Shown: positions 1 through 64,000 of the stretch, in pieces
How the letters are laid out: the number at the start of each line of letters is the position of its first letter
Position numbering within the stretch: position 1 is the stretch's first letter
Assembly: GCA_026168455.1 (NCBI GenBank)
Contig: CM047429.1
Span: forward strand, 1,973,370-2,037,369
Origin: Theocolax elegans
Taxonomy: Eukaryota; Arthropoda; Insecta; Hymenoptera; Cerocephalidae
Length of the DNA: 64,000 nt
Direction of reading: 5' to 3'
Translations under genes and position numbers: made by a program
Notes under the pieces: model-generated
The model's database searches: none
Told to the model about the DNA's origin: nothing
The model's input: the letters and a program-made list of their open reading frames with translations, nothing else

Positions 1-820
1 ACTTAGAAAAACTTCAAATTTTCAACAACTTAAAATTTGGTATTAAAAAGTAGATAAATTGTTATTAAAAAGTTGTTTGAATAGAAAGCACTGAAATGAA
101 GCGGATTAACCGACAAGTATTTTGTACCACATTGTAAATCTAATATTTAACTTTAATTATTAAGAATAAGATCAAACCATAATCACAGTATTCGCAAAAA
201 GTTACTGCAATTGAAATAACTGTAATCAAAATAAAATCGTCAAGTATTTTGCGCTACATAATAATAAATAAATGTCTTAAATTTTATTTACCAATCTATT
301 TTTTTGTGACATAGCAGTCTTAACGTTATATAATCAAATAAATTACAATGTATATAATTAAAATAAATAAAATAATATAACTTTATATGTAAAATTTTTG
401 TAATATTTATATAATAAGTGTGTAGTATTTATTTGCAATCTGTTTAATTATGTGTGCTAACGGTTTTTGAATCTAGAGTTAAAAATTCATAATATAACTT
501 ATTTGCAACTAAAACTTATTTCGTAAACATTTCTAAGTGATTTAATGTTGTCTAATAAAAGACGTGAGATTAGTTTTTTGAATAGTAAATAAATTAAATA
601 AAAATAAATACTTATATTTAAATTTTATTATAGAATTGATTCGATAAAAATTACATTATTTTCTATAAAGTAAATATCTTAATAAGATATTAGGTATTCA
701 AATAAATAGAAATCGTATCTATTGTCTAAAATAAAAAATTATTTCTACATTTCAAACTTCCATCAAGGAAGTGTCTTTATTTATTTATTCTTATAAACTA
801 GGATAATACTTGCGCCACCC
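1..820 (+). repeat. Diverged AT-rich repeat, same family as the 19.3-20.1 kb palindrome arm
   Basis: Two copies of a recurring motif (a GAAAGYACTGAAATSAA block followed by CAAGTATTTT) lie about 126 bp apart at 80-130 and 206-257. The same two-motif arrangement, about 123 bp apart, occurs at 19628-19682 and 19751-19801. The tail near 800-820 reads ATAATACTTGCGCCACC and matches the inner end of the palindrome arm near 20087-20104. I see no convincing coding sequence; A/T runs dominate. Family identity is unknown, and this is most simply an old copy of an undescribed repeat. Confidence 0.5.
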
Positions 821-968
821 GCATTTTACATTGTCAAATAACTGTTAACCTCTTTTAAATTTTTATTATACCTTAATTTAGTTTTTTTTGAGTCATCATA
901 AAAAGATAACTATTTATTATTTTTTTCAGAAATATTTGACTATTTGAGATTAATGTTTTAAAAGAAAA

Positions 969-1274
<306 letters not shown>

Positions 1275-1649
1275 GACGTCGCAAATTGATTGGTGGTTTT
1301 TCCCACCACCAGATAGAGACTACTATCTCTCTACACTCGTTGGAGAGATAGTCGTCTCTTTTCTATATATATAACCGCAGAACACCTTGCTGGCGTTTTT
1401 CTGTGAAGTTTTCATACTTCAGAAAACTGTAGTCCAAAACCAAGAATTAAAATTATCAACATTAAACATAACCAATAATTGTCACTGACAGGTTCTGTTA
1501 CGCGCACGCTTCTCGGCAAATTAGATGATTGACGACCGTGTAAGATAAAAGATGACCGTTTAAGATAATAATGAAAAAATAACTAGATCACGCGTGTCTC
1601 ACTCACTCTTTCGTTTTCCCCTATAGCTCTGTCTCAACTTTTTCGAGTA

Positions 1650-1695
<46 letters not shown>

Positions 1696-1780
1696 AGACG
1701 AAAAAGATGTCGAAAAATACATAGCCGAGTAAAAGAATTTGACATCTCACATATTTACATATCTGTATATATATATATAT
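1275..1780. other. Non-coding stretch with small hairpins and a TA microsatellite
   Basis: Two hairpins are visible: GGTGGTTTTTCCCACC near 1301-1316, and ACTATCTCTC paired with GAGAGATAGT across about 1320-1355. An alternating TA tract occupies about 1653-1693 and a shorter one lies near 1766-1780. No gene is apparent. Confidence 0.5.
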
Positions 1781-1878
1781 AAACTTCCCAAAAGGGGTTT
1801 ATGACGCCCGACATGTTAAATTTGGATCTTCTGTCTGCTTCCCTCTCTGTCATGGGAGCCATAAACCCCGAAATTTAA
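1781..1878 (+). repeat. Dispersed repeat with short inverted ends, copy 1
   Basis: About 60 bp starting AAACTTCCCAAAAGGGGTTT is nearly identical to 13515-13576. In this copy the right end (CATAAACCCC) is the inverted complement of GGGGTTTATG on the left, giving a roughly 98-bp element with short inverted ends, next to a TA tract. No coding capacity. Confidence 0.55.
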
Positions 1879-1892
1879 AATTATATATATAT

Positions 1893-4080
1893 TGTGACGC
1901 TGCACTGGGGATCAGGGTGCAGGTCAATTAGGGACAACAAGTAATATAAATAAAATCAATATTTATTATATAAAAAACAACTAACTGAAAGGTGGGCGCC
2001 AGCCGCGTTAACTCGCGACGAATCTCGATAACACGCGGGTTATCGTTAAGTACTTGGAGCGGTGCTCCGCTATTATACTCCCGGTTCGCTGTAGGGGGGA
2101 GGAAGGGGAAGGATGGGACGGACGGGATGCTCGCACGCACTTCCTGGGGTACACGGCGGTACCGTCGGCCGAGAGAGGTAATAATCACACCAACCTTAAC
2201 GGAGTGTCCGGAACACTTGGTCGGGAGCTGCAAATCTCTATCTCTCTCTCTCTTTTTCTATCGCTTTCTCTCGCACACTATGGTCACACACGCTATCGTT
2301 CGAGGTAGTCGAGTCGACCGTCCGTAGAGCTCTGACTCTCGGCGTGCACTGAGAAAAAAAAAACGTTGCGTTTACTTAAAATTTAAGTAAATTTAACTGA
2401 AGTTCATAAGTAACGGCGTGTCGAGTAAATTTAACAGTAGTCAAACGCGTAAATTGAACTGTATTGTCCGCGTTTGGCGTTATTCGAGCGCAAAACACTA
2501 AATAACCTCTAACTTTTTTTCTATTGCATATTTTGACCTCAAATTTTGTACACATCTTCTTTAACATATTTAGAATAATACTGCAGTTCTAGATTTTCAT
2601 TTTTTAAAACTTCCCCACTCACTTTTTTTCAACAAAGAAATAGTAATGTATTAAAAAATATTTTTTGTTTACAATTTTTTTTGTGTGTTTTATGATACTT
2701 TAGACATTTTGTAATAAGACAGTAAGAGACTAGTACTAGTAATGTATACTCTATAATTTTTTCAAAAGGTTTCATTCAGTAGGTTCTGAGATAAGGCGAG
2801 TTGAAAATAAAATAGTTTTTTTAATCGGCCGAGTCAGTGCGTCAAGCACGCGGGCGAATGTTTTTACTCGGGGATATTATTTTGAAAGTCGTTCACAATG
2901 CTTCCACCATAGCTAAACTGGATAATTCCTCCCACCACGAACGGTATCGAACCACCTTAGGTTAAATTTACTGAATTCTTCAGTAGCAGTAACCGATGCG
3001 ACGGGTTTCTGCAACTTACTTAACTGATTCAGTAATTTCAACGTTTTTTTTTTCTCAGTGTGCTCGAGAGTCCCGTGTTCGTACCGCGCGCCTGCGCAGT
3101 ACGTACTCGTGCGCGGCACCTCGATCTCGCGTCGTGCGAGCGTGTCGAGTGCCGCAGTGTTCAGGCTGTATCGGTACGAATCGGCTGTATGGTGTTTGTT
3201 GACCTGGTGCAGTGTACCTCTCGGCGATGCTGTAGGACTTCCTCCTGGGTAATTATTACGTCGTTCCGTCTTGCTTATCTCAACTAATTGGTACGGCGTG
3301 AGTTTCAGGTACGAAGCTCACCCGCCGCTGCATTGCTGCCCGACGCCGCCTCGATCATCTCTCCACGACGACGACGTACCAGAACGACCGGTCCCAGGTC
3401 TTCAACTACTCCAGGTAATTCCTTCAGTGTTGGGGTCACGCTAGTGTGCGTGTTCAGGTGTTTAGTATTTTGCAAGGTCTGCTGTACACGTTGTTTGTGT
3501 ACAGCAACCTAACCTCTTTGTCCTATACTTTCCTTGTACAGCTGTAGTGATTATATACAGCTGTACACGTATTCCCTTGTCTTTGTCTTCTGCCGATTGC
3601 TGTTGATCCTCTTCCTTGCTCCTTACCCTTTTAATGCGTATTTGTTCTTATAAATATCTGTTTTACAGCTGTATCTTGCTTGGCGTTGGAGGTTCTTCGG
3701 CTTCCTGCCTGGGTACCATCTCATCGCCTTGGCTGCTATGCTGTGAGGCTTCGGAGGGTCCTGGAGACTTCGTAGTGATCGCCTCCCTTGACTATCCTGT
3801 TGGCTGTGCCAGACTCGGAGGAGCCCACCTGATGATTTGAGCTCGCCCAAGATCCTCATCGCCAGGATCACCTAGTGCTTCGGCTGCATGTGTGTGTTGC
3901 GCTTGAGGTGGGGTTATTAGACTGTGAGGGTAGGTAGGACGTAGTTAATGTGCGGGTAGGTAATTAGGAAATAGTATGTGGGTAGGTAGTATAGCTAGGG
4001 ACTCGTTTAGCTTATCCGGGTAGGTAGGTGTTTGTCAGGGGTTCAGTCGCTCGCTCTTGACATGTGCAAAGCACATTGTC

Positions 4081-4083
<3 letters not shown>
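1893..4083 (+). mobile_element. Solo LTR-like GC-rich block, interrupted by a MITE
   Basis: The block begins TGTGACG and ends GTCACA, the short inverted ends expected of an LTR, and is flanked by ATAT on both sides. It is far more GC-rich than its surroundings. A related copy at 40744-42043 shares the start (CGCTGGGGAT), the GGCGCCAGCCGCG segment and the GGGTAGGTAGG tracts near the 3' end; an inverted partial copy lies at 58055-58970. No gag or pol sits next to it, so it reads as a solo LTR. The interval 2347-3060 is a later insertion. Short open frames inside are not coding. Its superfamily (probably Ty3/gypsy) is inferred, not shown. Confidence 0.65.
2347..3060. mobile_element. MITE with CACTGAGAAAAAA terminal inverted repeats
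   Basis: The left end CACTGAGAAAAAAAAAACG (2348-) and right end CGTTTTTTTTTTCTCAGTG (-3059) are inverted complements. The element is about 710 bp, AT-rich and lacks coding capacity. It sits inside the GC-rich solo LTR, which resumes at about 3061. The superfamily is not determinable from what I see. Confidence 0.65.
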
Positions 4084-4119
<36 letters not shown>

Positions 4120-5774
4120 GGGTGGTTCTCTGTGACATCGAAGATGAAAAAAATAAATATTGCTATAACTGTGGGAATATGTTTTAGAGGTAACCAGTAG
4201 TTCTCCTGAATTTTTTCAGATTTTTTCTGGGCCATTATTTTAAGTTACAGAGAGTCAAAGTTGACATTTTAGCACTTTTTTGCATTATATGCCCATTTTT
4301 ATAAATTTTTAGCTCCCAGGGGATGCATTTTTTACTAAAAACATAACTATGACTTTTTTTGTAAAATTTTCCGAACTTTTCATTAAAAATACTTTTAAAG
4401 ACATAAATATATGCTGTCACACTCTTGTAAGCCATTTAAACCTTAAATAGTGAAAATCAGCACTTCTGCTCCGGACTCTGGTAACCTAATACTGTCTAAA
4501 AGATGTCTTTTTATAGTCAGAAACTGCCTAAAAATTTCCAGAGTGGGTCTAAATCATTAAGATCACTTATGGTCAAAATATCCGGGAAAAGTGCCCGAAA
4601 TATTAATAGAAATGTATATTTGGTGCCTTATAACGATGAATCTATTAGCATGATCATTGCAAAAAAATTTGTGCACTTACCTTGGAGTGGTAGAAAAGTA
4701 TCTTCGCTTGTTTCAGTATCCATCTAATCCCCTGTAAGATGCTAAAAATACAAATATTATTATACAAATGTAAAAAATTAATTTTTAAACATTTATAATG
4801 CTGAATTTTTAGTTTTACATCCCTTACAAGAATTATAATACTAATCTGAAGGATTACTATAAATATATAAACATCATTATTACAATAACTGAATATACGT
4901 ATTTAATACAAAAGATATATAAATAAATCGGATATATAATTATAATGAATAATATGATAACGTGACAGTGACAAGTTTGTGAAATCTAAACTATGTATTC
5001 CTGAATAATAATAATAATAATGTTGATACTTTTATAGTAATCCTTGAGATTAGTATTATAATTCTTGTAAGGGATGTAAAACTAAAAATCCAGCATTATA
5101 AATGTTTAAAAAATAATTTTTTATAATTTTATAATAATATTTGTATTTTTAGCAGCTTACAGGGGATTAGATGGATACTGAAACAAGTGGAGATACTTTT
5201 CTACCATTCCAAGGTAAGTGCATAAATTTTTTTGCAATGATCATGCTACTAGATTCATCGTTATAAGGCAACAAATATACATTTCTATTAATATTTCGGG
5301 CACTTTTCCCGGATATTTTGACCATAAGTGATCTTAATGATTTAGACCCACTCTGGAAATTTTTAGGCAGTTTCTGACTATAAAAAGACATCTTTTAGAC
5401 AGTATTAGGTTACCAGAGTCCGGAGCAGAATTGCTGATTTTCACTATTTAAGGTTTAAATGGCTTACAAGAGTGTGACAGCCTACATTTATGTCTTTAAA
5501 AGTATTTTTAATGAAAAGTTCGGAAAATTTTACAAAAAAAGTCATAGTTATGTTTTTAGTGAAAAATGCATCCCCTGGGAGCAAAAAATTCATGAAAATG
5601 GGCATATAATGCAAAAAAGTGCTAAAATGTCAACTTTGACTCTCTGTAACTTAAAATAATGGCCCAGAAAAAATCTGAAAAAATTCAGGAGAACTACTGG
5701 TTACCTCTAAAACATATTCCCACAGTTATAGCAATATTTATTTTTTTCATCTTCGATGTCACAGAGAACCACCC
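4120..5774. mobile_element. Foldback element with about 745-bp inverted arms
   Basis: The left arm starts GGGTGGTTCTCTGTGACATC at 4120 and the right arm ends with its complement at 5774. The arms run to about 4862 and from about 5028 and are very similar over their length. As a result the same 74-codon frame appears at 4503-4727 (+) and 5167-5391 (-), and the same 66-codon frame at 4235-4435 (-) and 5459-5659 (+). The loop is about 165 bp and AT-rich. The element abuts a TA microsatellite (4084-4119). The duplicated short frames need not be coding. No transposase is present, so it is non-autonomous. Confidence 0.8.
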
Positions 5775-7714
5775 ATATACATATTTACGAACGAAATTTC
5801 ATTTTATTGCATATATTAAATTTCCTTCATAAATCGAGTTTGTGTTCCGCTTACTGAAAAGTATAGCAATTTTTAATTATACATTTCTCTCCGCGTACAT
5901 ATTAATTCGCGGTACGACAAAACGAACTCAAAACGCTTATTATGGGGAGAGGTTATACAGCACCATAAACAAGGTATTGTAGATACGGCGTAGCAAATGT
6001 GGAAAAAGTCTTACGATTACAAATACGACGGTCATCTTGCTCTTGTCTCCACCACGTCTTAGCGGGAGGTCTCTAGGTAGCTACCAGCATCAAGGCCTCG
6101 CGGGATGGGCTTCTACTACGCCCAGGCTCAGGGGGGATCCGGTGGACTATTCCCGAAGACTCTTAGATCAGCTTTCGCACTTGCCGGTTATAACGCTATT
6201 ACCGCAGAACTCTCGCCTTAACAAACGTAATTCCTCACTTACGAGCAGAATTCAACTAACTCGTCTTGTATCTCTCGCAAATTGGGATGTTTGTGCGAAA
6301 CTAGTCTTGTGACGGAAAGGTATAATGAGTAAGCATGTATCGCGTCTTCCGTCTCAATAGATTTATTTTCAAATATTGCATTTGTCGGTTTGGTGGGAGG
6401 AAGAATATTGACTATAATGACTTGTTAAGTAACTTTATACAATCATTAAAAATCGTTGTTTTTTAGTTATTTTCTTTAATTATAATTAATATTAATTTAA
6501 TATTAGTTTTATATCTAACAGCACTGATTGTCTATTATTTAAAGGGGAGGCCCTGGACAGGCGCCTCCCTTCTCCTCTCCCCCCTCTCATCAATCACCAT
6601 TACATAATATTGTTTCTATTTATACATGCAAATCAGAAGCTTCATTCACAAATTTAGATACATCTTTAGAAGTGAATACATTAGATTTATCGCTTCATAA
6701 CAACTACGCAGTTGTTTTAAATAATAATAAACTAATTTTCTGAATTTTAATAACTCTACATTATCGTAATTCGGAATTATACTTCTCAACATAAAATATT
6801 TCGAACACAATGTCAACAATTTATATCGTTTTGATAATTTTTCGAAATATACTAATAAAGCTATTTTAGATAACACAGTTGTATTTTGCGTTTTACGCTA
6901 CTTTTTGAAATCATTATAAACCATAGTGCACATCCATTTCAATCGTTCTAGTAATAAATTTAAACAAATTTCTTTACCCTTTTCCAATAACACCGGTACT
7001 TATGTATCCGAGTCAAAATCTGATACCTTAACCTGATGCATCTTGCGTATGATACGAATATAATTATTTATATTTACATTTACATCACATACACCCTTGT
7101 TTTGAATGGAATTTACGGATCACCTCTACCACCTATATGTGGGGATGTATATTTACTTTGCTTTTTCCTTTCCGATTTTTTTTCTACCGCCTCGCATTTG
7201 CCCGTATTTATGCTCAGTAGAAAGCAAAACCTACAAGTATATGAAAACATTCTGCTTGACAATTGGTGTACTAAAACATTCAGTTTGAGTATTTAGATAA
7301 CATTGTGTATACCTAAGTATCGAAATCGAATGTTATCCATACCTCCCGCATAATGTTGTAGAGTGAAAAAATATCTAATCTGTCCCGAAAGCTGCATGAG
7401 GATGAGTCACACACGCAAGTGCTTATGCAGCCAATGTTGCTTAACACTCGTGATCGATCGAGGTGCGTCTCCGCCACTCCGCTACTGCGTCGGTGTATGC
7501 TGAATATATTATTGAAAAACAAAAGTTCTGCCTAGTTGGCATGGACAAAGGAGATAAAACAAACTTTGCGACTAAATTCTGCTCTGAGGACAATCTTGTT
7601 TAATCCATGTTTCTCATTTCGATTTTTTATTAATATTTATGCTAAAAGTAACAAGATATCCATAGAAAAAAAAAGATTTTTCCCTTGTCTTTATTATTAC
7701 CCTCACTTCTTTGG
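5775..7714. other. No recognisable gene; AT-rich DNA with moderate-GC patches
   Basis: Nothing here matches a family I recognise. The sequence ACATATTTACGAACGAAA at 5780-5797 is also present near 1212-1229, so part may be a dispersed repeat. Patches at about 5990-6320 and 6540-6590 are GC-richer but carry only short frames. The open frames in this stretch look like chance. Confidence 0.4.
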
Positions 7715-9575
7715 TGTGCGATGCTACTTTTCGTCAGCCCGAAGAATTAAATAAATCAACGAACTGACGGAGGTTCCGTCGTAGTGACGTTCAAAATGTC
7801 TATATCGCCAATTTCTATTTAATTGGGCGCCTGGTGATATTAACAACAATATTATAACAATTAGCAAGATAAAAATCCGGCAACTCCTTCTCCGACACCG
7901 CGCTCCAGAGAGAATTCCGATTGCTGACCGCCTCGGAACTGGCGGCTTTTAGAGTAAGGAAAATATTCTGGAAAAACACTCACGGATTTAACCTGAACAA
8001 CAACAACAATTAATTGTTGATAAAATTGTAATAAGTATACAAATTCCGGCAGTGATTTACAATTATCAAACCGATCGCGACCGACACACACACGTGCACA
8101 CAGTCTCTCACACGCTCTTCCGTCCGGCGGTTATTATTAGAAATTATAATAAATTCGGCCACCCGTCGGGCTAACCATAAATAATACTCCCATAATTAAT
8201 ACTCTGCTGCTCCACCCCAACTCTACTCGATGACAACTCTAAACGACTCGAGTCTACTCTAACTCTACCCTACTCTAATTTATAAAAATGGCTATTCTGT
8301 CTATTCTATTACAACACAAGAAAAAAAACGACTATTTGTTCGGACGATTAGGTAACGAGTGATCGAGACCGACTACTTCATCCGGCTACCGGCGTTACTT
8401 GATTCTCCCAAAAATAAGGATATTGCCCCCTACCATATCGCTATCTTTATTACACCTATTACTCCTCTTATCTACCGGCGTTGATACCACGCAATACAAA
8501 TATAAAATTACCACATAGGTAACCCATTTGGTGCTGCCGGCCCGTGCCCAGAGTGACCAGTTGGCGATTTTTTTTCCTTTTCTCTCTTACGTATATTGAT
8601 GTTTATTAAGCAAGAGCAACAAGGAGAAAAAATCGCCATCTGGCAACCCTGCCCGTGCTTATCTGCTATATAAATCTTACTAATTACTCCGACACACTCA
8701 TTCTTCAATTAAAATTAATTATCATAACTCTATCTACGATTATATATATTCAAAAACTCATCACGCTCACCCCAATTCTCTACCAAAGAGTATGTATTTT
8801 TATTTTTAATTAATTATCGACACGGACAAAATATCTAAAATCTCACGACCGGCGAGTGTGTATACGTGCGCGCGCTATATAATAGTATATACGCGTATAT
8901 ATGTGTGCGCGCGTCGTATGTAAGTACGCTAATATGCCGCTGTATACCTTAACGCGTATACATTAGGTATACGCGGTCCTACTCTGCTCAAGAGCTTCCC
9001 CTCGCTCATCGCCCACTCTCCCATCACCCCACCTGCGGTCGCTCACTCGAACTCTCTGCACACACAACTCTTGTTATTCGAGTGGCCCTCTCCCCTTCCC
9101 GCGTACCTCGCCCGGTGCCATACAATCGTCGCCGTCAGTGAAGTGTTCCCCGCTATACGGGTATGCGGGACATCCGGGCTCCCTCGGCTAGATGCGCAAG
9201 GTGCTCGATCCACTTGTGCGCCATCTCCAAAGTTGTCGTTTTGCGCATGTGTTGCGGTTGAGGTTAGGACGCCGCCTAACTTTCCGTCGTATTTACATTG
9301 GCATCGGGTACGTCAGATATCGTGGGACGACGTGGGCTCGGTCCCTAGCCCACAATTCCTCTCGCCGTGCTCTGGCTTGTCTCGGCATACCTTTCCGTTG
9401 GGTATCGGGCATGCGATTTCTCGGCTTTCGTGCGCTACAACATACCCGTATCGCGTGTATTAGTGTTTTTCTAAGTGCATTGGTACACTTCGGTTCGCCG
9501 GCGAGGGTTTCGCTACCTGCGACGCGACCGCGACCTAAGTGTTTAAATAGTGTAAGCATATGACTTGTACACATA
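7715..9575 (+). mobile_element. Long LTR-like repeat, copy 1 (inverted copy at 37.66-39.55 kb)
   Basis: This block is repeated in opposite orientation at about 37660-39545. Shared landmarks include GACGGAGGTTCCGTCG, CGCCNNNTTAATTGGGCGCC-type sequence, the AATTCGGCCACCCGTCGGGC segment, CACACAGTCTCTCACAC and TTCGCTACCTGCGACGCGA. It starts TGTGCGATGCTAC, in the style of the other LTR-like blocks here. Small frames at 9071-9563 on both strands are not conserved as proteins and are unlikely to be genes. The LTR assignment is an inference from size, composition and lack of coding capacity; the 3' boundary is uncertain. Confidence 0.55.
8548..8650. mobile_element. Small hAT-like MITE with 8-bp target duplication
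   Basis: The octamer GCCCGTGC occurs immediately left (8540-8547) and right (8651-8658). The inserted 103 bp has imperfect inverted ends, AGAGTGACCAGTTGGCGA against the complement of TCGCCATCTGGCAACCCT. The inverted copy of the surrounding block at about 38555-38575 lacks the insert, which supplies an empty site. An 8-bp duplication with such ends fits the hAT superfamily. Confidence 0.7.
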
Positions 9576-10160
9576 TATTGTGTGTTGTACATTTTTATAA
9601 CGTTACAGGTGAACAATGAACTATTATTAATTTTATGTTCTGAATTTTTTGTGATGGTTTATCTTAGTATTCATTACAATGTTTTATTTATAATAAAACG
9701 TTTACCTTCAGACTGTAAATCTACTAAAATATTTATTATAAATGTTATATCTATATATTAGTTTTAGTTACTTTAGTTTTAAGTTCTGATGAGCGTACAG
9801 AATAACATTTTTTCTCTGCTGAATAATTGCGTACAGTTCATTGTATAAAATTATGCAATGTATATGTTACTCTGGATGAATAAATAAATAAATAAGTAAA
9901 TAAATAAATAAATCTACATTACACTTGAAACTTACTTGCATTCATATTCTTTTCCCTTGATAGAGATTATTGTTCTGGAATATCCCGTGTCCATCCCATC
10001 AATGGCTGGTTGTTTGCTTCCTTCTTGACATTGCAGAAGACCACACATGACGTTTCTACAAAAATATTTAAAAGTAAATTAAGTAGCTAAGTAATATATA
10101 TCTTTCTATTATATATATATATATAATAGAAAGAGAGAGAGAGAGAGATAGATAGATCTA
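9576..10160. other. Non-coding AT-rich stretch
   Basis: AT-rich sequence with a TAAA-type microsatellite at about 9880-9913 and TA and GA simple repeats at about 10095-10155. I see no gene or clear element. Confidence 0.5.
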
Positions 10161-11042
10161 ACAAGGGAAGTAAGTACATGACCACCAGGAAACGGATCTT
10201 ATTTTCAGTTTGGTATATCTTTGTAGTGTAGAAATATAAAGAAAGTCAAGTTTCTACTTGCCAATATACACTTTCACGAAAGTTATTCGACATCTAATAA
10301 CTTCAATGAAAATAATTTCGAATTAAATCGCTTGTATCCTCGAAAAAATAGAGATAGACGCTCAAACCAAAAACCAGAAGAAAGTTGAATTGAAGTAAAT
10401 ATAATTTTAAAAAAAGAAGCTTAAATTGCTCAATTTGGAGCAAAGTTATGAAGAAAATAAGAAATTGAAGAATTTTAGGATAAAAGAAACAATAAATTTT
10501 TCATATTAAATTTTGGTCAAAATTTCTTCAATTTTTTTTTCTTCATAACTTTGCTCCGAATTGAGCAATTAAAACTTCTTTTTTTTATATTTTATTTACG
10601 TAAACTCAACTTTTTTTTTATTTTGACGTCGCTCTTTTTATGTTCCAATATCGGTGCTAATCAGCGACGGAGGTTATACAATGTCTTTGTTAAGAAAGCA
10701 CTTGTTGAAAACACATTCCCCAGTGGTGCTCGTATCAATCGGCCGGAACCAGTTTACGAGCCCAACACTCTAACCGACCGAGCCCAACACTCAAATCATC
10801 GCAGGTCTCTGAACTCAACTTTCTTGTGGTTTTCAGTTTGAGAGTCTATCTATACTTGTTTGGGTATTATAAGCGATTCAATTGGAAGTAATTTTCATTG
10901 AAGTTATTATTAAATATCGAATAATTTCTGTCAAAGTGGCCATTGGCTAGTTATATCTTAGCTTTCTTTATATTTCTACATTACAAAAGATATACCAAAG
11001 TTAGGATAAGATCGGTACCCGGAGGTCATGTACTCCCCTTGT
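10161..11042. mobile_element. Foldback element interrupted by a SINE
   Basis: The left end ACAAGGGAAGTAAGTACATG at 10161 is complementary to the right end CATGTACTCCCCTTGT at 11042. The inner parts also pair: TTGCTCAATTTGGAGCAAAG near 10425 against CTTTGCTCCGAATTGAGCAA near 10549. Without the SINE at 10614-10811 it is a near-continuous palindrome with arms of about 320 bp. No transposase frame is present. Confidence 0.7.
10614..10811 (-). mobile_element. tRNA-derived SINE, copy 1
   Basis: An 11-bp direct repeat AACTCAACTTT flanks the insert (10603-10613 and 10812-10822). On the minus strand the element starts with a tRNA-like head containing GGGCTCGGTCGGTTAGAG, an A-box-like sequence. It continues through a body with CAACAAGTGCTTTCTTAACA and GCACCGATATTGGAACATAA, and ends in a poly-A tail seen as T-run 10614-10619 on the plus strand. 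A second copy at 57755-57924 shares head and body and has its own target duplication. It is non-autonomous; RNA polymerase III transcription is expected from the family but not shown. Confidence 0.8.
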
Positions 11043-11353
11043 AAGTTTATTTGTATAGTACAAAAGAAAGAGAAATGTTTTATTAAAAATTACAATGCCT
11101 TTGAGTTATTGAGAGACAAACTTGAGAATCTATAAAACACTGTAATTTGTTTTATTTATCAAGCGTGTCTTTTAATTACTAAATAACAATGTAATTTTTA
11201 CTAAAACTTTTTTCTCCCTTGTGAATTATCCTTATTTTCCTTATACAAAATACAGAATGTATAGAGATTGAATCTACATTTGTATTAGAATATATTTATA
11301 ATAGCATTTTTATGAATAATATTGGCAATACCAATTAATAATTATATTACCCT
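11043..11353. other. AT-rich spacer
   Basis: AT-rich DNA with no gene, RNA or repeat that I can identify. Confidence 0.4.
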
Positions 11354-12425
11354 TGTAGCGCTTCCGCTGGGGATCAAGTCGGAAGTTTTAAAATAAATAA
11401 TACACTGGGCAGGTTCTTTTTAAAAGGTACTAGATTTATTAAAATAACTTAAAATAACGGTCGCCAGTCACTATCCGAGTGACAAAGAACACACGCACAC
11501 TTATACCGCGCGAGGGGACGTACCGAGTTTCTCGCACTCACCGAGAGTCGCGAGCACGCACAGCAACATAAATCTCGCATTAAAAAATACAAAATATTAT
11601 AATATACGTTTACATTATAATTCAACTTAAAACTATTTACATTGTCTTTTTTACAACATAAAAGTTCATCTATATACATTGTATTTATTTAACAAAAACT
11701 AAATAAAATCGATCGTTGCCGAATACCAAAGTGGGAGATGGACACTCATTTCGTCGATAACTTCTGCCTTCACAATTTTAGCACGAACGCATGCACATAC
11801 GTCCGTATACATACCGATCATCCGTCGAACTTTTCCATTGCGACATTCGAAATTCATAGTTTACCGAATTTGATGACGTAGTACACCGGATAAAGGAATA
11901 TTGATACGGTATTCTAGGGAAATGTACATTGCTTGACGAGTGCTGGAAGGAACTTTTCCGTAACCTTCGGCGTGTGCTGCACGCAAAAGAAATCTCATCT
12001 GGCGACAATTATCAAGGAAATATCTTTATCTTCTATCACTCTGATCCGGTGTCAGCAGATATATGGTAGAGCAATGCGTTCTTGACGCTGTCGCCTCCTA
12101 CGTACGTGTCGCTTATTGGAAAACTCTAGTCTTTTCGTAAGACGGCTTCGATTTGCTGCTAGACGCCTCGACAACTCGACCACGTACACAAATTGGACTG
12201 CCGATCATTGTATCGAGCTCTATGTGATGAAGATCTAACCTCGTGAACGTCTGCTTTCATTCGGATCAGCTCGTACTCAATGCTTTCAATGGATTGCACA
12301 TTCAGGATTTTCATTCGCAGGAACCGAAATACAGAAAAGAAAGTACTAGTTTCAATTCTCCCGTTACCAATGTCTTTATTGCTCTCTCGTCTGACGCGGC
12401 GCTACCCGTAGCCACATCGCTAGCG
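11354..12425 (+). mobile_element. Solo LTR-like block
   Basis: It begins TGTAGCG and contains CGCTGGGGATC followed by an AT-rich segment with TTTATTAAAATAA and then CGCCAGT. This start layout parallels the LTR-like blocks at 1893 and 40744. A candidate end is the CGCTACCCGTAGCC region or CGCTAGCG near 12410-12425. A 5' fragment of the same family recurs at 13138-13490. Short frames inside (for example 12243-12428) are not recognisable proteins. The assignment is by analogy, and the 3' boundary is approximate. Confidence 0.5.
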
Positions 12426-12564
12426 TAAATAGGGTTGTTCAAGCGAGCATCACTGTTTACATAGCGGATTGACTATCGACTAGAATTTTTGTTTCTAGAA
12501 ATCTCAAGTTCAACACTATTACATGCACAATACTTTATATCTCGATTAAATCTTTGTTCGTTAA

Positions 12565-12677
12565 TCCTTAAAGGGCCGGCATTTGAGATTTTGGAAAAGC
12601 TTGATTTCTCCATAGAAAAGGGGGTTTGGGCCCCCAAGTTATGATCAAACTATGGTCAAATGTCGGCCCTCTAAGGG
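12565..12677. mobile_element. TTAA-flanked MITE (piggyBac-like), copy 1
   Basis: TTAA lies at 12561-12564 and 12678-12681. The ends TCCTTAAAGGGCCGGCATTT and AATGTCGGCCCTCTAAGGG form inverted repeats around about 75 bp. Related elements are at 20425-20545 (duplicated at 21071-21191) and 62145-62326. TTAA target use and CCY-type ends are hallmarks of piggyBac-type transposition; no transposase is present here. Confidence 0.7.
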
Positions 12678-12681
12678 TTAA

Positions 12682-13137
12682 AATATTCACGGAGATAATT
12701 ATTTACACTGAGATTTGTGAATAATTCAGGGCATTGGCAATAGTAGCTATGCTAGAGGGGAAAAGTCCGAGATAACGTTGCACGAGGAATTTTTCGAATC
12801 GATTGCGTTTTGAGAATCGTCACCACACGTGACCAAATCAACTAATAAACAATTTTCGAAATTTTCATAGCCTGTTTTGCTGATTTACGATGTCGAAAAT
12901 CATTCCCAGTACACGCATATGGCGCAACCCGATTCTATCGTAGTTCTTGCACCTTGCTATATTGTGGGTGACCAATGTAATTTCCTTAACATTCAATGTA
13001 AAGTACAGAATCACTTAGAAATAACAATAAAGTCACTGCTATGTGGCATCTTACAAAATAGCTGCAAAATACTTCCTTAGCACAAATTTACAAAAGTAAA
13101 AAGTTCTTCATCTCGAATTTTCGTCCTGTCACAATCG
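12682..13137. other. No recognisable feature
   Basis: Mixed-composition DNA with a 67-codon frame at 12877-13080 that I do not recognise. I see no repeats or RNA genes. Confidence 0.35.
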
Positions 13138-13490
13138 CTATGTATCGCGTTCGCTGTTTATCAAGGCGGAAATATTAAAATACAGAATACACTGGAGCAG
13201 TTTCTTTTTAAAACGTAGTAGCTTTATTAAAATGATTTGAAATCACAGTCGCCAGTGATTATCCAAGTGACAAAGAATATACACACTCATACTGCGCAAG
13301 GATCAAGGATCTCGCAATCACCGAGAGTCGAGCGCTCGCGTACCGTGTACTGCGTTACGCATGTTGCTTACAGGGCATTAAGGAGGTTCGTCGAGTACGT
13401 AGTAAGTCAAAGAAGAGTCTATAGATCTTCTGTTGATTCAAGTGTTAAGCTTTTAAGATTTGGCAACATCGCTTGCTTATTTACGTAAAA
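13138..13490 (+). mobile_element. Truncated LTR-like fragment related to 11354-11700
   Basis: The stretch AATACACTGGAGCAGTTTCTTTTTAAA..., the TTTATTAAAAT segment, CAGTCGCCAGT and AAGTGACAAAGAA parallel 11400-11500 with many substitutions. Homology is lost by about 13490 at a TA tract. It is an old truncated copy. Confidence 0.5.
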
Positions 13491-13514
13491 CTATATATAT
13501 ATATATATATATAT

Positions 13515-13680
13515 AAACTTCCCAATAGGGGTTTATGACGCCCGACATGTTAAATTTGGATCTTCTGTCTGCTTCCTACCACTTGGTTGGGGGTGGGCGG
13601 GTTACGGAGCCCTGGCGTCATAACCCGAAGGTCTCTCTTCCTCGTACTAAAGTACGTATCTTCCCTCTCTATCATAGGCG
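13515..13680 (+). repeat. Dispersed repeat with short inverted ends, copy 2
   Basis: The first 62 bp are almost identical to 1781-1841. The remainder differs (a GGGGGTGGGCGGG segment), so the two copies have different interiors. It is bounded by TA tracts on both sides. Confidence 0.5.
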
Positions 13681-13699
13681 TATATATATATATATATAT

Positions 13700-14647
13700 G
13701 GGCTATTTCACGTCAAGTGGTACGATGAAAATTTTAAATCGCTCCAAAATTTGAAAACAGGCTGGAAATATCTTTCAGAAGATAGAAATAAATTTTTAGG
13801 TGTTAAAAATAATTTGCCTGACAGTTATTCCACCATAAAAAATGGAAATTTTTCAATTTTTTAGAAAAATTTCTATTTTCAAAGCCATTTATCTCAAAAT
13901 CTATTGATTTTTTTGAAAAAATATTAGAGACAACTTTTGTTCAATATAATCTTTAGAACTTATCTACCTAGGTTACAATTCTTAATTTTAAAATCTCGAA
14001 GAGATAGGACTCCTGGAAATATTGAATATCAAAAAAAGGCGACCACGCCACAATCGATTTTGATCTAACACCGCTCAAAAGATCACATTTTTTGAGAGCT
14101 TTCAAATGGCGGTGGTTAGATTATTGGCCAAGACCGCTGGTGTAAGTTATACCCCATAAACCTCATAAAATCACTAATTTTCATGTATTTTAGGGCATAA
14201 CTTACACCAGCGGTCTTGGCCAATAATCTAACCACCGCCATTCGAAAGCTCTCAAAAAATGTGATCTTTTGAGCGGTGTTAGATCAAAATCGATTGTGGC
14301 GTGGTCGCCTTTTTTTGATGTTCAATATTTCTAAGTGCCCTGTTTCTTCGAGATTTTAAAATTAAGAATTGTAACCCAGGTAGGTAAGTTCTAAAGATTA
14401 TTTTGAACAAAAGTTGTTTTTAATGTTTTTTAAAAAAAATCAATAGATTTTGAGTCAAATGGCTTTGAAAATATAAATTTTTCTAAAAAATTGAAAAATT
14501 TCCATTTTTCATGGTGGAATAACTCTTAGGCAAATTATTTTTAACACCTAAAAATTTTTTTCTATCTTCTGGAAGATATTTCTAGCCTGTTTTCAAATTT
14601 TGGAGCGATTTAATATTTTCATCGTACCACTTGACGTGAAATAGCCC
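13700..14647. mobile_element. Foldback element with about 455-bp inverted arms
   Basis: The left end GGGCTATTTCACGTCAAGTG at 13700 is complementary to the right end at 14647. Arms extend to about 14157 and from about 14192 with few differences and a loop of about 35 bp, so a transcript would form a very long hairpin. TA microsatellites bound it on both sides (about 13681-13699 and 14648-14662). No protein is encoded. It is a separate family from the 4120 foldback, although both start GGG and both sit in TA tracts. Confidence 0.8.
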
Positions 14648-14677
14648 ATATATATATATATATGTGTGTATATATAT

Positions 14678-15212
14678 ACAGGGTGTCCCATTTTAAAAAA
14701 TACACGAAGATAACTTTAGAATTTCACTTTTTTTCAAACAATGTTTCGGATAAATGTTATTGGGTTTGGAGAAGGACATCTGATGATGACCTTAAAATTC
14801 ACCTTAAACTTGACCTTAATGGTTTTTTCAAGGTTAACTCTGTTTTTTTTCAATGGAACCCCTATTTCTTACCCCGGAATCGGAAAGAGCGGAAAATTTT
14901 ACGTCCAGATAGTATCTTTTGTTCATGGATGAAAATGAACCTAAGGTCAAGCTAAGGTCAAAACTAACCTTTAAGGTTAAACGGTGGGAATATTGTGTAA
15001 GCTAAGCAAGATAAGCAAAAATTTGTTCATTATTAGTTGTTCAGTTCGAACGGGTTCGACTACTGATGTCCTTGTAATTGACCTTAAAATTGATCTTAAA
15101 ATTGACCTTGAGCTTGCTAATCAAACTAATTCTTCTCTTGTGGGCCAGCTAAAAAATTTCGTGGTACATTTTCTTGAAGAAAAAATTAAATTCTTTTTTA
15201 AAAGTGCGTAGC
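14678..15212 (+). repeat. ACAGGGTGT-ended repeat, copy 1
   Basis: It begins ACAGGGTGTCCCATTTTAAA and is about 500 bp homologous, inverted, to 23505-24006. It contains repeated TGACCTTAAAAT segments (near 14788-14830 and 15075-15110). Homology ends around the GTGGGCCAGCTAAAAAATTT segment near 15145. The 97- and 75-codon frames inside are not recognised and are poorly conserved between copies. Confidence 0.65.
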
Positions 15213-16377
15213 AGTGCTTAATAATACCTTACTCAATTTTGAGTAAGGGTGGTTTTAACTCTTGTGGTTTTAACTCTTAAATAGTTTTAACTTTTAGATG
15301 TTTTAGTATCGTGCAAATTCTTTTGTGATTTACAGATATAAACGTAGGTTGGGTTACTGTAAATAAAAGTAATTGAAGTTTCGTTTATTCTTGACTTTTT
15401 TCGAATTAGGTGATTGTTCTTGAGTTGTAATTATTACTAAATAGTTATAGTAATAGTAACAATTTTCTTCTGAAAATTACTTTTGGTTTGTGTCTGATTT
15501 AAAATCTCCGTGAGAGGTCTTTATCGAGTTTGGTAAGGTCAATCGTAAATACTGGTTTCTTTTTTGTACTTCATTCGTGAAAACTGCTAAGTTTTTTCAA
15601 AAGGCGCGATAGCGCCTGACGCAAGTATAGCGCGAGAGCCATTATAGACAGCTAATTTAACCCCTCAGATTTTGTATTCATTATTTTGATTATTGCATTA
15701 ATAATATATGTATAATCGATCAAACCCCACATTTCCTATTTAATTATCTTTACTCAACATTAAATTTTGTGTAAATTCATCGACACATACTAGAGAAAAA
15801 TCAAGTGAAAGAAATTGCTTGTTGATTTCCTTTAACTCGATTTTTGCTATTTCCGTGTTTTATTGTCTCTTCCCTTTTTATATATATATGTCTATAGAAT
15901 TAGTTTCCAGCCCGGGACAGAGCGCGTACACATGTGAAAACTCGTGTCAGACTCTGAAAAATTCAGCGCGAGGGCGCTACTGTTACGCTCAGTTTACTTG
16001 CAGCAGTTGCAGTTGTCATGTTTTGTGGTTATATTTTTTTTAATAAGTACTGCTAAATTTTCAAATTCTAAAATTAATCGGGGGGTCTTTGGATATATAT
16101 ATATATAATATTATGACATTCCCGTATCTTCATCAAAAATGTCACGTAACACATAGGTGCAGGGGATCACATTTACTTACACGGGAGAGAAAGAGAGATA
16201 GAGTGAAGTGAGAGATAATCAAGTCAAACGTCAACCTGCGTGTACATTACAGCGTGCAAAAAGTGTTACAGATAAAACAAGTATTTCTGTGTAAAGAAAA
16301 ATAGCATCTCACTAATACGATGAGTAAATAAACGATAAAAAGGAAAAAATCCGAAGAGAGATAGAATATTTAATGAA
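15213..16377. other. AT-rich stretch without recognisable genes
   Basis: Mostly AT-rich sequence with TA microsatellites at about 15878 and 16095. A 74-codon frame at 15819-16043 includes microsatellite-derived residues and is probably spurious. It lies upstream of the decayed gene at 16378 and could contain its 5' end, but I see nothing specific. Confidence 0.35.
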
Positions 16378-17915
16378 ATGGAACTTAATTACAATGAACA
16401 AATGGAACAAATAAAAACTAGCGAACAAAACTCAGATGTTAAGAAACGTAATAATGGAATTCATTGCATTAAGTTTAATAAGGATGAATGTATTTTTCAG
16501 TTTGCAATATATGATGATGACGAACATATAAAAACATATACTGTTCAAATTTTTAATGAAAATAATAAGGGAACATTTGGAGTTTTGGATATTCCATTGG
16601 CCATAGATTTGCATCAAGTAGTTAAAGAAACACCTTTTTGGATAATATTGTAAATACTCCAATAATATTTGTAAGAAATCTTAAGTTACACTTAGACACG
16701 TATCACAAACAAAAAAAACAATATGATGATTTGAAATCTTATTTGGAAGATGTTTGTAATTGTTCTGTGGATGTGCATTATTCTTATACTTTTGTTTTAT
16801 AACGTTTCTGAAATGCAAATATTTTGAAACTAATATCTACTTTAACATAATTGTTTATGTATTTCATGACTTAACAAAAGAAAATCCTATTAAAGTAAAA
16901 TTTGACTTAAATTGCTTTGATGATATTGACAATACTAATATGAAGCAGCATTTAGAATCTTTTTTCGAATGTTTTAAAACTTTAACATTAAAAGAAACAT
17001 TTATTCAAATAATTGAACAAGATAATGCACTTATGGAATGGAAGTTGGAAAAATATGATACAATATTAAATTTAAGTGTAAGTATTTTTAAACTAAAGAC
17101 CTTAAAACGGAAAAAAAATTATTTATTCATTTATTTGTCTTTTAGGATTTATCAGATTTTGAAAGCTCAGACGATGATATTAGCCAGATGAGCACTCAAA
17201 AAAAGAAATAAACAAAACAAGCGGTGAAGAAACCTTCATATACTAAAATTAAAAATGCAACTGTTAATAAATTACAAACTAACAAAAAGTCACAATGTAA
17301 AAATGATGGCTCGACTGAATAGTATAGTCAAGGAAATTCTCAAACAAATATGAATGTTAAACAAACACAGAAAACTAACAAGAAAAAGAAAAAAAAACTT
17401 CAAGATACAATGAGACAAACAAAACTAAACTTTACATTAGAGAAGAATGCAAATGAAAAAAATGTTACTGGTGATAATAGTGCAATAAGCGCTACTATTC
17501 ATATTGTGAATAAAAAAAGCGTAGAACAATTAAAGAAAGTCAACACATCCAAAGGAGAATCAAATAGTGAAATGAATAAAACAGATGAAATTAATAAAGT
17601 TAATTCAAAAGGTAAACCGCAAAAACAGCGATTAGCTAGCAAGCTATAGTTAATTTAAATAAGACTATTGACATGAAAAGGAAATCAATAACAAAAATAA
17701 ATACCTTTAGAAGACCACATAGTATAATTAACAAACGAATCAAGCAACCTATCATAACAAGTACACCACTTCATGTGCAAACTCATAAGTTATTTCAACC
17801 AACTACAAATGATAATTTGGACATCAGTGAAATAAGTAGAAGAGAATCTGTAAATACCAATAATCATAATAGCAGTAGTAGTAGTACCAGAAACCTAAGA
17901 CTTTCTCGTAATTAA
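16378..17915 (+). pseudogene. Decayed intron-containing gene of unknown family
   Basis: ATG at 16378 starts a protein-like frame (MELNYNEQMEQIKTSEQ...). It shifts frame around 16635-16645 and continues to 16801. A later exon runs to about 17079 and reads ENPIKVKFDLN...FFECF. It is followed by GTAAGTAT at 17080 and a TTTGTCTTTTAG acceptor ending near 17142. Splicing there joins ...NLS to DLSDFESSDDDIS in frame, which supports a real intron of about 63 bp. After TAA at about 17209 the same frame continues as a Lys/Asn-rich tail with another stop (TAG near 17319) to 17649. A last segment (17673-17915) is in a different frame and Ser/Asn-rich. The order is a folded N-terminal region followed by a charged disordered tail. 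Retained introns argue against a retrocopy. I cannot name the family; one intron between 16760 and 16880 is unresolved. Confidence 0.55.
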
Positions 17916-18298
17916 AAAAATTGTATAAATTTAAAATTGTTAATATTATTTAATTATGGTTGCATAACACCAATATATTAAGTATATGATGGAATTTAAA
18001 TAAATTTATATTAGAAGAATGCCCTTTTACATATAGTAGCAAAATAATATATTATGTTTTAGGGTATAGATAAGTATTATAAAAGTATTCATATGCTTTT
18101 AAGAAATTATAATAATATAGAAAAAATGAAGAAGATATCTCTTTGGTAGACATCGTCAAGATCAAGACCATCACTATTTAAATTAGTTAATTACTGCCTA
18201 ATATCTTATGTATATAGATCAAAGAATAAATAACAATTATTAAGATATTAATACAGGGATGATCTGTATATACAAGTTCCAAACATTTGTATATGTAA
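17916..18298. other. AT-rich spacer
   Basis: AT-rich sequence downstream of the decayed gene. No element or RNA recognised. Confidence 0.4.
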
Positions 18299-18381
18299 GC
18301 GTTGCGTTAGCTTAGTGGATACAGCGTTTGCGTTTGGTGCGTGCGTTGCGGGGTTCGATTCCCGGTTAGGGCAAAAATTTT
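18299..18381 (+). tRNA. tRNA-like sequence (decayed tRNA or SINE head)
   Basis: TTAGCTTAGTGGATA (18307-18321) matches an internal A box and GGGGTTCGATTCCCGG (about 18351-18366) a B box, at tRNA-like spacing. A run of six T residues follows at about 18378-18383, as in a polymerase III terminator. The acceptor and anticodon stems pair imperfectly and I cannot fix an anticodon, so I favour a degenerate tRNA or tRNA-derived repeat over a functional tRNA. Confidence 0.4.
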
Positions 18382-18900
18382 TTCAGCGTTTTTCTTCGTC
18401 AAATATATGTAATTAGTGTAAATATATAAACTAAAACAATATAAAAATACCTATAAGTTAATTAAAAATAATAATAAGGTTCGCGAAAGAAAAATTCTTT
18501 TCAAATTTTTTTTGAGTTATGTATATATAAATACTTTTTAATTTCTGCATTATTTTTGTATTCTTTAAAAATGCTTTAAAAATCCTAATTGCTCAATTTA
18601 TGAGATAGGTAAATTATTTTATATTAATAAAAAATTGTTTATAACTATAACGTAATAACGTTTAAGTAATTTATAAGCCTGAAAAATATAAGAACAAACT
18701 TATAACTATTTTATAGGTAGAAAATGCCGAATCCCAATAGACCATATTTAATGTGTTATTTAGGGACCAAAAAACGTTACACATATAGAAATAAAATAGC
18801 TATTTTTTATACCCAGAATATTGGTAGTACAGTATAAAAAATTCCTAGTTTATCGGTAAAAAATTGTTCTTCTTTTTTCTACTTACACAATAGCTTAATT
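18382..18900. other. AT-rich spacer
   Basis: Very AT-rich sequence with no gene or repeat boundary that I can define. Confidence 0.4.
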
Positions 18901-18902
18901 TT

Positions 18903-19328
18903 TTTTTATTAAGAATTTACTAAGTAAATATCCGATAAAAGAAATTTCTGCAATAGAAAGTATTGAAATCAAAACACCTTCCAAGAAGGTGTCAATATTC
19001 GCAAGTATTTTATTCCAATCACACTTTTTAAATTGCAATCTATTAAATAAATATCTTTAATTCTTATTCCCATATTTTTTCTACTTATACAATAGCTTAA
19101 AATTTTTTATTTAAAAGTAATTACGTAACTTATAACTTATATGCACTTATAAAGTTTCTTAAGTATGTTCCTTTTGACGAATAAAAAATTTGGAACAAAA
19201 GTTATCTTTAATTCTTATTCCCTTCTTTTTTCTACTTAATTAATTCTTAATAGCTTAATTTTTTTTATTAAGAATTAACTAAGTAAATATCCGATAAAAG
19301 AAATTTCTGCAATAGAAAGTATTGAAAT
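18903..19328 (+). repeat. Tandem partial copies of the palindrome-arm end
   Basis: The segment AAATATCCGATAAAAGAAAT...CACCTTCCAAGAAGGTGTC occurs at about 18926-19030 and again at about 19285-19390. The AAAACACCTTCCAAGAAGG portion is itself a small hairpin. The second occurrence runs into the outer end of the large palindrome. This is a local tandem duplication of about 360 bp with an AT-rich spacer. Confidence 0.55.
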
Positions 19329-20400
19329 CAAAACACCTTCCAAGAAGGTGTCAATATTCGCAAGTATTTTATTCCAATCACAATTTTTAAATTGCAATCT
19401 ATTAAATAAATATTTTTTTTTTTTTAAACGTAATTACGTAACTTATAACTTATATGCACTTATAAAGTTTCATAAGTGTGTTCCTTTTGACGAATAAAAA
19501 ATTTGGAACAAAAGGGTCAGTAATAAAAAACAACTAGAAATTAAAGACTCATCATTTTCTACCTATTGTTATTTTAATTGGACATTTTATATATTTTTTC
19601 ATATATATTTTTCCATAAGTAGTTTTTGCAATAGAAAGTATTGAAATCAAAGCGGTATAATCGACAAGTATTTTTTACCATACCATAAATTTGTATTTCA
19701 ATTAATCATTTTTATTTTTGTGTGTTACATAAACTCCGCAAAAAGTTTCTACAATTGAAAGTACTGAAATCAAAATGGAATCGCCAAGTATTGTATCCAC
19801 GCATCAATGTATGGGAAGCGAGATTTAAAAATTTTTCGTCGTTTAAATTTGTTGAAACTTCTCTAACTTGTTTCAAGGAGTTCACATTTGAACCGTGATG
19901 ATTATCATCATTTATCAAATCCTCATTATTGCCAAGAAATATATTTATTATGTCAAAATCTTCATCCATTTACATAGTTGGAGAAATAAGTAAACAATTT
20001 TATAATATATTTATTTACATAAAATTAACTTCTTCAAAACTAATAAAACAGAGATTTATTTATCTCATTTTATTGCTTTTAAATAAAATAATACTTGCAC
20101 CACCGTTGGTTAAGTCTACTGATATATCTAGTGCTTTAAAACAATATGTATTTATGAACGCAAAATTTGATGTACAGTCAAGATAAAAAATAATTAGGGA
20201 ATGCGAAATTTGATCGAGAATATATTTAAAATGCAATAATATAAAAATAATGATAAAATATTATTTGAGAGGTTAAATTAGCTGCCTTTTAATTTCAATT
20301 TGAAAATATGTATTCATTTTTTGATGTGTTAATTAATTTATTAATGCCTTGTAGCTATGTACAGACCTCATGGGAATCATTACAAGTCATTTATACAAAT

Positions 20401-21691
20401 TTTACCTCTTATCTTATACCTTGACCTTTAGAGGGCCGGTGTTCTGAAAATTTGGCAATCGCATTATTCTATAAATGTGTATCTATTTATTGATTTATAT
20501 AAAAAAATTGATTTTTTTCGCCTGCTATTACAGGTCCTCTAAAGATTAAAGTATTTATAAAAGCCCTTGATACATATGATAAATATATGCAATATGCATT
20601 GATGCATTCTTAAATAAGAACCCAAATCAACGTGTGGTGCAAGTATTATTTTATTTAAAAGCAATAAAATGAGATAAATAAATCTCTGTTTTATTAGTTT
20701 TGAAGAAGTTAATTTTATGTAAATAAATATATTATAAAATTGTTTACTTATTTCTCCAACTATGTAAATGGATGAAGATTTTGACATAATAAATATATTT
20801 CTTGGCAATAATGAGGATTTGATAAATGATGATAATCATCACGGTTCAAATGTGAACTCCTTGAAACAAGTTAGAGAAGTTTCAACAAATTTAAACGACG
20901 AAAAATTTTTAAATCTCGCTTCCCATACATTGATGCGTGGATACAATACTTGGCGATTCCATTTTGATTTCAGTACTTTCAATTGTAGAAACTTTTTGCG
21001 GAGTTTATGTAACACACAAAAATAAAAATGATTAATTGAAAAAATTTTACCTCTTATCTTATACCTTGACCTTTAGAGGGCCGGTGTTCTGAAAATTTGG
21101 CAATCGCATTATTCTATAAATGTGTATCTATTTATTGATTTATATAAAAAAATTGATTTTTTTTCGCCTGCTATTACAGGTCCTCTAAAGATTAAAGTAT
21201 TTATAAAAGCCCTTGATACATATGATAAATATATGCAATATGCATTGATGCATTCTTAAATAAGAACCCAAATCAACGTGTGGTGCAAGTATTATTTTAT
21301 TTAAAAGCAATAAAATGAGATAAATAAATCTCTGTTTTATTAGTTTTGAAGAAGTTAATTTTATGTAAATAAATATATTATAAAATTGTTTACTTATTTC
21401 TCCAACTATGTAAATGGATGAAGATTTTGACATAATAAATATATTTCTTGGCAATAATGAGGATTTGATAAATGATGATAATCATCACGGTTCAAATGTG
21501 AACTCCTTGAAACAAGTTAGAGAAGTTTCAACAAATTTAAACGACGAAAAATTTTTAAATCTCGCTTCCCATACATTGATGCGTGGATACAATACTTGGC
21601 GATTCCATTTTGATTTCAGTACTTTCAATTGTAGAAACTTTTTGCGGAGTTTATGTAACACACAAAAATAAAAATGATTAATTGAAATACA
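20401..21691 (+). repeat. 645-bp tandem duplication, two units
   Basis: Unit 1 (20401-21045) and unit 2 (21046-21691) both begin TTTACCTCTTATCTTATACC and differ by little more than one T in a poly-T run. Each contains a TTAA-type MITE, the MDEDF frame and part of the palindrome arm. The junction at about 21041 joins ATTAATTGAAA to AAATTTTACC. Confidence 0.85.
20425..20545. mobile_element. TTAA-type MITE copy 2 (duplicated at 21071-21191)
   Basis: Ends CCTTTAGAGGGCCGGTGTTC and CAGGTCCTCTAAAGA are imperfect inverted repeats. They are flanked by TTGA (20421-20424, a one-base variant) on the left and TTAA (20546-20549) on the right. Same family as 12565-12677. The second copy at 21071-21191 was carried by the tandem duplication rather than being an independent insertion. 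Confidence 0.65.
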
Positions 21692-22101
21692 AATTTATGG
21701 TATGGTAAAAAATACTTGTCGATTATACCGCTTTGATTTCAATACTTTCTATTGCAAAAACTACTTATGGAAAAATATATATGAAAAAATATATAAAATG
21801 TCCAATTAAAATAACAATAGGTAGAAAATGATGAGTCTTTAATTTCTAGTTGTTTTTTATTACTGACCCTTTTGTTCCAAATTTTTTATTCGTCAAAAGG
21901 AACACACTTATGAAACTTTATAAGTGCATATAAGTTATAAGTTACGTAATTACGTTTAAAAAAAAAAAATATTTATTTAATAGATTGCAATTTAAAAATT
22001 GTGATTGGAATAAAATACTTGCGAATATTGACACCTTCTTGGAAGGTGTTTTGTAAGTTTATACAGCAATACTGCACATACAAGCAAGTGTTTATGCCGA
22101 T

Positions 22102-23265
22102 TTGAGGTGGCTGCATTATCGCCCTACAATACATTTTCACAGATCAAGAATATTACTTTATTTTTTTATTTTTAATATCATTTACGTTGACTGTGCTATC
22201 GTTGATTATACCGGTAATGAAATAGTTGATATTCTTCTTATTCTAGGAGAATGTAGAGGAAACTATAGAAGAGCAGCAAGATTGTATGGTGATCGCTTTC
22301 CAGAAAAAAGACATCTCAATGCCGCGGTTATACGAAACATTGCACTTCGTGGCCGACAAGGAAATTTCAGAAGGCAAAGGAGATCACGGGATGAAGAAGA
22401 CTTTGTAAATGATGCTCGCTTAATTGCTGTTGTAGCTATGGTATATTTAAATGTTGATGTTAGCTTACGTGAGATTGAAGTAACACTGGGAGTGTCAAGG
22501 TTTACTGCCAGTAGATATTTACGAAATGTAAATTATCATCCTTACCACATCACTCTGAATCAAAGTTTAACAGAAGCTGATTATCAGCAAAGGATTAATT
22601 TTTGCCAATGGGCTACACAACATATTAGAAACGATCAAAACTTCTTCAACTACGTAATGTTCAGTGATAAGGCTATATTTCAAAGTAATGGAATTCTAAA
22701 CCGCCATAATTCGCATTACTGGTCTCCGATTAATCCTCATTCGATGAGGGAGGTTGATCATCAGCATCGCTGGAGTGTGACGGTATGGTGTGGTGTTGTT
22801 AACGGATACTTCGTAGGACCTTATATTTTTGATCGTAACGTCAATGCACAAGTTTATCTACAATTACTTAGAGATGAACTTCCAGGTTTGCTAGAAAACG
22901 TTGATCTGAATACACGGGCGAAGATGTGGCTGCAACATAATGGTGCTCCACCGCATAACGCCAACATTGTTGTAAATTTTCTTTATGAGCAGTTCAACAA
23001 TAGGAGGATTGGAAGAAGAGGGCCCGTTGATTGGCCACCTAGATCACCGGATCTAACTTCACCTCATTTTTACGTATGGGGGTATTTAATAGGTGTGATG
23101 TACAATACTCAGCCAACTACAAGAGGTAATATGATTCAAAGAATAAGAAACGCCAGCGAAAACATTCCACGCCAAGTATTACTGAATACTATTAGGCACT
23201 TTCAAAGAAGAATTCAACTTTGTTTGCAAATAAATAGTGCCAGTTTTGAGCATCTTTTGCAATAA
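22102..23265 (+). pseudogene. Tc1/mariner-type (DD41D spacing) transposase with damaged catalytic triad
   Basis: The frame is open for 387 codons from a TTG at 22102; no suitable ATG is visible near the expected start. An N-terminal helix-turn-helix region (about residues 38-75, ECRGNYRRAARLYGDRFPEK) is followed by a DDE domain. The first catalytic Asp is present in MFSDKAIF (residue 189), but the usual Glu after it is Lys. The second (normally QQDG or similar) is Asn in LQHNGAPPH (residue 280). The third (normally SPDLTSLDF-like) is His in SPDLTSPHF (residue 322). The 41-residue gap between positions two and three matches the DD41D type. The protein should not catalyse transposition, and no terminal inverted repeats are evident around it. 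The open frame despite catalytic loss is either chance in a young dead copy or hints at non-catalytic retention. Confidence 0.85.
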
Positions 23266-23279
23266 ATAGGAATAAATCA

Positions 23280-23460
23280 CTTATAGTGAGAGGCAAGGGG
23301 ACTCACTCTAATAAAATACCCCGAAAAGTGAGAGACAACGGGACTCACTCTAATAAAGCACTCTGAAAAGTGAAAGGCGAGGGGAGTCACTATAATAAAG
23401 CACCCCGAAAAATGAGAGGCAAGGGGACTCACTCTAATAAAGCACCCCAAAGAGAACAGG
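23280..23460 (+). repeat. Tandem array of a roughly 40-bp unit
   Basis: About four and a half imperfect units of the type GTGAGAGGCAAGGGGACTCA then CTCTAATAAAGCACCCCGAAAA lie directly after the transposase frame. No gene is present; an apparent minus-strand repetitive peptide is only the translation of the repeat. Confidence 0.75.
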
Positions 23461-23504
23461 ATCCTACCACGTCCACGACGTTGTTCCCGGGTAACCCTAA
23501 GAGT

Positions 23505-24003
23505 AGGACGAAATTTATTAGCTGGCCCAACAAGAGAAGATTTAGCTTGATTAGCAAGTTCAAGGTCAATTTTAAGGTCAATTTTAAGGTCAATTTCAAG
23601 GTCAATTTCAAGGTCATCAGTAGTCGAATCCGTTTGAACTGAACAACTAATAATGAACAAATTTTTGCTTATCTTGCGTAGCTTACGCAATATTCCCACC
23701 GTTTAAGCTTAAAGGTTAGTGTTGACCTTAGCATGACCTTAGGTTCATTTTCATCCATGAACAAAAGATACTATCTGGACGTAAACTTTTCCGCTCTTTC
23801 CGATTCCGGGGTAAAAAATAGGGGTTCCCATTGAAAAAAAACAGAGTTAACCTTGAAAAAACCATTAAGGTCAAGTTCAAGGTGTATTTTAAGGTCATCA
23901 TCAGATGTCCTTCTCCAAACTCAATAACATTTATCTGAGACATTGTTTGAAAAAAAGTCAAATTCTAAAGTTATCTTCGTGTATTTTTTAAAATAACACA
24001 CCC

Positions 24004-24006
<3 letters not shown>
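23505..24006 (-). repeat. ACAGGGTGT-ended repeat, copy 2
   Basis: Inverted homologue of 14678-15185, ending ACACACCCTGT at 24006 beside a TA microsatellite (about 24008-24045). It contains an 11-bp tandem AAGGTCAATTT array at about 23560-23615, an expansion of the TGACCTTAAAAT segments seen in copy 1. Together the two copies face each other around 8.3 kb of intervening DNA. Confidence 0.7.
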
Positions 24007-24047
<41 letters not shown>

Positions 24048-24094
24048 TGTACATATGCTCCCGCGTACATTCGTGCACATGTATTTTATAGAAA

Positions 24095-25181
24095 ATGTGT
24101 GATAAGTCAGTCCGGGATAAGTTTTTTTGGAAAGGTAAGCGAGTTACGGAAAAAATATATAACTTAATATTGCGTCAAAAAAATGTAGGGAAAGAATTAC
24201 GAAATGTGTACGGCATTAGGCAGAGCAGGAACGCGAAACAATCTGAGAAGCTTTCTAACCTTAAAAATGAAGAAAAATCAAAAGTAGAAGGCCGAAGGAT
24301 TGTGCACATTCCAACACTTGGCAATCAATTAGTTTGCAGAAAATGTAGTCGGACACTATCTTTGACTAATATAGTAGAAGAAAAATCAATTGGACTGTCA
24401 TATGGATATGTATATTGGATATGTATATTGTATATGGATTGCGCAATGCCAAGATTGTATGTGTACCACACGAGTTTGTTCTGATAAAGTTAATTCGAGC
24501 CAAACCACTACCAAGCAGGGGAAAAATGACTCATTATGATGTTAATGTTGCTGGAGCAATGGGTAATATAAATTTGCTTACAACTAAATATTCATGTATT
24601 TAATATGAATTTAAATATTAGTAAATCTTCATACTATCGTTTACTCATAAGTATTTGATTTCTTTCAGCAAATCTGAATGCTGGTTTAGGAAAGAGTCAT
24701 TTGAATAAATTTTAAATAATTGTTGCGATGATGAGGGTCACACAGTAAAAAACAAATTTTTACTTTTTAGTACAACGTTTCGTCTGCTTATTTGCAGACC
24801 TCTTCAGGTACTATGACACTGAACTTAGCTCCTTGAGCAGTATTAATTGTTTTCGTTCGTTCAGTGTCATAGTACCTGAAGAGGTCTGCAAATAAGCAGA
24901 CGAAACGTTGTACTAAAAAGTAAAAATTTGTTTTTTACTGTGTGACCCTCATCATCGCAACAATTATTTAAAATACACAATGGAGGGTGAAAAAATCTCA
25001 TTTGAATAAAGTTATTTCTTCATTTGACATTCCAATATTTCATCCAAATTCATATAAACTGTACGAGAAAGAAGTAGGTGTAGCAGCAGAGAAAATGGCT
25101 CAAGACTCATGCATACGAGCTACTCTTTTAGAACGAGAACTAACAATAAAAAATGTTAAAACAATTAAAACGTTACTATAA
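24095..25181 (+). pseudogene. Mutator-like transposase, N-terminal part
   Basis: ATG at 24095 opens MCDKSVRDKFFWKGKRVTEK. It continues to a typical Mutator-like segment: GRRIVHIPTLGNQLVCRKCS (about residues 67-86, a zinc-type Cys pair) then SLTNIVEEKSIGL. The frame shifts around 24400. The next frame (24480-24603) carries YDVNVAGAMG. ANLNAGLGKSHLNKF follows at about 24667-24711, where a foldback element (24717-24973) is inserted. The protein resumes as KSHLNKVISSFDIPIFHPNS at 24990 and continues with GVAAEKMAQDSCIRATLLER to a stop at 25181. These motifs are characteristic of the insect Mutator-like domain family. The copy is broken by frameshifts, an insertion and truncation. It probably continues at 31.9 kb beyond a later LTR and LINE insertion. 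Confidence 0.75.
24717..24973. mobile_element. Foldback MITE with hammerhead-like cores in both arms
   Basis: Near-perfect palindrome with arms of about 110 bp, from AATAATTGTTGCGATGATGA on the left to its complement at about 24973. It interrupts the Mutator-like frame. The right arm contains AGTAC (24871-24875), CTGAAGA, a GTCTGC/GCAGAC stem, GAAACGTT and GTACT (24910-24914), an arrangement like a hammerhead with minimal stem III. The left arm has the same on the minus strand. One unpaired G (24883) departs from the consensus, so activity is doubtful. Confidence 0.7.
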
Positions 25182-25321
25182 GTAATATTAATAAGTTAAT
25201 ATTGAACATAAATTGCTCAATCTATGATCATGTTTAGATAGAGATACATAATTTTTTCTGTATGATTCGCTCAGTAAATAAACACTATTATTATACTATT
25301 GCAATGTATACATACATATAT
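25182..25321. other. AT-rich flank between Mutator fragment and LTR
   Basis: AT-rich sequence ending CATATAT immediately before the LTR start. Probably interior Mutator-element DNA. Confidence 0.35.
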
Positions 25322-26146
25322 TGTAACAGGGTTGGTATTGCACGTCAGGAGGGTTATACTCGTCCTGTGCATATATTCAATGCACAGAAAATCACCACAA
25401 TACCGAGATCAGCTGTCTCATCATACAGCTGGTAAATCGGTAAAATCACCTTCCGGGATGACCGGAGCTAGCCTCAAGCTCCGAGTGACGTTGTTGGCCC
25501 TGTGTACAATGTATGCACTTACCTAGTACACACTTATTATTCCTCGATACTCGTGCTCGGCTCCTCAGATATGTGTCGTGCGAAGCAATGCACGGCACCC
25601 GCGGGGCATGGCGGTATTCGCCTTCGGGGATAGGGTGTGATCACTGGCTAACTATATATTACTCGAAGTTGAAGATAATGAGTTAATTTATTAAAAAGAA
25701 AATAAAGTGAAAAATATTACAATAGGGTGAGCCAAGGCAAGATTGAACCTTGGCTCAAACCAAATGAGGTTATTCGCGTAACCTATAAAAATATAAGATA
25801 CACGGTCACGTATGTGTGTGTACTCGGGGAACGCGGTTAGGTTTGCCAGGTACGGGTTACCTGGCTTCGCCGTAAATATCGCCGAGTTGCGATCGCGCCG
25901 GAGTGTGAAGCACTCCGGTTTGCGGTAAGCGTGATCTATCGAGCGAGAGAGAGTGTCGCGACGAGAGCGGCTAACCTCTCGTATGAGTTGCGCGTCGGGA
26001 TACCGCGCGTATCCCGTCGCCGATCTTCGCTCGCGTTTCGGCGGTGATAAGCACGGTACTGCCTGGCCAGGACTTACTTTGTATTCGTCGGTGATCCTGG
26101 GGAGCGGCGCGTGTCTCTCTTCCGTCGTCCTCTCGGCTACGCGTTT

Positions 26147-26149
<3 letters not shown>

Positions 26150-26206
<57 letters not shown>
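26150..26206 (+). repeat. CT microsatellite at the LINE 5' junction
   Basis: Uninterrupted TC repeat of about 27 units. It marks the junction between LTR sequence and the LINE 5' region. The first bases after the LINE 3' end also read TCTGTCC, so the target may have been TC-rich. Confidence 0.75.
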
Positions 26207-26208
<2 letters not shown>

Positions 26209-26526
26209 GGTGAGTACTAAACAGCCTAGATTTTTGCTCCGCACTATAACGCTCACATTACTCACACGTTTGCATCGAGCATTTTTCCAGTGGAATCATT
26301 GGGACGTACACTGACAGCAGTACCTATTTTTATAAATAGTTTGTGTTTTTGCTGTCAGTTGTTCCCACGTTTTATCGCTTTTCATCTAAGGCATTTGGAG
26401 GTTACCTGCGAGTTTGCGAAAAGGCGGCCTGTCCAGCGTTACGTCTACGAGCAGGATTACCAACCTACGCACACGAGCAGAATTCGCGCACCGCAAGGTC
26501 AACGGAATCGACGCTTCACTATTCTA

Positions 26527-27750
26527 ATGGCAACGTCGCGCGGCTGTTTTGTGTGTGGTGCTCGACTGACGCGTAAAGATTACACGGAGGTTTGTGTACT
26601 ATGTAATAATATTACGCACACACATTGTTTTGAGGTCGCGCCGGGCTCGACAGAGCGCCGCTGTTGTGCGTTAGCTAAAGCCAAAGCACTAGTTGCGGCT
26701 CCCATTGAAGCGAGGGCGCCACCGCCTGGGTTGCCGCGACAAGCGAGCGCGACCTGCCGCACCGCGCCGTCAGCCACGCCCACTCCGCCCTCCTCCGTGT
26801 CTAAACGCGTAGCCTCGCCTCCGTCGCCATCCTCGTCACAGGTTGCCAAGCAACCTCGTGGCGACACGCCTCTGCCGCCCAATCAAGTGTCGCGCGATAC
26901 CGCGCCTGAAGCCGACGCAATGGCGGGTACACCACCGTGGATGGAGAGCTTCGCGCGCAACTTGCAGGCAAGCCTCCAGCTAAATGTCGACAATTTGCGG
27001 AGCGATATAAAGTCAGTGGTCGAGAAGGTCGATCGTGTAGAGGGAAAACTGGATGAAGTTAGGGCGGATATTGTGGCTCTACATGCTCGCGTTGATCGAG
27101 TGGAGTCGGCCACGGGGGTGCGTTTAGACAGCTTGAATGATCGTTACACCGAGCTAGAGCAGAGAATCGTTGCCATGGAGGAGAACAGACCTTCCGGCTG
27201 TTGTTTGAATGCACCTTCCTGTGTGATTTCTCCCGACACCAAAGACACCTGCGAGATTTTGGCTACGGGCTTGCCATTATCGTCGTCCCTCTCCGACATT
27301 GACATTGTAGACAAGATACTTGGCACGATAAAGCTACCTTTAATGCTAAAGCAAGTTGTTGAGACCAGATCTTGGCTACCGCGATCCAGACCAGCTGCTG
27401 AGGGCGAAACATCGGCTCAACCGCGCAGCCGTGGTTTGGTTTTTCGGCTATCGTCGGCCTCGTCAAGGGACTTGATTCTGGATAGAGCACATTTATTAAA
27501 GGGGCAGTCGGCGTCGAAGATCTTTGGGGATGGCGGCAACCATATGCTATTCATTCGGCCATTATGGCCCAAGCCTTTATTCGACCTTTGGCAAGCGGCA
27601 ACCTTTAAATGTAAAGAGTTAGGCTACGCGAGGCCTATTGTCAATAATTTAAGTGTATTTATACGAAAGGTGAGGGATGGTCCACTCGTGCGTGTAACTT
27701 CGGAAGCTGATTTGAATAAACTCCCTCCGCTCTCGCCTCATACCAAATGA
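26527..27750 (+). CDS. LINE ORF1 protein
   Basis: I place the start at ATG 26527 (MATSRGCFVCGARLTRKDY). It is the first Met just before a Cys/His cluster, and upstream sequence in frame has no domain character. Domains in order: a PHD-like zinc finger (about residues 7-45, CFVCGARL...CVLCNNITHTHCF), a Pro/Ser/Ala-rich linker, and a coiled coil (about residues 145-215, repeated VEKVDRVEGKLDEVRADI-type heptads). A C-terminal region resembling LINE ORF1 nucleic-acid binding domains follows (about 240-400). The product is expected to bind element RNA and trimerise through the coiled coil. It ends with TGA at 27748-27750, after which the same frame stays open into ORF2. The 407-residue length is ordinary for such ORF1 proteins. 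Confidence 0.85.
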   Translation: MATSRGCFVCGARLTRKDYTEVCVLCNNITHTHCFEVAPGSTERRCCALAKAKALVAAPIEARAPPPGLPRQASATCRTAPSATPTPPSSVSKRVASPPSPSSSQVAKQPRGDTPLPPNQVSRDTAPEADAMAGTPPWMESFARNLQASLQLNVDNLRSDIKSVVEKVDRVEGKLDEVRADIVALHARVDRVESATGVRLDSLNDRYTELEQRIVAMEENRPSGCCLNAPSCVISPDTKDTCEILATGLPLSSSLSDIDIVDKILGTIKLPLMLKQVVETRSWLPRSRPAAEGETSAQPRSRGLVFRLSSASSRDLILDRAHLLKGQSASKIFGDGGNHMLFIRPLWPKPLFDLWQAATFKCKELGYARPIVNNLSVFIRKVRDGPLVRVTSEADLNKLPPLSPHTK

Positions 27751-30700
27751 GACAGAGCAGGTCGGGTCGGGAACGTTAAATCATCTAACTCATTCAACAT
27801 TTTTCATACTAATATTAATCGCTTAAAAACTCATTTTTCATCTATCGAAGCTCTTGTTCTTCCTGAATCCCACGATGTCATAGCCATCACGGAAACCTTC
27901 CTTACTGAAAGCGATTCCTCTGAAATTCTTCAATTACCAGGCTATGCTCTGTATCGGTTGGATCGTGTAGGTAAGGAGGGTGGTGGTGTGGCGGCGTATG
28001 TTCGGAATGGGCTTACTGTGAGCATCATAGCTCACTCTGATCCTGTCTTCTCCAACGCCCCCGAATTTCTTATTTTGCGTGTATTAAACAAAACGGTGGC
28101 GTTGGCGTTGGCAGTGGTGTATCGTAGACCTTCTGCTGCTTACCCTACGGAGTTCTTTGATGTTCTTGCTGACATTCTCCCCAATTATAAACATGTTATT
28201 ATTACTGGCGATTTCAACATTGATATGTCATCATCTAATGCTGCAGCGAATATGCTGATGGGGAGTTTGTCGGCTCTAGGCCTTTTCCTTATTCCATCAG
28301 AACCTACGCACCACGCTGTGACGTCGGCGGGATCATCTCATACATGGTTGGATCTTTTCGTGGTTCGTGAACCAGTGCCTGACTATGTTTATAATAAATC
28401 TGATTCTCCCTTTGCGGCGGGGCATGATGCCATTAGTATCTCCCTTATGATCAATAAGACGCCGGACCAAGTCAAGAGGTTCTGGGTTAGGGACTTGGAG
28501 AAGATCAACCTCTTTCAACTCGCCACCACCTTCACTTCATTTCTGGATCATTCACATAATTCATTACTTCAATCTTCAGCATTTTCAGATTCAACTTCAT
28601 CTACCTGGCCCGACCAGCCCACACCTTTACGATCTTTTTCATCTAGTCATTTCGACCTTCTTTCATCATCGTTATCCTCCCTCTGTAGTTCCATTTCATC
28701 AACGTTCAATATCTTAGCACCATCCAAATTAGTTACAATTAAAACAAAGCACAAGCCATGGGTTACTCTAGAAATAAAAACCATTATTAAGGCTAAGAAT
28801 AATGCTTTTAAGCAATTTCGTAATTCTGGTTTGTTTTCTGACTACAATGTATATAAGCAGTTGAGGAATAGAGCTAAGAACACTATAAATTCTAGTAAAT
28901 TTCGCTATTTACAAGTAAAGCTAGACAATGAAAAGGACTCTACTAAGTCCTGGAAACTACTCAAAAATATGGGTCTGGGCATGAAGTCCAATCCTTCGCC
29001 ATTAAAATACTTTACAATTCATCAACTCAACAATTACTATGCTTCTATTTCAAATCATTCTCCACCACTCTCTATTCATTCATTCGCATCCATCATTTCT
29101 AATATTTGTCACTTTCCAACATCTCCTTCATTCAGCTTTCTACCAGTATCAACCAAAAAAGTTCAGCGGACTATTGCTAGAGCTTCTTCCAAAGCGTCGG
29201 GCATCGATGGCATATCTGTCAATATGTTAAAACTGTTGGAACCACAAATTACCCTACCATTAACGGAACTCTTTAATGGTATGCTTTCTGCCGGATGGTT
29301 CCCCGATTGCTGGAAGAAGGTCGTGCTGTTTCCGTTGGCGAAGTCGAGCAGGTTGGAGTCGTGTTCGGACACAAGACCTATTGCCAAGCTTTGTGAGATC
29401 TCAAAGGTTTTGGAGAGATTGGTACATGATCAGCTGGTTGAGTACCTCGAATCTAATCATTTGTTAATTGACAGGCAAGCGGGCTTTCGAAAGGGCCATA
29501 GTACTCAATCAGCTCTTCTGGGGGTGTTAGATGATGTTAGAAGAGCAATTGACTCCAGAATGATTACGATCCTAGTGCTATTTGATTTCTCCAAGGCCTT
29601 TGATACAGTCCCACACGATAAGCTCATCCGTAAGCTGGGCGATATCGGCTGTACAGATTTGGTACTTAACTGGTTTTACAGATACCTTGTAGGTCGCAAG
29701 CAGGCCGTCGTGGATGAGGTTGGCACGTTTTCTGATTGGCTGGAGGTGAATGCTGGTGTGCCTCAGGGCAGTGTTCTGGGTCCGATCTTATTTTCCATTT
29801 TCATTAATGATTTTCCTAAGGTTTTAAAGTATAGCAATCATATGTTGTTTGCCGATGATGCCCAGGTTTACCATTCGTTCTTTCCATCTGACTTCAACGC
29901 TGGTGTTCAACGCGTATCTCACGATGCGAATGCGATCGCAAATTGGGCATTGGAAAATGGCCTCTCACTGAATGGTAAAAAGACGAAGGTAATGATCCTG
30001 GGCAGTCAGGCTTTTATTTCGCGTATCAACCTGAACACTGCCCCGAGGGTTAGGCTGGGTAATGACTTGCTGGATTACGAGAATGTGGTTAAATCTCTGG
30101 GGTTGCTGATCACCCCTACCCTCGATTGGTCTAAGCAGGTCATGTCAATCTCTAGGCGCGTTCACGGTGTTCTGCATTCTCTCCGCTTTTACAATAAATC
30201 ACTATCGATCAAGCTTCGCAAGAATCTTGTTGAAACGCTTATTTTTCCCCATCTAGACTATGCGTGCGCAGTGTATAATGATGTAGATCAGACTAAAAAT
30301 ACCAAGCTTCAAAGATTGTTGAATGCCTGTGTCAGATTTGTATGGGGTAACATAGCGAGACGTGAGCACGTCACCCCGTTTAGACTTGGTCTAAAATGGC
30401 TGTCGGTTGAGTCCAGGCGTTCATATCTCATCGGCTCCCTAGCATTTAATATTATTGCTCACAATTCACCCTCATATCTTGCTGATCATTTCACCTTGTT
30501 TAATACCCCCGCCCAAAATCCTCGCTCTTCCTCCCGTCATCCTCCCAAATCGCTCATGTATCTTCCTCCGCGCACAGAAGCCTTAAATAGGTCATTTATC
30601 ATCACCTCCACCCGCATTTTGAATCAGCTTCCTGTCATCAACTTTAACCCTTCATGCTTCAACGAATTCAAAACCATTCTATTTAACCATTTGTCTGGGC

Positions 30701-30780
30701 TCGACCAAACAGCCTGGTCCTTGCGGGTAGTGTCTGAGGGCTTATTGCCGAGGTCCATCCCTCACCTGGATGCTGCGTAA
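27751..30780 (+). CDS. LINE ORF2: endonuclease and reverse transcriptase
   Basis: The frame is open from the codon after the ORF1 TGA to TAA at 30778-30780, 1009 codons. An apurinic-type endonuclease occupies about residues 15-235, with HTNIN near 19-23, AITET near 50, TGDFN at 152-156 and GHD near 224. Reverse transcriptase follows at about 440-760, with LFDFSKAFDTVPH near 611, GVPQGSVLGP near 670 and FADDAQVY at 700. A thumb and C-terminal region ends the protein. The catalytic residues I can see are intact. No in-frame ATG precedes the endonuclease, so translation may depend on readthrough of the TGA or on reinitiation. Target-primed reverse transcription is the expected role. The 5' limit given is the first codon after the stop, not a proven start. 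Confidence 0.88.
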   Translation, partial: DRAGRVGNVKSSNSFNIFHTNINRLKTHFSSIEALVLPESHDVIAITETFLTESDSSEILQLPGYALYRLDRVGKEGGGVAAYVRNGLTVSIIAHSDPVFSNAPEFLILRVLNKTVALALAVVYRRPSAAYPTEFFDVLADILPNYKHVIITGDFNIDMSSSNAAANMLMGSLSALGLFLIPSEPTHHAVTSAGSSHTWLDLFVVREPVPDYVYNKSDSPFAAGHDAISISLMINKTPDQVKRFWVRDLEKINLFQLATTFTSFLDHSHNSLLQSSAFSDSTSSTWPDQPTPLRSFSSSHFDLLSSSLSSLCSSISSTFNILAPSKLVTIKTKHKPWVTLEIKTIIKAKNNAFKQFRNSGLFSDYNVYKQLRNRAKNTINSSKFRYLQVKLDNEKDSTKSWKLLKNMGLGMKSNPSPLKYFTIHQLNNYYASISNHSPPLSIHSFASIISNICHFPTSPSFSFLPVSTKKVQRTIARASSKASGIDGISVNMLKLLEPQITLPLTELFNGMLSAGWFPDCWKKVVLFPLAKSSRLESCSDTRPIAKLCEISKVLERLVHDQLVEYLESNHLLIDRQAGFRKGHSTQSALLGVLDDVRRAIDSRMITILVLFDFSKAFDTVPHDKLIRKLGDIGCTDLVLNWFYRYLVGRKQAVVDEVGTFSDWLEVNAGVPQGSVLGPILFSIFINDFPKVLKYSNHMLFADDAQVYHSFFPSDFNAGVQRVSHDANAIANWALENGLSLNGKKTKVMILGSQAFISRINLNTAPRVRLGNDLLDYENVVKSLGLLITPTLDWSKQVMSISRRVHGVLHSLRFYNKSLSIKLRKNLVETLIFPHLDYACAVYNDVDQTKNTKLQRLLNACVRFVWGNIARREHVTPFRLGLKWLSVESRRSYLIGSLAFNIIAHNSPSYLADHFTLFNTPAQNPRSSSRHPPKSLMYLPPRTEALNRSFIITSTRILNQLPVINFNPSCFNEFKTILFNHLSGLDQTAWSLRVVSEGLLPRSIPHLDAA

Positions 30781-31391
30781 TTTATATTTATATTCTTTTA
30801 TTTTTAGTTTATATTCTTTTATTTTAAGTTTTTTATTTTTAGTAACTAACTCTAGTACAATTGCCAAATTTCAGCGATGCTTGCGCATAAGCGATGCAGC
30901 GGCTAAGTTAATTTATTTATTTATTGTTGTGTAGTTTTAAGTTTTTATTTATTCTTTAATGAATTGTACATATGCTTTTAAAATATTTTACACTCTTTTA
31001 TTATATCAAATCTAGTCACTGCTTTTGTAATTATCGCTATATATTGTTAACGTTTTTATATATGTTACAAATATTGTTATTTTATCTTATTTTATTTTAT
31101 TTTCTGTATAATTTTGTACTTCATGCTGTTAGTGCTTACGGGGTATTTACCCCATAAAGCCAAATAAAGAACAATCAATCAATCTCTGTCCTTTGCTTTC
31201 GTCACTCTAGAGTTGACACTTTGCCGGGCCCTTTTGGTCGCTCCTTGTGGTCTCTCTCATCGCCGGGACGATACTGCCGGTGTGTCGTGCACACCGGCTC
31301 TCCGATGCGCTCACACATGCGCCTTACGCGTCTTCGACGGTAAACTCACGCGATCGGTACTATTTCCGTCTCGCGTGGACCGTTTACCGTT

Positions 31392-31394
<3 letters not shown>

Positions 31395-31435
<41 letters not shown>

Positions 31436-31909
31436 GCACAAGATACATTAATTTAATTTAATGATGTATAAATGTTATTTATTTACTGCAAAGATTACTT
31501 AAAAGTTTTTATTTTTTCTACGTATTTTTTTTAAATTTAATCAATTTATAAGAATAGATTTTTTGCAATCATTGGTATATATGTATATGTATATTAGCAA
31601 TAACTTTTTATGATGTACGTTTGAGATATATTTAATTCAATTCTACATGAAATTGTATTCATTTACTATGTAAATGATTTATTATTTTTTATACGAACTT
31701 TTGTTAATGAAATTAATTTATAAAACATAGATGTCTGGAAATTTTGATTAAATTGTATTAAATTATTAATTTTTAAATGTAAATAAATTAATTGCTATAT
31801 GTATCACACATTATAAATTGTAATAAATATATGAATTTTGTAATAAATTTACAATATAAAAAAAACATTATGTATTAAATTATTTACATTGTCATTATTC
31901 CATGTCCTT
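31395..31909. other. TA microsatellite and AT-rich flank
   Basis: A TA tract (31395-31430) follows the LTR end. The next 450 bp is AT-rich without recognisable coding sequence. It may be the eroded middle of the Mutator-like element. Confidence 0.4.
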
Positions 31910-31939
31910 CCTTCCAGGCCTGAAATTTAACCAATTTCA

Positions 31940-33000
31940 TATTTCCGTCCATAAATAATGTTAACCATGCTGATGTAGTAAAAGTATCTACAGATACTGT
32001 TGTTAGAATAGCTGCTACATACGACATGGAATGGACAACAAGAGGATCTGGCCGCGAATATGATAGTTGGATTTTTATCTGGAAGAGTTTCATATGTGTC
32101 AAATAATCGGAAATGTCGCATGTGCGATTAAGGGCATGATTCTATAGATCATGATCGCAGACAAAATTTTGAAAGTTCAGCGAAGGCGATGGAACCTGCG
32201 GCTGCTGCCGAACTGGCTAATAAAAATCCAATTTTTGCAGCGTGTAATGTCGAGCAGGAAGTAATCATGAAGTGATTAAACACTCATACAAAAATCACAC
32301 AAGCAAAGGTGTGACAAATGAACTATATAAAATAGAAAAAGACTATAAAGAGCTTACTGCGAATTCAATCAAATATCTTAAGCGATGTTTTGATTATTGT
32401 GTATCGCAGATTGCTGGCGATGCAATGGGAATGGCTACTGCAATAAAAAATATTCCATTTCATTGTTTTAAAAAACATTTTAATTGCGGTAGTTGGTGTG
32501 GCTACCAACAAAATCCGGAATCATATAAGCACGTAACAATAGTCTATTTAACTTCTTAGCTTCCAAAAGTAATAGATTTGTAGACGGAGTGTCTAGCAAT
32601 GCAAACGAAAGTTTAAATATGACAATAGCTAGTAAAGTTCCAAAATCACGCTTTTATGGAGGATCAACATCGCATGATTTCCGGTTAGCATTTGCAATTA
32701 ATAAGAAGAATGGAGGAGAAGAGTTTATTTACAAATTATCTATAAATCTGTGCTTACCTGTAGGAAATCACACTAAAATGTATTATAATGTACTACATTC
32801 TTATGCTAAAGAGATATATATGAAATCGTTAACCAAAGACTTTAAAAAGAAGCGGTTACTCCTAAAAAAAGGAAAACTGAATTCAGACACAAAAAAGAAA
32901 TCCTTGAAGGTCCTGAAACTTATCAATCGGATGTAGGACTTTTAACTGCGGATGCTCCTCCGATTTTAGATGTAATTTATAATATCTGCAATCGAAAAAT
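31940..33000 (+). pseudogene. Mutator-like transposase, central part
   Basis: Protein-like segments in shifting frames read VSTDTVVRIAATYDMEWTTR (about 31980), RVSYVSNNRKCRMCD (about 32085), ESSAKAMEPAAAAELANKNP (about 32170) and NHTSKGVTNELYKIEKDYKE (32290). IPFHCFKKHFNCGSWCGYQQ follows at about 32453, then SSNANESLNMTIASKVPKSR from about 32594. These match the order of the Mutator-like transposase core in insects. Just before NHEVIKHS (about 32262) the region that normally carries the acidic GDDDS-type motif is missing, so the catalytic centre is lost. Frame breaks occur near 32080, 32262 and 32555. The piece has the same orientation as 24095-25181 and probably belonged to the same copy. 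Confidence 0.7.
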
Positions 33001-33747
33001 AGTAATTTTGATTTAGAAAATAGTGGATTTGCAAAAGACGCAGATATTTTACAAATCGCTGCCAAATGTGGCGATAAATTATTTTCAATTTATGTAACAC
33101 CAACTCAAAATATTAATGTGAAGGCAAGTGAAGTTACTGGCTTACGCATAGGTGCAGGAAAATTATTATACCATGGAGGTTTCGTCTGTTATTTTGTCAG
33201 AAGCTTTACAAGAATTTTATAAATTTTTGTGTGAGTTACAAGATAAATGTATTTTAGTTGCTCATAATTGTAATTTTGGTCGGCCTAAGTTACTCGCAGC
33301 AATCAAAAAAACTTATTTTCTGAATCATTATCAGGCTGTTGTGTATGGATTCGGTGACATATTATCTCTCATAAAAAAGCCAAAGGGTCTATTAAAAAAG
33401 GAGAAAATAAATTGGAATATTTAGCAAATTTCTATTGTATACAGACCATTGACGCACACAATGCTTTAAATGACGTCATAATGCTCGAAAAAGTAACCTT
33501 AAAGCTGGGAATTTTACCGCAAACTATAATTAACAGTACAATGACATGGGAAGAAGCAATCAAACAAAATAATTATATGAGTGAATTACCAATCAACTTA
33601 AAGAAATTGGACAAACTAAATTCTTGTACTTCTTTAGCTACTCGAAAAAAGATAATTGCTGCTCATATTTCCTATGAATTGATAATCGAGGCGTTCAAAG
33701 AAAATGAATTGTATGGTAGTAGAATGGCTATGGTAGTAGAATGGTAG
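33001..33747 (+). pseudogene. DEDDh exonuclease domain linked to the Mutator-like element
   Basis: Following the transposase core, FDLENSGFAKDADILQIAAK (about 33007) is an exonuclease motif I with Asp and Glu present. LVAHNCNFGRPKLLAAIKK (about 33257) is motif II, with Gly where Asp is usual. IDAHNALNDVIMLEKVTLKL (about 33449) is motif III with the DEDDh His and Asp. Two frameshifts (near 33165 and 33405) separate these parts. The family resembles DnaQ/RNase T-like 3'-5' exonucleases. It appears to be the C-terminal domain of the transposon protein rather than a separate gene, since orientation and spacing are continuous. The copy is inactive as written. Confidence 0.7.
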
Positions 33748-33794
33748 AAATGGTAGTAGAATGGTAGAAAAGCTATGGTAGTAGAATGGTAGAA
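33720..33794 (+). repeat. Short GTAGTAGAATGGTAGAAAT repeats
   Basis: Several imperfect tandem copies of ATGGTAGTAGAATGGTAGAA join the end of the exonuclease relic to the satellite array. Confidence 0.7.
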
Positions 33795-33992
33795 ATTATA
33801 CGGCATTAGATCACAAAAATGCCTTATGTGACAATATTCTGACGATTAAGACATTAGTTCTATGTAAGTGCGTTAGGGGGCTACCTGTTAATATGTGGCA
33901 CTTAATAAAGTTTGCTATCGGTAGGGCATATATACCCTATGTCTTCCTCGTCGGGATAGAGCTGATTTTCAAAAATTTGTATATCTTTCATC

Positions 33993-34059
33993 TGTATCTA
34001 CAGACGAGATGCCTGGACTCTACTGATGAGCCCACCAGGCATACTCAGGGCGAAATACA
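33993..34059 (+). ncRNA. Type III hammerhead ribozyme, unit 1
   Basis: Stem III pairs TGTAT (33993-33997) with ATACA (34055-34059). Predicted cleavage is after C33998 (AUC triplet). Stem I pairs TACAG (33999-34003) with CTCTA (34018-34022), with one C-C mismatch. The invariant CTGATGA is at 34023-34029. Stem II pairs GCCC (34030-34033) with GGGC (34048-34051), followed by GAA and A15.1. Loop I contains ATGCCTGG (34009-34016) and loop II CCAGGCAT (34035-34042), exact complements that could kiss. All core nucleotides fit the hammerhead consensus. Cleavage itself is inferred. Confidence 0.87.
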
Positions 34060-34536
34060 TTAAATTTTCTTTTCTTTTCTTATATTTTTTTTTCCATCTT
34101 CTTAAGTTTTTATTAATTTTATATTACAATCAATTAAATTATATATATATTTTTTTTGACTTAGCTTGTCTTAGTCTTTTTTCTAACACTCATCCTGTGA
34201 GGTTTCTATAGTGGCTGGTATTAATACAGTCCGCCTTACTTGAGTTGTGAGGAATATTTCTTTGGCTTGTGGAGATCAATAAATTCATTTATCATATAAC
34301 TTATAATATAAACAAGCAATAAATTCACGAATTTTAAAATTATACGGCATTAGATCACAAAAATGCCTTATGTGACAATATTCTGACGATTAAGACATTA
34401 GTTCTATGTAAGTGCGTTAGGTGGCTACCTGTTAATATGTGGCACTTAATAAAGTTTGCTATCGGTAGGGCATATATACCCCATGTCTTCCTCGTCGGGA
34501 TAGAGCTGATTTTTAAAAATTTGTATATCCTTCATC

Positions 34537-34603
34537 TGTATCTAGAGACGAGATGCCTGGACTCTACTGATGAGCCCACCAGGCATACTCAGAGCGAAAT
34601 ACA
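34537..34603 (+). ncRNA. Type III hammerhead ribozyme, unit 2
   Basis: Same architecture as unit 1: stem III TGTAT/ATACA, predicted cleavage after C34542, CTGATGA core. Stem I TAGAG/CTCTA is perfect here. The 3' strand of stem II reads GAGC instead of GGGC, giving one C-A mismatch. The complementary 8-nt loop segments are retained. Confidence 0.85.
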
Positions 34604-35448
34604 TTAAATTTTCTTTTCTTTTCTTATATTTTTTTTTTCATCTTCTTAAGTTTTTATTAATTTTATATTACAATCAATTAAATTTTATATATTTTTTTTG
34701 ACTTAGCCTGTCTTAGTCTTTTTTCTAACACTCATCCTGTGAGGTTTCTATAGTGGCTGGTATTAATACAGTCCGCCTTACTTGAGTTGTGAGGAATATT
34801 TCTTTGGCTTGTGGAGATCAATAAATTCATTTATCATATAACTTATAATATAAACAAGCAATAAATTCACGAATTTTAAAATTATACGGCATTAGATCAC
34901 AAAAATGCCTTATGTGACAATATTCTGACGATTAAGACATTAGTTCTATGTAAGTGCGTTAGGTGGCTACCTGTTAATATGTGGCACTTAATAAAGTTTG
35001 CTATCGGTAGGGCATATATACCCCATGTCTTCCTCGTCGGGATAGAGCTGATTTTTAAATATTTTTTTTGACTTAGCCTGTCTTAGTCTTTTTCTAACAC
35101 TCATCCTGTGAGGTTTCTATAAGTGGCTGGTATTAATACAGTCCGCCTTACTTGAGTTGTGAGGAATATTTCTTTGGCTTGTGGAGATCAATAAATTCAT
35201 TTATCATATAACTTATAATATAAACAAGCAATAAATTCACGAATTTTAAAATTATACGGCATTAGATCACAAAATGCCTTATGTGACAATATTCTGACGA
35301 TTAAGACATTAGTTCTATGTAAGTGCGTTAGGGGGCTACCTGTTAATATGTGGCACTTAATAAAGTTTGCTATCGAGTAGGGCATATATACCCCATGTCT
35401 TCCTCGTCGGGATAGAGCTGATTTTCAAAAATTTGTATATCTTTCATC

Positions 35449-35515
35449 TGTATCTAGAGACGAGATGCCTGGACTCTACTGATGAGCCCACCAGGCATAC
35501 TCAGAGCGAAATACA
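35449..35515 (+). ncRNA. Type III hammerhead ribozyme, unit 4
   Basis: Identical in layout to the unit 2 ribozyme: stem III TGTAT (35449-35453) with ATACA (35511-35515), cleavage expected after C35454, perfect stem I, one C-A mismatch in stem II, loops I and II complementary over 8 nt. Confidence 0.85.
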
Positions 35516-35887
35516 TTAAATTTTCTTTTCTTTTCTTATATTTTTTTTTCATCTTCTTAAGTTTTTATTAATTTTATATTACAATCAATTAAATTTTATA
35601 TATTTTTTTTGACTTAGCTTGTCTTAGTCTTTTTTCTAACACTCATCCTGTGAGGTTTCTATAGTGGCTGGTATTAATACAGTCCGCCTTACTTGAGTTG
35701 TGAGGAATATTTCTTTGGCTTGTGGAGATCAATAAATTCATTTATCATATAACTTATAATATAAACAAGCAATAAATTCACGAATTTTAAAATTATACGG
35801 CATTAGATCACAAAAATGCCTTATGTGACAATATTCTGACGATTAAGACATTAGTTCTATGTAAGTGCGTTAGGGGGCTACCTGTTA

Positions 35888-35943
35888 ACGAGATGCCTGG
35901 ACTCTACTGATGAGCCCACCAGGCATACTCAGAGCGAAATACA
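35888..35943 (+). ncRNA. Truncated hammerhead, unit 5
   Basis: The core CTGATGA, stem II and the GAAATACA strand are present. A deletion joining CTACCTGTTAA to CGAGATGCC has removed the 5' strand of stem III, the cleavage site and the 5' strand of stem I. It cannot self-cleave in cis. Confidence 0.8.
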
Positions 35944-36163
35944 TTAAATTTTCTTTTCTTTTCTTATATTTTTTTTTCATCTTCTTAAGTTTTTATTAAT
36001 TTTATATTACAATCAATTAAATTTTATATATTTTTTTTGACTTAGCTTGTCTTAGTCTTTTTTCTAACACTCATCCTGTGAGGTTTCTATAGTGGCTGGT
36101 ATTAATACAGTCCGCCTTACTTGAGTTGTGAGGAATATTTCTTTGGCTTGTGGAGATCAATAA

Positions 36164-37035
36164 ACGCATTTATCATATAATATATAAAAATAATATTAAT
36201 TTATTATTTATCTTGTTGTTTATATACACTATTTTTTCCCATTATAAAAGTTATATAATGTACCGTGTATTACATATGAAATATGTATCACAATTTCAAA
36301 TATCGCGCGAGTTTTGCAACGTTGCCGCTAGTACATGTAATGGAGGTTAATGTCGTCAACATAGCGGTTTTCGAAAAATAATTTATTAATTATATATGTT
36401 AGAAGTACCAAATCGATGTTTTTATGATAGTATAATGTTTTAGATTCTACTTAAATGTATATATAAATTTTTACAAGATTTGTTTGTCAGGTAATGTATA
36501 ATTTAAATAAGAAGATCAAGGAAATCCGATTCTCCATAAGGCTCCGTGTTAAACCGCACCATATTATTTTATTAATAACTCATTATATAGGTACCCAAAC
36601 CTACTCAAAAATTTAACTGAAGACTTTCTATATAATAATAAGCTTAAATAAATTTTTGTATTAAAATCTGTTTGTTAATTACAAATCAGATAAACCTCCT
36701 TAAGTTCGAGAGAGAGCGGACGAGTCCGCGATTCGAATAGTCACGCTGCAACCGCTTCCGCTCGCGTAGTTTTGCGCTCGCCCATGCGCTTACATTATAG
36801 CTGGCCCAACTTGCATGCACACCATATTATATTGTTTAATATAGAAAATTTATATTTTCTCTCCGCATTCACAGACTTTAGACTATCACATATTAAATAG
36901 GAAACTCCAAACGTAATATTTTTTTTTAAAATAAAGATAAATATTAATTAATAATTATAAATATATGTAATATAGTCAAAATATGGCTGCATTAAAAAAT
37001 AAATAAAAATAGTATATTATAAAGACTATTTATTT
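36164..37035. other. AT-rich stretch, nothing recognised
   Basis: AT-rich DNA with one GC-richer patch around 36710-36800 and no gene, RNA or repeat that I can define. Confidence 0.4.
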
Positions 37036-37266
37036 AAGGGGTTAGGTTTTTTTTCGATTTTGATGAACAAACCATGTATGTTTTTATTTGGCAATGTTTC
37101 GATGGATATCCTCATCCTCATCAGGCTATACCTTTATCTACCTCACCTCACCTGCTCACCTTTATAAAGGTATAGCCTGATGAGGATGAGGATATCCATC
37201 GAAACGTCGTCAAATAAAAACATACATGGTTTGTTCATTAAAATCGAAAAAAACCTAATCCCTTTA
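37036..37266. mobile_element. Foldback MITE with CTGATGAG...CGAAACG motif
   Basis: Arms of about 100 bp run from AGGGGTTAGGTTTTTTTTCG to its complement CGAAAAAAACCTAATCCCTT, with a loop of about 25 bp. Each arm contains CTGATGAG, a GATG/CATC stem and CGAAACG, on opposite strands. This resembles a hammerhead core, but no complementary stem I flanks it, so I regard it as hammerhead-like only. Confidence 0.75.
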
Positions 37267-37659
37267 AACATACTGCATGGACGATAAAATTATTCTACAA
37301 GACTATTTATTATTTTAAAAAATAATTTATTTCAAGATTTTTATAGAATATAGATAAATGGTGATTTTATTTATATATTTTAATAATATAGAAAGAATAA
37401 AATTTCAAATTATTTAGCGGTATCATTTATAACAGGTTGTGGTATCCTTTGATGCAGACAATTAAAATGATAATACTATTGTGTTCGAACAGTGAAAAAA
37501 ATAGATTTTGTCGCTTAATGTAAACAATTGCCATAATATTAATTTTATGTTGAAACAAATATGATTTAATTAATTTCTTGAAACATAAGAATTGTGACGT
37601 TGTAAAACGTACAACGCACAAGTACATGCACATGACTTATATTTACAAGTCATGTGCAT
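37267..37659. other. AT-rich spacer
   Basis: No gene recognised. A small hairpin ATGCACATGACTT.../AAGTCATGTGCAT is centred near 37640. Confidence 0.4.
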
Positions 37660-39545
37660 GCATTATATTCACGTTACGTTAGATCGCGATCGCGTCGCAG
37701 GTAGCGAATCCCTCGCAGGCGGACCGAAGTGCACCGATGCACTTTCAAAGCGAAAATTGATACCCACGGTATGGGTATGTTTTAGCACGGAGCCGACGAA
37801 CGACGCGACCGATACCCGACGGTAGTACGCGGACTACGACCGAGACCCCGGCCGAGAGGTATCGTGAGCCAAGGACCGAGCCCAGGTCGTCTCACGATAC
37901 CTGGCGTATCCGCTGCTGATGACAACAAGACGGGAGGTTAGGCGGCGTCCTAACCTCAACCGTCACACGTGCTCAGCAGACGACGACGGCTGAGATGGCG
38001 CATGGGTGCACGCACGCCCGAACTACGCACTACTAGTCGGGAGAGCCAGGGTGCTCCCCCACCTTACACCCGTATACCGGGGAACGCGGCACCGACGGCG
38101 ACGATCGTGCGGCACTAGGCGTGGTGCGCGGGGAAGGGGGAAATCACTCGAGCAGCGAGAGTGTTGCGCGCGCGAAGAGCTCGAGTGATCGACCGTAGTG
38201 GGATTATGGGTGGGAGCGCGCGGAGCGAGGGGAGCGCGAATAGAGTAGGAGTCGCGGTATACCTAATGTATGCGTGCGAAGGTATACCGCGGCATACTAG
38301 AATATATATATATATATAGATATATAGACGGCGCGCACACCTATGGATTGGTGGATATTAATATTAGATTGATTAGTTTAGCTAGTAGCGTCGTTAATTT
38401 TAAATAAAAATTAGGTAGATCCGTCGGTAGAGTTTGGGCGATTTTTAATAATTTTATAGTATGTATATAGTTGTAAATAGTTGTTGGAATTAAATATCAA
38501 TTATGGTATGAGTGTGTCGGGATAGTCAGTAGTAATTATATAGCCGGTAGGCACGGGGCGGCATCACCGACTGGGTTACCGATATGGTAATTTATCATTT
38601 GTAATGCGCGCCTTCCGAGTGCCAGGGGATGATTGGTTGCGTGATCGACCCAATAATGAACATGTTGGTGGTGACGTAAACCACTATTATTGGGTAATCG
38701 GCCTTGACGGAAATAAGATCAAGGCTGACTACGCGTATCGATCACGCAATCAACCACCCTAATCAACGCCGGTAGATAAGGAATATAGTAAGATAGAGCA
38801 GGATAGCGATAGGGTGGGGAGGAAAATCCTTAATTTTGGGGATCAAGCCACGCCGCGAGCCGGATGAAGAAGCCGGTCTCGACGATTCGCTACCTGATCG
38901 TCCGACGAGGCAGTCGTGTTTTTGCAGAGTTGTAGTTTTGTAGTTAGAGGCGAAGTAGCCATTTTTCGTAGTAGAGTAGAGTAGCGTTAGAGTTTGTAGT
39001 CGAGGTGTGAGTGGAGTTGTTTTGGAGCTGCGACAAGCTAATTAGGCGAGTAAATTTACGGTTAGCCCGACGGGCGGCCGAATTATTTTAAATATAATAT
39101 TGTTATATATATTTGCCGGACGGACGGAGTTGTGTGAGAGATTGTGTGCACGTGTGTGAGAGTCGGTCGCGGATCGCGGTTAATAATTGTGTCGGTGCCG
39201 GACTTATAATATTATTTTGAATTCTTGAATAAATGTTAGCTGTGATTATTATTGAATTCGTGAGTGTTATTTCATATTCCCTTTACTCTAAAAGCCACCG
39301 GTTCCGAGGTGGTCAGCCGTCGGGATTCCCTCTGTGACGAGGAGTCGAGGTGAGGATTTGCCGGGTTGCCGAGTAGTGTTGTAAAGTAATTATTCATTTT
39401 TATTTAAATATCGCCAGGCGCCCAATTAAATACAAATCGGCGATATCTAGCCATTTTCAACGTCGCTACGACGGAACCTCCGTCGGCCTTTAATTTAATT
39501 CAATTAAATTATTCCCGACGAAAAGTAGCGTCGCAGAATATTCTA
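37660..39545 (-). mobile_element. Long LTR-like repeat, copy 2
   Basis: Inverted homologue of 7715-9575, with landmarks such as GTAGCGAATCCCTCGC, GCCCGACGGGCGGCCGAATT, GTGTGAGAGATTGTGTGCAC, GCCAGGCGCCCAATTAAAT and GACGAAAAGTAGCGTCGCAG. It lacks the hAT-like MITE of copy 1 and has its own hairpin insert near 38633-38760. Coding capacity is absent. Substitution differences are numerous, so the copies are old. The LTR identity is inferred. Confidence 0.55.
38633..38760. repeat. Inverted repeat within LTR-like copy 2
   Basis: GATTGGTTGCGTGATCGA on the left and TCGATCACGCAATCAACC on the right are near-perfect inverted complements about 90 bp apart. A further inner pairing surrounds ACCCAATAAT / ATTATTGGGT. 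The structure looks like a small foldback insertion and is mostly absent from copy 1. Confidence 0.5.
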
Positions 39546-39597
39546 TTATTAATTTTATTTTAATGGTTGTTGAATCTACATTAAGAACTATATTTGG

Positions 39598-40739
39598 CTA
39601 ATATCTTATTACATTATCAATTATCTCTGCTTCATTATTATAAATTAAATTTCCCTCTGTATTTGTTCGAATCATTAATGATCTTGAAAATTTTACTTTT
39701 AAATTTTTTTCATCTTTAACTCCTGATAATGCGAAATATAATTCACCATGACTAAATACTGGTCTGGGTAGAGAATGGCCTATTTTTTTAAATGATTCTT
39801 CTTGTGATTTGTTTATTGTCATAGCAAAACTTGGCCTTATAGAAAATTCTCGTCGTATCTTATCAATGTGTATTTCATCGTTTGAAGATATAAATTTATT
39901 TATAGGATCATAATAGTTTGAATACAATTCTTTCAATGAATAATTTGAACATGTATAGTGTATTAATTTAGTAGTGGATAGTCACCCTCCATTATTTTAT
40001 TTTGGTTTTTTAAACGATCTTGTAGGGCAATTCACAGGATGTTGAATAAATTTAACACCTTTTCTTTTAATTAAAAATTGCGACGTTTCGTCTGATAATC
40101 TTTTCAGACCTCTTCTGGCACTAATTTATTAACAGAGACACAAATATTATCAATTTTTCAAATTGAACATGAACAACAAGAAATAATTTTTTATATAAAT
40201 ACACAAAAAACGCAATAATTACCAATATTGAAAAAAAGTTTACCTCGACATCGAGCCATGTCAAGTCGGACTGATCGTTATAACAAGAAATAAAATGTGT
40301 ATTAATTTAATTCCTTAGTAACATAACAATGCTTCTTTTTTCAGCATTTATTTATGTGGTGGTAACCCATTTGGAATTATAGAATTCAAAAATTCGAATG
40401 GAATAGATTCACTTTTTTCACGAAGTATTATACTATCAACAATTGAATATATTTTAGTTTCATCATCTATTCAATTAATAATTTCATTATTAATAGCTAC
40501 AATATCAACATTTGTAGATGACAAAATAATTTTGACATTTAAAGTATACATATAAATCATTTTTATTTTTTTTATCTTCAAAAACTTCATCTATTAAAAG
40601 ATTATAGGTAATATATTGCTCAGGAATTTTTATTATATTAATATTGATTTCAAATTTGATCGTGTTATTGTTTCTTCTAACATTCAATAAACACGTTTTA
40701 AACGTACTATCTGGATTGATACATCTTAAATTATTATAT
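39598..40739 (-). pseudogene. Helitron-type PIF1 helicase, C-terminal part
   Basis: On the minus strand, three helicase blocks appear in order. LRCINPDSTFKT and IPEQYITYNLLIDEVFED lie at 40560-40739. NVDIVAINNEI...IDDETKIYSIVDSI...FEFLNSIIPNGLPPHK lies at about 40340-40530. RREFSIRPSFAMTINKSQEE...LPRPVFSHGELYFALSGV lies at about 39680-39860. These match the late motifs of the helicase half of Helitron Rep/helicase proteins. Frames differ between blocks, and about 310 bp (40010-40320) of unrelated AT-rich DNA interrupts it. The Walker A part lies at 42060-42450 beyond a solo LTR. The copy is non-functional; the Rep nuclease domain is not visible in this window. Confidence 0.75.
40010..40323. 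mobile_element. Probable small insertion in the Helitron helicase
   Basis: This AT-rich segment separates two helicase blocks that are adjacent in intact proteins. Near 40078-40122 it contains, on the minus strand, CCAGAAGAGGTCTG...CAGACGAAACGTCGC. That is the same stem-plus-CGAAACGTYG motif found in the foldbacks at 24717 and 37036, but with A in place of the hammerhead U4. Ends are not clear. Confidence 0.45.
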
Positions 40740-40743
40740 AACG

Positions 40744-42043
40744 TGTAACGGTCACGCTGGGGATTAGGGCGTGGCGTCAAAGGCGAAATAAACGGTTGAA
40801 TTTACATAAAACAATATTTATTATAGTTATAATATAAAAGAAGTTTGGGCGCCAGCCGCGTACGATCACGGCGGATTTATATTAATTAAGCTCGGCTGCG
40901 TACGAGCTGCTGCTGCTTGCTGCGCGAGGGGAGGGGAGGGGAGTAAAGGGGAAGCACACTTACGAGCCGAGGAGGTTACAAAGTACCCACTGCAAGGCGT
41001 ACACCCACCTTAGTATCGAGGAGATCATCTCCTGGAGTTGCTGCTCTGCGGTCTACTATCCACGCACACACATACTCGAATAATCGATATTGAATCGGTG
41101 ATAGATCGATTACAAATTTATATATATATATATCGGTCGGCCGGTGTTGCCTCGATGGCGTCCCGATGAGCTCTGTCGAGCTCGGGCTCGTTCGCTGCTT
41201 CGTTGCTCGGGCCCGACGTGCGCGCGCAGCTTCTCGCGTCGAGTCGCCCGTCGGCCGCCGTCGTCTCGCGGGCCTCGTGCAGTGAGTGCTCGCGGCCATG
41301 TTTATCAAAGCGGACGTTATTGCCTGGGCTGCTGCTTCCCACGGAGAGGACGGTGTTCCTGGTGATGTTGTTGACCAGGTAAGCCTTTATGATCGTTCCG
41401 TGATGTCAATTTATCGGCTAACGAATCCACTCTGTTACAGGTGCAAACGGATGGCCGATCCTCGAGTCTTCTCTCTCACTCGCTCTCAGGGTGGTCACTC
41501 AGCTGGTGCGCGTCGGGTCAGTTACTGCTGCTCTTCTTCGATGCTGCGTTGCTGCGGGGATTCTGGCTGCTTCCTAGGTAAATATCTGTCTCCCGAGGGA
41601 GTGCTGCGTATATAATACTAGTTATTAATTGAGAGTTATGGTAATGTTATGATTACCATAACCTCACTTCCAATCATCTCCTAGCATGTAGTTCTCAGTT
41701 ACTGTGTGCTACATGCTTCCTTGTCTCCTTCTATTTGGATTATTATAAATTATCTAACGTGTTACAGCTTCCTGGATGACTTGTCGCTGCTTGTGCTGCT
41801 CAGTCTAACACCTTGGGCCATCGTAGGCTGCCTCATAGTCCTGGTGCGAAGCCTTCTGGAAGTTGTATCGCCTCTCCTGACATGCTGAATCCTTGTGGTA
41901 GGTGGAAGGAACCAAGAGAAGTATTGGGGATTTGGGGAGCTTCAGTTAGGTTAGGTAGGCTTAGAGATGTGAGGGTAGGTAGGCTAGTTTGTATTGGGAC
42001 TCGCTCGCTTATTATTTTGACAGGTATTACATACCTTGTCACA
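40744..42043 (+). mobile_element. Solo LTR with AACG target duplication
   Basis: It starts TGTAACGGTCACGCTGGGG and ends CCTTGTCACA, with AACG directly on both sides (40740-40743 and 42044-42047). The 1300-bp GC-rich block is related to 1893-4083 and 58055-58970. It splits a Helitron helicase relic whose two parts lie on either side in the same orientation. A 4-bp duplication suits a Ty3/gypsy-type LTR retrotransposon. Frames on both strands around 40976-41615 are composition artefacts. Repeated GGTAGGTAGG and splice-like AG|GTAAGC and TTACAG sequences occur in the 3' half. Confidence 0.78.
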
Positions 42044-42059
42044 AACGTAAGTTTTTTTA

Positions 42060-42450
42060 AATAATTTCCACAAACTACTACTTCTGGCATGTTTTAGTAA
42101 TTAAATACTGTTTCCGTTATGAACTATTGGAAGTGTTTATCTAAAACGGTTTATCACTATGACATAAATCTTTAAATACTACATCTATAACTTCTAAGCG
42201 TACTTTAAAGTCATCGATATTTCATCGCAAGAAATAGATAAAATTTTTTCTAAAATTTTATAGAGTTTGAATTTCAAGAAATATTGCGTGTTGACCGTTT
42301 ATTTGAGTTAAGTGGTAATTTAAATGTCGAATGCATAGTTTAGTAAAAGCAAATAACGTATAATAAATAGCTTTTCCACTGCCTGGTCCATCAATAAAGA
42401 ATAAATTTTCATTATTTATCATGAAGTGCTGTTAAAAAAATAGAATTTTC
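42060..42450 (-). pseudogene. Helitron-type helicase, Walker A part
   Basis: The minus strand reads ENLFFIDGPGSGKAIYYTLF near 42345-42410. This is the PIF1-type Walker A region (usually DGPGGTGKT), with one Gly lost and Thr replaced by Ala. Decayed helicase-like sequence follows, with stops. It precedes, in protein order, the blocks at 39598-40739, so the solo LTR inserted within one helicase gene. Confidence 0.65.
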
Positions 42451-42600
42451 TAAAAAAATGTTTCTTCCTGGATTTCTTCTCGCAGGATGAATGAACATCG
42501 TCTGCGAGAGGCGTGGTTACCCAACAGAGATAATAGTATAATATACACAAAAAATGTATTATTATAATAGTATATTATTATCATTATTATTATTATTATT
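42451..42600. repeat. AT-rich spacer ending in ATT microsatellite
   Basis: A TTATTATCATTATTATTATT tract (about 42574-42600) abuts the poly-A end of the minus-strand LINE, as in the next copy upstream. Confidence 0.6.
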
Positions 42601-42869
42601 TTTTTTTTTGGAATCTGTGGTAATGACATTTTACGCACAACCGGCAAACTATCCACTCCCTCGCAAGAGCAGACAGTCCACCGAGTGTGGGACTCAGTAG
42701 GAGCAAATATACACTAAACCCACATATCACTGTTAGCACCGACACCAGCCCGGAACTGTTATTCACATTACTTCAGACTGGGCGGCTGTCCTTGCGTGTC
42801 CGAAAAACACATTCATTCTTTTACTCGTTCATTCTCGAATCGCATTCGCTCAATCTGTCAGACATACAT

Positions 42870-45802
42870 CTGCTTTTTTGCTCCGCAGAACATTCACAAC
42901 ATATGTAGCGATCAATCGCCAGTTGTCCGCGTTCGTCGTCATAAGTCTCGTCACGTTTTCCGACGTGATCGCTTCTATGACAATTTCAAGTCGTTGACGT
43001 TGATCTGCCCATCGCTTGCAGGCGAAGAACGTATGATCAGCGTCATCATAGACCCATATTGTGTAGATAGCCGCGGAAGTATCCGTATCCAGAGAAAAGT
43101 TGGGTGAGATAGAAGTCTACCTCACCGTGCTTTCTCCTCTTCCACGGAGCAATCGCAGGGATAAGTCTACGTGTCCATCGCTCCTGGTGGGTATTTGTCC
43201 ACCGTGTTTGCCAGAGATCCATTGTTTTCGTACGTTCAACTGTCGCAGCGTCGACCCGTCCCGTGTCCGCGCTTCGATCGTATATACGCTTTCGTTCCGT
43301 CGCGAGTAGGTCGATCGGAATTACGCCCGCGATAACAAGAACGGCGTTTTCGGACACCGTTCTGTACGCGCACGCGATTCTTAACGCGCCCATTCGCTGT
43401 ACGCTAGTCATCGCTTTCGCCCGTCTCTTAACGTGTAATGCGTCCGCCCAGATTTCCGCCCCATATAGCATGATCGAGTGGGTAACGCTCATTAGTAGTC
43501 GTCGAGTGCTCGGTCTCGGTCCATTCGTATTAGCCATGAGTCTGCTCAAGGTTTTTGTCTTTTCTTGTGCCTTTTTAGTCACCGTGCGTATGTGAGGCCA
43601 GAAACTCAGTTTTGTATCCAAAGTCACCCCCAGATACTTAACCTCGTCACGGACCACCACGCATTCTCGTCCGACTGTCAACGGTATCCCCGTGTCGATT
43701 CTTCGTCTAGTTAGAAGCACAAGTTCTGTCTTTTGTAACGCAATTTGCAGCCCGTGGTCTTTCATCCATTCAGTCACCCGCCGCATAACCTGGTTCAGCT
43801 TTAGCTGGATCAGACGTGTGTCACGGGCCACGATAATGGCCGCAACGTCATCAGCGTAAGCGACGAGGGATGTGTCCGTCTCCATTCAGCGAAGACTGTC
43901 ATACAGTACGTTCTAGAAGTCTGGTCCCAGAATGGACCCCTGGGCGACTCCTGCAGTTATTCGTCTGTCTTTTCGTCCGTCAGTGGTCTCGTATGTGAGA
44001 CGTCGGTCCCTCAGATAGTCCCTTACAACCCGGAGAAGATAGTCGGGCACCCGGAATGCTGTTTCCAGCGCTTCCAGGATATCCACCCACCTCGCCGAAT
44101 TGAAAGCGTTCCTAACGTCCAACGTAGCCAGTAAGACCAGAGGCCTGGTCGCGTGGCACCTGGTGTTATGCTTCTCGAAAATGGTTTTCACAAAGGTTAT
44201 CGCTCCGATGGTTGAACGCCCTTTTCGAAACCCGTGCTGTCGGTCTGATAAGTCTCCTGCGTCCTTTATCGACTGTAGAAGCCTTGGTCTAAGCAATAAC
44301 TCGTAGAGTTTTCCGGTCGTGTTAAGTAGGCTTAGTGGCCTGTAGGATGACGGATTCTCAGGGTCCCCCTTATTTTTATTAAAGAGAACCAATTGAGCCG
44401 TCTTCCAATGTCTGCTGAAAACGCGCTCCACCAGGCACCCGTTGAATGTGTCGAGGAACAGCGACGGTCGTCGCAAATCGACGAAACGTAAGATTTCCGA
44501 CGGCACACCGTCAGGGCCCGGTGCCTTGTTAGGTTTCAACGAGTTTGCAGCTCTGGCGAGCTCCGCACTCGTGAATAAAGAGCATTCTCCGTTTGTACAT
44601 TCAACGGTTTCCTCCCTCCTCACGGGATAAGTTGGAAGGAGACCGTCGACAATCTTGTCCATCGTCTCTGCGTCCTTAGTTATCGGAGGAACCCGTCTCC
44701 CCAGTTGGTGAGTCACGATCTTGTAACCCGCCCCCCAGGGATCCGAGTCTACCTCGTCCGTCAGTCTTTGCCAGCACTCTTTTTTCCTGTTATTTAAGGC
44801 GTACCACAAACGCCTCCTACTCTGTCTGTATTCTTCGAAGAGATTTAGTGCGGTTTGTCAGTCGCGAGCCCGTTGGGCCTTCCGTCTAAGTGCTAGGCAA
44901 CTACGTCGGATGTCCGCAATCTCGGCTGTCCACCAGTATATCTCTCGTATGTTGCGTGCGTAAAGTTTCCGCGGCATAGAGGCTTCACACAATTGTTGAA
45001 GAAACTGGGTTGTTTCCCCGACAAGCGCTTCAGCCCTGTCGCGATTAGTAATTCCGCGAGGTTCCACCTGTGACAGTGGTTCCCCGCGCGTCATTTGTCT
45101 GTCGAGTTTGTCTAATTCTATCCGTTTCACGTCCCAACGAGGGGGACGAGTTACCCGAGTACTGCTCGTACGCGATTCGTCTATAAGGCCGAAGGAGATG
45201 TACTGGTGATCGCTGGCTGTGTAGTCTTCGATCACTCTCCATGCCCTCAGTCTTTGTATCATCCTGTCCGAAACAAGGGTCACATCGGGCACAGAGTCCC
45301 CGAAGCCGGGTCGTCTGTACGTCGGCGTAATTCCCTCATTTGCCACTGTCAGTTCAAGCCTTGCGGCCATCTCCAACAGTAGTCGTCCACGTCAGTTCGT
45401 CTCGGGCATTCCCCACTCGACTGCGCGCGCGTTGAAGTCGCTCGCCACGATTTTGTTGCCGGGGATGTCTCTCACGGCATCTTCGAGACTTTCCAGCTTC
45501 TCCGCGTATTCGAGAGCGCTATAATTCGGGCTAAGGTAGACGCTGACGTAAGTGACATCGCCCACCGTTGCCCAAACGTAGCTCTCTCCGGATTCGCGCG
45601 CGATGATCCGCGTTGCCCGATCCCCGCGCACCCATAATGCCGCTGTACTCGTGATGCTGGCGAGTCAGTTCGGCGGTGTTAAATCCCGGTACTGTTCGCT
45701 GATGACGAGGATGTTTGCGTCCAGCTCTGCCGCAATCTGAGGGAGCAGCGCATGTGCTACGCTACTGCAAATCATATTGCATTGGAGAACAGTTACCGGC
45801 AT
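42870..45802 (-). pseudogene. LINE copy A ORF2: endonuclease and reverse transcriptase
   Basis: The frame starts MPVTVLQCNMICSSVAHALL. It contains endonuclease segments (VYLSPNYSALEY; VASDFNARAVEWG; a TASDHQYISF segment) and then RT: KNKGDPENPSSYRPLSLLNT, TLDVRNAFNSARWVDILE, GVAQGSILGPDF and VAYADDVAAIIVARD. It is interrupted by in-frame stops at 45665-45667 (TGA), 45392-45394 (TGA), 44858-44860 (TGA), 43913-43915 (TAG) and 43886-43888 (TGA), with no frameshift between them. One frameshift near 43046 leads to a C-terminal remnant (YDDADHTFFACKRWADQRQR). All stops are explicable as CGA to TGA or TGG to TAG/TGA transitions. The protein is dead, although the RT aspartates remain. Confidence 0.85.
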
Positions 45803-47013
45803 TTTATTGTCTTGGTCTTCGTTGCCGTCAGTGCTGCCTTAAATGCTGCACACGCGCCTGAACCAGCGACGTGTGTGAGGCACTTGTTGTCCTTCTTAGG
45901 ACAGAGGAAGCACTCAGTTGTATTTTTGCACGCCTGTGCATCGTGCCCCTCTCGGCCACATCGCCAGCAGCACCGGTGTCTTTCCAGTCCTTTACAGTCT
46001 TTTTTTATATGCCCATACCCGAGGCATTTATGACATCTAGGTATGCGAAGCCTAGGTCTCACACGGCAATTGACCCATCCAATTTTGATTCTTCCTTTTT
46101 TGAGGACCGCGTTCGCGTCCCTCGCGTCGAAATCGCTTACGGCAAGGGCCAAGCCTCGGGCGTTGGACCCAAAGACGTGCACCCTTCTTTCTGCGCTGTC
46201 CCCGAGTTCGCGGTTGATAGCGTCCTTAACGTCTTTTTCATTCGTGACACTGTCCAGGTCGAGAAACTCCAGCGTTATCGTAGCTGTCAAGTCCTTTACC
46301 TGGGCTTTTTCTCCGAGGGCGACCTGCAAGGTCTGTTGGAAATCTTGCCGCGTCTCCTGTTTGCCGAGTCGCAGCAAAACCCCACCCTGCTTTGTTTTTC
46401 TTACCTGTCGTACGTCCGTCTTGGTCTTCGTAGGATCCACCTTCAGACGTATGGTTTGTAACACATCCTCATACGTCTGCCCTGTGTGGGCTTTGGCCGA
46501 TCTGACTGCCGGTTTTGGTGAGCGGTGGGTTGCCCAGGTAGCAGCCCGTCCGTCCATGTAGTAGCCGCTGCCGTCCTTTTTTTTCTCTTTTTGGACGACC
46601 GTCGACCAAGTCTCTGTCTGGGGTACTTCTTGCGTTTCCGCGACATTCTTTTCTGGTGTGGGGGTTTGTTTTTCCCTTTTTCGTTTCTGTTTTTGCTGAG
46701 GTGTGGACTCAGCCATACATACGTCGTTGATGTTCGTTGTCGACTTGCGGAGCAATTTCATTCGCTGCAATTCATACAACGCGACTTCGACCGATTCATT
46801 TATCTCGCTCATTCCGCCTGTTATGACGCGAGTAACATTCTTTTGGACGTTTGTTCTCTCGGTCATTCTAGCTACGCTGCTGCGTATGTTGAGCAATTGT
46901 TCATGCAGTTTGCTCTCTGCAGCCTCCCAACTAGTTGGCGACTCTCCGATGTGTCGTGCGAGTTTTCCTGAAGCAGTTACCGCCACGCCAGCCAGGTTAC
47001 ATATCGGCGTCAT
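45793..47013 (-). CDS. LINE copy A ORF1 (gag-like, CCHC zinc knuckles)
   Basis: The frame is intact from ATG 47013 (MTPICNLAGVAVTASGKLAR) to TAA; an in-frame GTG at 47067 is a less likely start. It has a predicted helical N-terminal part (SKLHEQLLNIRSSVARMTER), a Lys/Glu-rich linker and a conserved middle domain (TLEFLDLDSVTNEKDVKDAI). C-terminal zinc knuckles follow: CHKCLGYGHIKKDC, CWRCGREGHDAQAC and a third CFLCPKKDNKCLTH-type cluster. This is the ORF1 layout of R1/TRAS/SART-type LINEs, where the protein binds element RNA. Its intactness contrasts with the five stops in the adjoining ORF2. Confidence 0.82.
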   Translation of the reverse strand: MTPICNLAGVAVTASGKLARHIGESPTSWEAAESKLHEQLLNIRSSVARMTERTNVQKNVTRVITGGMSEINESVEVALYELQRMKLLRKSTTNINDVCMAESTPQQKQKRKREKQTPTPEKNVAETQEVPQTETWSTVVQKEKKKDGSGYYMDGRAATWATHRSPKPAVRSAKAHTGQTYEDVLQTIRLKVDPTKTKTDVRQVRKTKQGGVLLRLGKQETRQDFQQTLQVALGEKAQVKDLTATITLEFLDLDSVTNEKDVKDAINRELGDSAERRVHVFGSNARGLALAVSDFDARDANAVLKKGRIKIGWVNCRVRPRLRIPRCHKCLGYGHIKKDCKGLERHRCCWRCGREGHDAQACKNTTECFLCPKKDNKCLTHVAGSGACAAFKAALTATKTKTIKCR

Positions 47014-47079
47014 GGGGTAGCTGGGAAGCCCCTGTGACACTCCTGAGTCGGATGACGCAGGTAGCACTCTGGTACCTGC

Positions 47080-47100
47080 AATTATTATTATTATTATTAT
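47080..47100. repeat. ATT (TAA) microsatellite joining LINE copies A and B
   Basis: About 20 bp of ATT repeat lies between the 5' end of copy A and the poly-A of copy B, which are head-to-tail on the minus strand. Confidence 0.85.
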
Positions 47101-49006
47101 TTTTTTTTTTCGTGGGAAACTGGAGAAATCTTACATAAGACGACGACGAGGGTCCGCACTCGTCGCCAGTGCCGGATTCTTACCGGCTAAAACTCCAAAC
47201 CCAACGCTTTCACCTGCCCAGCCCGGAACTGTTTTTCACCTTACTTCAAGCTGGGAGGCGTGTCTTGTGACATGCGTCAATTCGGTCGGTCCTGTTTCTT
47301 CTTTCCTCCCTCGATGAGACTGCCACTTATCGTGAAGCGGCCTTTCTGGCGGTATCGAGCGCGCACCTAAAGGTGGCACAGGCTCCGGACCCCGCCACGT
47401 GAGACACTCCCTCAGCATCCTTTGATGGACAAAGAAAGCACTTGGGAGCGCTCATGCAATTCTTAAGGTTGTGTCCAGGCTCCCCGCACTTGTAGCACGA
47501 CGAGGACCTGTCCACTCCCTCACACTTCCTTTTCGTGTGGCCGAAGTCTAGGCACCGATAGCACCTCTCGACCAAGACTCGATCCCGAACGCGACAGCTT
47601 ACGAAGCCGAAGCAGAGATGCCGCATCGACTTCAGCTTGTCAGCGCTCTCGTGATCCAGCTTCACGATGGCTGTCTTCTGTTCACTGCGGTTTAGGCCCA
47701 AAAGCGTCACCTCTCGGCCCTCAGGCGAAGAAGTAAGCACTTTATTTAGAGCTGCCACCACTTCGTCCCTCGTTGTGAAAGCGTCCAGGTCTCTGATCTC
47801 AAGGGTAACCCTTCGATTTCGGACTCGAACTTCTCCCATTCCTTGGGTAGCAGTACGCACTTTCTCCGCGAATACTGCCGCATCGGTTTTTTTGCCTAGC
47901 CGAAGCAGGACGTCCCCCCGCCCTGTGGGCCGCACACTCAGAACCTGCGCGCCACTGTCGTCCGGATTCACTTCCTTTCGAAGCTTCTCCAGAACTTCAG
48001 CAAACGTTCGGTTCCTCGCGATTGTGACCACCAGGGTGGATACCGGCGCCTTCTGGCGCTTTCTCCTGTCAAGAGGCGCCTGTCCCGACTTAACCGTCGG
48101 CTTCTTCTTTTCCACCACAGGCTTGGACTTGGATTGCTCCTTGTCCTTACCAGGTGGTGGCACCTCCTTGCGAGGTTTCTTCTTCTTACGGGTTTTAGAG
48201 GCCTCGGGTGGGCTTTGAGGGCCCTCCCTACTCCTCTTTTGAGCCTGTATCTTGGCTGTAGCCGCGATGACGGCTTTAGCAATGATGCCTCTTCTCTTAG
48301 GCCGCCGACGATTCTCGTGGCCAACTCGATAATCCTCGACTTGGCACTTGTAATCATCGACTGCTAAAGACATCTTCTTCGTTTTCCCGTAGAGCTCTTG
48401 TACAAGAGCGTCTACGGTTTTCAACCCTGTTTTGACAACCATGGAAATGTTCGGCTGCTTTGCACAAGCTGCCAACATTGCCTGAAGTTCTTTTTTCAGA
48501 TGGTCGTAAGTGGAGTCGATCTCCTCCTGCGCCTTCTCCACCTTCTCGTATTCCTTACGGAACACTTCTATCTCCTCTTGAGATTCTCTGCTATAGGCAG
48601 AGATGCCGCTGATGGCGCTACCAATGCTGGTAACGCTGCCGCTTCGTAACCTGCTTGCAGAAGGAAGACTCAGCATATGGGATAGCGGCTGCTGTTGGGG
48701 GTTTTCTTTCGAGGACCCCGCCTCTGACGTGATGTTAGACCTAAGCGGTTTGTGGCCTCCCCCAAAATCCATGAGGCCAGCGCCGGCCACCGGGGCTTTC
48801 ACCCGATCGGAACCGACGACGGGATTCACTCCTAGTTTGGAGTTGCCCGCTTGGGGTAGTATGTTTTCATCTCGCTTGCTCATACTTCTGGTTGTACTGT
48901 TTGGTCCACGGAGATTATTTTATTTCACCTCTACCCTTCACGCTAGAGTGACGAGCATTCCCCCATGGGGGACGCGCCGCATACGGGGACAGGACACCCC
49001 GCGCGG
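47101..49006 (-). mobile_element. LINE copy B: ORF1-only R1-like derivative
   Basis: The minus-strand element starts CCGCGCGGGGTGTCC at 49006 after a TAA microsatellite. It encodes ORF1 (48883-47327) and then passes directly into a 3' region ending in poly-A at 47101-47113. ORF2 is missing, apparently by clean internal deletion, because the 3' region resembles that of copy A (CAGCCCGGAACTGTTTTTCA). Total length is about 1.9 kb. It is non-autonomous for reverse transcription. Confidence 0.75.
47327..48883 (-). CDS. LINE copy B ORF1 (gag-like, CCHC zinc knuckles)
   Basis: Intact 518-codon frame from ATG 48883 (MSKRDENILPQAGNSKLGVN). It has a Ser-rich N-terminal region and a helical, probably coiled-coil segment at about residues 100-165 (EEIEVFRKEYEKVEKAQEEI). 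A Lys/Pro-rich basic region lies at about 195-285. A conserved domain follows (about 290-440; DVLLRLGKKTDAAVFAEKVR, TLEIRDLDAFTTRDEVVAAL). Zinc knuckles close the protein: CYRCLDFGHTKRKC, CYKCGEPGHNLKNC and CFLCPSKDAEGVSH. Related to but clearly diverged from copy A ORF1. Its open frame despite loss of ORF2 suggests either youth or trans-mobilisation using its own ORF1. Confidence 0.85.
   Translation of the reverse strand: MSKRDENILPQAGNSKLGVNPVVGSDRVKAPVAGAGLMDFGGGHKPLRSNITSEAGSSKENPQQQPLSHMLSLPSASRLRSGSVTSIGSAISGISAYSRESQEEIEVFRKEYEKVEKAQEEIDSTYDHLKKELQAMLAACAKQPNISMVVKTGLKTVDALVQELYGKTKKMSLAVDDYKCQVEDYRVGHENRRRPKRRGIIAKAVIAATAKIQAQKRSREGPQSPPEASKTRKKKKPRKEVPPPGKDKEQSKSKPVVEKKKPTVKSGQAPLDRRKRQKAPVSTLVVTIARNRTFAEVLEKLRKEVNPDDSGAQVLSVRPTGRGDVLLRLGKKTDAAVFAEKVRTATQGMGEVRVRNRRVTLEIRDLDAFTTRDEVVAALNKVLTSSPEGREVTLLGLNRSEQKTAIVKLDHESADKLKSMRHLCFGFVSCRVRDRVLVERCYRCLDFGHTKRKCEGVDRSSSCYKCGEPGHNLKNCMSAPKCFLCPSKDAEGVSHVAGSGACATFRCALDTARKAASR

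Positions 49007-49054
<48 letters not shown>
49007..49054. repeat. ATT (TAA) microsatellite
   Basis: Sixteen uninterrupted ATT units at the 5' end of LINE copy B. Confidence 0.95.
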
Positions 49055-49056
<2 letters not shown>

Positions 49057-49171
49057 ATTATATCCACATCATAAATCTAATTTTCATTAAAAGATTATAT
49101 TACTTAAAATTTATAATAAGTTACTACACTAGAAAGAACTAAAATCACGCTACACAGAATATAATAGATGA

Positions 49172-51045
49172 TTACAAGTACGCGAAGAAGTCTCTCCGCC
49201 GTGCGTTACGAAGTAGTCAACGCAGATGCTGGAACATACTGGGTGAAGATTTAAATAGGGACCGATGGGGACTAGGCTACAAAATTGTCACTCGTAAACT
49301 TGGTTACTTCAAACCTGGAAGTCCTTCGGACGACGAAACAGTAGAAAGGATCGTCGATGCTCTCTTCCCAACTCATAACAGACGAGATGCAAGAACGTGA
49401 CCATCAGTCCCTGATCCACCACTATTCACAGCTCAAGAACTAAGAACAGCAGTCGGCTCTTTAAAAAATAAAAAAGCTCCCGGACCAGATGGACTCCCAG
49501 CAGAGATTTTAAAAGCAGTGGCCATAAGTTATCCACAGCTTTTATTAAATATGTACAATTCATGCCTGAAAGCAGGAATATTCTACTCTCGCTGGAAAGA
49601 GGCAAAACTTGTGCTGATCAGCAAAGGGAAGGGCCCGATCGATGCGCCATCCTCATACAGACCACTATGCATGTTGGACACAGCAGGCAAATTACTGGAG
49701 AAGATGTTAAAACCACGGGTCCTAGAAGCGGTAGCTGCGGCTGGTAACCTGTCCAACAGACGATATGGATTTCGAAAACGAAGGTCAACTGTAAATGCAA
49801 TACAGGAAGTTGTGCAAGCTGTCAGAGTAATAGAGCAAGGTAATCATTATTCCCGACCTATATGCGTACTGGTAACACTAGATGTAAGGAATGCTTTTAA
49901 TAATGTCTCATGGGACAATGTTCTACGCGCAATGGAACAGGACTTTAAGGTTCCATCTTACATTCTTCGAGTAATGGAGGACTATCTAACGAATCGACAA
50001 TTAATATACGAAACGACGGCTGGAACGAAAAGAAGAGAGCTTACCGCCGAGGCAGTCCAAGGGTCCATTTTAGGGGCCGACATATGGAATATCTCTTATG
50101 ATAGTATTCTTCGTATGAATATGCCGGAGGGAGCGTTCCTACTAGGATAGCTGACGACGTTGCTGTCGTTATCACTAGTAGGACTGTAGTGGCAACACAA
50201 ATGCTGCTGAACCAAGCAATGCACCGTGTTATTTACTGGATGGAGGACCATGGACTCGAACTAGCTCTACCAAAAACGGAGATTGTGTTACTAACAAAGC
50301 GCAAGATTAACACAACAGTGATGATGCAGGTAGGATCCTCAGAAGTACAAACCAAGTCAGCGGTGAGGTACCTAGGAATGATGATAGACAACAAATTGAC
50401 ATTCTGGGAACAGATAAAAAAGGTAGCAGACAAGGCAGCAATCATTACAACCATGCTAAGCAGGCTAATGGCCAATATAGGCGGTCCCAAGCCATGTATT
50501 CGACGGATACTGCTGAGAGTTGCTGAATCCATCATGCTGTATGGCGCAAAAGTATGGGCAGACGCATTGAACTGCGAAAAATACAGAAGAAGAATAGCAG
50601 CAGTACAGCGCAGGGCGGCACTGCGTATTGCAAGCTCCTATCGCACTGTATCGGAATCGGCAGTGCTGGTGCTTGCGGGCGTAATACCCATAGATCTTCA
50701 GGCTACAGAGAAGAAGACAATCTACGAAACGAAAGGCACTCTTGGAAAATGTGAAGCTACTAAACAAGCTAGAGCGAGAAAACTAGCGACATGGTAAAAC
50801 CGCTGGGAACATGACGTAAAAGGAAGATGGACTGCTCAACTTATTCCGCAAGTAGAACCGCAAGGTGAGACCATAATGGTCTAGACGGGTGGTGCGCCCC
50901 TCTGAAGTCATGTCTAATAGGACGGTCCCGGAGGGGTCGATTTCATAACCACCACAAGTAGGGGGTTGTTTAGTGGGTAGGCCAGATTGGAGAGTCCCAC
51001 AGTACCCTATCCACCGACGCGGGTAGCGTGTACATTAAGTATTTT
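49172..51045 (+). pseudogene. R1-like LINE copy C, 5'-truncated ORF2
   Basis: Plus-strand RT relic. It starts in a segment reading SSQRRCWNILGEDLNRDRWG and has a TGA at 49398-49400. It continues KAPGPDGLPAEILKAV, YRPLCMLDTAGKLLEKMLKP, TLDVRNAFNNVSWDNVL and VQGSILGADIW. A one-base frameshift near 50140 precedes ADDVAVVITSR (about 50150). The C-terminal part (MLYGAKVWADALNCEKYRRR, VLVLAGVIPIDLQATEK) ends at TAA around 50796, with GRWTAQLIPQVEP beyond it. The 3' region to about 51045 carries a GGACGGTCCCGGAGGGGTCG segment. It is opposite in orientation to copies A and B and diverged from them. The endonuclease is absent. Confidence 0.8.
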
Positions 51046-51059
51046 TTGTATCAGACCAA

Positions 51060-51640
51060 TAAGACATATTATGCCTATTTATACTACCATTTAAAAAAAT
51101 GTTTCTTCATCAGTAAAAACAATTCGATTTAAAAGTTGATTCTACGCATTTATTGTGTCCATCATTATCTCTGAGAACTATAGGCGCCTATCAGTATCAT
51201 CTTAATTTAGTTTTTGAACAAGTTTAACTTTATACGGTTAAAATTTCAAGTGTTGTGTTAATATTGTTTGTGTTGTATTATAGAATAGATCATGTTCTTG
51301 TTGGATTTTCCTGATACTGTTATGCGGATTCTCTTGAATTGATAATGCAACGTTAAGATGGTGTTTTGCTTTCGTTGTAATAACTAGTCAATCCAATTTG
51401 GGGAGTTTACATACAGTACCGTGATCATTAGAACTTTCTATCCGTTTATTTTACTGTATTTTCTGAGATTTTAGTTTGTTCAACTCTAATTTGTTGGTTA
51501 AAGAGATCACGCACTCTCTTATAATATCGCTGATTATTGCCAGAACTAATCATCTTAAGAATAGTTGTCCCCTCCCATTCAGTTAGAACTATGATGGTGT
51601 TGATGTAACAATGCCTGTCAAATTATATGGGACAATTAAA
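51060..51640 (-). pseudogene. Tc1/mariner-type transposase fragment (minus strand)
   Basis: Reverse complement of this stretch is homologous to 60891-61110. On the minus strand, decayed sequence corresponding to RRL.FSEIM.DTI then NRIVLTDEETFFLNG can be followed with several stops. Upstream part (about 51500-51640) may be the helix-turn-helix region. Same broad family as the 22-kb transposase. Confidence 0.55.
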
Positions 51641-52495
51641 AAGTCTGAGGAGAATATTGATAACTTCACAATTCAAAAACTCTTAAATGTAAAGAAAATA
51701 AAATAAGAAAAAAACAGCTTCGTTCAATAAAAGAGGTTTTTATTTATGTATTCTTAAAAAACATTTAATTATTAATAATATGTTTTATTTTTTTAACAGC
51801 CACAAAATGAATTAAATTGAATTTTATAGTCATTATTATGAGAAAATTACTTTTTTTTTAGCCAGGAAACCAAAAAAATACTATTTGCAGATGATGAAAT
51901 AGTTAATCTCTACTCACAAACTATCAACTCTAACTATTTTATGGGCTGCCCCGTATTCGTATCCCGATTACCCCGCCGTTTCCGCGGGTAAGTAAACAAT
52001 ATAGTTAACGTGCATTCTGAGCGACCGAGTCTCATGTCCCTTTGATGGGCACGAGTGATTGAAAGTATTTTCGCCGAGTGCGACGCGGATCGTGCGGTTC
52101 TCCTCGTGGCGGAGAGTCGCACTCGTTGTATACGGAGCAGCTCGATAATCACCGCAATTGCACTACGGCTAACGTCTGTGTGTTGTATCTGTGGCGCTCT
52201 CTGTATTATATACTAATACATATTTAGTTGCATGCCCACAGATGGCGCTAATAAGCGTTAACGTAATATCAGATATAGAACACAATGCTAGTAAAAGTAA
52301 TTACAAAATTAATTGTAAAAAAATATAAAATTATTGTAAAAATAAATAAATAGTTTACTGCAAAACTTATAAACGTATCTAATTGGTTACTCCGATTATC
52401 TTGAGAAATGGCAAATTACATTTGCAAATTATTCTTAGATTATACATATGTGATTTTAATACAAAAAATTAAAGTAATAGCATTACTGTATTTGT
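51641..52495. other. Unassigned stretch
   Basis: AT-rich sequence with a GC-richer patch at about 51940-52150 resembling the LTR-type blocks in composition. I could not match it to another copy in the window, and no gene is evident. Confidence 0.35.
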
Positions 52496-52499
52496 ACTT

Positions 52500-52712
52500 T
52501 ATGGTATCGTGTACTGTACGTACACTTTATGAAACGTGTACTGTAAGTACACTTTATATGGTACCGTGTATTGTACGTACACTTCATGGTACCATGTACT
52601 GTATGTACACTTTAAGGTAACGTGTAGTGTACGTACACTTTAAGGTAACGTGTAGTGTACGTACACTTTATGGTAACTTGCACTGCACGTACACTTTACG
52701 GTAACAAAATGT
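52500..52712 (+). repeat. Seven-unit tandem repeat of a 30-bp palindromic unit
   Basis: Imperfect units of the type GGTAACGTGTACTGTACGTA then CACTTTAT repeat about seven times. The core GTGTACTGTACGTACAC is partly self-complementary (GTGTAC...GTACAC), so each unit can form a small hairpin. The apparent peptide (repeating CTV.TLY residues) is only the translated repeat. Confidence 0.85.
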
Positions 52713-53349
52713 CAGTCGGTATTGTATTTTCCAATTTTCACTTTCATTTGTACTGTAATTTAATTGTAAATTTTGATTTATAATTAATTATAACAAAAGT
52801 TACGCATATCTATCTACTAAAATTACAATTTTCTTATCAGTGTTACGTACATTATGATTTTCAATGAACTTAAAAAATAATCTATTATTGTATAGTTAAA
52901 TTTTTAATTCAGTTCAATTTTCATTACCACCGTATTAGCTCTTATACTTTGTATAGTTTAGTACCCTTCATTCCTGATAAAAAAAATATTTACCATTACT
53001 TTAACTTAATAAGTTTTTCATAATAATAAACTTTCTGAATGGTACTAGCGTCTGCTTTTTAAAATTAAGTTCAAATTGTTCAAGTTTTCTATATCTTCTA
53101 ATATTAGTAAACTAAGTATTTCTGAACAATCTCCATAATTTTATCAACTAATTCGTATGTTTAAATGAATTTTTTAATCACTATTAAATTAAACAATGAG
53201 CAAAACAGTATTTATTGGTAAACAACTAGTAAACCTACTTCTATGGAGACCGTTGATGGAAGGACACTTGTGTTTTTATCTTTATATACAGTTTTGATTG
53301 TTTCATTAAGTTTATTTATACTAACTTTTTAACTACGCTGTTTACTGTT
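52713..53349. other. AT-rich spacer
   Basis: AT-rich DNA without recognisable genes or elements. Confidence 0.4.
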
Positions 53350-54230
53350 TTGTCGTGCACTTTTGTCTGCTTTTTTAGTATTCCAAATTTTACCAATATC
53401 GTGAAATTATTTATCTGCACTGTATATCTTAGGACACAGTCCAATTTTTACAAAATTAAATTAAATCGTTGTTGCCTGTTGATGTTGCAAAGAGTAATTT
53501 TTCAAATTTTAACGATAGCAAATCGTATTTTTCAAATTTTAACGATATATTAACATAAATTCAACTTTTGTACTTGTTATATACTTAAAATGTATATTAA
53601 AAATATACCTCTATCCCGTTTTCTAGCTTTCATTATGTGAAATAATTGGAATTAAACAAATACTATATTTATTTTCATCGCAAATATTTTTTAATATTCC
53701 AACATTTACCAATGTCGTGAAATTGTGCGTCTGCACTGTATTTGTTAGAAATCTATTCAGTTTTTACGAAATTCAATTAAATCGTTGTTGCCTGTTAACT
53801 AAAAGAGGTTATTTGAGAAATAAATGAATCTATCGTTCGTAAATGTCTATATGTATGTATTATCGGTCACACCGCGAACTAAATAATTGACTTTTAGAAT
53901 AAAGTAGGCCCATTGTACTCTTTGTCCACTATGGTTGGTGGAATTTCCCAGAGCACGGCCTTTTAAAATAATTAAAGGCGTTTCGTCCTCGATCTCCAGC
54001 GAAAAGGCCGTGCTCTGGGAAATTCCACCAACCATAGTGGACAAAGAGTACAATGAGCCTACTTTATTCTAAAAGTCAATTATTTAGTTCGCGGTGTGAC
54101 CGATAATACATACATATAAAAGAGGTTATGTTTGAGATCGTATTTTTCAAATTATAAGCACATTTTAACACAATTCAAACTTTTGTACTTATAATTTATT
54201 TAATATATGTATTGCAAGTATGCCTCAACT
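53350..54230 (+). repeat. Direct duplication of about 200 bp, second copy split by a foldback
   Basis: The segment TTCCAAATTTTACCAATATC...TTAAATCGTTGTTGCCTGTT at about 53381-53480 recurs with changes at about 53698-53797. The following AATTTTTCAAATT/CAAACTTTTGTACTT portions recur at about 54148-54190. Between them the second copy contains the foldback insertion. The family is unknown. Confidence 0.6.
53847..54117. mobile_element. Foldback MITE with about 115-bp arms
   Basis: Left arm TATGTATGTATTATCGGTCA and onwards is the complement of the right arm ending TGACCGATAATACATACATA. Arms include CCACTATGGTTGGTGGAATT and its complement. The loop is about 45 bp. A 12-bp direct repeat AAAAGAGGTTAT occurs at 53801-53812 and 54118-54129; it may be the target duplication of the insertion. 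Confidence 0.75.
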
Positions 54231-54339
54231 GCGTTTACAGTTTGGCATTGTATTAAATAACAGTAATAGGAGAAATATTGCGTGTAATATACAGGTGTCG
54301 GCATAGTAGTATTTAATTCAGGTATGATATCCCCTTAAC

Positions 54340-55930
54340 GTCTAGCAGCGCGAATTCGGATATACTTCGCGGATGAGTACGAGATCGATGTAGGATCGTC
54401 GCGCCCGTGAAACAGAAGTACTATCGGGTCACGCAAACTCGAAGAGATGCATAAGCAGGTCTTCGTTATGCTAAAAGCGGGTACAGTAGAACCTACAACA
54501 AACGGCTGGTTGAGTCCAATAGTAATGGTCCACAAAGTGAACGGCGCGTATCGATTTTGCGTCGGTTTTCGAAAATTAAATGCTGTCATGAAGCCTGATG
54601 CTTATCCATTACCATATATGGATAATATACTTTACAAACTTCAAAAATCGATGCATATAAGTACGCTTGATCTCAGCAGCGCGTATCATCAAATACCACT
54701 GAAGAAAGAATTGCGGCACTTTACAGTTTTTACTGTACCAAGTTTGGGACTGCATCAGTTCACGCGCATGCTTTACGGCCTAGCAGATATGCCAGCAATC
54801 TTTCAACGAGTCATAGACTCGATAATTACACCTGAGATCGAGCCCAGATTTTGAAGCACAATTCGTCGTACAGACCAATGCAAGCTATATAGCTTTAGGT
54901 GCCGTACTTTTTCAGTACACCGATAGCGAATAGAGTGTGCTCGAATTTGCTAGCCGCACTATGATCCAAGCAGAGTAATCTGTGCAATAAAGAAGTTCAG
55001 ACCTTACGAAGAAGGCTATGACTTCAAAATCGTAACAGACAACAGTAGTTTAAGGTGGTTGTGCAATTTGCGTAATCCAACAGGACGCTTAGCATGATGT
55101 GCGCCAGAGTTGCAAGGATACTCTTTACTGTTTAACATTGCAAAGGAGCGCTTAATCATGACCTCGATGCATTTACTAGAATACACGAGAATAAAACGCT
55201 AGGGATTAGTACTATCTCATGGACGAGCGACACGCGCGATACGTGGTACATAATTAAGTACAGCATCAGCCGAGAGACTTTCCGTGCTATAAAGTAATAG
55301 GCGAACAACTGTATACATCGACCAAGTAAAATACTTCCCGTCGAAATTGACGAAGAAGTTGCCTGGAAAATCGTCGTACAGCGGGAAAAGTGGCAAGAAG
55401 TAATGCATGAGTGCCATGATGAACCGACGTCAGGTCACTTGGGGCGCGAGAAAACATATGCTAGTGTTAACCTGTATTAATTCTGGCCTCGTATATCCCG
55501 AGACGTACAAGAGTACGTTAACATATGCTTCGCTTGTCAACAGTGTAAGGTTGAACAACGAGCACCCGCAGGTTTGCTGGAGCGCCGTATATTCTTATAG
55601 ACCATAGCAGGTTGTCATATTAGAATTTCAAGACTTATTCACCCGGTGGAAAGAGTCGGTCGCGATTTGCAAGGTGAAAGCGCAGACAATACTAAAAGAA
55701 CTCAAAGAGCGAGTATTCCTACGTTCCGAGATTAGCAATGTATTTCTATCAGACAATGGAACGGAATTCAAAATCGCTTTGCCAATAAATACTTGGAAGT
55801 GCAGGGTGTATTCCACACCACCACTCCCCCGTACCACCATCAATCAAACTACGTCGAGAGGGTAAACCGTTCATCAAAGACGATAATAAAGTCATTTATA
55901 GAGGAGAATCACTTTTGAACAAAAATTAAT
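54340..55930 (+). pseudogene. Ty3/gypsy pol relic (RT, RNase H, integrase)
   Basis: Plus-strand pieces follow pol order. RT: VEPTTNGWLSPIVMVHKVNG, FRKLNAVMKPDAYPLPYMDN, STLDLSSAYHQIPL and LYGLADMPAIFQRVID (54447-54850). The RT catalytic YxDD part is missing through a deletion at about 54854. RNase H: VQTNASYIALGAVLFQYTDS (about 54870) and FRPYEEGYDFKIVTDNSSLR (about 55000). Integrase: a zinc-binding segment HECHDEPTSGHLGREKTYAS...CFACQQC (about 55408-55542), then FLSDNGTEFK (about 55742) and a distal YVERVNR segment. Stops and frameshifts are frequent and no LTRs are identifiable next to it. Dead copy. Confidence 0.8.
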
Positions 55931-56089
55931 ACATTGGTGTTAAAGCTATGAGTACGCCAAGTTTGAAAAAACCGGTTTCAAGAAAAACGGGTTTTAAGTT
56001 TTCAAAGCATTTAATCTCTTTGAAATTTAATCTCTGTCAAATCAATATCTTTGAAATTGTTGTATACCTCGAATCTGCAATGCCTGCAC

Positions 56090-57270
56090 CGTATATTTGG
56101 CCATCTCTATTAAGGTCTGACTCCTCCTCTTACTTCTTGGCTGATTTTAAGGACATCCAGGCCTCTCTGGCATCGTCAGTTAAGGGTCTTTCAGAAAGCT
56201 TGGTTGGACGGCGTCTGTTTTCATGCAGAAATTGTAGCAGTTCTGTCCGATTGTCAAGACCCAGTGTCACATAAACTTTATGAAACTTGAAAAACCATCA
56301 TCGAAGATACCTGCAGCAATATATATTGCGGTATCAAGCAAGTGTTTGCCACTAGAGCACGATTTTGGAGCCATAGACCAGACAGTCGCATTAAATCTTT
56401 CATTACTATTTTGTGTAAAGCAGCCTAAACAACGGGTAAGTAAATCGTCACTACTTAATTCTTCTAACTTTAGTAGCTTGAGCCTTTGGCCAAGAACACC
56501 ATGAAGTCTCGGTCGATCGTCAGTAGATAATTTGTGGTCCAGCGTTGCGTAGATTTCATTGCACATTTTCTCTACTGAATCACGATTACTACGAACCGCT
56601 AAACTATAATAAATTGCTAACTTGTCTATGAGCTTGCCAGTAAGCATATGTTTTCCAATGGTATCAGTTTTAGTTTTCCAAATTCGCAAATTCGCAAGTT
56701 TTGCAATACTTAGATGTCACTAAAACATCGACTACTTTGCCAGTATACCAGCCGATAAGTGAAACAAACCCGTAAAGAGACGAAAAACGACGCTTCCTCC
56801 ATGCACCATGACCAGATACAGTAATGCCATTTGAATCGTCAGTTTTTCCATGTTCATTTTTAGCTAAAGTTTCCATATTGAGCTTACAAACAGCTTCTGC
56901 TTCAATAGTTATTTTGTTAACAACTGTATCGTAGAACGATTGAAAAATACAATTCAATCTTTTTCCTAGTAATCGTATGGCAAGAACAATTTTACGATTA
57001 ATATCATATCCTTTCTTAATAAATGTACAACTAGAAATACTAATCTGATCAGAGTTTTTACAGGAAATCACAATTTTGTAACCCAAGCCTCGATTTCCAC
57101 TTTCGGTGAATGTTACATCACACTTGTATTTTTTATAAAATTTAGAATTTAGTAACTGAAGGTCTTCATTTACTTCCAAATTATCGATGTTTACATCTGA
57201 CAATTTTCTAGCCGATGTAGTAACGTTCTCGAGATTTGGTTGCTCCAGTTAATAACGATTTTGCGGCAGT
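56090..57270 (-). pseudogene. Mutator-like transposase relic, second copy
   Basis: The minus strand carries the N-terminal half at 57203-56670: FTESGNRGLGYKIVISCKNS (zinc-type), KGYDINRKIVLAIRLLG, then NGITVSGHGAWRKRRFSSLY, GKVVDVLVTSKYCKTCEF. Then, in another frame from about 56689, it carries LTGKLIDKLAIYYSLAVRSN, RCLGCFTQNSNERFNATVWS and AGIFDDGFSSFIKF. A further C-terminal piece extends to about 56090. About 200 residues between CEF and LTGKL are missing, including the GDGD-type catalytic motif. The order matches the insect Mutator-like domain family. No exonuclease domain is attached, unlike the 31.9-33.7 kb copy. Confidence 0.8.
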
Positions 57271-57754
57271 TGGTTTGATATTTTTGGTCTTTTTGCAAGA
57301 CTCTGCCTTCCATGGCTACGGAAAGAAAATAAAACTTCAGTACGGCATCGATTCACAGCTGTATTAGCTCATACACACAAATACACATACACTTCTATTC
57401 AGTGTTAGTACATTTTGGTTGACTTCTGAGGAACTACAAGCAAATATGGGCAGGTAAGAGCACTACATAGTCGATAAGTCAGAGCGCGCCGTGGTGGTTG
57501 ATTCAGCAATCAGGCAAATGGATATTATTTTTAAGAGCCTAAAGTATACTTTAAGCCAAACAAAATTGATTTTTTGAAAATCCTAGAGTAGTGTTATACT
57601 TAAATACAAAAATAAAACTGTTATTTTTAGTTTATTTATTAAAAAGTACTATTACTTTTAAATAATCTTTTGTCTTATTTATTATTACTACTAAATAATT
57701 ATCATCAATAGAAGCACTGAAATCATAAGTACGCATGAAGTATTTTCTATATCT
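57271..57754. other. AT-rich spacer with one recurrent motif
   Basis: No gene. At about 57707-57748 AATAGAAGCACTGAAATCAT ... GAAGTATTTTC is a degenerate match to the motif shared with 1-300, 18949-19800 and 59116-59160. Confidence 0.4.
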
Positions 57755-57924
57755 GAAGCCTGCGATGGCTCGGTAAGTTAGGGCGCCGGGGTCGTAATTC
57801 GAAGGTCCCACTGGGGGTTTTTTTTAACAAGTGCTTTCTCAATAAAAACATCGTATGACATCCGTTGCTGCTTAGCACCGAAGTAGGAGCATAAAAAGAG
57901 CAATGTTAAAATAATTAAAAAAAA
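57755..57924 (+). mobile_element. tRNA-derived SINE, copy 2
   Basis: TTTCTATATCT flanks the insert at 57744-57754 and 57925-57935, a target duplication of 11 bp. The head GATGGCTCGGTAAGTTAGGG (A-box-like) and GTCGTAATTCGAAGGTCCC (B-box-like) is followed by the same body as copy 1 (AACAAGTGCTTTCTCAATAA; TTAGCACCGAAGTAGGAGCA). An A-rich tail closes it. Confidence 0.82.
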
Positions 57925-58054
57925 TTTCTATATCTAATCACATTTTTAAATTATTTTCAATATATATATTACTACATTGAACTAGCAACTATTTATTTTT
58001 TACTTGAAAAATCTATTTCCAAATATTAACAAATTAATAATTTTTATTTTTATA

Positions 58055-58970
58055 ATGTACAATGTGCTTTGCACATGTCAAGTAACAAGCTATCGAACCC
58101 ACAACGAACACCTACCTACCCGCACAGTCAATAAGCCCTACCTACCCTTACAGACTAAAACCCTATCTCAAGCACAGCACACATAAGCAGCCGAAGCACT
58201 AGGGTGGTCCTGGCGTTGAAGGCCCTGGGCGAGCTCGGTCAGCATCAGGTAGGCTCCTCCGAGTTTGACTGCGCCAAGCAGATGAAGCAAGGAGGCTATA
58301 AATAAATAAGCCTCGAGGACCCTCCTTAGCTCGACAGAACAGCAGACTAGGCGAAGAGGCACCATCCGGGCGGAAGTCTATGGAACCTTCAACGCCAACC
58401 AGTATACAGCTGTAAAAGAGCAACGTAATCAATACAAGTACGCATTAAGCGGGCGAGGAGCAAGGTAGAGGATATACAGATATATGTAAACACTAAAGCT
58501 GTACAAGAAACAGTATAGACCAGAATGAGGTTAGGTTGCTACATGTAAACAACGTGTATAGCAGACCTCTTAAATTAGCACACATACAAATACGCATACT
58601 TGCGTACTCCCCACGACAAGGTATTTACCTGGAGCTGTAGGCGAAGCGGTTATCAGTCACCGAGGTCGACGTCGTCGAGAAGATAAGATCAAGGCGGCTC
58701 CGAGTAGCGATGCGGCGGCGGGTGAGTTTCGTACCTGATTAGCTGAAGAATATAAATGGAACGAGTTAATAATTACCTGGGAGTAAGTTGTACCGCATCG
58801 CCGAGATGTAAACATTACCAGGTCACCATACACCATACAGCCGACTTGCACCGCTACAGCCAGAATACAGCGGTAATCGACGCGCTCGCTCGATGCCAGA
58901 TCGATGTACCTCATGTACCGCGTGTAAGCACGTACTGCGCGGGCTATTATTTACCTTGCTACATATGATT
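58055..58970 (-). mobile_element. Partial copy of the 1893/40744 LTR family
   Basis: Reverse complement resembles 3080-4070: ends in GACATGTGCAAAGCACATTG, contains GGGTAGGTAGGTG tracts and the TTGGCGTTGA...TTCC segment. It is cut at about 58970, so the 5' half is missing. It is strongly diverged from the 1893 copy. Confidence 0.65.
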
Positions 58971-59164
58971 ATTTTATTCTAACCAATTTTATGTAACATA
59001 CTATCTGAAAGCTAAATATTAAAAAGCACTTTCAACGAAGGTTTAAAACTTTGCAAATATGGTGTAATTTTAATAACACTTTCGCGATTGTTATGTTACT
59101 CTAAAAAAAGTTATCGCACTAGGAACTACTGAAATCAAAATGAAATTGGCAAGTATTTTAATTG
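58971..59164 (+). repeat. Remnant with the recurrent GAAATCAAA/CAAGTATTTT motif
   Basis: CTACTGAAATCAAAATGAAATTGGCAAGTATTTT at about 59127-59160 is a good match to the motif in the palindrome arm (for example 19762-19795). The sequence before it is AT-rich and may be further degenerate repeat. Confidence 0.45.
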
Positions 59165-60890
59165 AAAAACAACGCATTTTTATGTCAATTTCTTTTGGCC
59201 ATGCAGTATATCTTCTCAAGATTGTACGGTAAATTCTTCCTGTTTGTCAATGCTTCCTTCCAATAACTTTAATTTAAGAGTCTCTTATTGAAGTAAATAT
59301 AGGTTTTATATCAGTTTTTGTTATATAATCTATCGATTCGTTAACAGTAAATTGAGTATCATGATCTGACAAAATCATGTTAGATTTCACAAATTTTTCG
59401 TTATAATAATCTATTCTTCTAGTTACGGATAACGTATTTCCTCTTTTCAATCGCTATAAAATATATTTTACCTCACGCTCCTCCTATAGAAGTGGGTAAA
59501 GGTTCGTAAAAATCAATCGTTAATATTTCATCAGTTCAATAATAATTGGTTAGAATTTCAAATGATATCGCAAAATATTTAGATTTTTGGCATGTGTCGC
59601 ATGGTTTTATATATTCACTAACTTTTTTTAATTTCAAAAGATAAAAAATTCCAAAATTATTTTATATATTTTTCTTGGTCCAATGTAGCCATAAAACTCA
59701 TGTAATGACATTCGCATTATCTCGTTCCTTGCCTGGTATGGCGCTTGTTTGTGCCTTGCGACGTGAGACGTCTTAGCTCACAAGAACCGTGTCGCGTTCC
59801 GGTCCCTCTTTCCTCGTTGGTAGAGCAATCTCAATGTCGTCTTCTTGGCCGTACTCATTATCATATTTAACCGATAAGTACGGTTTGAGGTACTGGTCAT
59901 GAGATTTCTTCTCACGTCCTTGATCTTCCTAGATGTTGTGAGTATTTGGGTCATAGCTGTGGACGATCAAACACGGACCGACGCATTTTTTAACTAACAT
60001 GGGTTAAAAGGTACCAGGGATCCTTAGTAGTCTGAATAGACGCAGGAGATGGCTCGATCGTCTTATACATTATTAATAGCTCCTGACTTGTGATCAATAA
60101 AAGGAATTATGAGATCGGAGTTCTAACGCCCATCTGGAGAGGAGGCTCGTTTGATGGCGTATATTGCATAAACAACGAAGACTACTGGTCAGTGACAACT
60201 TTAGACTGGTAACCTTCAATGTATAGTCTAAACTTCTTCATTGTTCATACTACGACCCGCTAATTCCCGTTCTATGACGCAGTAATTGCGTTCGATGGAC
60301 AATTAACACTGTATCGATATCGGTGTCACTTGCGTTTGTGCGAACCACATACTTTCCATTCTCGTCGAAAGTTTACAGAACGGGTGCTGTCATTAAGGGA
60401 GGGAATCAAAACGGTCTCTTGTTCTTCCAGCCAAACATAACTCTGGCCTTTCTGGTCAGATGAGTCAACTTCATTAATTGGCTCAGTCTTAGCTGGGTGA
60501 GATCCTATCTCGTCTCGTTTAACTCGCACACACAAATATCTCACTTTTGATTAGCAGAAAATACATTTCTCCCGGTCAACACATAAACCAGCTACTGCCA
60601 AGCGAGTTAACAGCTCTATCAGCTTTTGCTTATGCTATTTAAAAGCCTCACTTACAATAATCATATCATTGATATATGCTTAAGCAACCGCTTTGAGTTC
60701 TGATCTAATTGCGTAATCCATCATGCGCTGAAAGGTCGAGCTAGTATTTGCCAATTCATACGGTATACGGGTAAACTGAAACAAGGACGTTCCATCCGTT
60801 ATCGGGCGCGACTCCATCTGTAGAGGTTTTTGGCAGTATGCACGGTTCATGTCGATTGTGGAAATGTACCGGGTTTTTCTTAATGATCTA
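59165..60890 (-). pseudogene. Ty3/gypsy pol relic, minus strand
   Basis: Reading the minus strand from 60890: RT with FSTIDMNRAYCQKPLQMESR, LFQFTRIPYELANTSSTFQR and AYINDMIIVSEAF (the YxDD position is INDM, so one catalytic Asp is Asn). Then LIELLTRLAVAGLCVDREKC, a decayed RNase H part (KVCGSHKRK region at about 60330; VRTNASD-like sequence), and an integrase region with EYIKPCDTCQKSKYF near 59600 and ILSDHDTQF near 59370. Stops and frameshifts abound. The lineage differs from the 54.3-55.9 kb copy, and LTRs are not evident. Confidence 0.7.
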
Positions 60891-61240
60891 TTCTATAATT
60901 CTATAACACAAACAATTTTAACGCAACACTTGAAATTTCAACCGTATAAAGTTAAACTTGTTCAAAAACTAAATTAAGATGATACTGATAGGCGCCTATA
61001 GTTCTCAGAGATAATGATGGACACAATAAATGCTGATAACCAACTTTTAAATCGTATTGTTCTTACTGATGAAGAAACTTTTTTTTTAAATGGTAGTGTA
61101 AATAGGTATGTCTTATTGGTGTAATACAAATCTTCACTGGATGATGGATACTCGGTCAAACCAGTGGCCTCAAAAAATTAATGTTTGGGTAAGCATTATA
61201 AATCAAATGGCATTTTCAAATAGACGATCGGGCGCGCATT
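60891..61240 (+). pseudogene. Tc1/mariner-type transposase fragment (plus strand)
   Basis: Sequence reads HLKFQPYKVKLVQKLN, RRL.FSEIMMDTINADNQLL, NRIVLTDEETFFLNGSVNR (first catalytic Asp-Glu present). After a short frame break it reads YWCNTNLHWMMDTRSNQWPQ and KINVWVSIINQ. It stops abruptly near 61240, before the second and third catalytic residues, and passes into gypsy gag sequence. Inverted homologue at 51060-51300. Confidence 0.7.
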
Positions 61241-62144
61241 TATTGGAAATTGAAGGAACTTCGCGAAATAACGAAAAAGACGTTATTAAATAGAATCGCA
61301 GTTTGTGAGAACGCGCCTTACAAAAGAACTAATTCTTCTATTCGCGCAATGCAACTCGAATGAAACGAGTTCAAGGCATCTTATAGAGCAAATAAGTTCA
61401 AACGAAGATGCGATATACAAACAAATTAATCTTGCTTGTAGTCATCTTTTGGAAAATGTAGAAGCAATTGCTTCAAGATTTCTTAAGCAATCCCACGATA
61501 TTACGAGTTTTAACGAGAGAATAAATACACTCGAAGTAGAAAATGATCGTTCAAGCGGAAATATTGCGGTATATATGTTAACAAATTTGTTTAATTGTTT
61601 ATACTACACGTATTGGTTAATAAATAATGTAATTCCACTAAAATTATTTGTAAAAATTAATTTGAATAAATAATACATGATTAACATAACTAAATAATTT
61701 ATTAATAATCGTACATTATATCCCGAATCTCTGCTCTCAAAAACTTCTTTCGCTACTCTCAGAGACGTAAGCCTAGCCTTAGCCAATCATGAACGAAAGG
61801 AATGGTTTATTAACCATTTACCTTCTTGTAACATTTTTATAATAATCGATTGAAACTCACCGATCAGGTAAATTCTTCTAAGGTTAAAGACGAACTGTTT
61901 AATAAAATTAATTTAGAGAAATTAATAACAAACAGTGGAAAAAAACCAAGAAAATTAGTTAGGAGTGAAATTACCAAACAAATTAATAATAAAACCCTGA
62001 CGTCTCAAATTCGAGGATTATTGCTAAAGAACGCTTTAGATTCAATATCGCGCCTTAACGGTCATAACATAAATTTATCACAATTTTTAGACAGATGTAA
62101 TGACACTAAAGAAATTTTACCGTAGGAGTACGAAAAGGAATTAA

Positions 62145-62326
62145 CCTTTAGAGTGCCAGGATTTACACCACAGTTTCTGAGATATTCAGGTGAGATGTTC
62201 AGGTGGAACTTTCATTTTGATGACTCAAGTTCAGAGACTTAAATAACCCTTATATACCCACTTCGATATGCTTAATTAAGGAAAAAACATATGACGCTGA
62301 AAACCGTCATCCCGGCCCTCTAAAAG
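62145..62326. mobile_element. TTAA-flanked MITE (piggyBac-like), copy 3
   Basis: TTAA at 62141-62144 and 62327-62330. Ends CCTTTAGAGTGCCAGG and CCGGCCCTCTAAAAG are imperfect inverted repeats related to those at 12565 and 20425. It interrupts the gag frame. Confidence 0.75.
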
Positions 62327-63495
62327 TTAACGAAACTTATTCGAATGCATTTATATGGCGAAAATATAACATGTGCGCGGAAAAAATTTAAGTCTATCAA
62401 AAATATATTTGATTTTTTCAAAAACATTTTCGATCAATAAAAATATACTGTAAGTGAACTGGAGATCGCGCTAAATTAAAACAGAAAAACAATGAGACAG
62501 TCATTGCTTACTTTAATCGGTTTAAAGAAATAACAAATGAAATAGTTAAAGCAACCGACAGAGAGCTCGGGTCGCGATAGTAGATGAATTCACGCTCGAA
62601 CTAAGGCGACATTGTTTAAAATTCTTTCTAAAAGGACTTCGTTCGGAAATTCGTATGCGATTAGGAACTCCAACTTAAAGCAGGCTCACGAACAAGTGCT
62701 CAAGCTAGAGCGCAAGTTTGCTTATAGCGTCGTGGATGGGGAGATGCGAAGCCCAGAGGAGGCTCGTTCCCGTTCAACTCAAGAAATGCATAAAAGAAAT
62801 TATATTTGGAGTAACCCTCCGATTGTATGTCAATATTATTCCAAAGCTGGTCATGGACCTATAAATTGTTTCAAGACAGCACGAAATTTTGCAAAAATAT
62901 TTCCCGATAATGAAAATCGATGCAATCGTACAATCAGTTATTATACCGCATAAAGTTGTTCGGATAACAGCCGTAATTATAAAAAGCCAAATTTACAATT
63001 TGGTTGTTAGAACAAGATCGAAGCCAGACAGAATTTTCGCCAAACACAGATAGAGATAAAAATGATTCTTTTACCCTTTTTTTTATTTTTACTCTAAATC
63101 GCCCATGCATGTATTTATTACAAAGTACATATTAATCGGTATTTTCGACCTAAATTGCGTTACTCAATATTATTTCAAATATTGCACAAAACCTTCTTTT
63201 TAGCAACTTACTTGCATATCGCTATCTTCTATTGATTCTTTTATCCATTATAATAGTAATAATAAATTTTTATCGCAACAATTTAACAACGAAGATCGAG
63301 GGAATATTTCTGAGACTCGCGGTGCGATGAATTCAAATTCCCAAGAATCACGATTTATAAATAACCAATCGAATAATAATATAAGACCATCGGTTACTTA
63401 TTTCTATTGCGGAAGTTCCAGTCACATGATACGCGATTATTATAAATTACAAAGTGAAATAATAGAAAGAAATCAATATCTGGGAAACACCGCTA

Positions 63496-63592
63496 CTCTC
63501 TCTCTCTCTCTTTCTCTCCCTCCCTCTCTCTCTCTCCCTCTCTTGCTTCAAAGAAAATCGAGAGAGAGAGAGAGAGAGAGAGAGTGAGAGAG
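63496..63592. repeat. CT tract facing a GA tract
   Basis: A CT-rich tract (about 63496-63543) and a GA tract (about 63560-63592) are inverted with respect to each other around TTGCTTCAAAGAAAATC and could form a long hairpin. They follow the second zinc knuckle of the gag relic. Confidence 0.8.
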
Positions 63593-64000
63593 ACTACAAT
63601 TCCAATTCCCTCTACGTCGAGAGCGGAAAACCGATAATAAACTTGAGTTAATAAAATTCAGCTCCGGTCGTAATGCACAATACCGGTCAGTTAAAACGTC
63701 CGTTTAATTTTTGCTAGATACAGGTGCATTGGTAAGTCTAATTAAAAAGCTAAAGGTGGGTTCATGCGTGAAAATTGAAAACGATATTATGTTGTTAAAA
63801 GGCATAAATGACCATTCATTAATCACTTATGGAAAAATTAAAATAAATTCTGAAGGATCCCCCGTGGCGCTCAATTTAGTACATAATTCGTTCTCGATAC
63901 AACAAGCCGGAATCTTAGACACCGATGTCTTTTGTAGGAATTCGGATTAGTTCAAACGGATGAATCGATTAATATAATGGAGAAAATGGAGAATAATGAT

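Follow-up and report, generated by a model that had tools for sequence, protein, structure and literature searches.

A dispersed retrozyme-like element with a predicted pseudoknotted type III hammerhead in Theocolax elegans, probably copied by Penelope-like machinery

Hammerhead ribozymes have been described in several kinds of repeat that bear on the sequence reported here, and what follows refers to the available parts of the papers cited. For the animal non-LTR retrozymes, PMC7229834 leaves open what mobilises them, names Penelope-like elements (PLEs) as a strong candidate, and assigns type III hammerheads mostly to plants. PLEs have inverted pLTRs, target duplications of 8–10 bp and an optional 31-bp tail on one pLTR; solo pLTRs occur, and in Penelope pLTRs acting in trans mobilise other sequence (PMC3846280). 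Two adjacent start sites for reverse transcription explain a PLE tail of 30–40 bp, and the main template of a PLE was uncleaved RNA (PMC11167929). Hammerheads occur in PLEs (PMC11167929) and are given as minimal type I (PMC7229834). Pseudoknotted hammerheads in general are treated in PMC3088659.

We studied a 64,000-nucleotide stretch of Theocolax elegans DNA, here called the window, and conclude that it probably contains a single damaged copy of a retrozyme that is non-autonomous and copied by PLE machinery, with a unit of ~541 nt and a pseudoknotted type III hammerhead. Like the animal retrozymes of PMC7229834, the element consists of short, non-coding, low-GC tandem units with one hammerhead each, has target duplications of >4 bp and shares its genome with PLEs. 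Those retrozymes are ~170–400 nt long with a type I hammerhead, whereas the unit here is of 541 nt and its hammerhead is of type III with paired loops; its arms are opposed, with one outer end of each of two kinds (A and B, below), and the word 'inverted' is absent from the available text of PMC7229834. With the PLEs of PMC3846280 and PMC11167929 it has in common opposed arms, short duplications, a one-sided tail of ~30–45 nt, 5' truncation and a hammerhead; it differs in that no ORF was seen, in the type III hammerhead, and in having no sequence in common with the two PLEs that we examined. The plant LTR retrozymes (PMC4918200, PMC7229834) also have a type III hammerhead, and the 541-nt unit is near their 600–800 nt, but the element is of low GC, has duplications of 11–15 bp rather than 4 bp, and has opposed arms. 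The pDo500 repeat of Dolichopoda cave crickets, described as satellite DNA (PMC2837043), is likewise an insect repeat of ~500 bp with a hammerhead per unit, a likeness drawn from its description only. Our search of the open-access full-text literature, by title and start of the abstract, found no paper describing the element.

The closest match in ribozyme architecture is to the type III pseudoknotted hammerheads of HDV-like RNAs and of termite and fly genomes (PMC7936874), which share the 5-bp first part of helix I and the Watson-Crick pairing of loops 1 and 2. The loop pairing is 8 bp here against ~4 there and stem II 4 bp against 6, the extra helix I hairpin is absent, and the motif belongs to a multicopy element rather than standing isolated. 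The structure search for HDV-like hammerheads in PMC7936874 reported, in the text available, none in hymenopterans, and with the element a predicted pseudoknotted hammerhead of type III would be part of an insect retroelement present in many copies, and this in an order from which that search had none of the HDV-like kind.

An earlier note on this DNA had described five head-to-tail units of about 541 bp. Head-to-tail repeats do extend over 33793–36187, but only three of them are 541–544 bp long, since units 3 and 5 carry deletions. Positions within the unit are given below as q, with q1 at 34337, in unit 2.

33793..36187, + strand: whole array, forming the '+' arm of a retrozyme-like element that is dispersed in the genome, with no opposed '-' arm adjoining it.
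33793..34336, + strand: unit 1, full length, 544 bp, found by BLAST with unit 2 as query.
34337..34878, + strand: unit 2, full length, 542 bp; reference unit.
34879..35248, + strand: unit 3, 370 bp; an internal deletion took out the ribozyme.
35249..35789, + strand: unit 4, full length, 541 bp, found by BLAST with unit 2.
35790..36187, + strand: unit 5, 398 bp, with an internal deletion; last of the array.

The full-length units are ~98% identical to one another, the monomer has a GC content of 0.318, and the deletion in unit 5 differs from that in unit 3. On its left side the array starts at q1, beside a degenerate 20–25-bp repeat (33712–33796), and in unit 5 it reaches the element end B, ...ATCATATAA, at ~36180. 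Because neither a '-' arm nor a target duplication was found, the window copy is probably incomplete.

Each of the three full-length units contains a hammerhead, with CTGATGA...GAAA, AUC before the predicted cut and three stems, at exactly the positions that had been noted before. Beyond that, our analysis adds the loop-loop pairing, the genome-wide dispersal, the inverted arms and the target duplications.

33993..34059, + strand: type III hammerhead copy 1, predicted cut between 33998 and 33999; C.C mismatch in stem I.
34537..34603, + strand: type III hammerhead copy 2, predicted cut between 34542 and 34543; C.A mismatch in stem II.
35449..35515, + strand: type III hammerhead copy 3, predicted cut between 35454 and 35455; C.A mismatch in stem II.
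35888..35943, + strand: hammerhead remnant in unit 5, still with its core and loops; a deletion has removed the cleavage site together with the 5' strands of both stem III and stem I.
34009..34016, + strand: loop 1 strand ATGCCTGG of copy 1, complementary to 34035–34042.
34035..34042, + strand: loop 2 strand CCAGGCAT of copy 1, complementary to 34009–34016.

The three copies have the core CUGAUGA...GAAA, a UH cleavage site and the open helix III of the type III class; 13 of 14 stem pairs form in each, and in none are the stems perfect throughout. Within loops 1 and 2, both 14 nt long, ATGCCTGG and CCAGGCAT are perfect Watson-Crick complements over 8 bp, and a contact between them, that is, a pseudoknot, is predicted from the sequence. 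A hammerhead descriptor run over both strands of the window returned four matches, all on the + strand and all in the array, the fourth being unit 5, whose broken motif was matched by way of a makeshift stem. The bare CTGATGA...GAAA pattern has seven matches in the window, against 1.08 expected.

The earlier note had proposed a covariance-model search as a check, and its outcome falls short of Rfam's cut-off. At the gathering score Rfam has no match in the window; at a relaxed threshold RF00008 (type III) falls on all three copies with 24.9–25.1 bits (E 0.036–0.041), while its gathering cut-off is 48.5 bits. Even family-typical copies stay under the cut-off, scoring 29.1–32.8 bits at three family loci. 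We attribute these scores, as a matter of judgement, to the loops being long and paired. Folding programs that allow no pseudoknot turn the loop 1 and loop 2 strands into a hairpin, which is the predicted minimum fold (−19.8 to −20.3 kcal/mol), and the hammerhead fold without the pseudoknot is weak (−1.2 to −1.7 kcal/mol). Viroid-like self-pairing of the unit circle was not notable (z −1.2 for the + strand, −1.8 for the − strand).

Across the genome the exact intact 62-nt ribozyme occurs 391 times (211 + 180), while its reversed control occurs 0 times, which strengthens the earlier proposal of a type III hammerhead in a retrozyme-like repeat. The full core, stems I and II and the predicted pseudoknot are present together in 82 of 127 motif-spanning copies, with stem III pairing at 5/5 positions in 53 of these 82 and at 4/5 in 29; in some genomic units the motif is no longer present. 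Stems I and II are perfect in the two commonest motif sequences (32 and 28 of the 127), and the mismatches in the window are therefore departures from the family form. Copy-to-copy substitutions per cell are 0.0147 in the ribozyme, 0.0130 in the rest of the unit and 0.0200 in the core alone. Conservation of the ribozyme is thus no higher than that of the remaining unit sequence. Drift of the copies once inserted would lead one to expect this, but it means that conservation alone lends the ribozyme no support.

Matches to the unit number at least 186 in 657,985,991 bases of the genome, with clusters on each of contigs C1–C7. We analysed the best matches among those listed, which gave 37 loci besides the window (38 in all) and 42 clusters that are not all independent, as L051–L053 are one duplicated stretch and L054 comprises two insertions sharing a left flank. 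The duplicated stretch, G000:C3:413674-441930, holds several near-identical two-armed copies with shared left flanks (L051–L053 and the ribozyme matches between them) and has carried the element along. Arms are opposed in 26 of the 42 clusters (25 '-+' and one '-+-+'), and the other 16, including the window copy, have matches on one strand only. Exact flank repeats of 11–15 bp border 20 of the 42 clusters, compared with 6 of 1714 mispaired flanks; the remaining 22, the window copy among them, have no duplication of ≥11 bp. Two loci, L010 and L057, are single, 5'-truncated arms with a duplication. Read by eye, ORFs belonging to other retrotransposons enclose the insertions at L057 and L050, and the large ORFs in L057, L034 and L050 resemble those of other retrotransposons at the insertion sites. 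At L047 two unit pieces are separated by a 2.5-kb gap containing a repeated sequence (L047:4125-5031) that is open both ways (290 and 298 codons) and not of the PLE kind. Copies elsewhere were sought with 3 patterns in viral contigs and with 1 pattern in GTDB genomes, and there were 0 matches.

The outer ends of the arms are fixed at two places. Read outward, end A is ...GAATTTTCAAA at q545, equal to q3 of the next unit, and end B is at q505; the two lie 40 nt apart in the unit, each at the same distance from the start of a copy of CAATAAATTCA.

34819..34829, + strand: first copy of CAATAAATTCA, at q483; end B (q505) is 22 nt after its start.
34859..34869, + strand: second copy of CAATAAATTCA, at q523; end A (q545) is 22 nt after its start.

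Each of the 17 clusters in which both ends were classed has one A end and one B end, and 14 of the 17 have a duplication; this count leaves out 25 of the 42 clusters, where one side is a 5' end or was not classed by the script.

The arms hold up to five full units together with partial ones (L034, L060) and are truncated on the 5' side at scattered places. We collected 66 inner ends, leaving out 13 same-strand breaks and ends at q5 or below. Seventeen of them fall at q435–465, where ~4 would be expected if they were uniform (three of the 17 come from L051–L053), and local stems are predicted in this interval, mostly with probability >0.5. Around the predicted cleavage site, at q200–214, there are 3 of the 66 (~2 expected), and we rejected arm ends at that site as a trace of cleavage. 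The insertions carry no direct trace of a cleaved linear template and, as inner ends are not enriched at the cleavage site, the cleaved linear monomer is not usually the template; the multi-unit arms are more readily explained by a circular or multimeric RNA. Units diverge by 1.25% within an arm, 1.62% between the arms of one locus and 2.54% between loci. Variants are mixed at >10 sites in five loci (L032, L034, L042, L044 and L060), a pattern easier to reconcile with multimers, nested insertion or exchange than with one monomer circle.

The same genome contains PLEs. The GIY-YIG domain has at least 98 genomic matches, seven of them in open frames of >800 aa, and several form opposite-strand pairs a few kb apart. 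We examined two PLE insertions. In the first (on C6), which has a GIY-YIG C-terminus, the arms are identical over 371 bp and a 12-bp duplication is flush with the right arm and 29 nt off the left arm; in the second (on C4), the arms are 99.7% identical over 706 bp and an 11-bp duplication is flush on the left and 45 nt off on the right. Mispaired controls for the two duplications gave 7 and 5 bp. The element and these two insertions, which were selected as pairs of opposite-strand GIY-YIG matches, follow the same plan of opposed arms, duplication length and one-sided tail (40 nt for the element, 29 and 45 nt for the PLEs). One genome thus allows the scars left by a ribozyme repeat to be compared directly with those of two PLE insertions, and the two sets agree in these features. 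The element has the variable short duplication, opposed arms and one-sided tail (as the 40-nt offset) of a Penelope-type insertion, whereas for the ORF with reverse transcriptase and GIY-YIG domains that marks a PLE proper, a PLE C-terminus used as query had no match in the 38 loci with ~1.5 kb of flanks. Because two PLE insertions of the same genome bear the same signature, we infer, by analogy, that PLE proteins may copy the element in trans. A cell-free PLE assay exists, according to the available text of PMC11167929, and the link between PLEs and the element is therefore directly testable.

A cycle that would account for these scars begins with transcription of the tandem units, whose transcripts would self-cleave after AUC and before the following U. 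Monomers might then be ligated into circles, or uncleaved multimers might serve directly as template. A PLE reverse transcriptase-endonuclease would nick the two target strands 11–15 nt apart, as the observed target duplications suggest, and copying would begin at two fixed sites 40 nt apart in the unit RNA, one per nick, in keeping with the observed positions of the ends. The template would be copied, over several units in the arms where we observe them, with stops often at predicted RNA stems, and the two arms would join head to head, in the arrangement that is seen. A more specific version of this cycle, which we put forward only tentatively, is that the PLE reverse transcriptase-endonuclease copies directly from a circular ribozyme RNA of ~541 nt: each nick would prime its own site, 22 nt past the start of a CAATAAATTCA copy, and the enzyme would make as many as several turns of the circle before the arms join head to head. 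If this is true, Hymenoptera would have a mobile system of two parts, type III retrozymes and PLEs.

The alternative that survives best, although we consider it unlikely, is that the unit is the pLTR of a PLE family, the arrays being solo or tandem pLTRs and the ORF-bearing copies being rare, old or outside our sample. A PLE would still mobilise it, but the unit would be part of that PLE and not a separate retrozyme. Such an origin would accord with the solo and trans-acting pLTRs of PMC3846280 and with the hammerheads that PLEs carry (PMC11167929); the first of our PLEs (L065) has its own CTGATGA...GAAA after the ORF, at L065:600-635 (G000:C6, ~24256600), where the match is to the core letters only, and Rfam at E≤1 found no hammerhead in the PLE pieces L065–L067. 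Against this, the C-terminus of the L065 PLE, used as a tblastn query at E≤1, had no match in the 38 loci with ~1.5 kb of flanks, no PLE ORF occurs in the 2.5-kb gap of L047, and, in a by-eye comparison among the matches listed, 0 of the 98 GIY-YIG places are within 30 kb of the listed clusters. The ribozyme unit and the two PLEs examined share no sequence, and the PLE hammerheads reported in the available text of PMC7229834 are minimal type I, not type III.

It is very unlikely that the hammerhead is coincidental, that is, an 8–11-bp hairpin whose loop happens to hold the core, as might be suggested by the hairpin being the predicted minimum and by the Rfam scores under the cut-off. In 2.28 Gb of order-2 Markov sequence (one strand), the hammerhead descriptor gave 1059 matches, of which 53 have at least 13 of 14 stem pairs, as do the three window copies, here taken as one event. 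An 8-bp helix between loops 1 and 2 is found in 0 of these 1059 chance matches, and one of 7 bp in three. Moreover, the commonest genomic sequences mend both window mismatches, so that stems I and II become perfect.

A decayed Mutator-like transposase (32248–33747, + strand; PF20700, E 9e-12) lies directly 5' of the window array. Among the matches listed, its relatives with species names are seven, all from ants and chalcid wasps, as suits a hymenopteran host, and a second Mutator piece is found at 56670–57245 on the − strand. After the transposase come pieces that weakly resemble an Exuperantia-type RNase H/exonuclease domain (E 0.014–0.016, below the cut-off), and the ORF at 33358–33744 has no homologues at E 0.001. 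A by-eye likeness between the left end of the unit and an exonuclease gene was discarded as a sign of origin: 706 of 2000 shuffles score as well, and the BLASTP E is 7.

The position of this transposase, together with the opposed arms and target duplications, would agree with a foldback-type DNA transposon that has tandem arrays as its terminal inverted repeats and might be mobilised by the flanking Mutator-like enzyme, an explanation to which we give very little credence. Outer ends A and B differ and are not mirror images, 5' truncation is scattered and single truncated arms exist, and the intact ribozymes would be unexplained. Mutator target duplications are 8–9 bp, against 11–15 bp here. 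Scarcely credible, finally, is the idea that unequal exchange spread a satellite array in which the ribozyme is a passenger: 'tandem satellite' had been the main description in the earlier note, and the near-identical tandem window units with block deletions and the locally duplicated cluster on C3 (L051–L053) agree with it, but the family is not confined to local arrays free of insertion scars, and its dispersed insertions with fixed ends, target duplications and opposed arms in 26 of 42 clusters make it untenable as the sole explanation; the simple satellite reading was dropped owing to the target duplications, and unequal exchange may reshape single arrays.

Several other features of the window were recorded alongside the retrozyme-like array. 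At 37033–37268 there is a palindromic element whose 105-nt arms are 91% complementary around a 26-nt loop; its weak miRNA-like Rfam matches (50 and 39.6 bits, below the cut-offs) are probably due to the hairpin shape. Two CTGATGA...GAAA matches at 37097 and 37177 lie inside this palindrome and were rejected as hammerheads, having by eye no U-H before stem I; another match to the pattern is at 23594 on the minus strand. The stretches 4105–5787 and 13684–14663 match their own reverse complements at 93% over ~1.7 and 1.0 kb and are either large palindromes or elements of the foldback kind. Direct and inverted repeats of 426–784 bp with 98.8–99.6% identity are nested in 19329–22053; this recent complex rearrangement lies immediately upstream of a Tc1/mariner-like transposase ORF (22057–23265). 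Finally, 27751–30780 is a 1009-codon ORF with endonuclease and reverse transcriptase domains, possibly an intact non-LTR retrotransposon.
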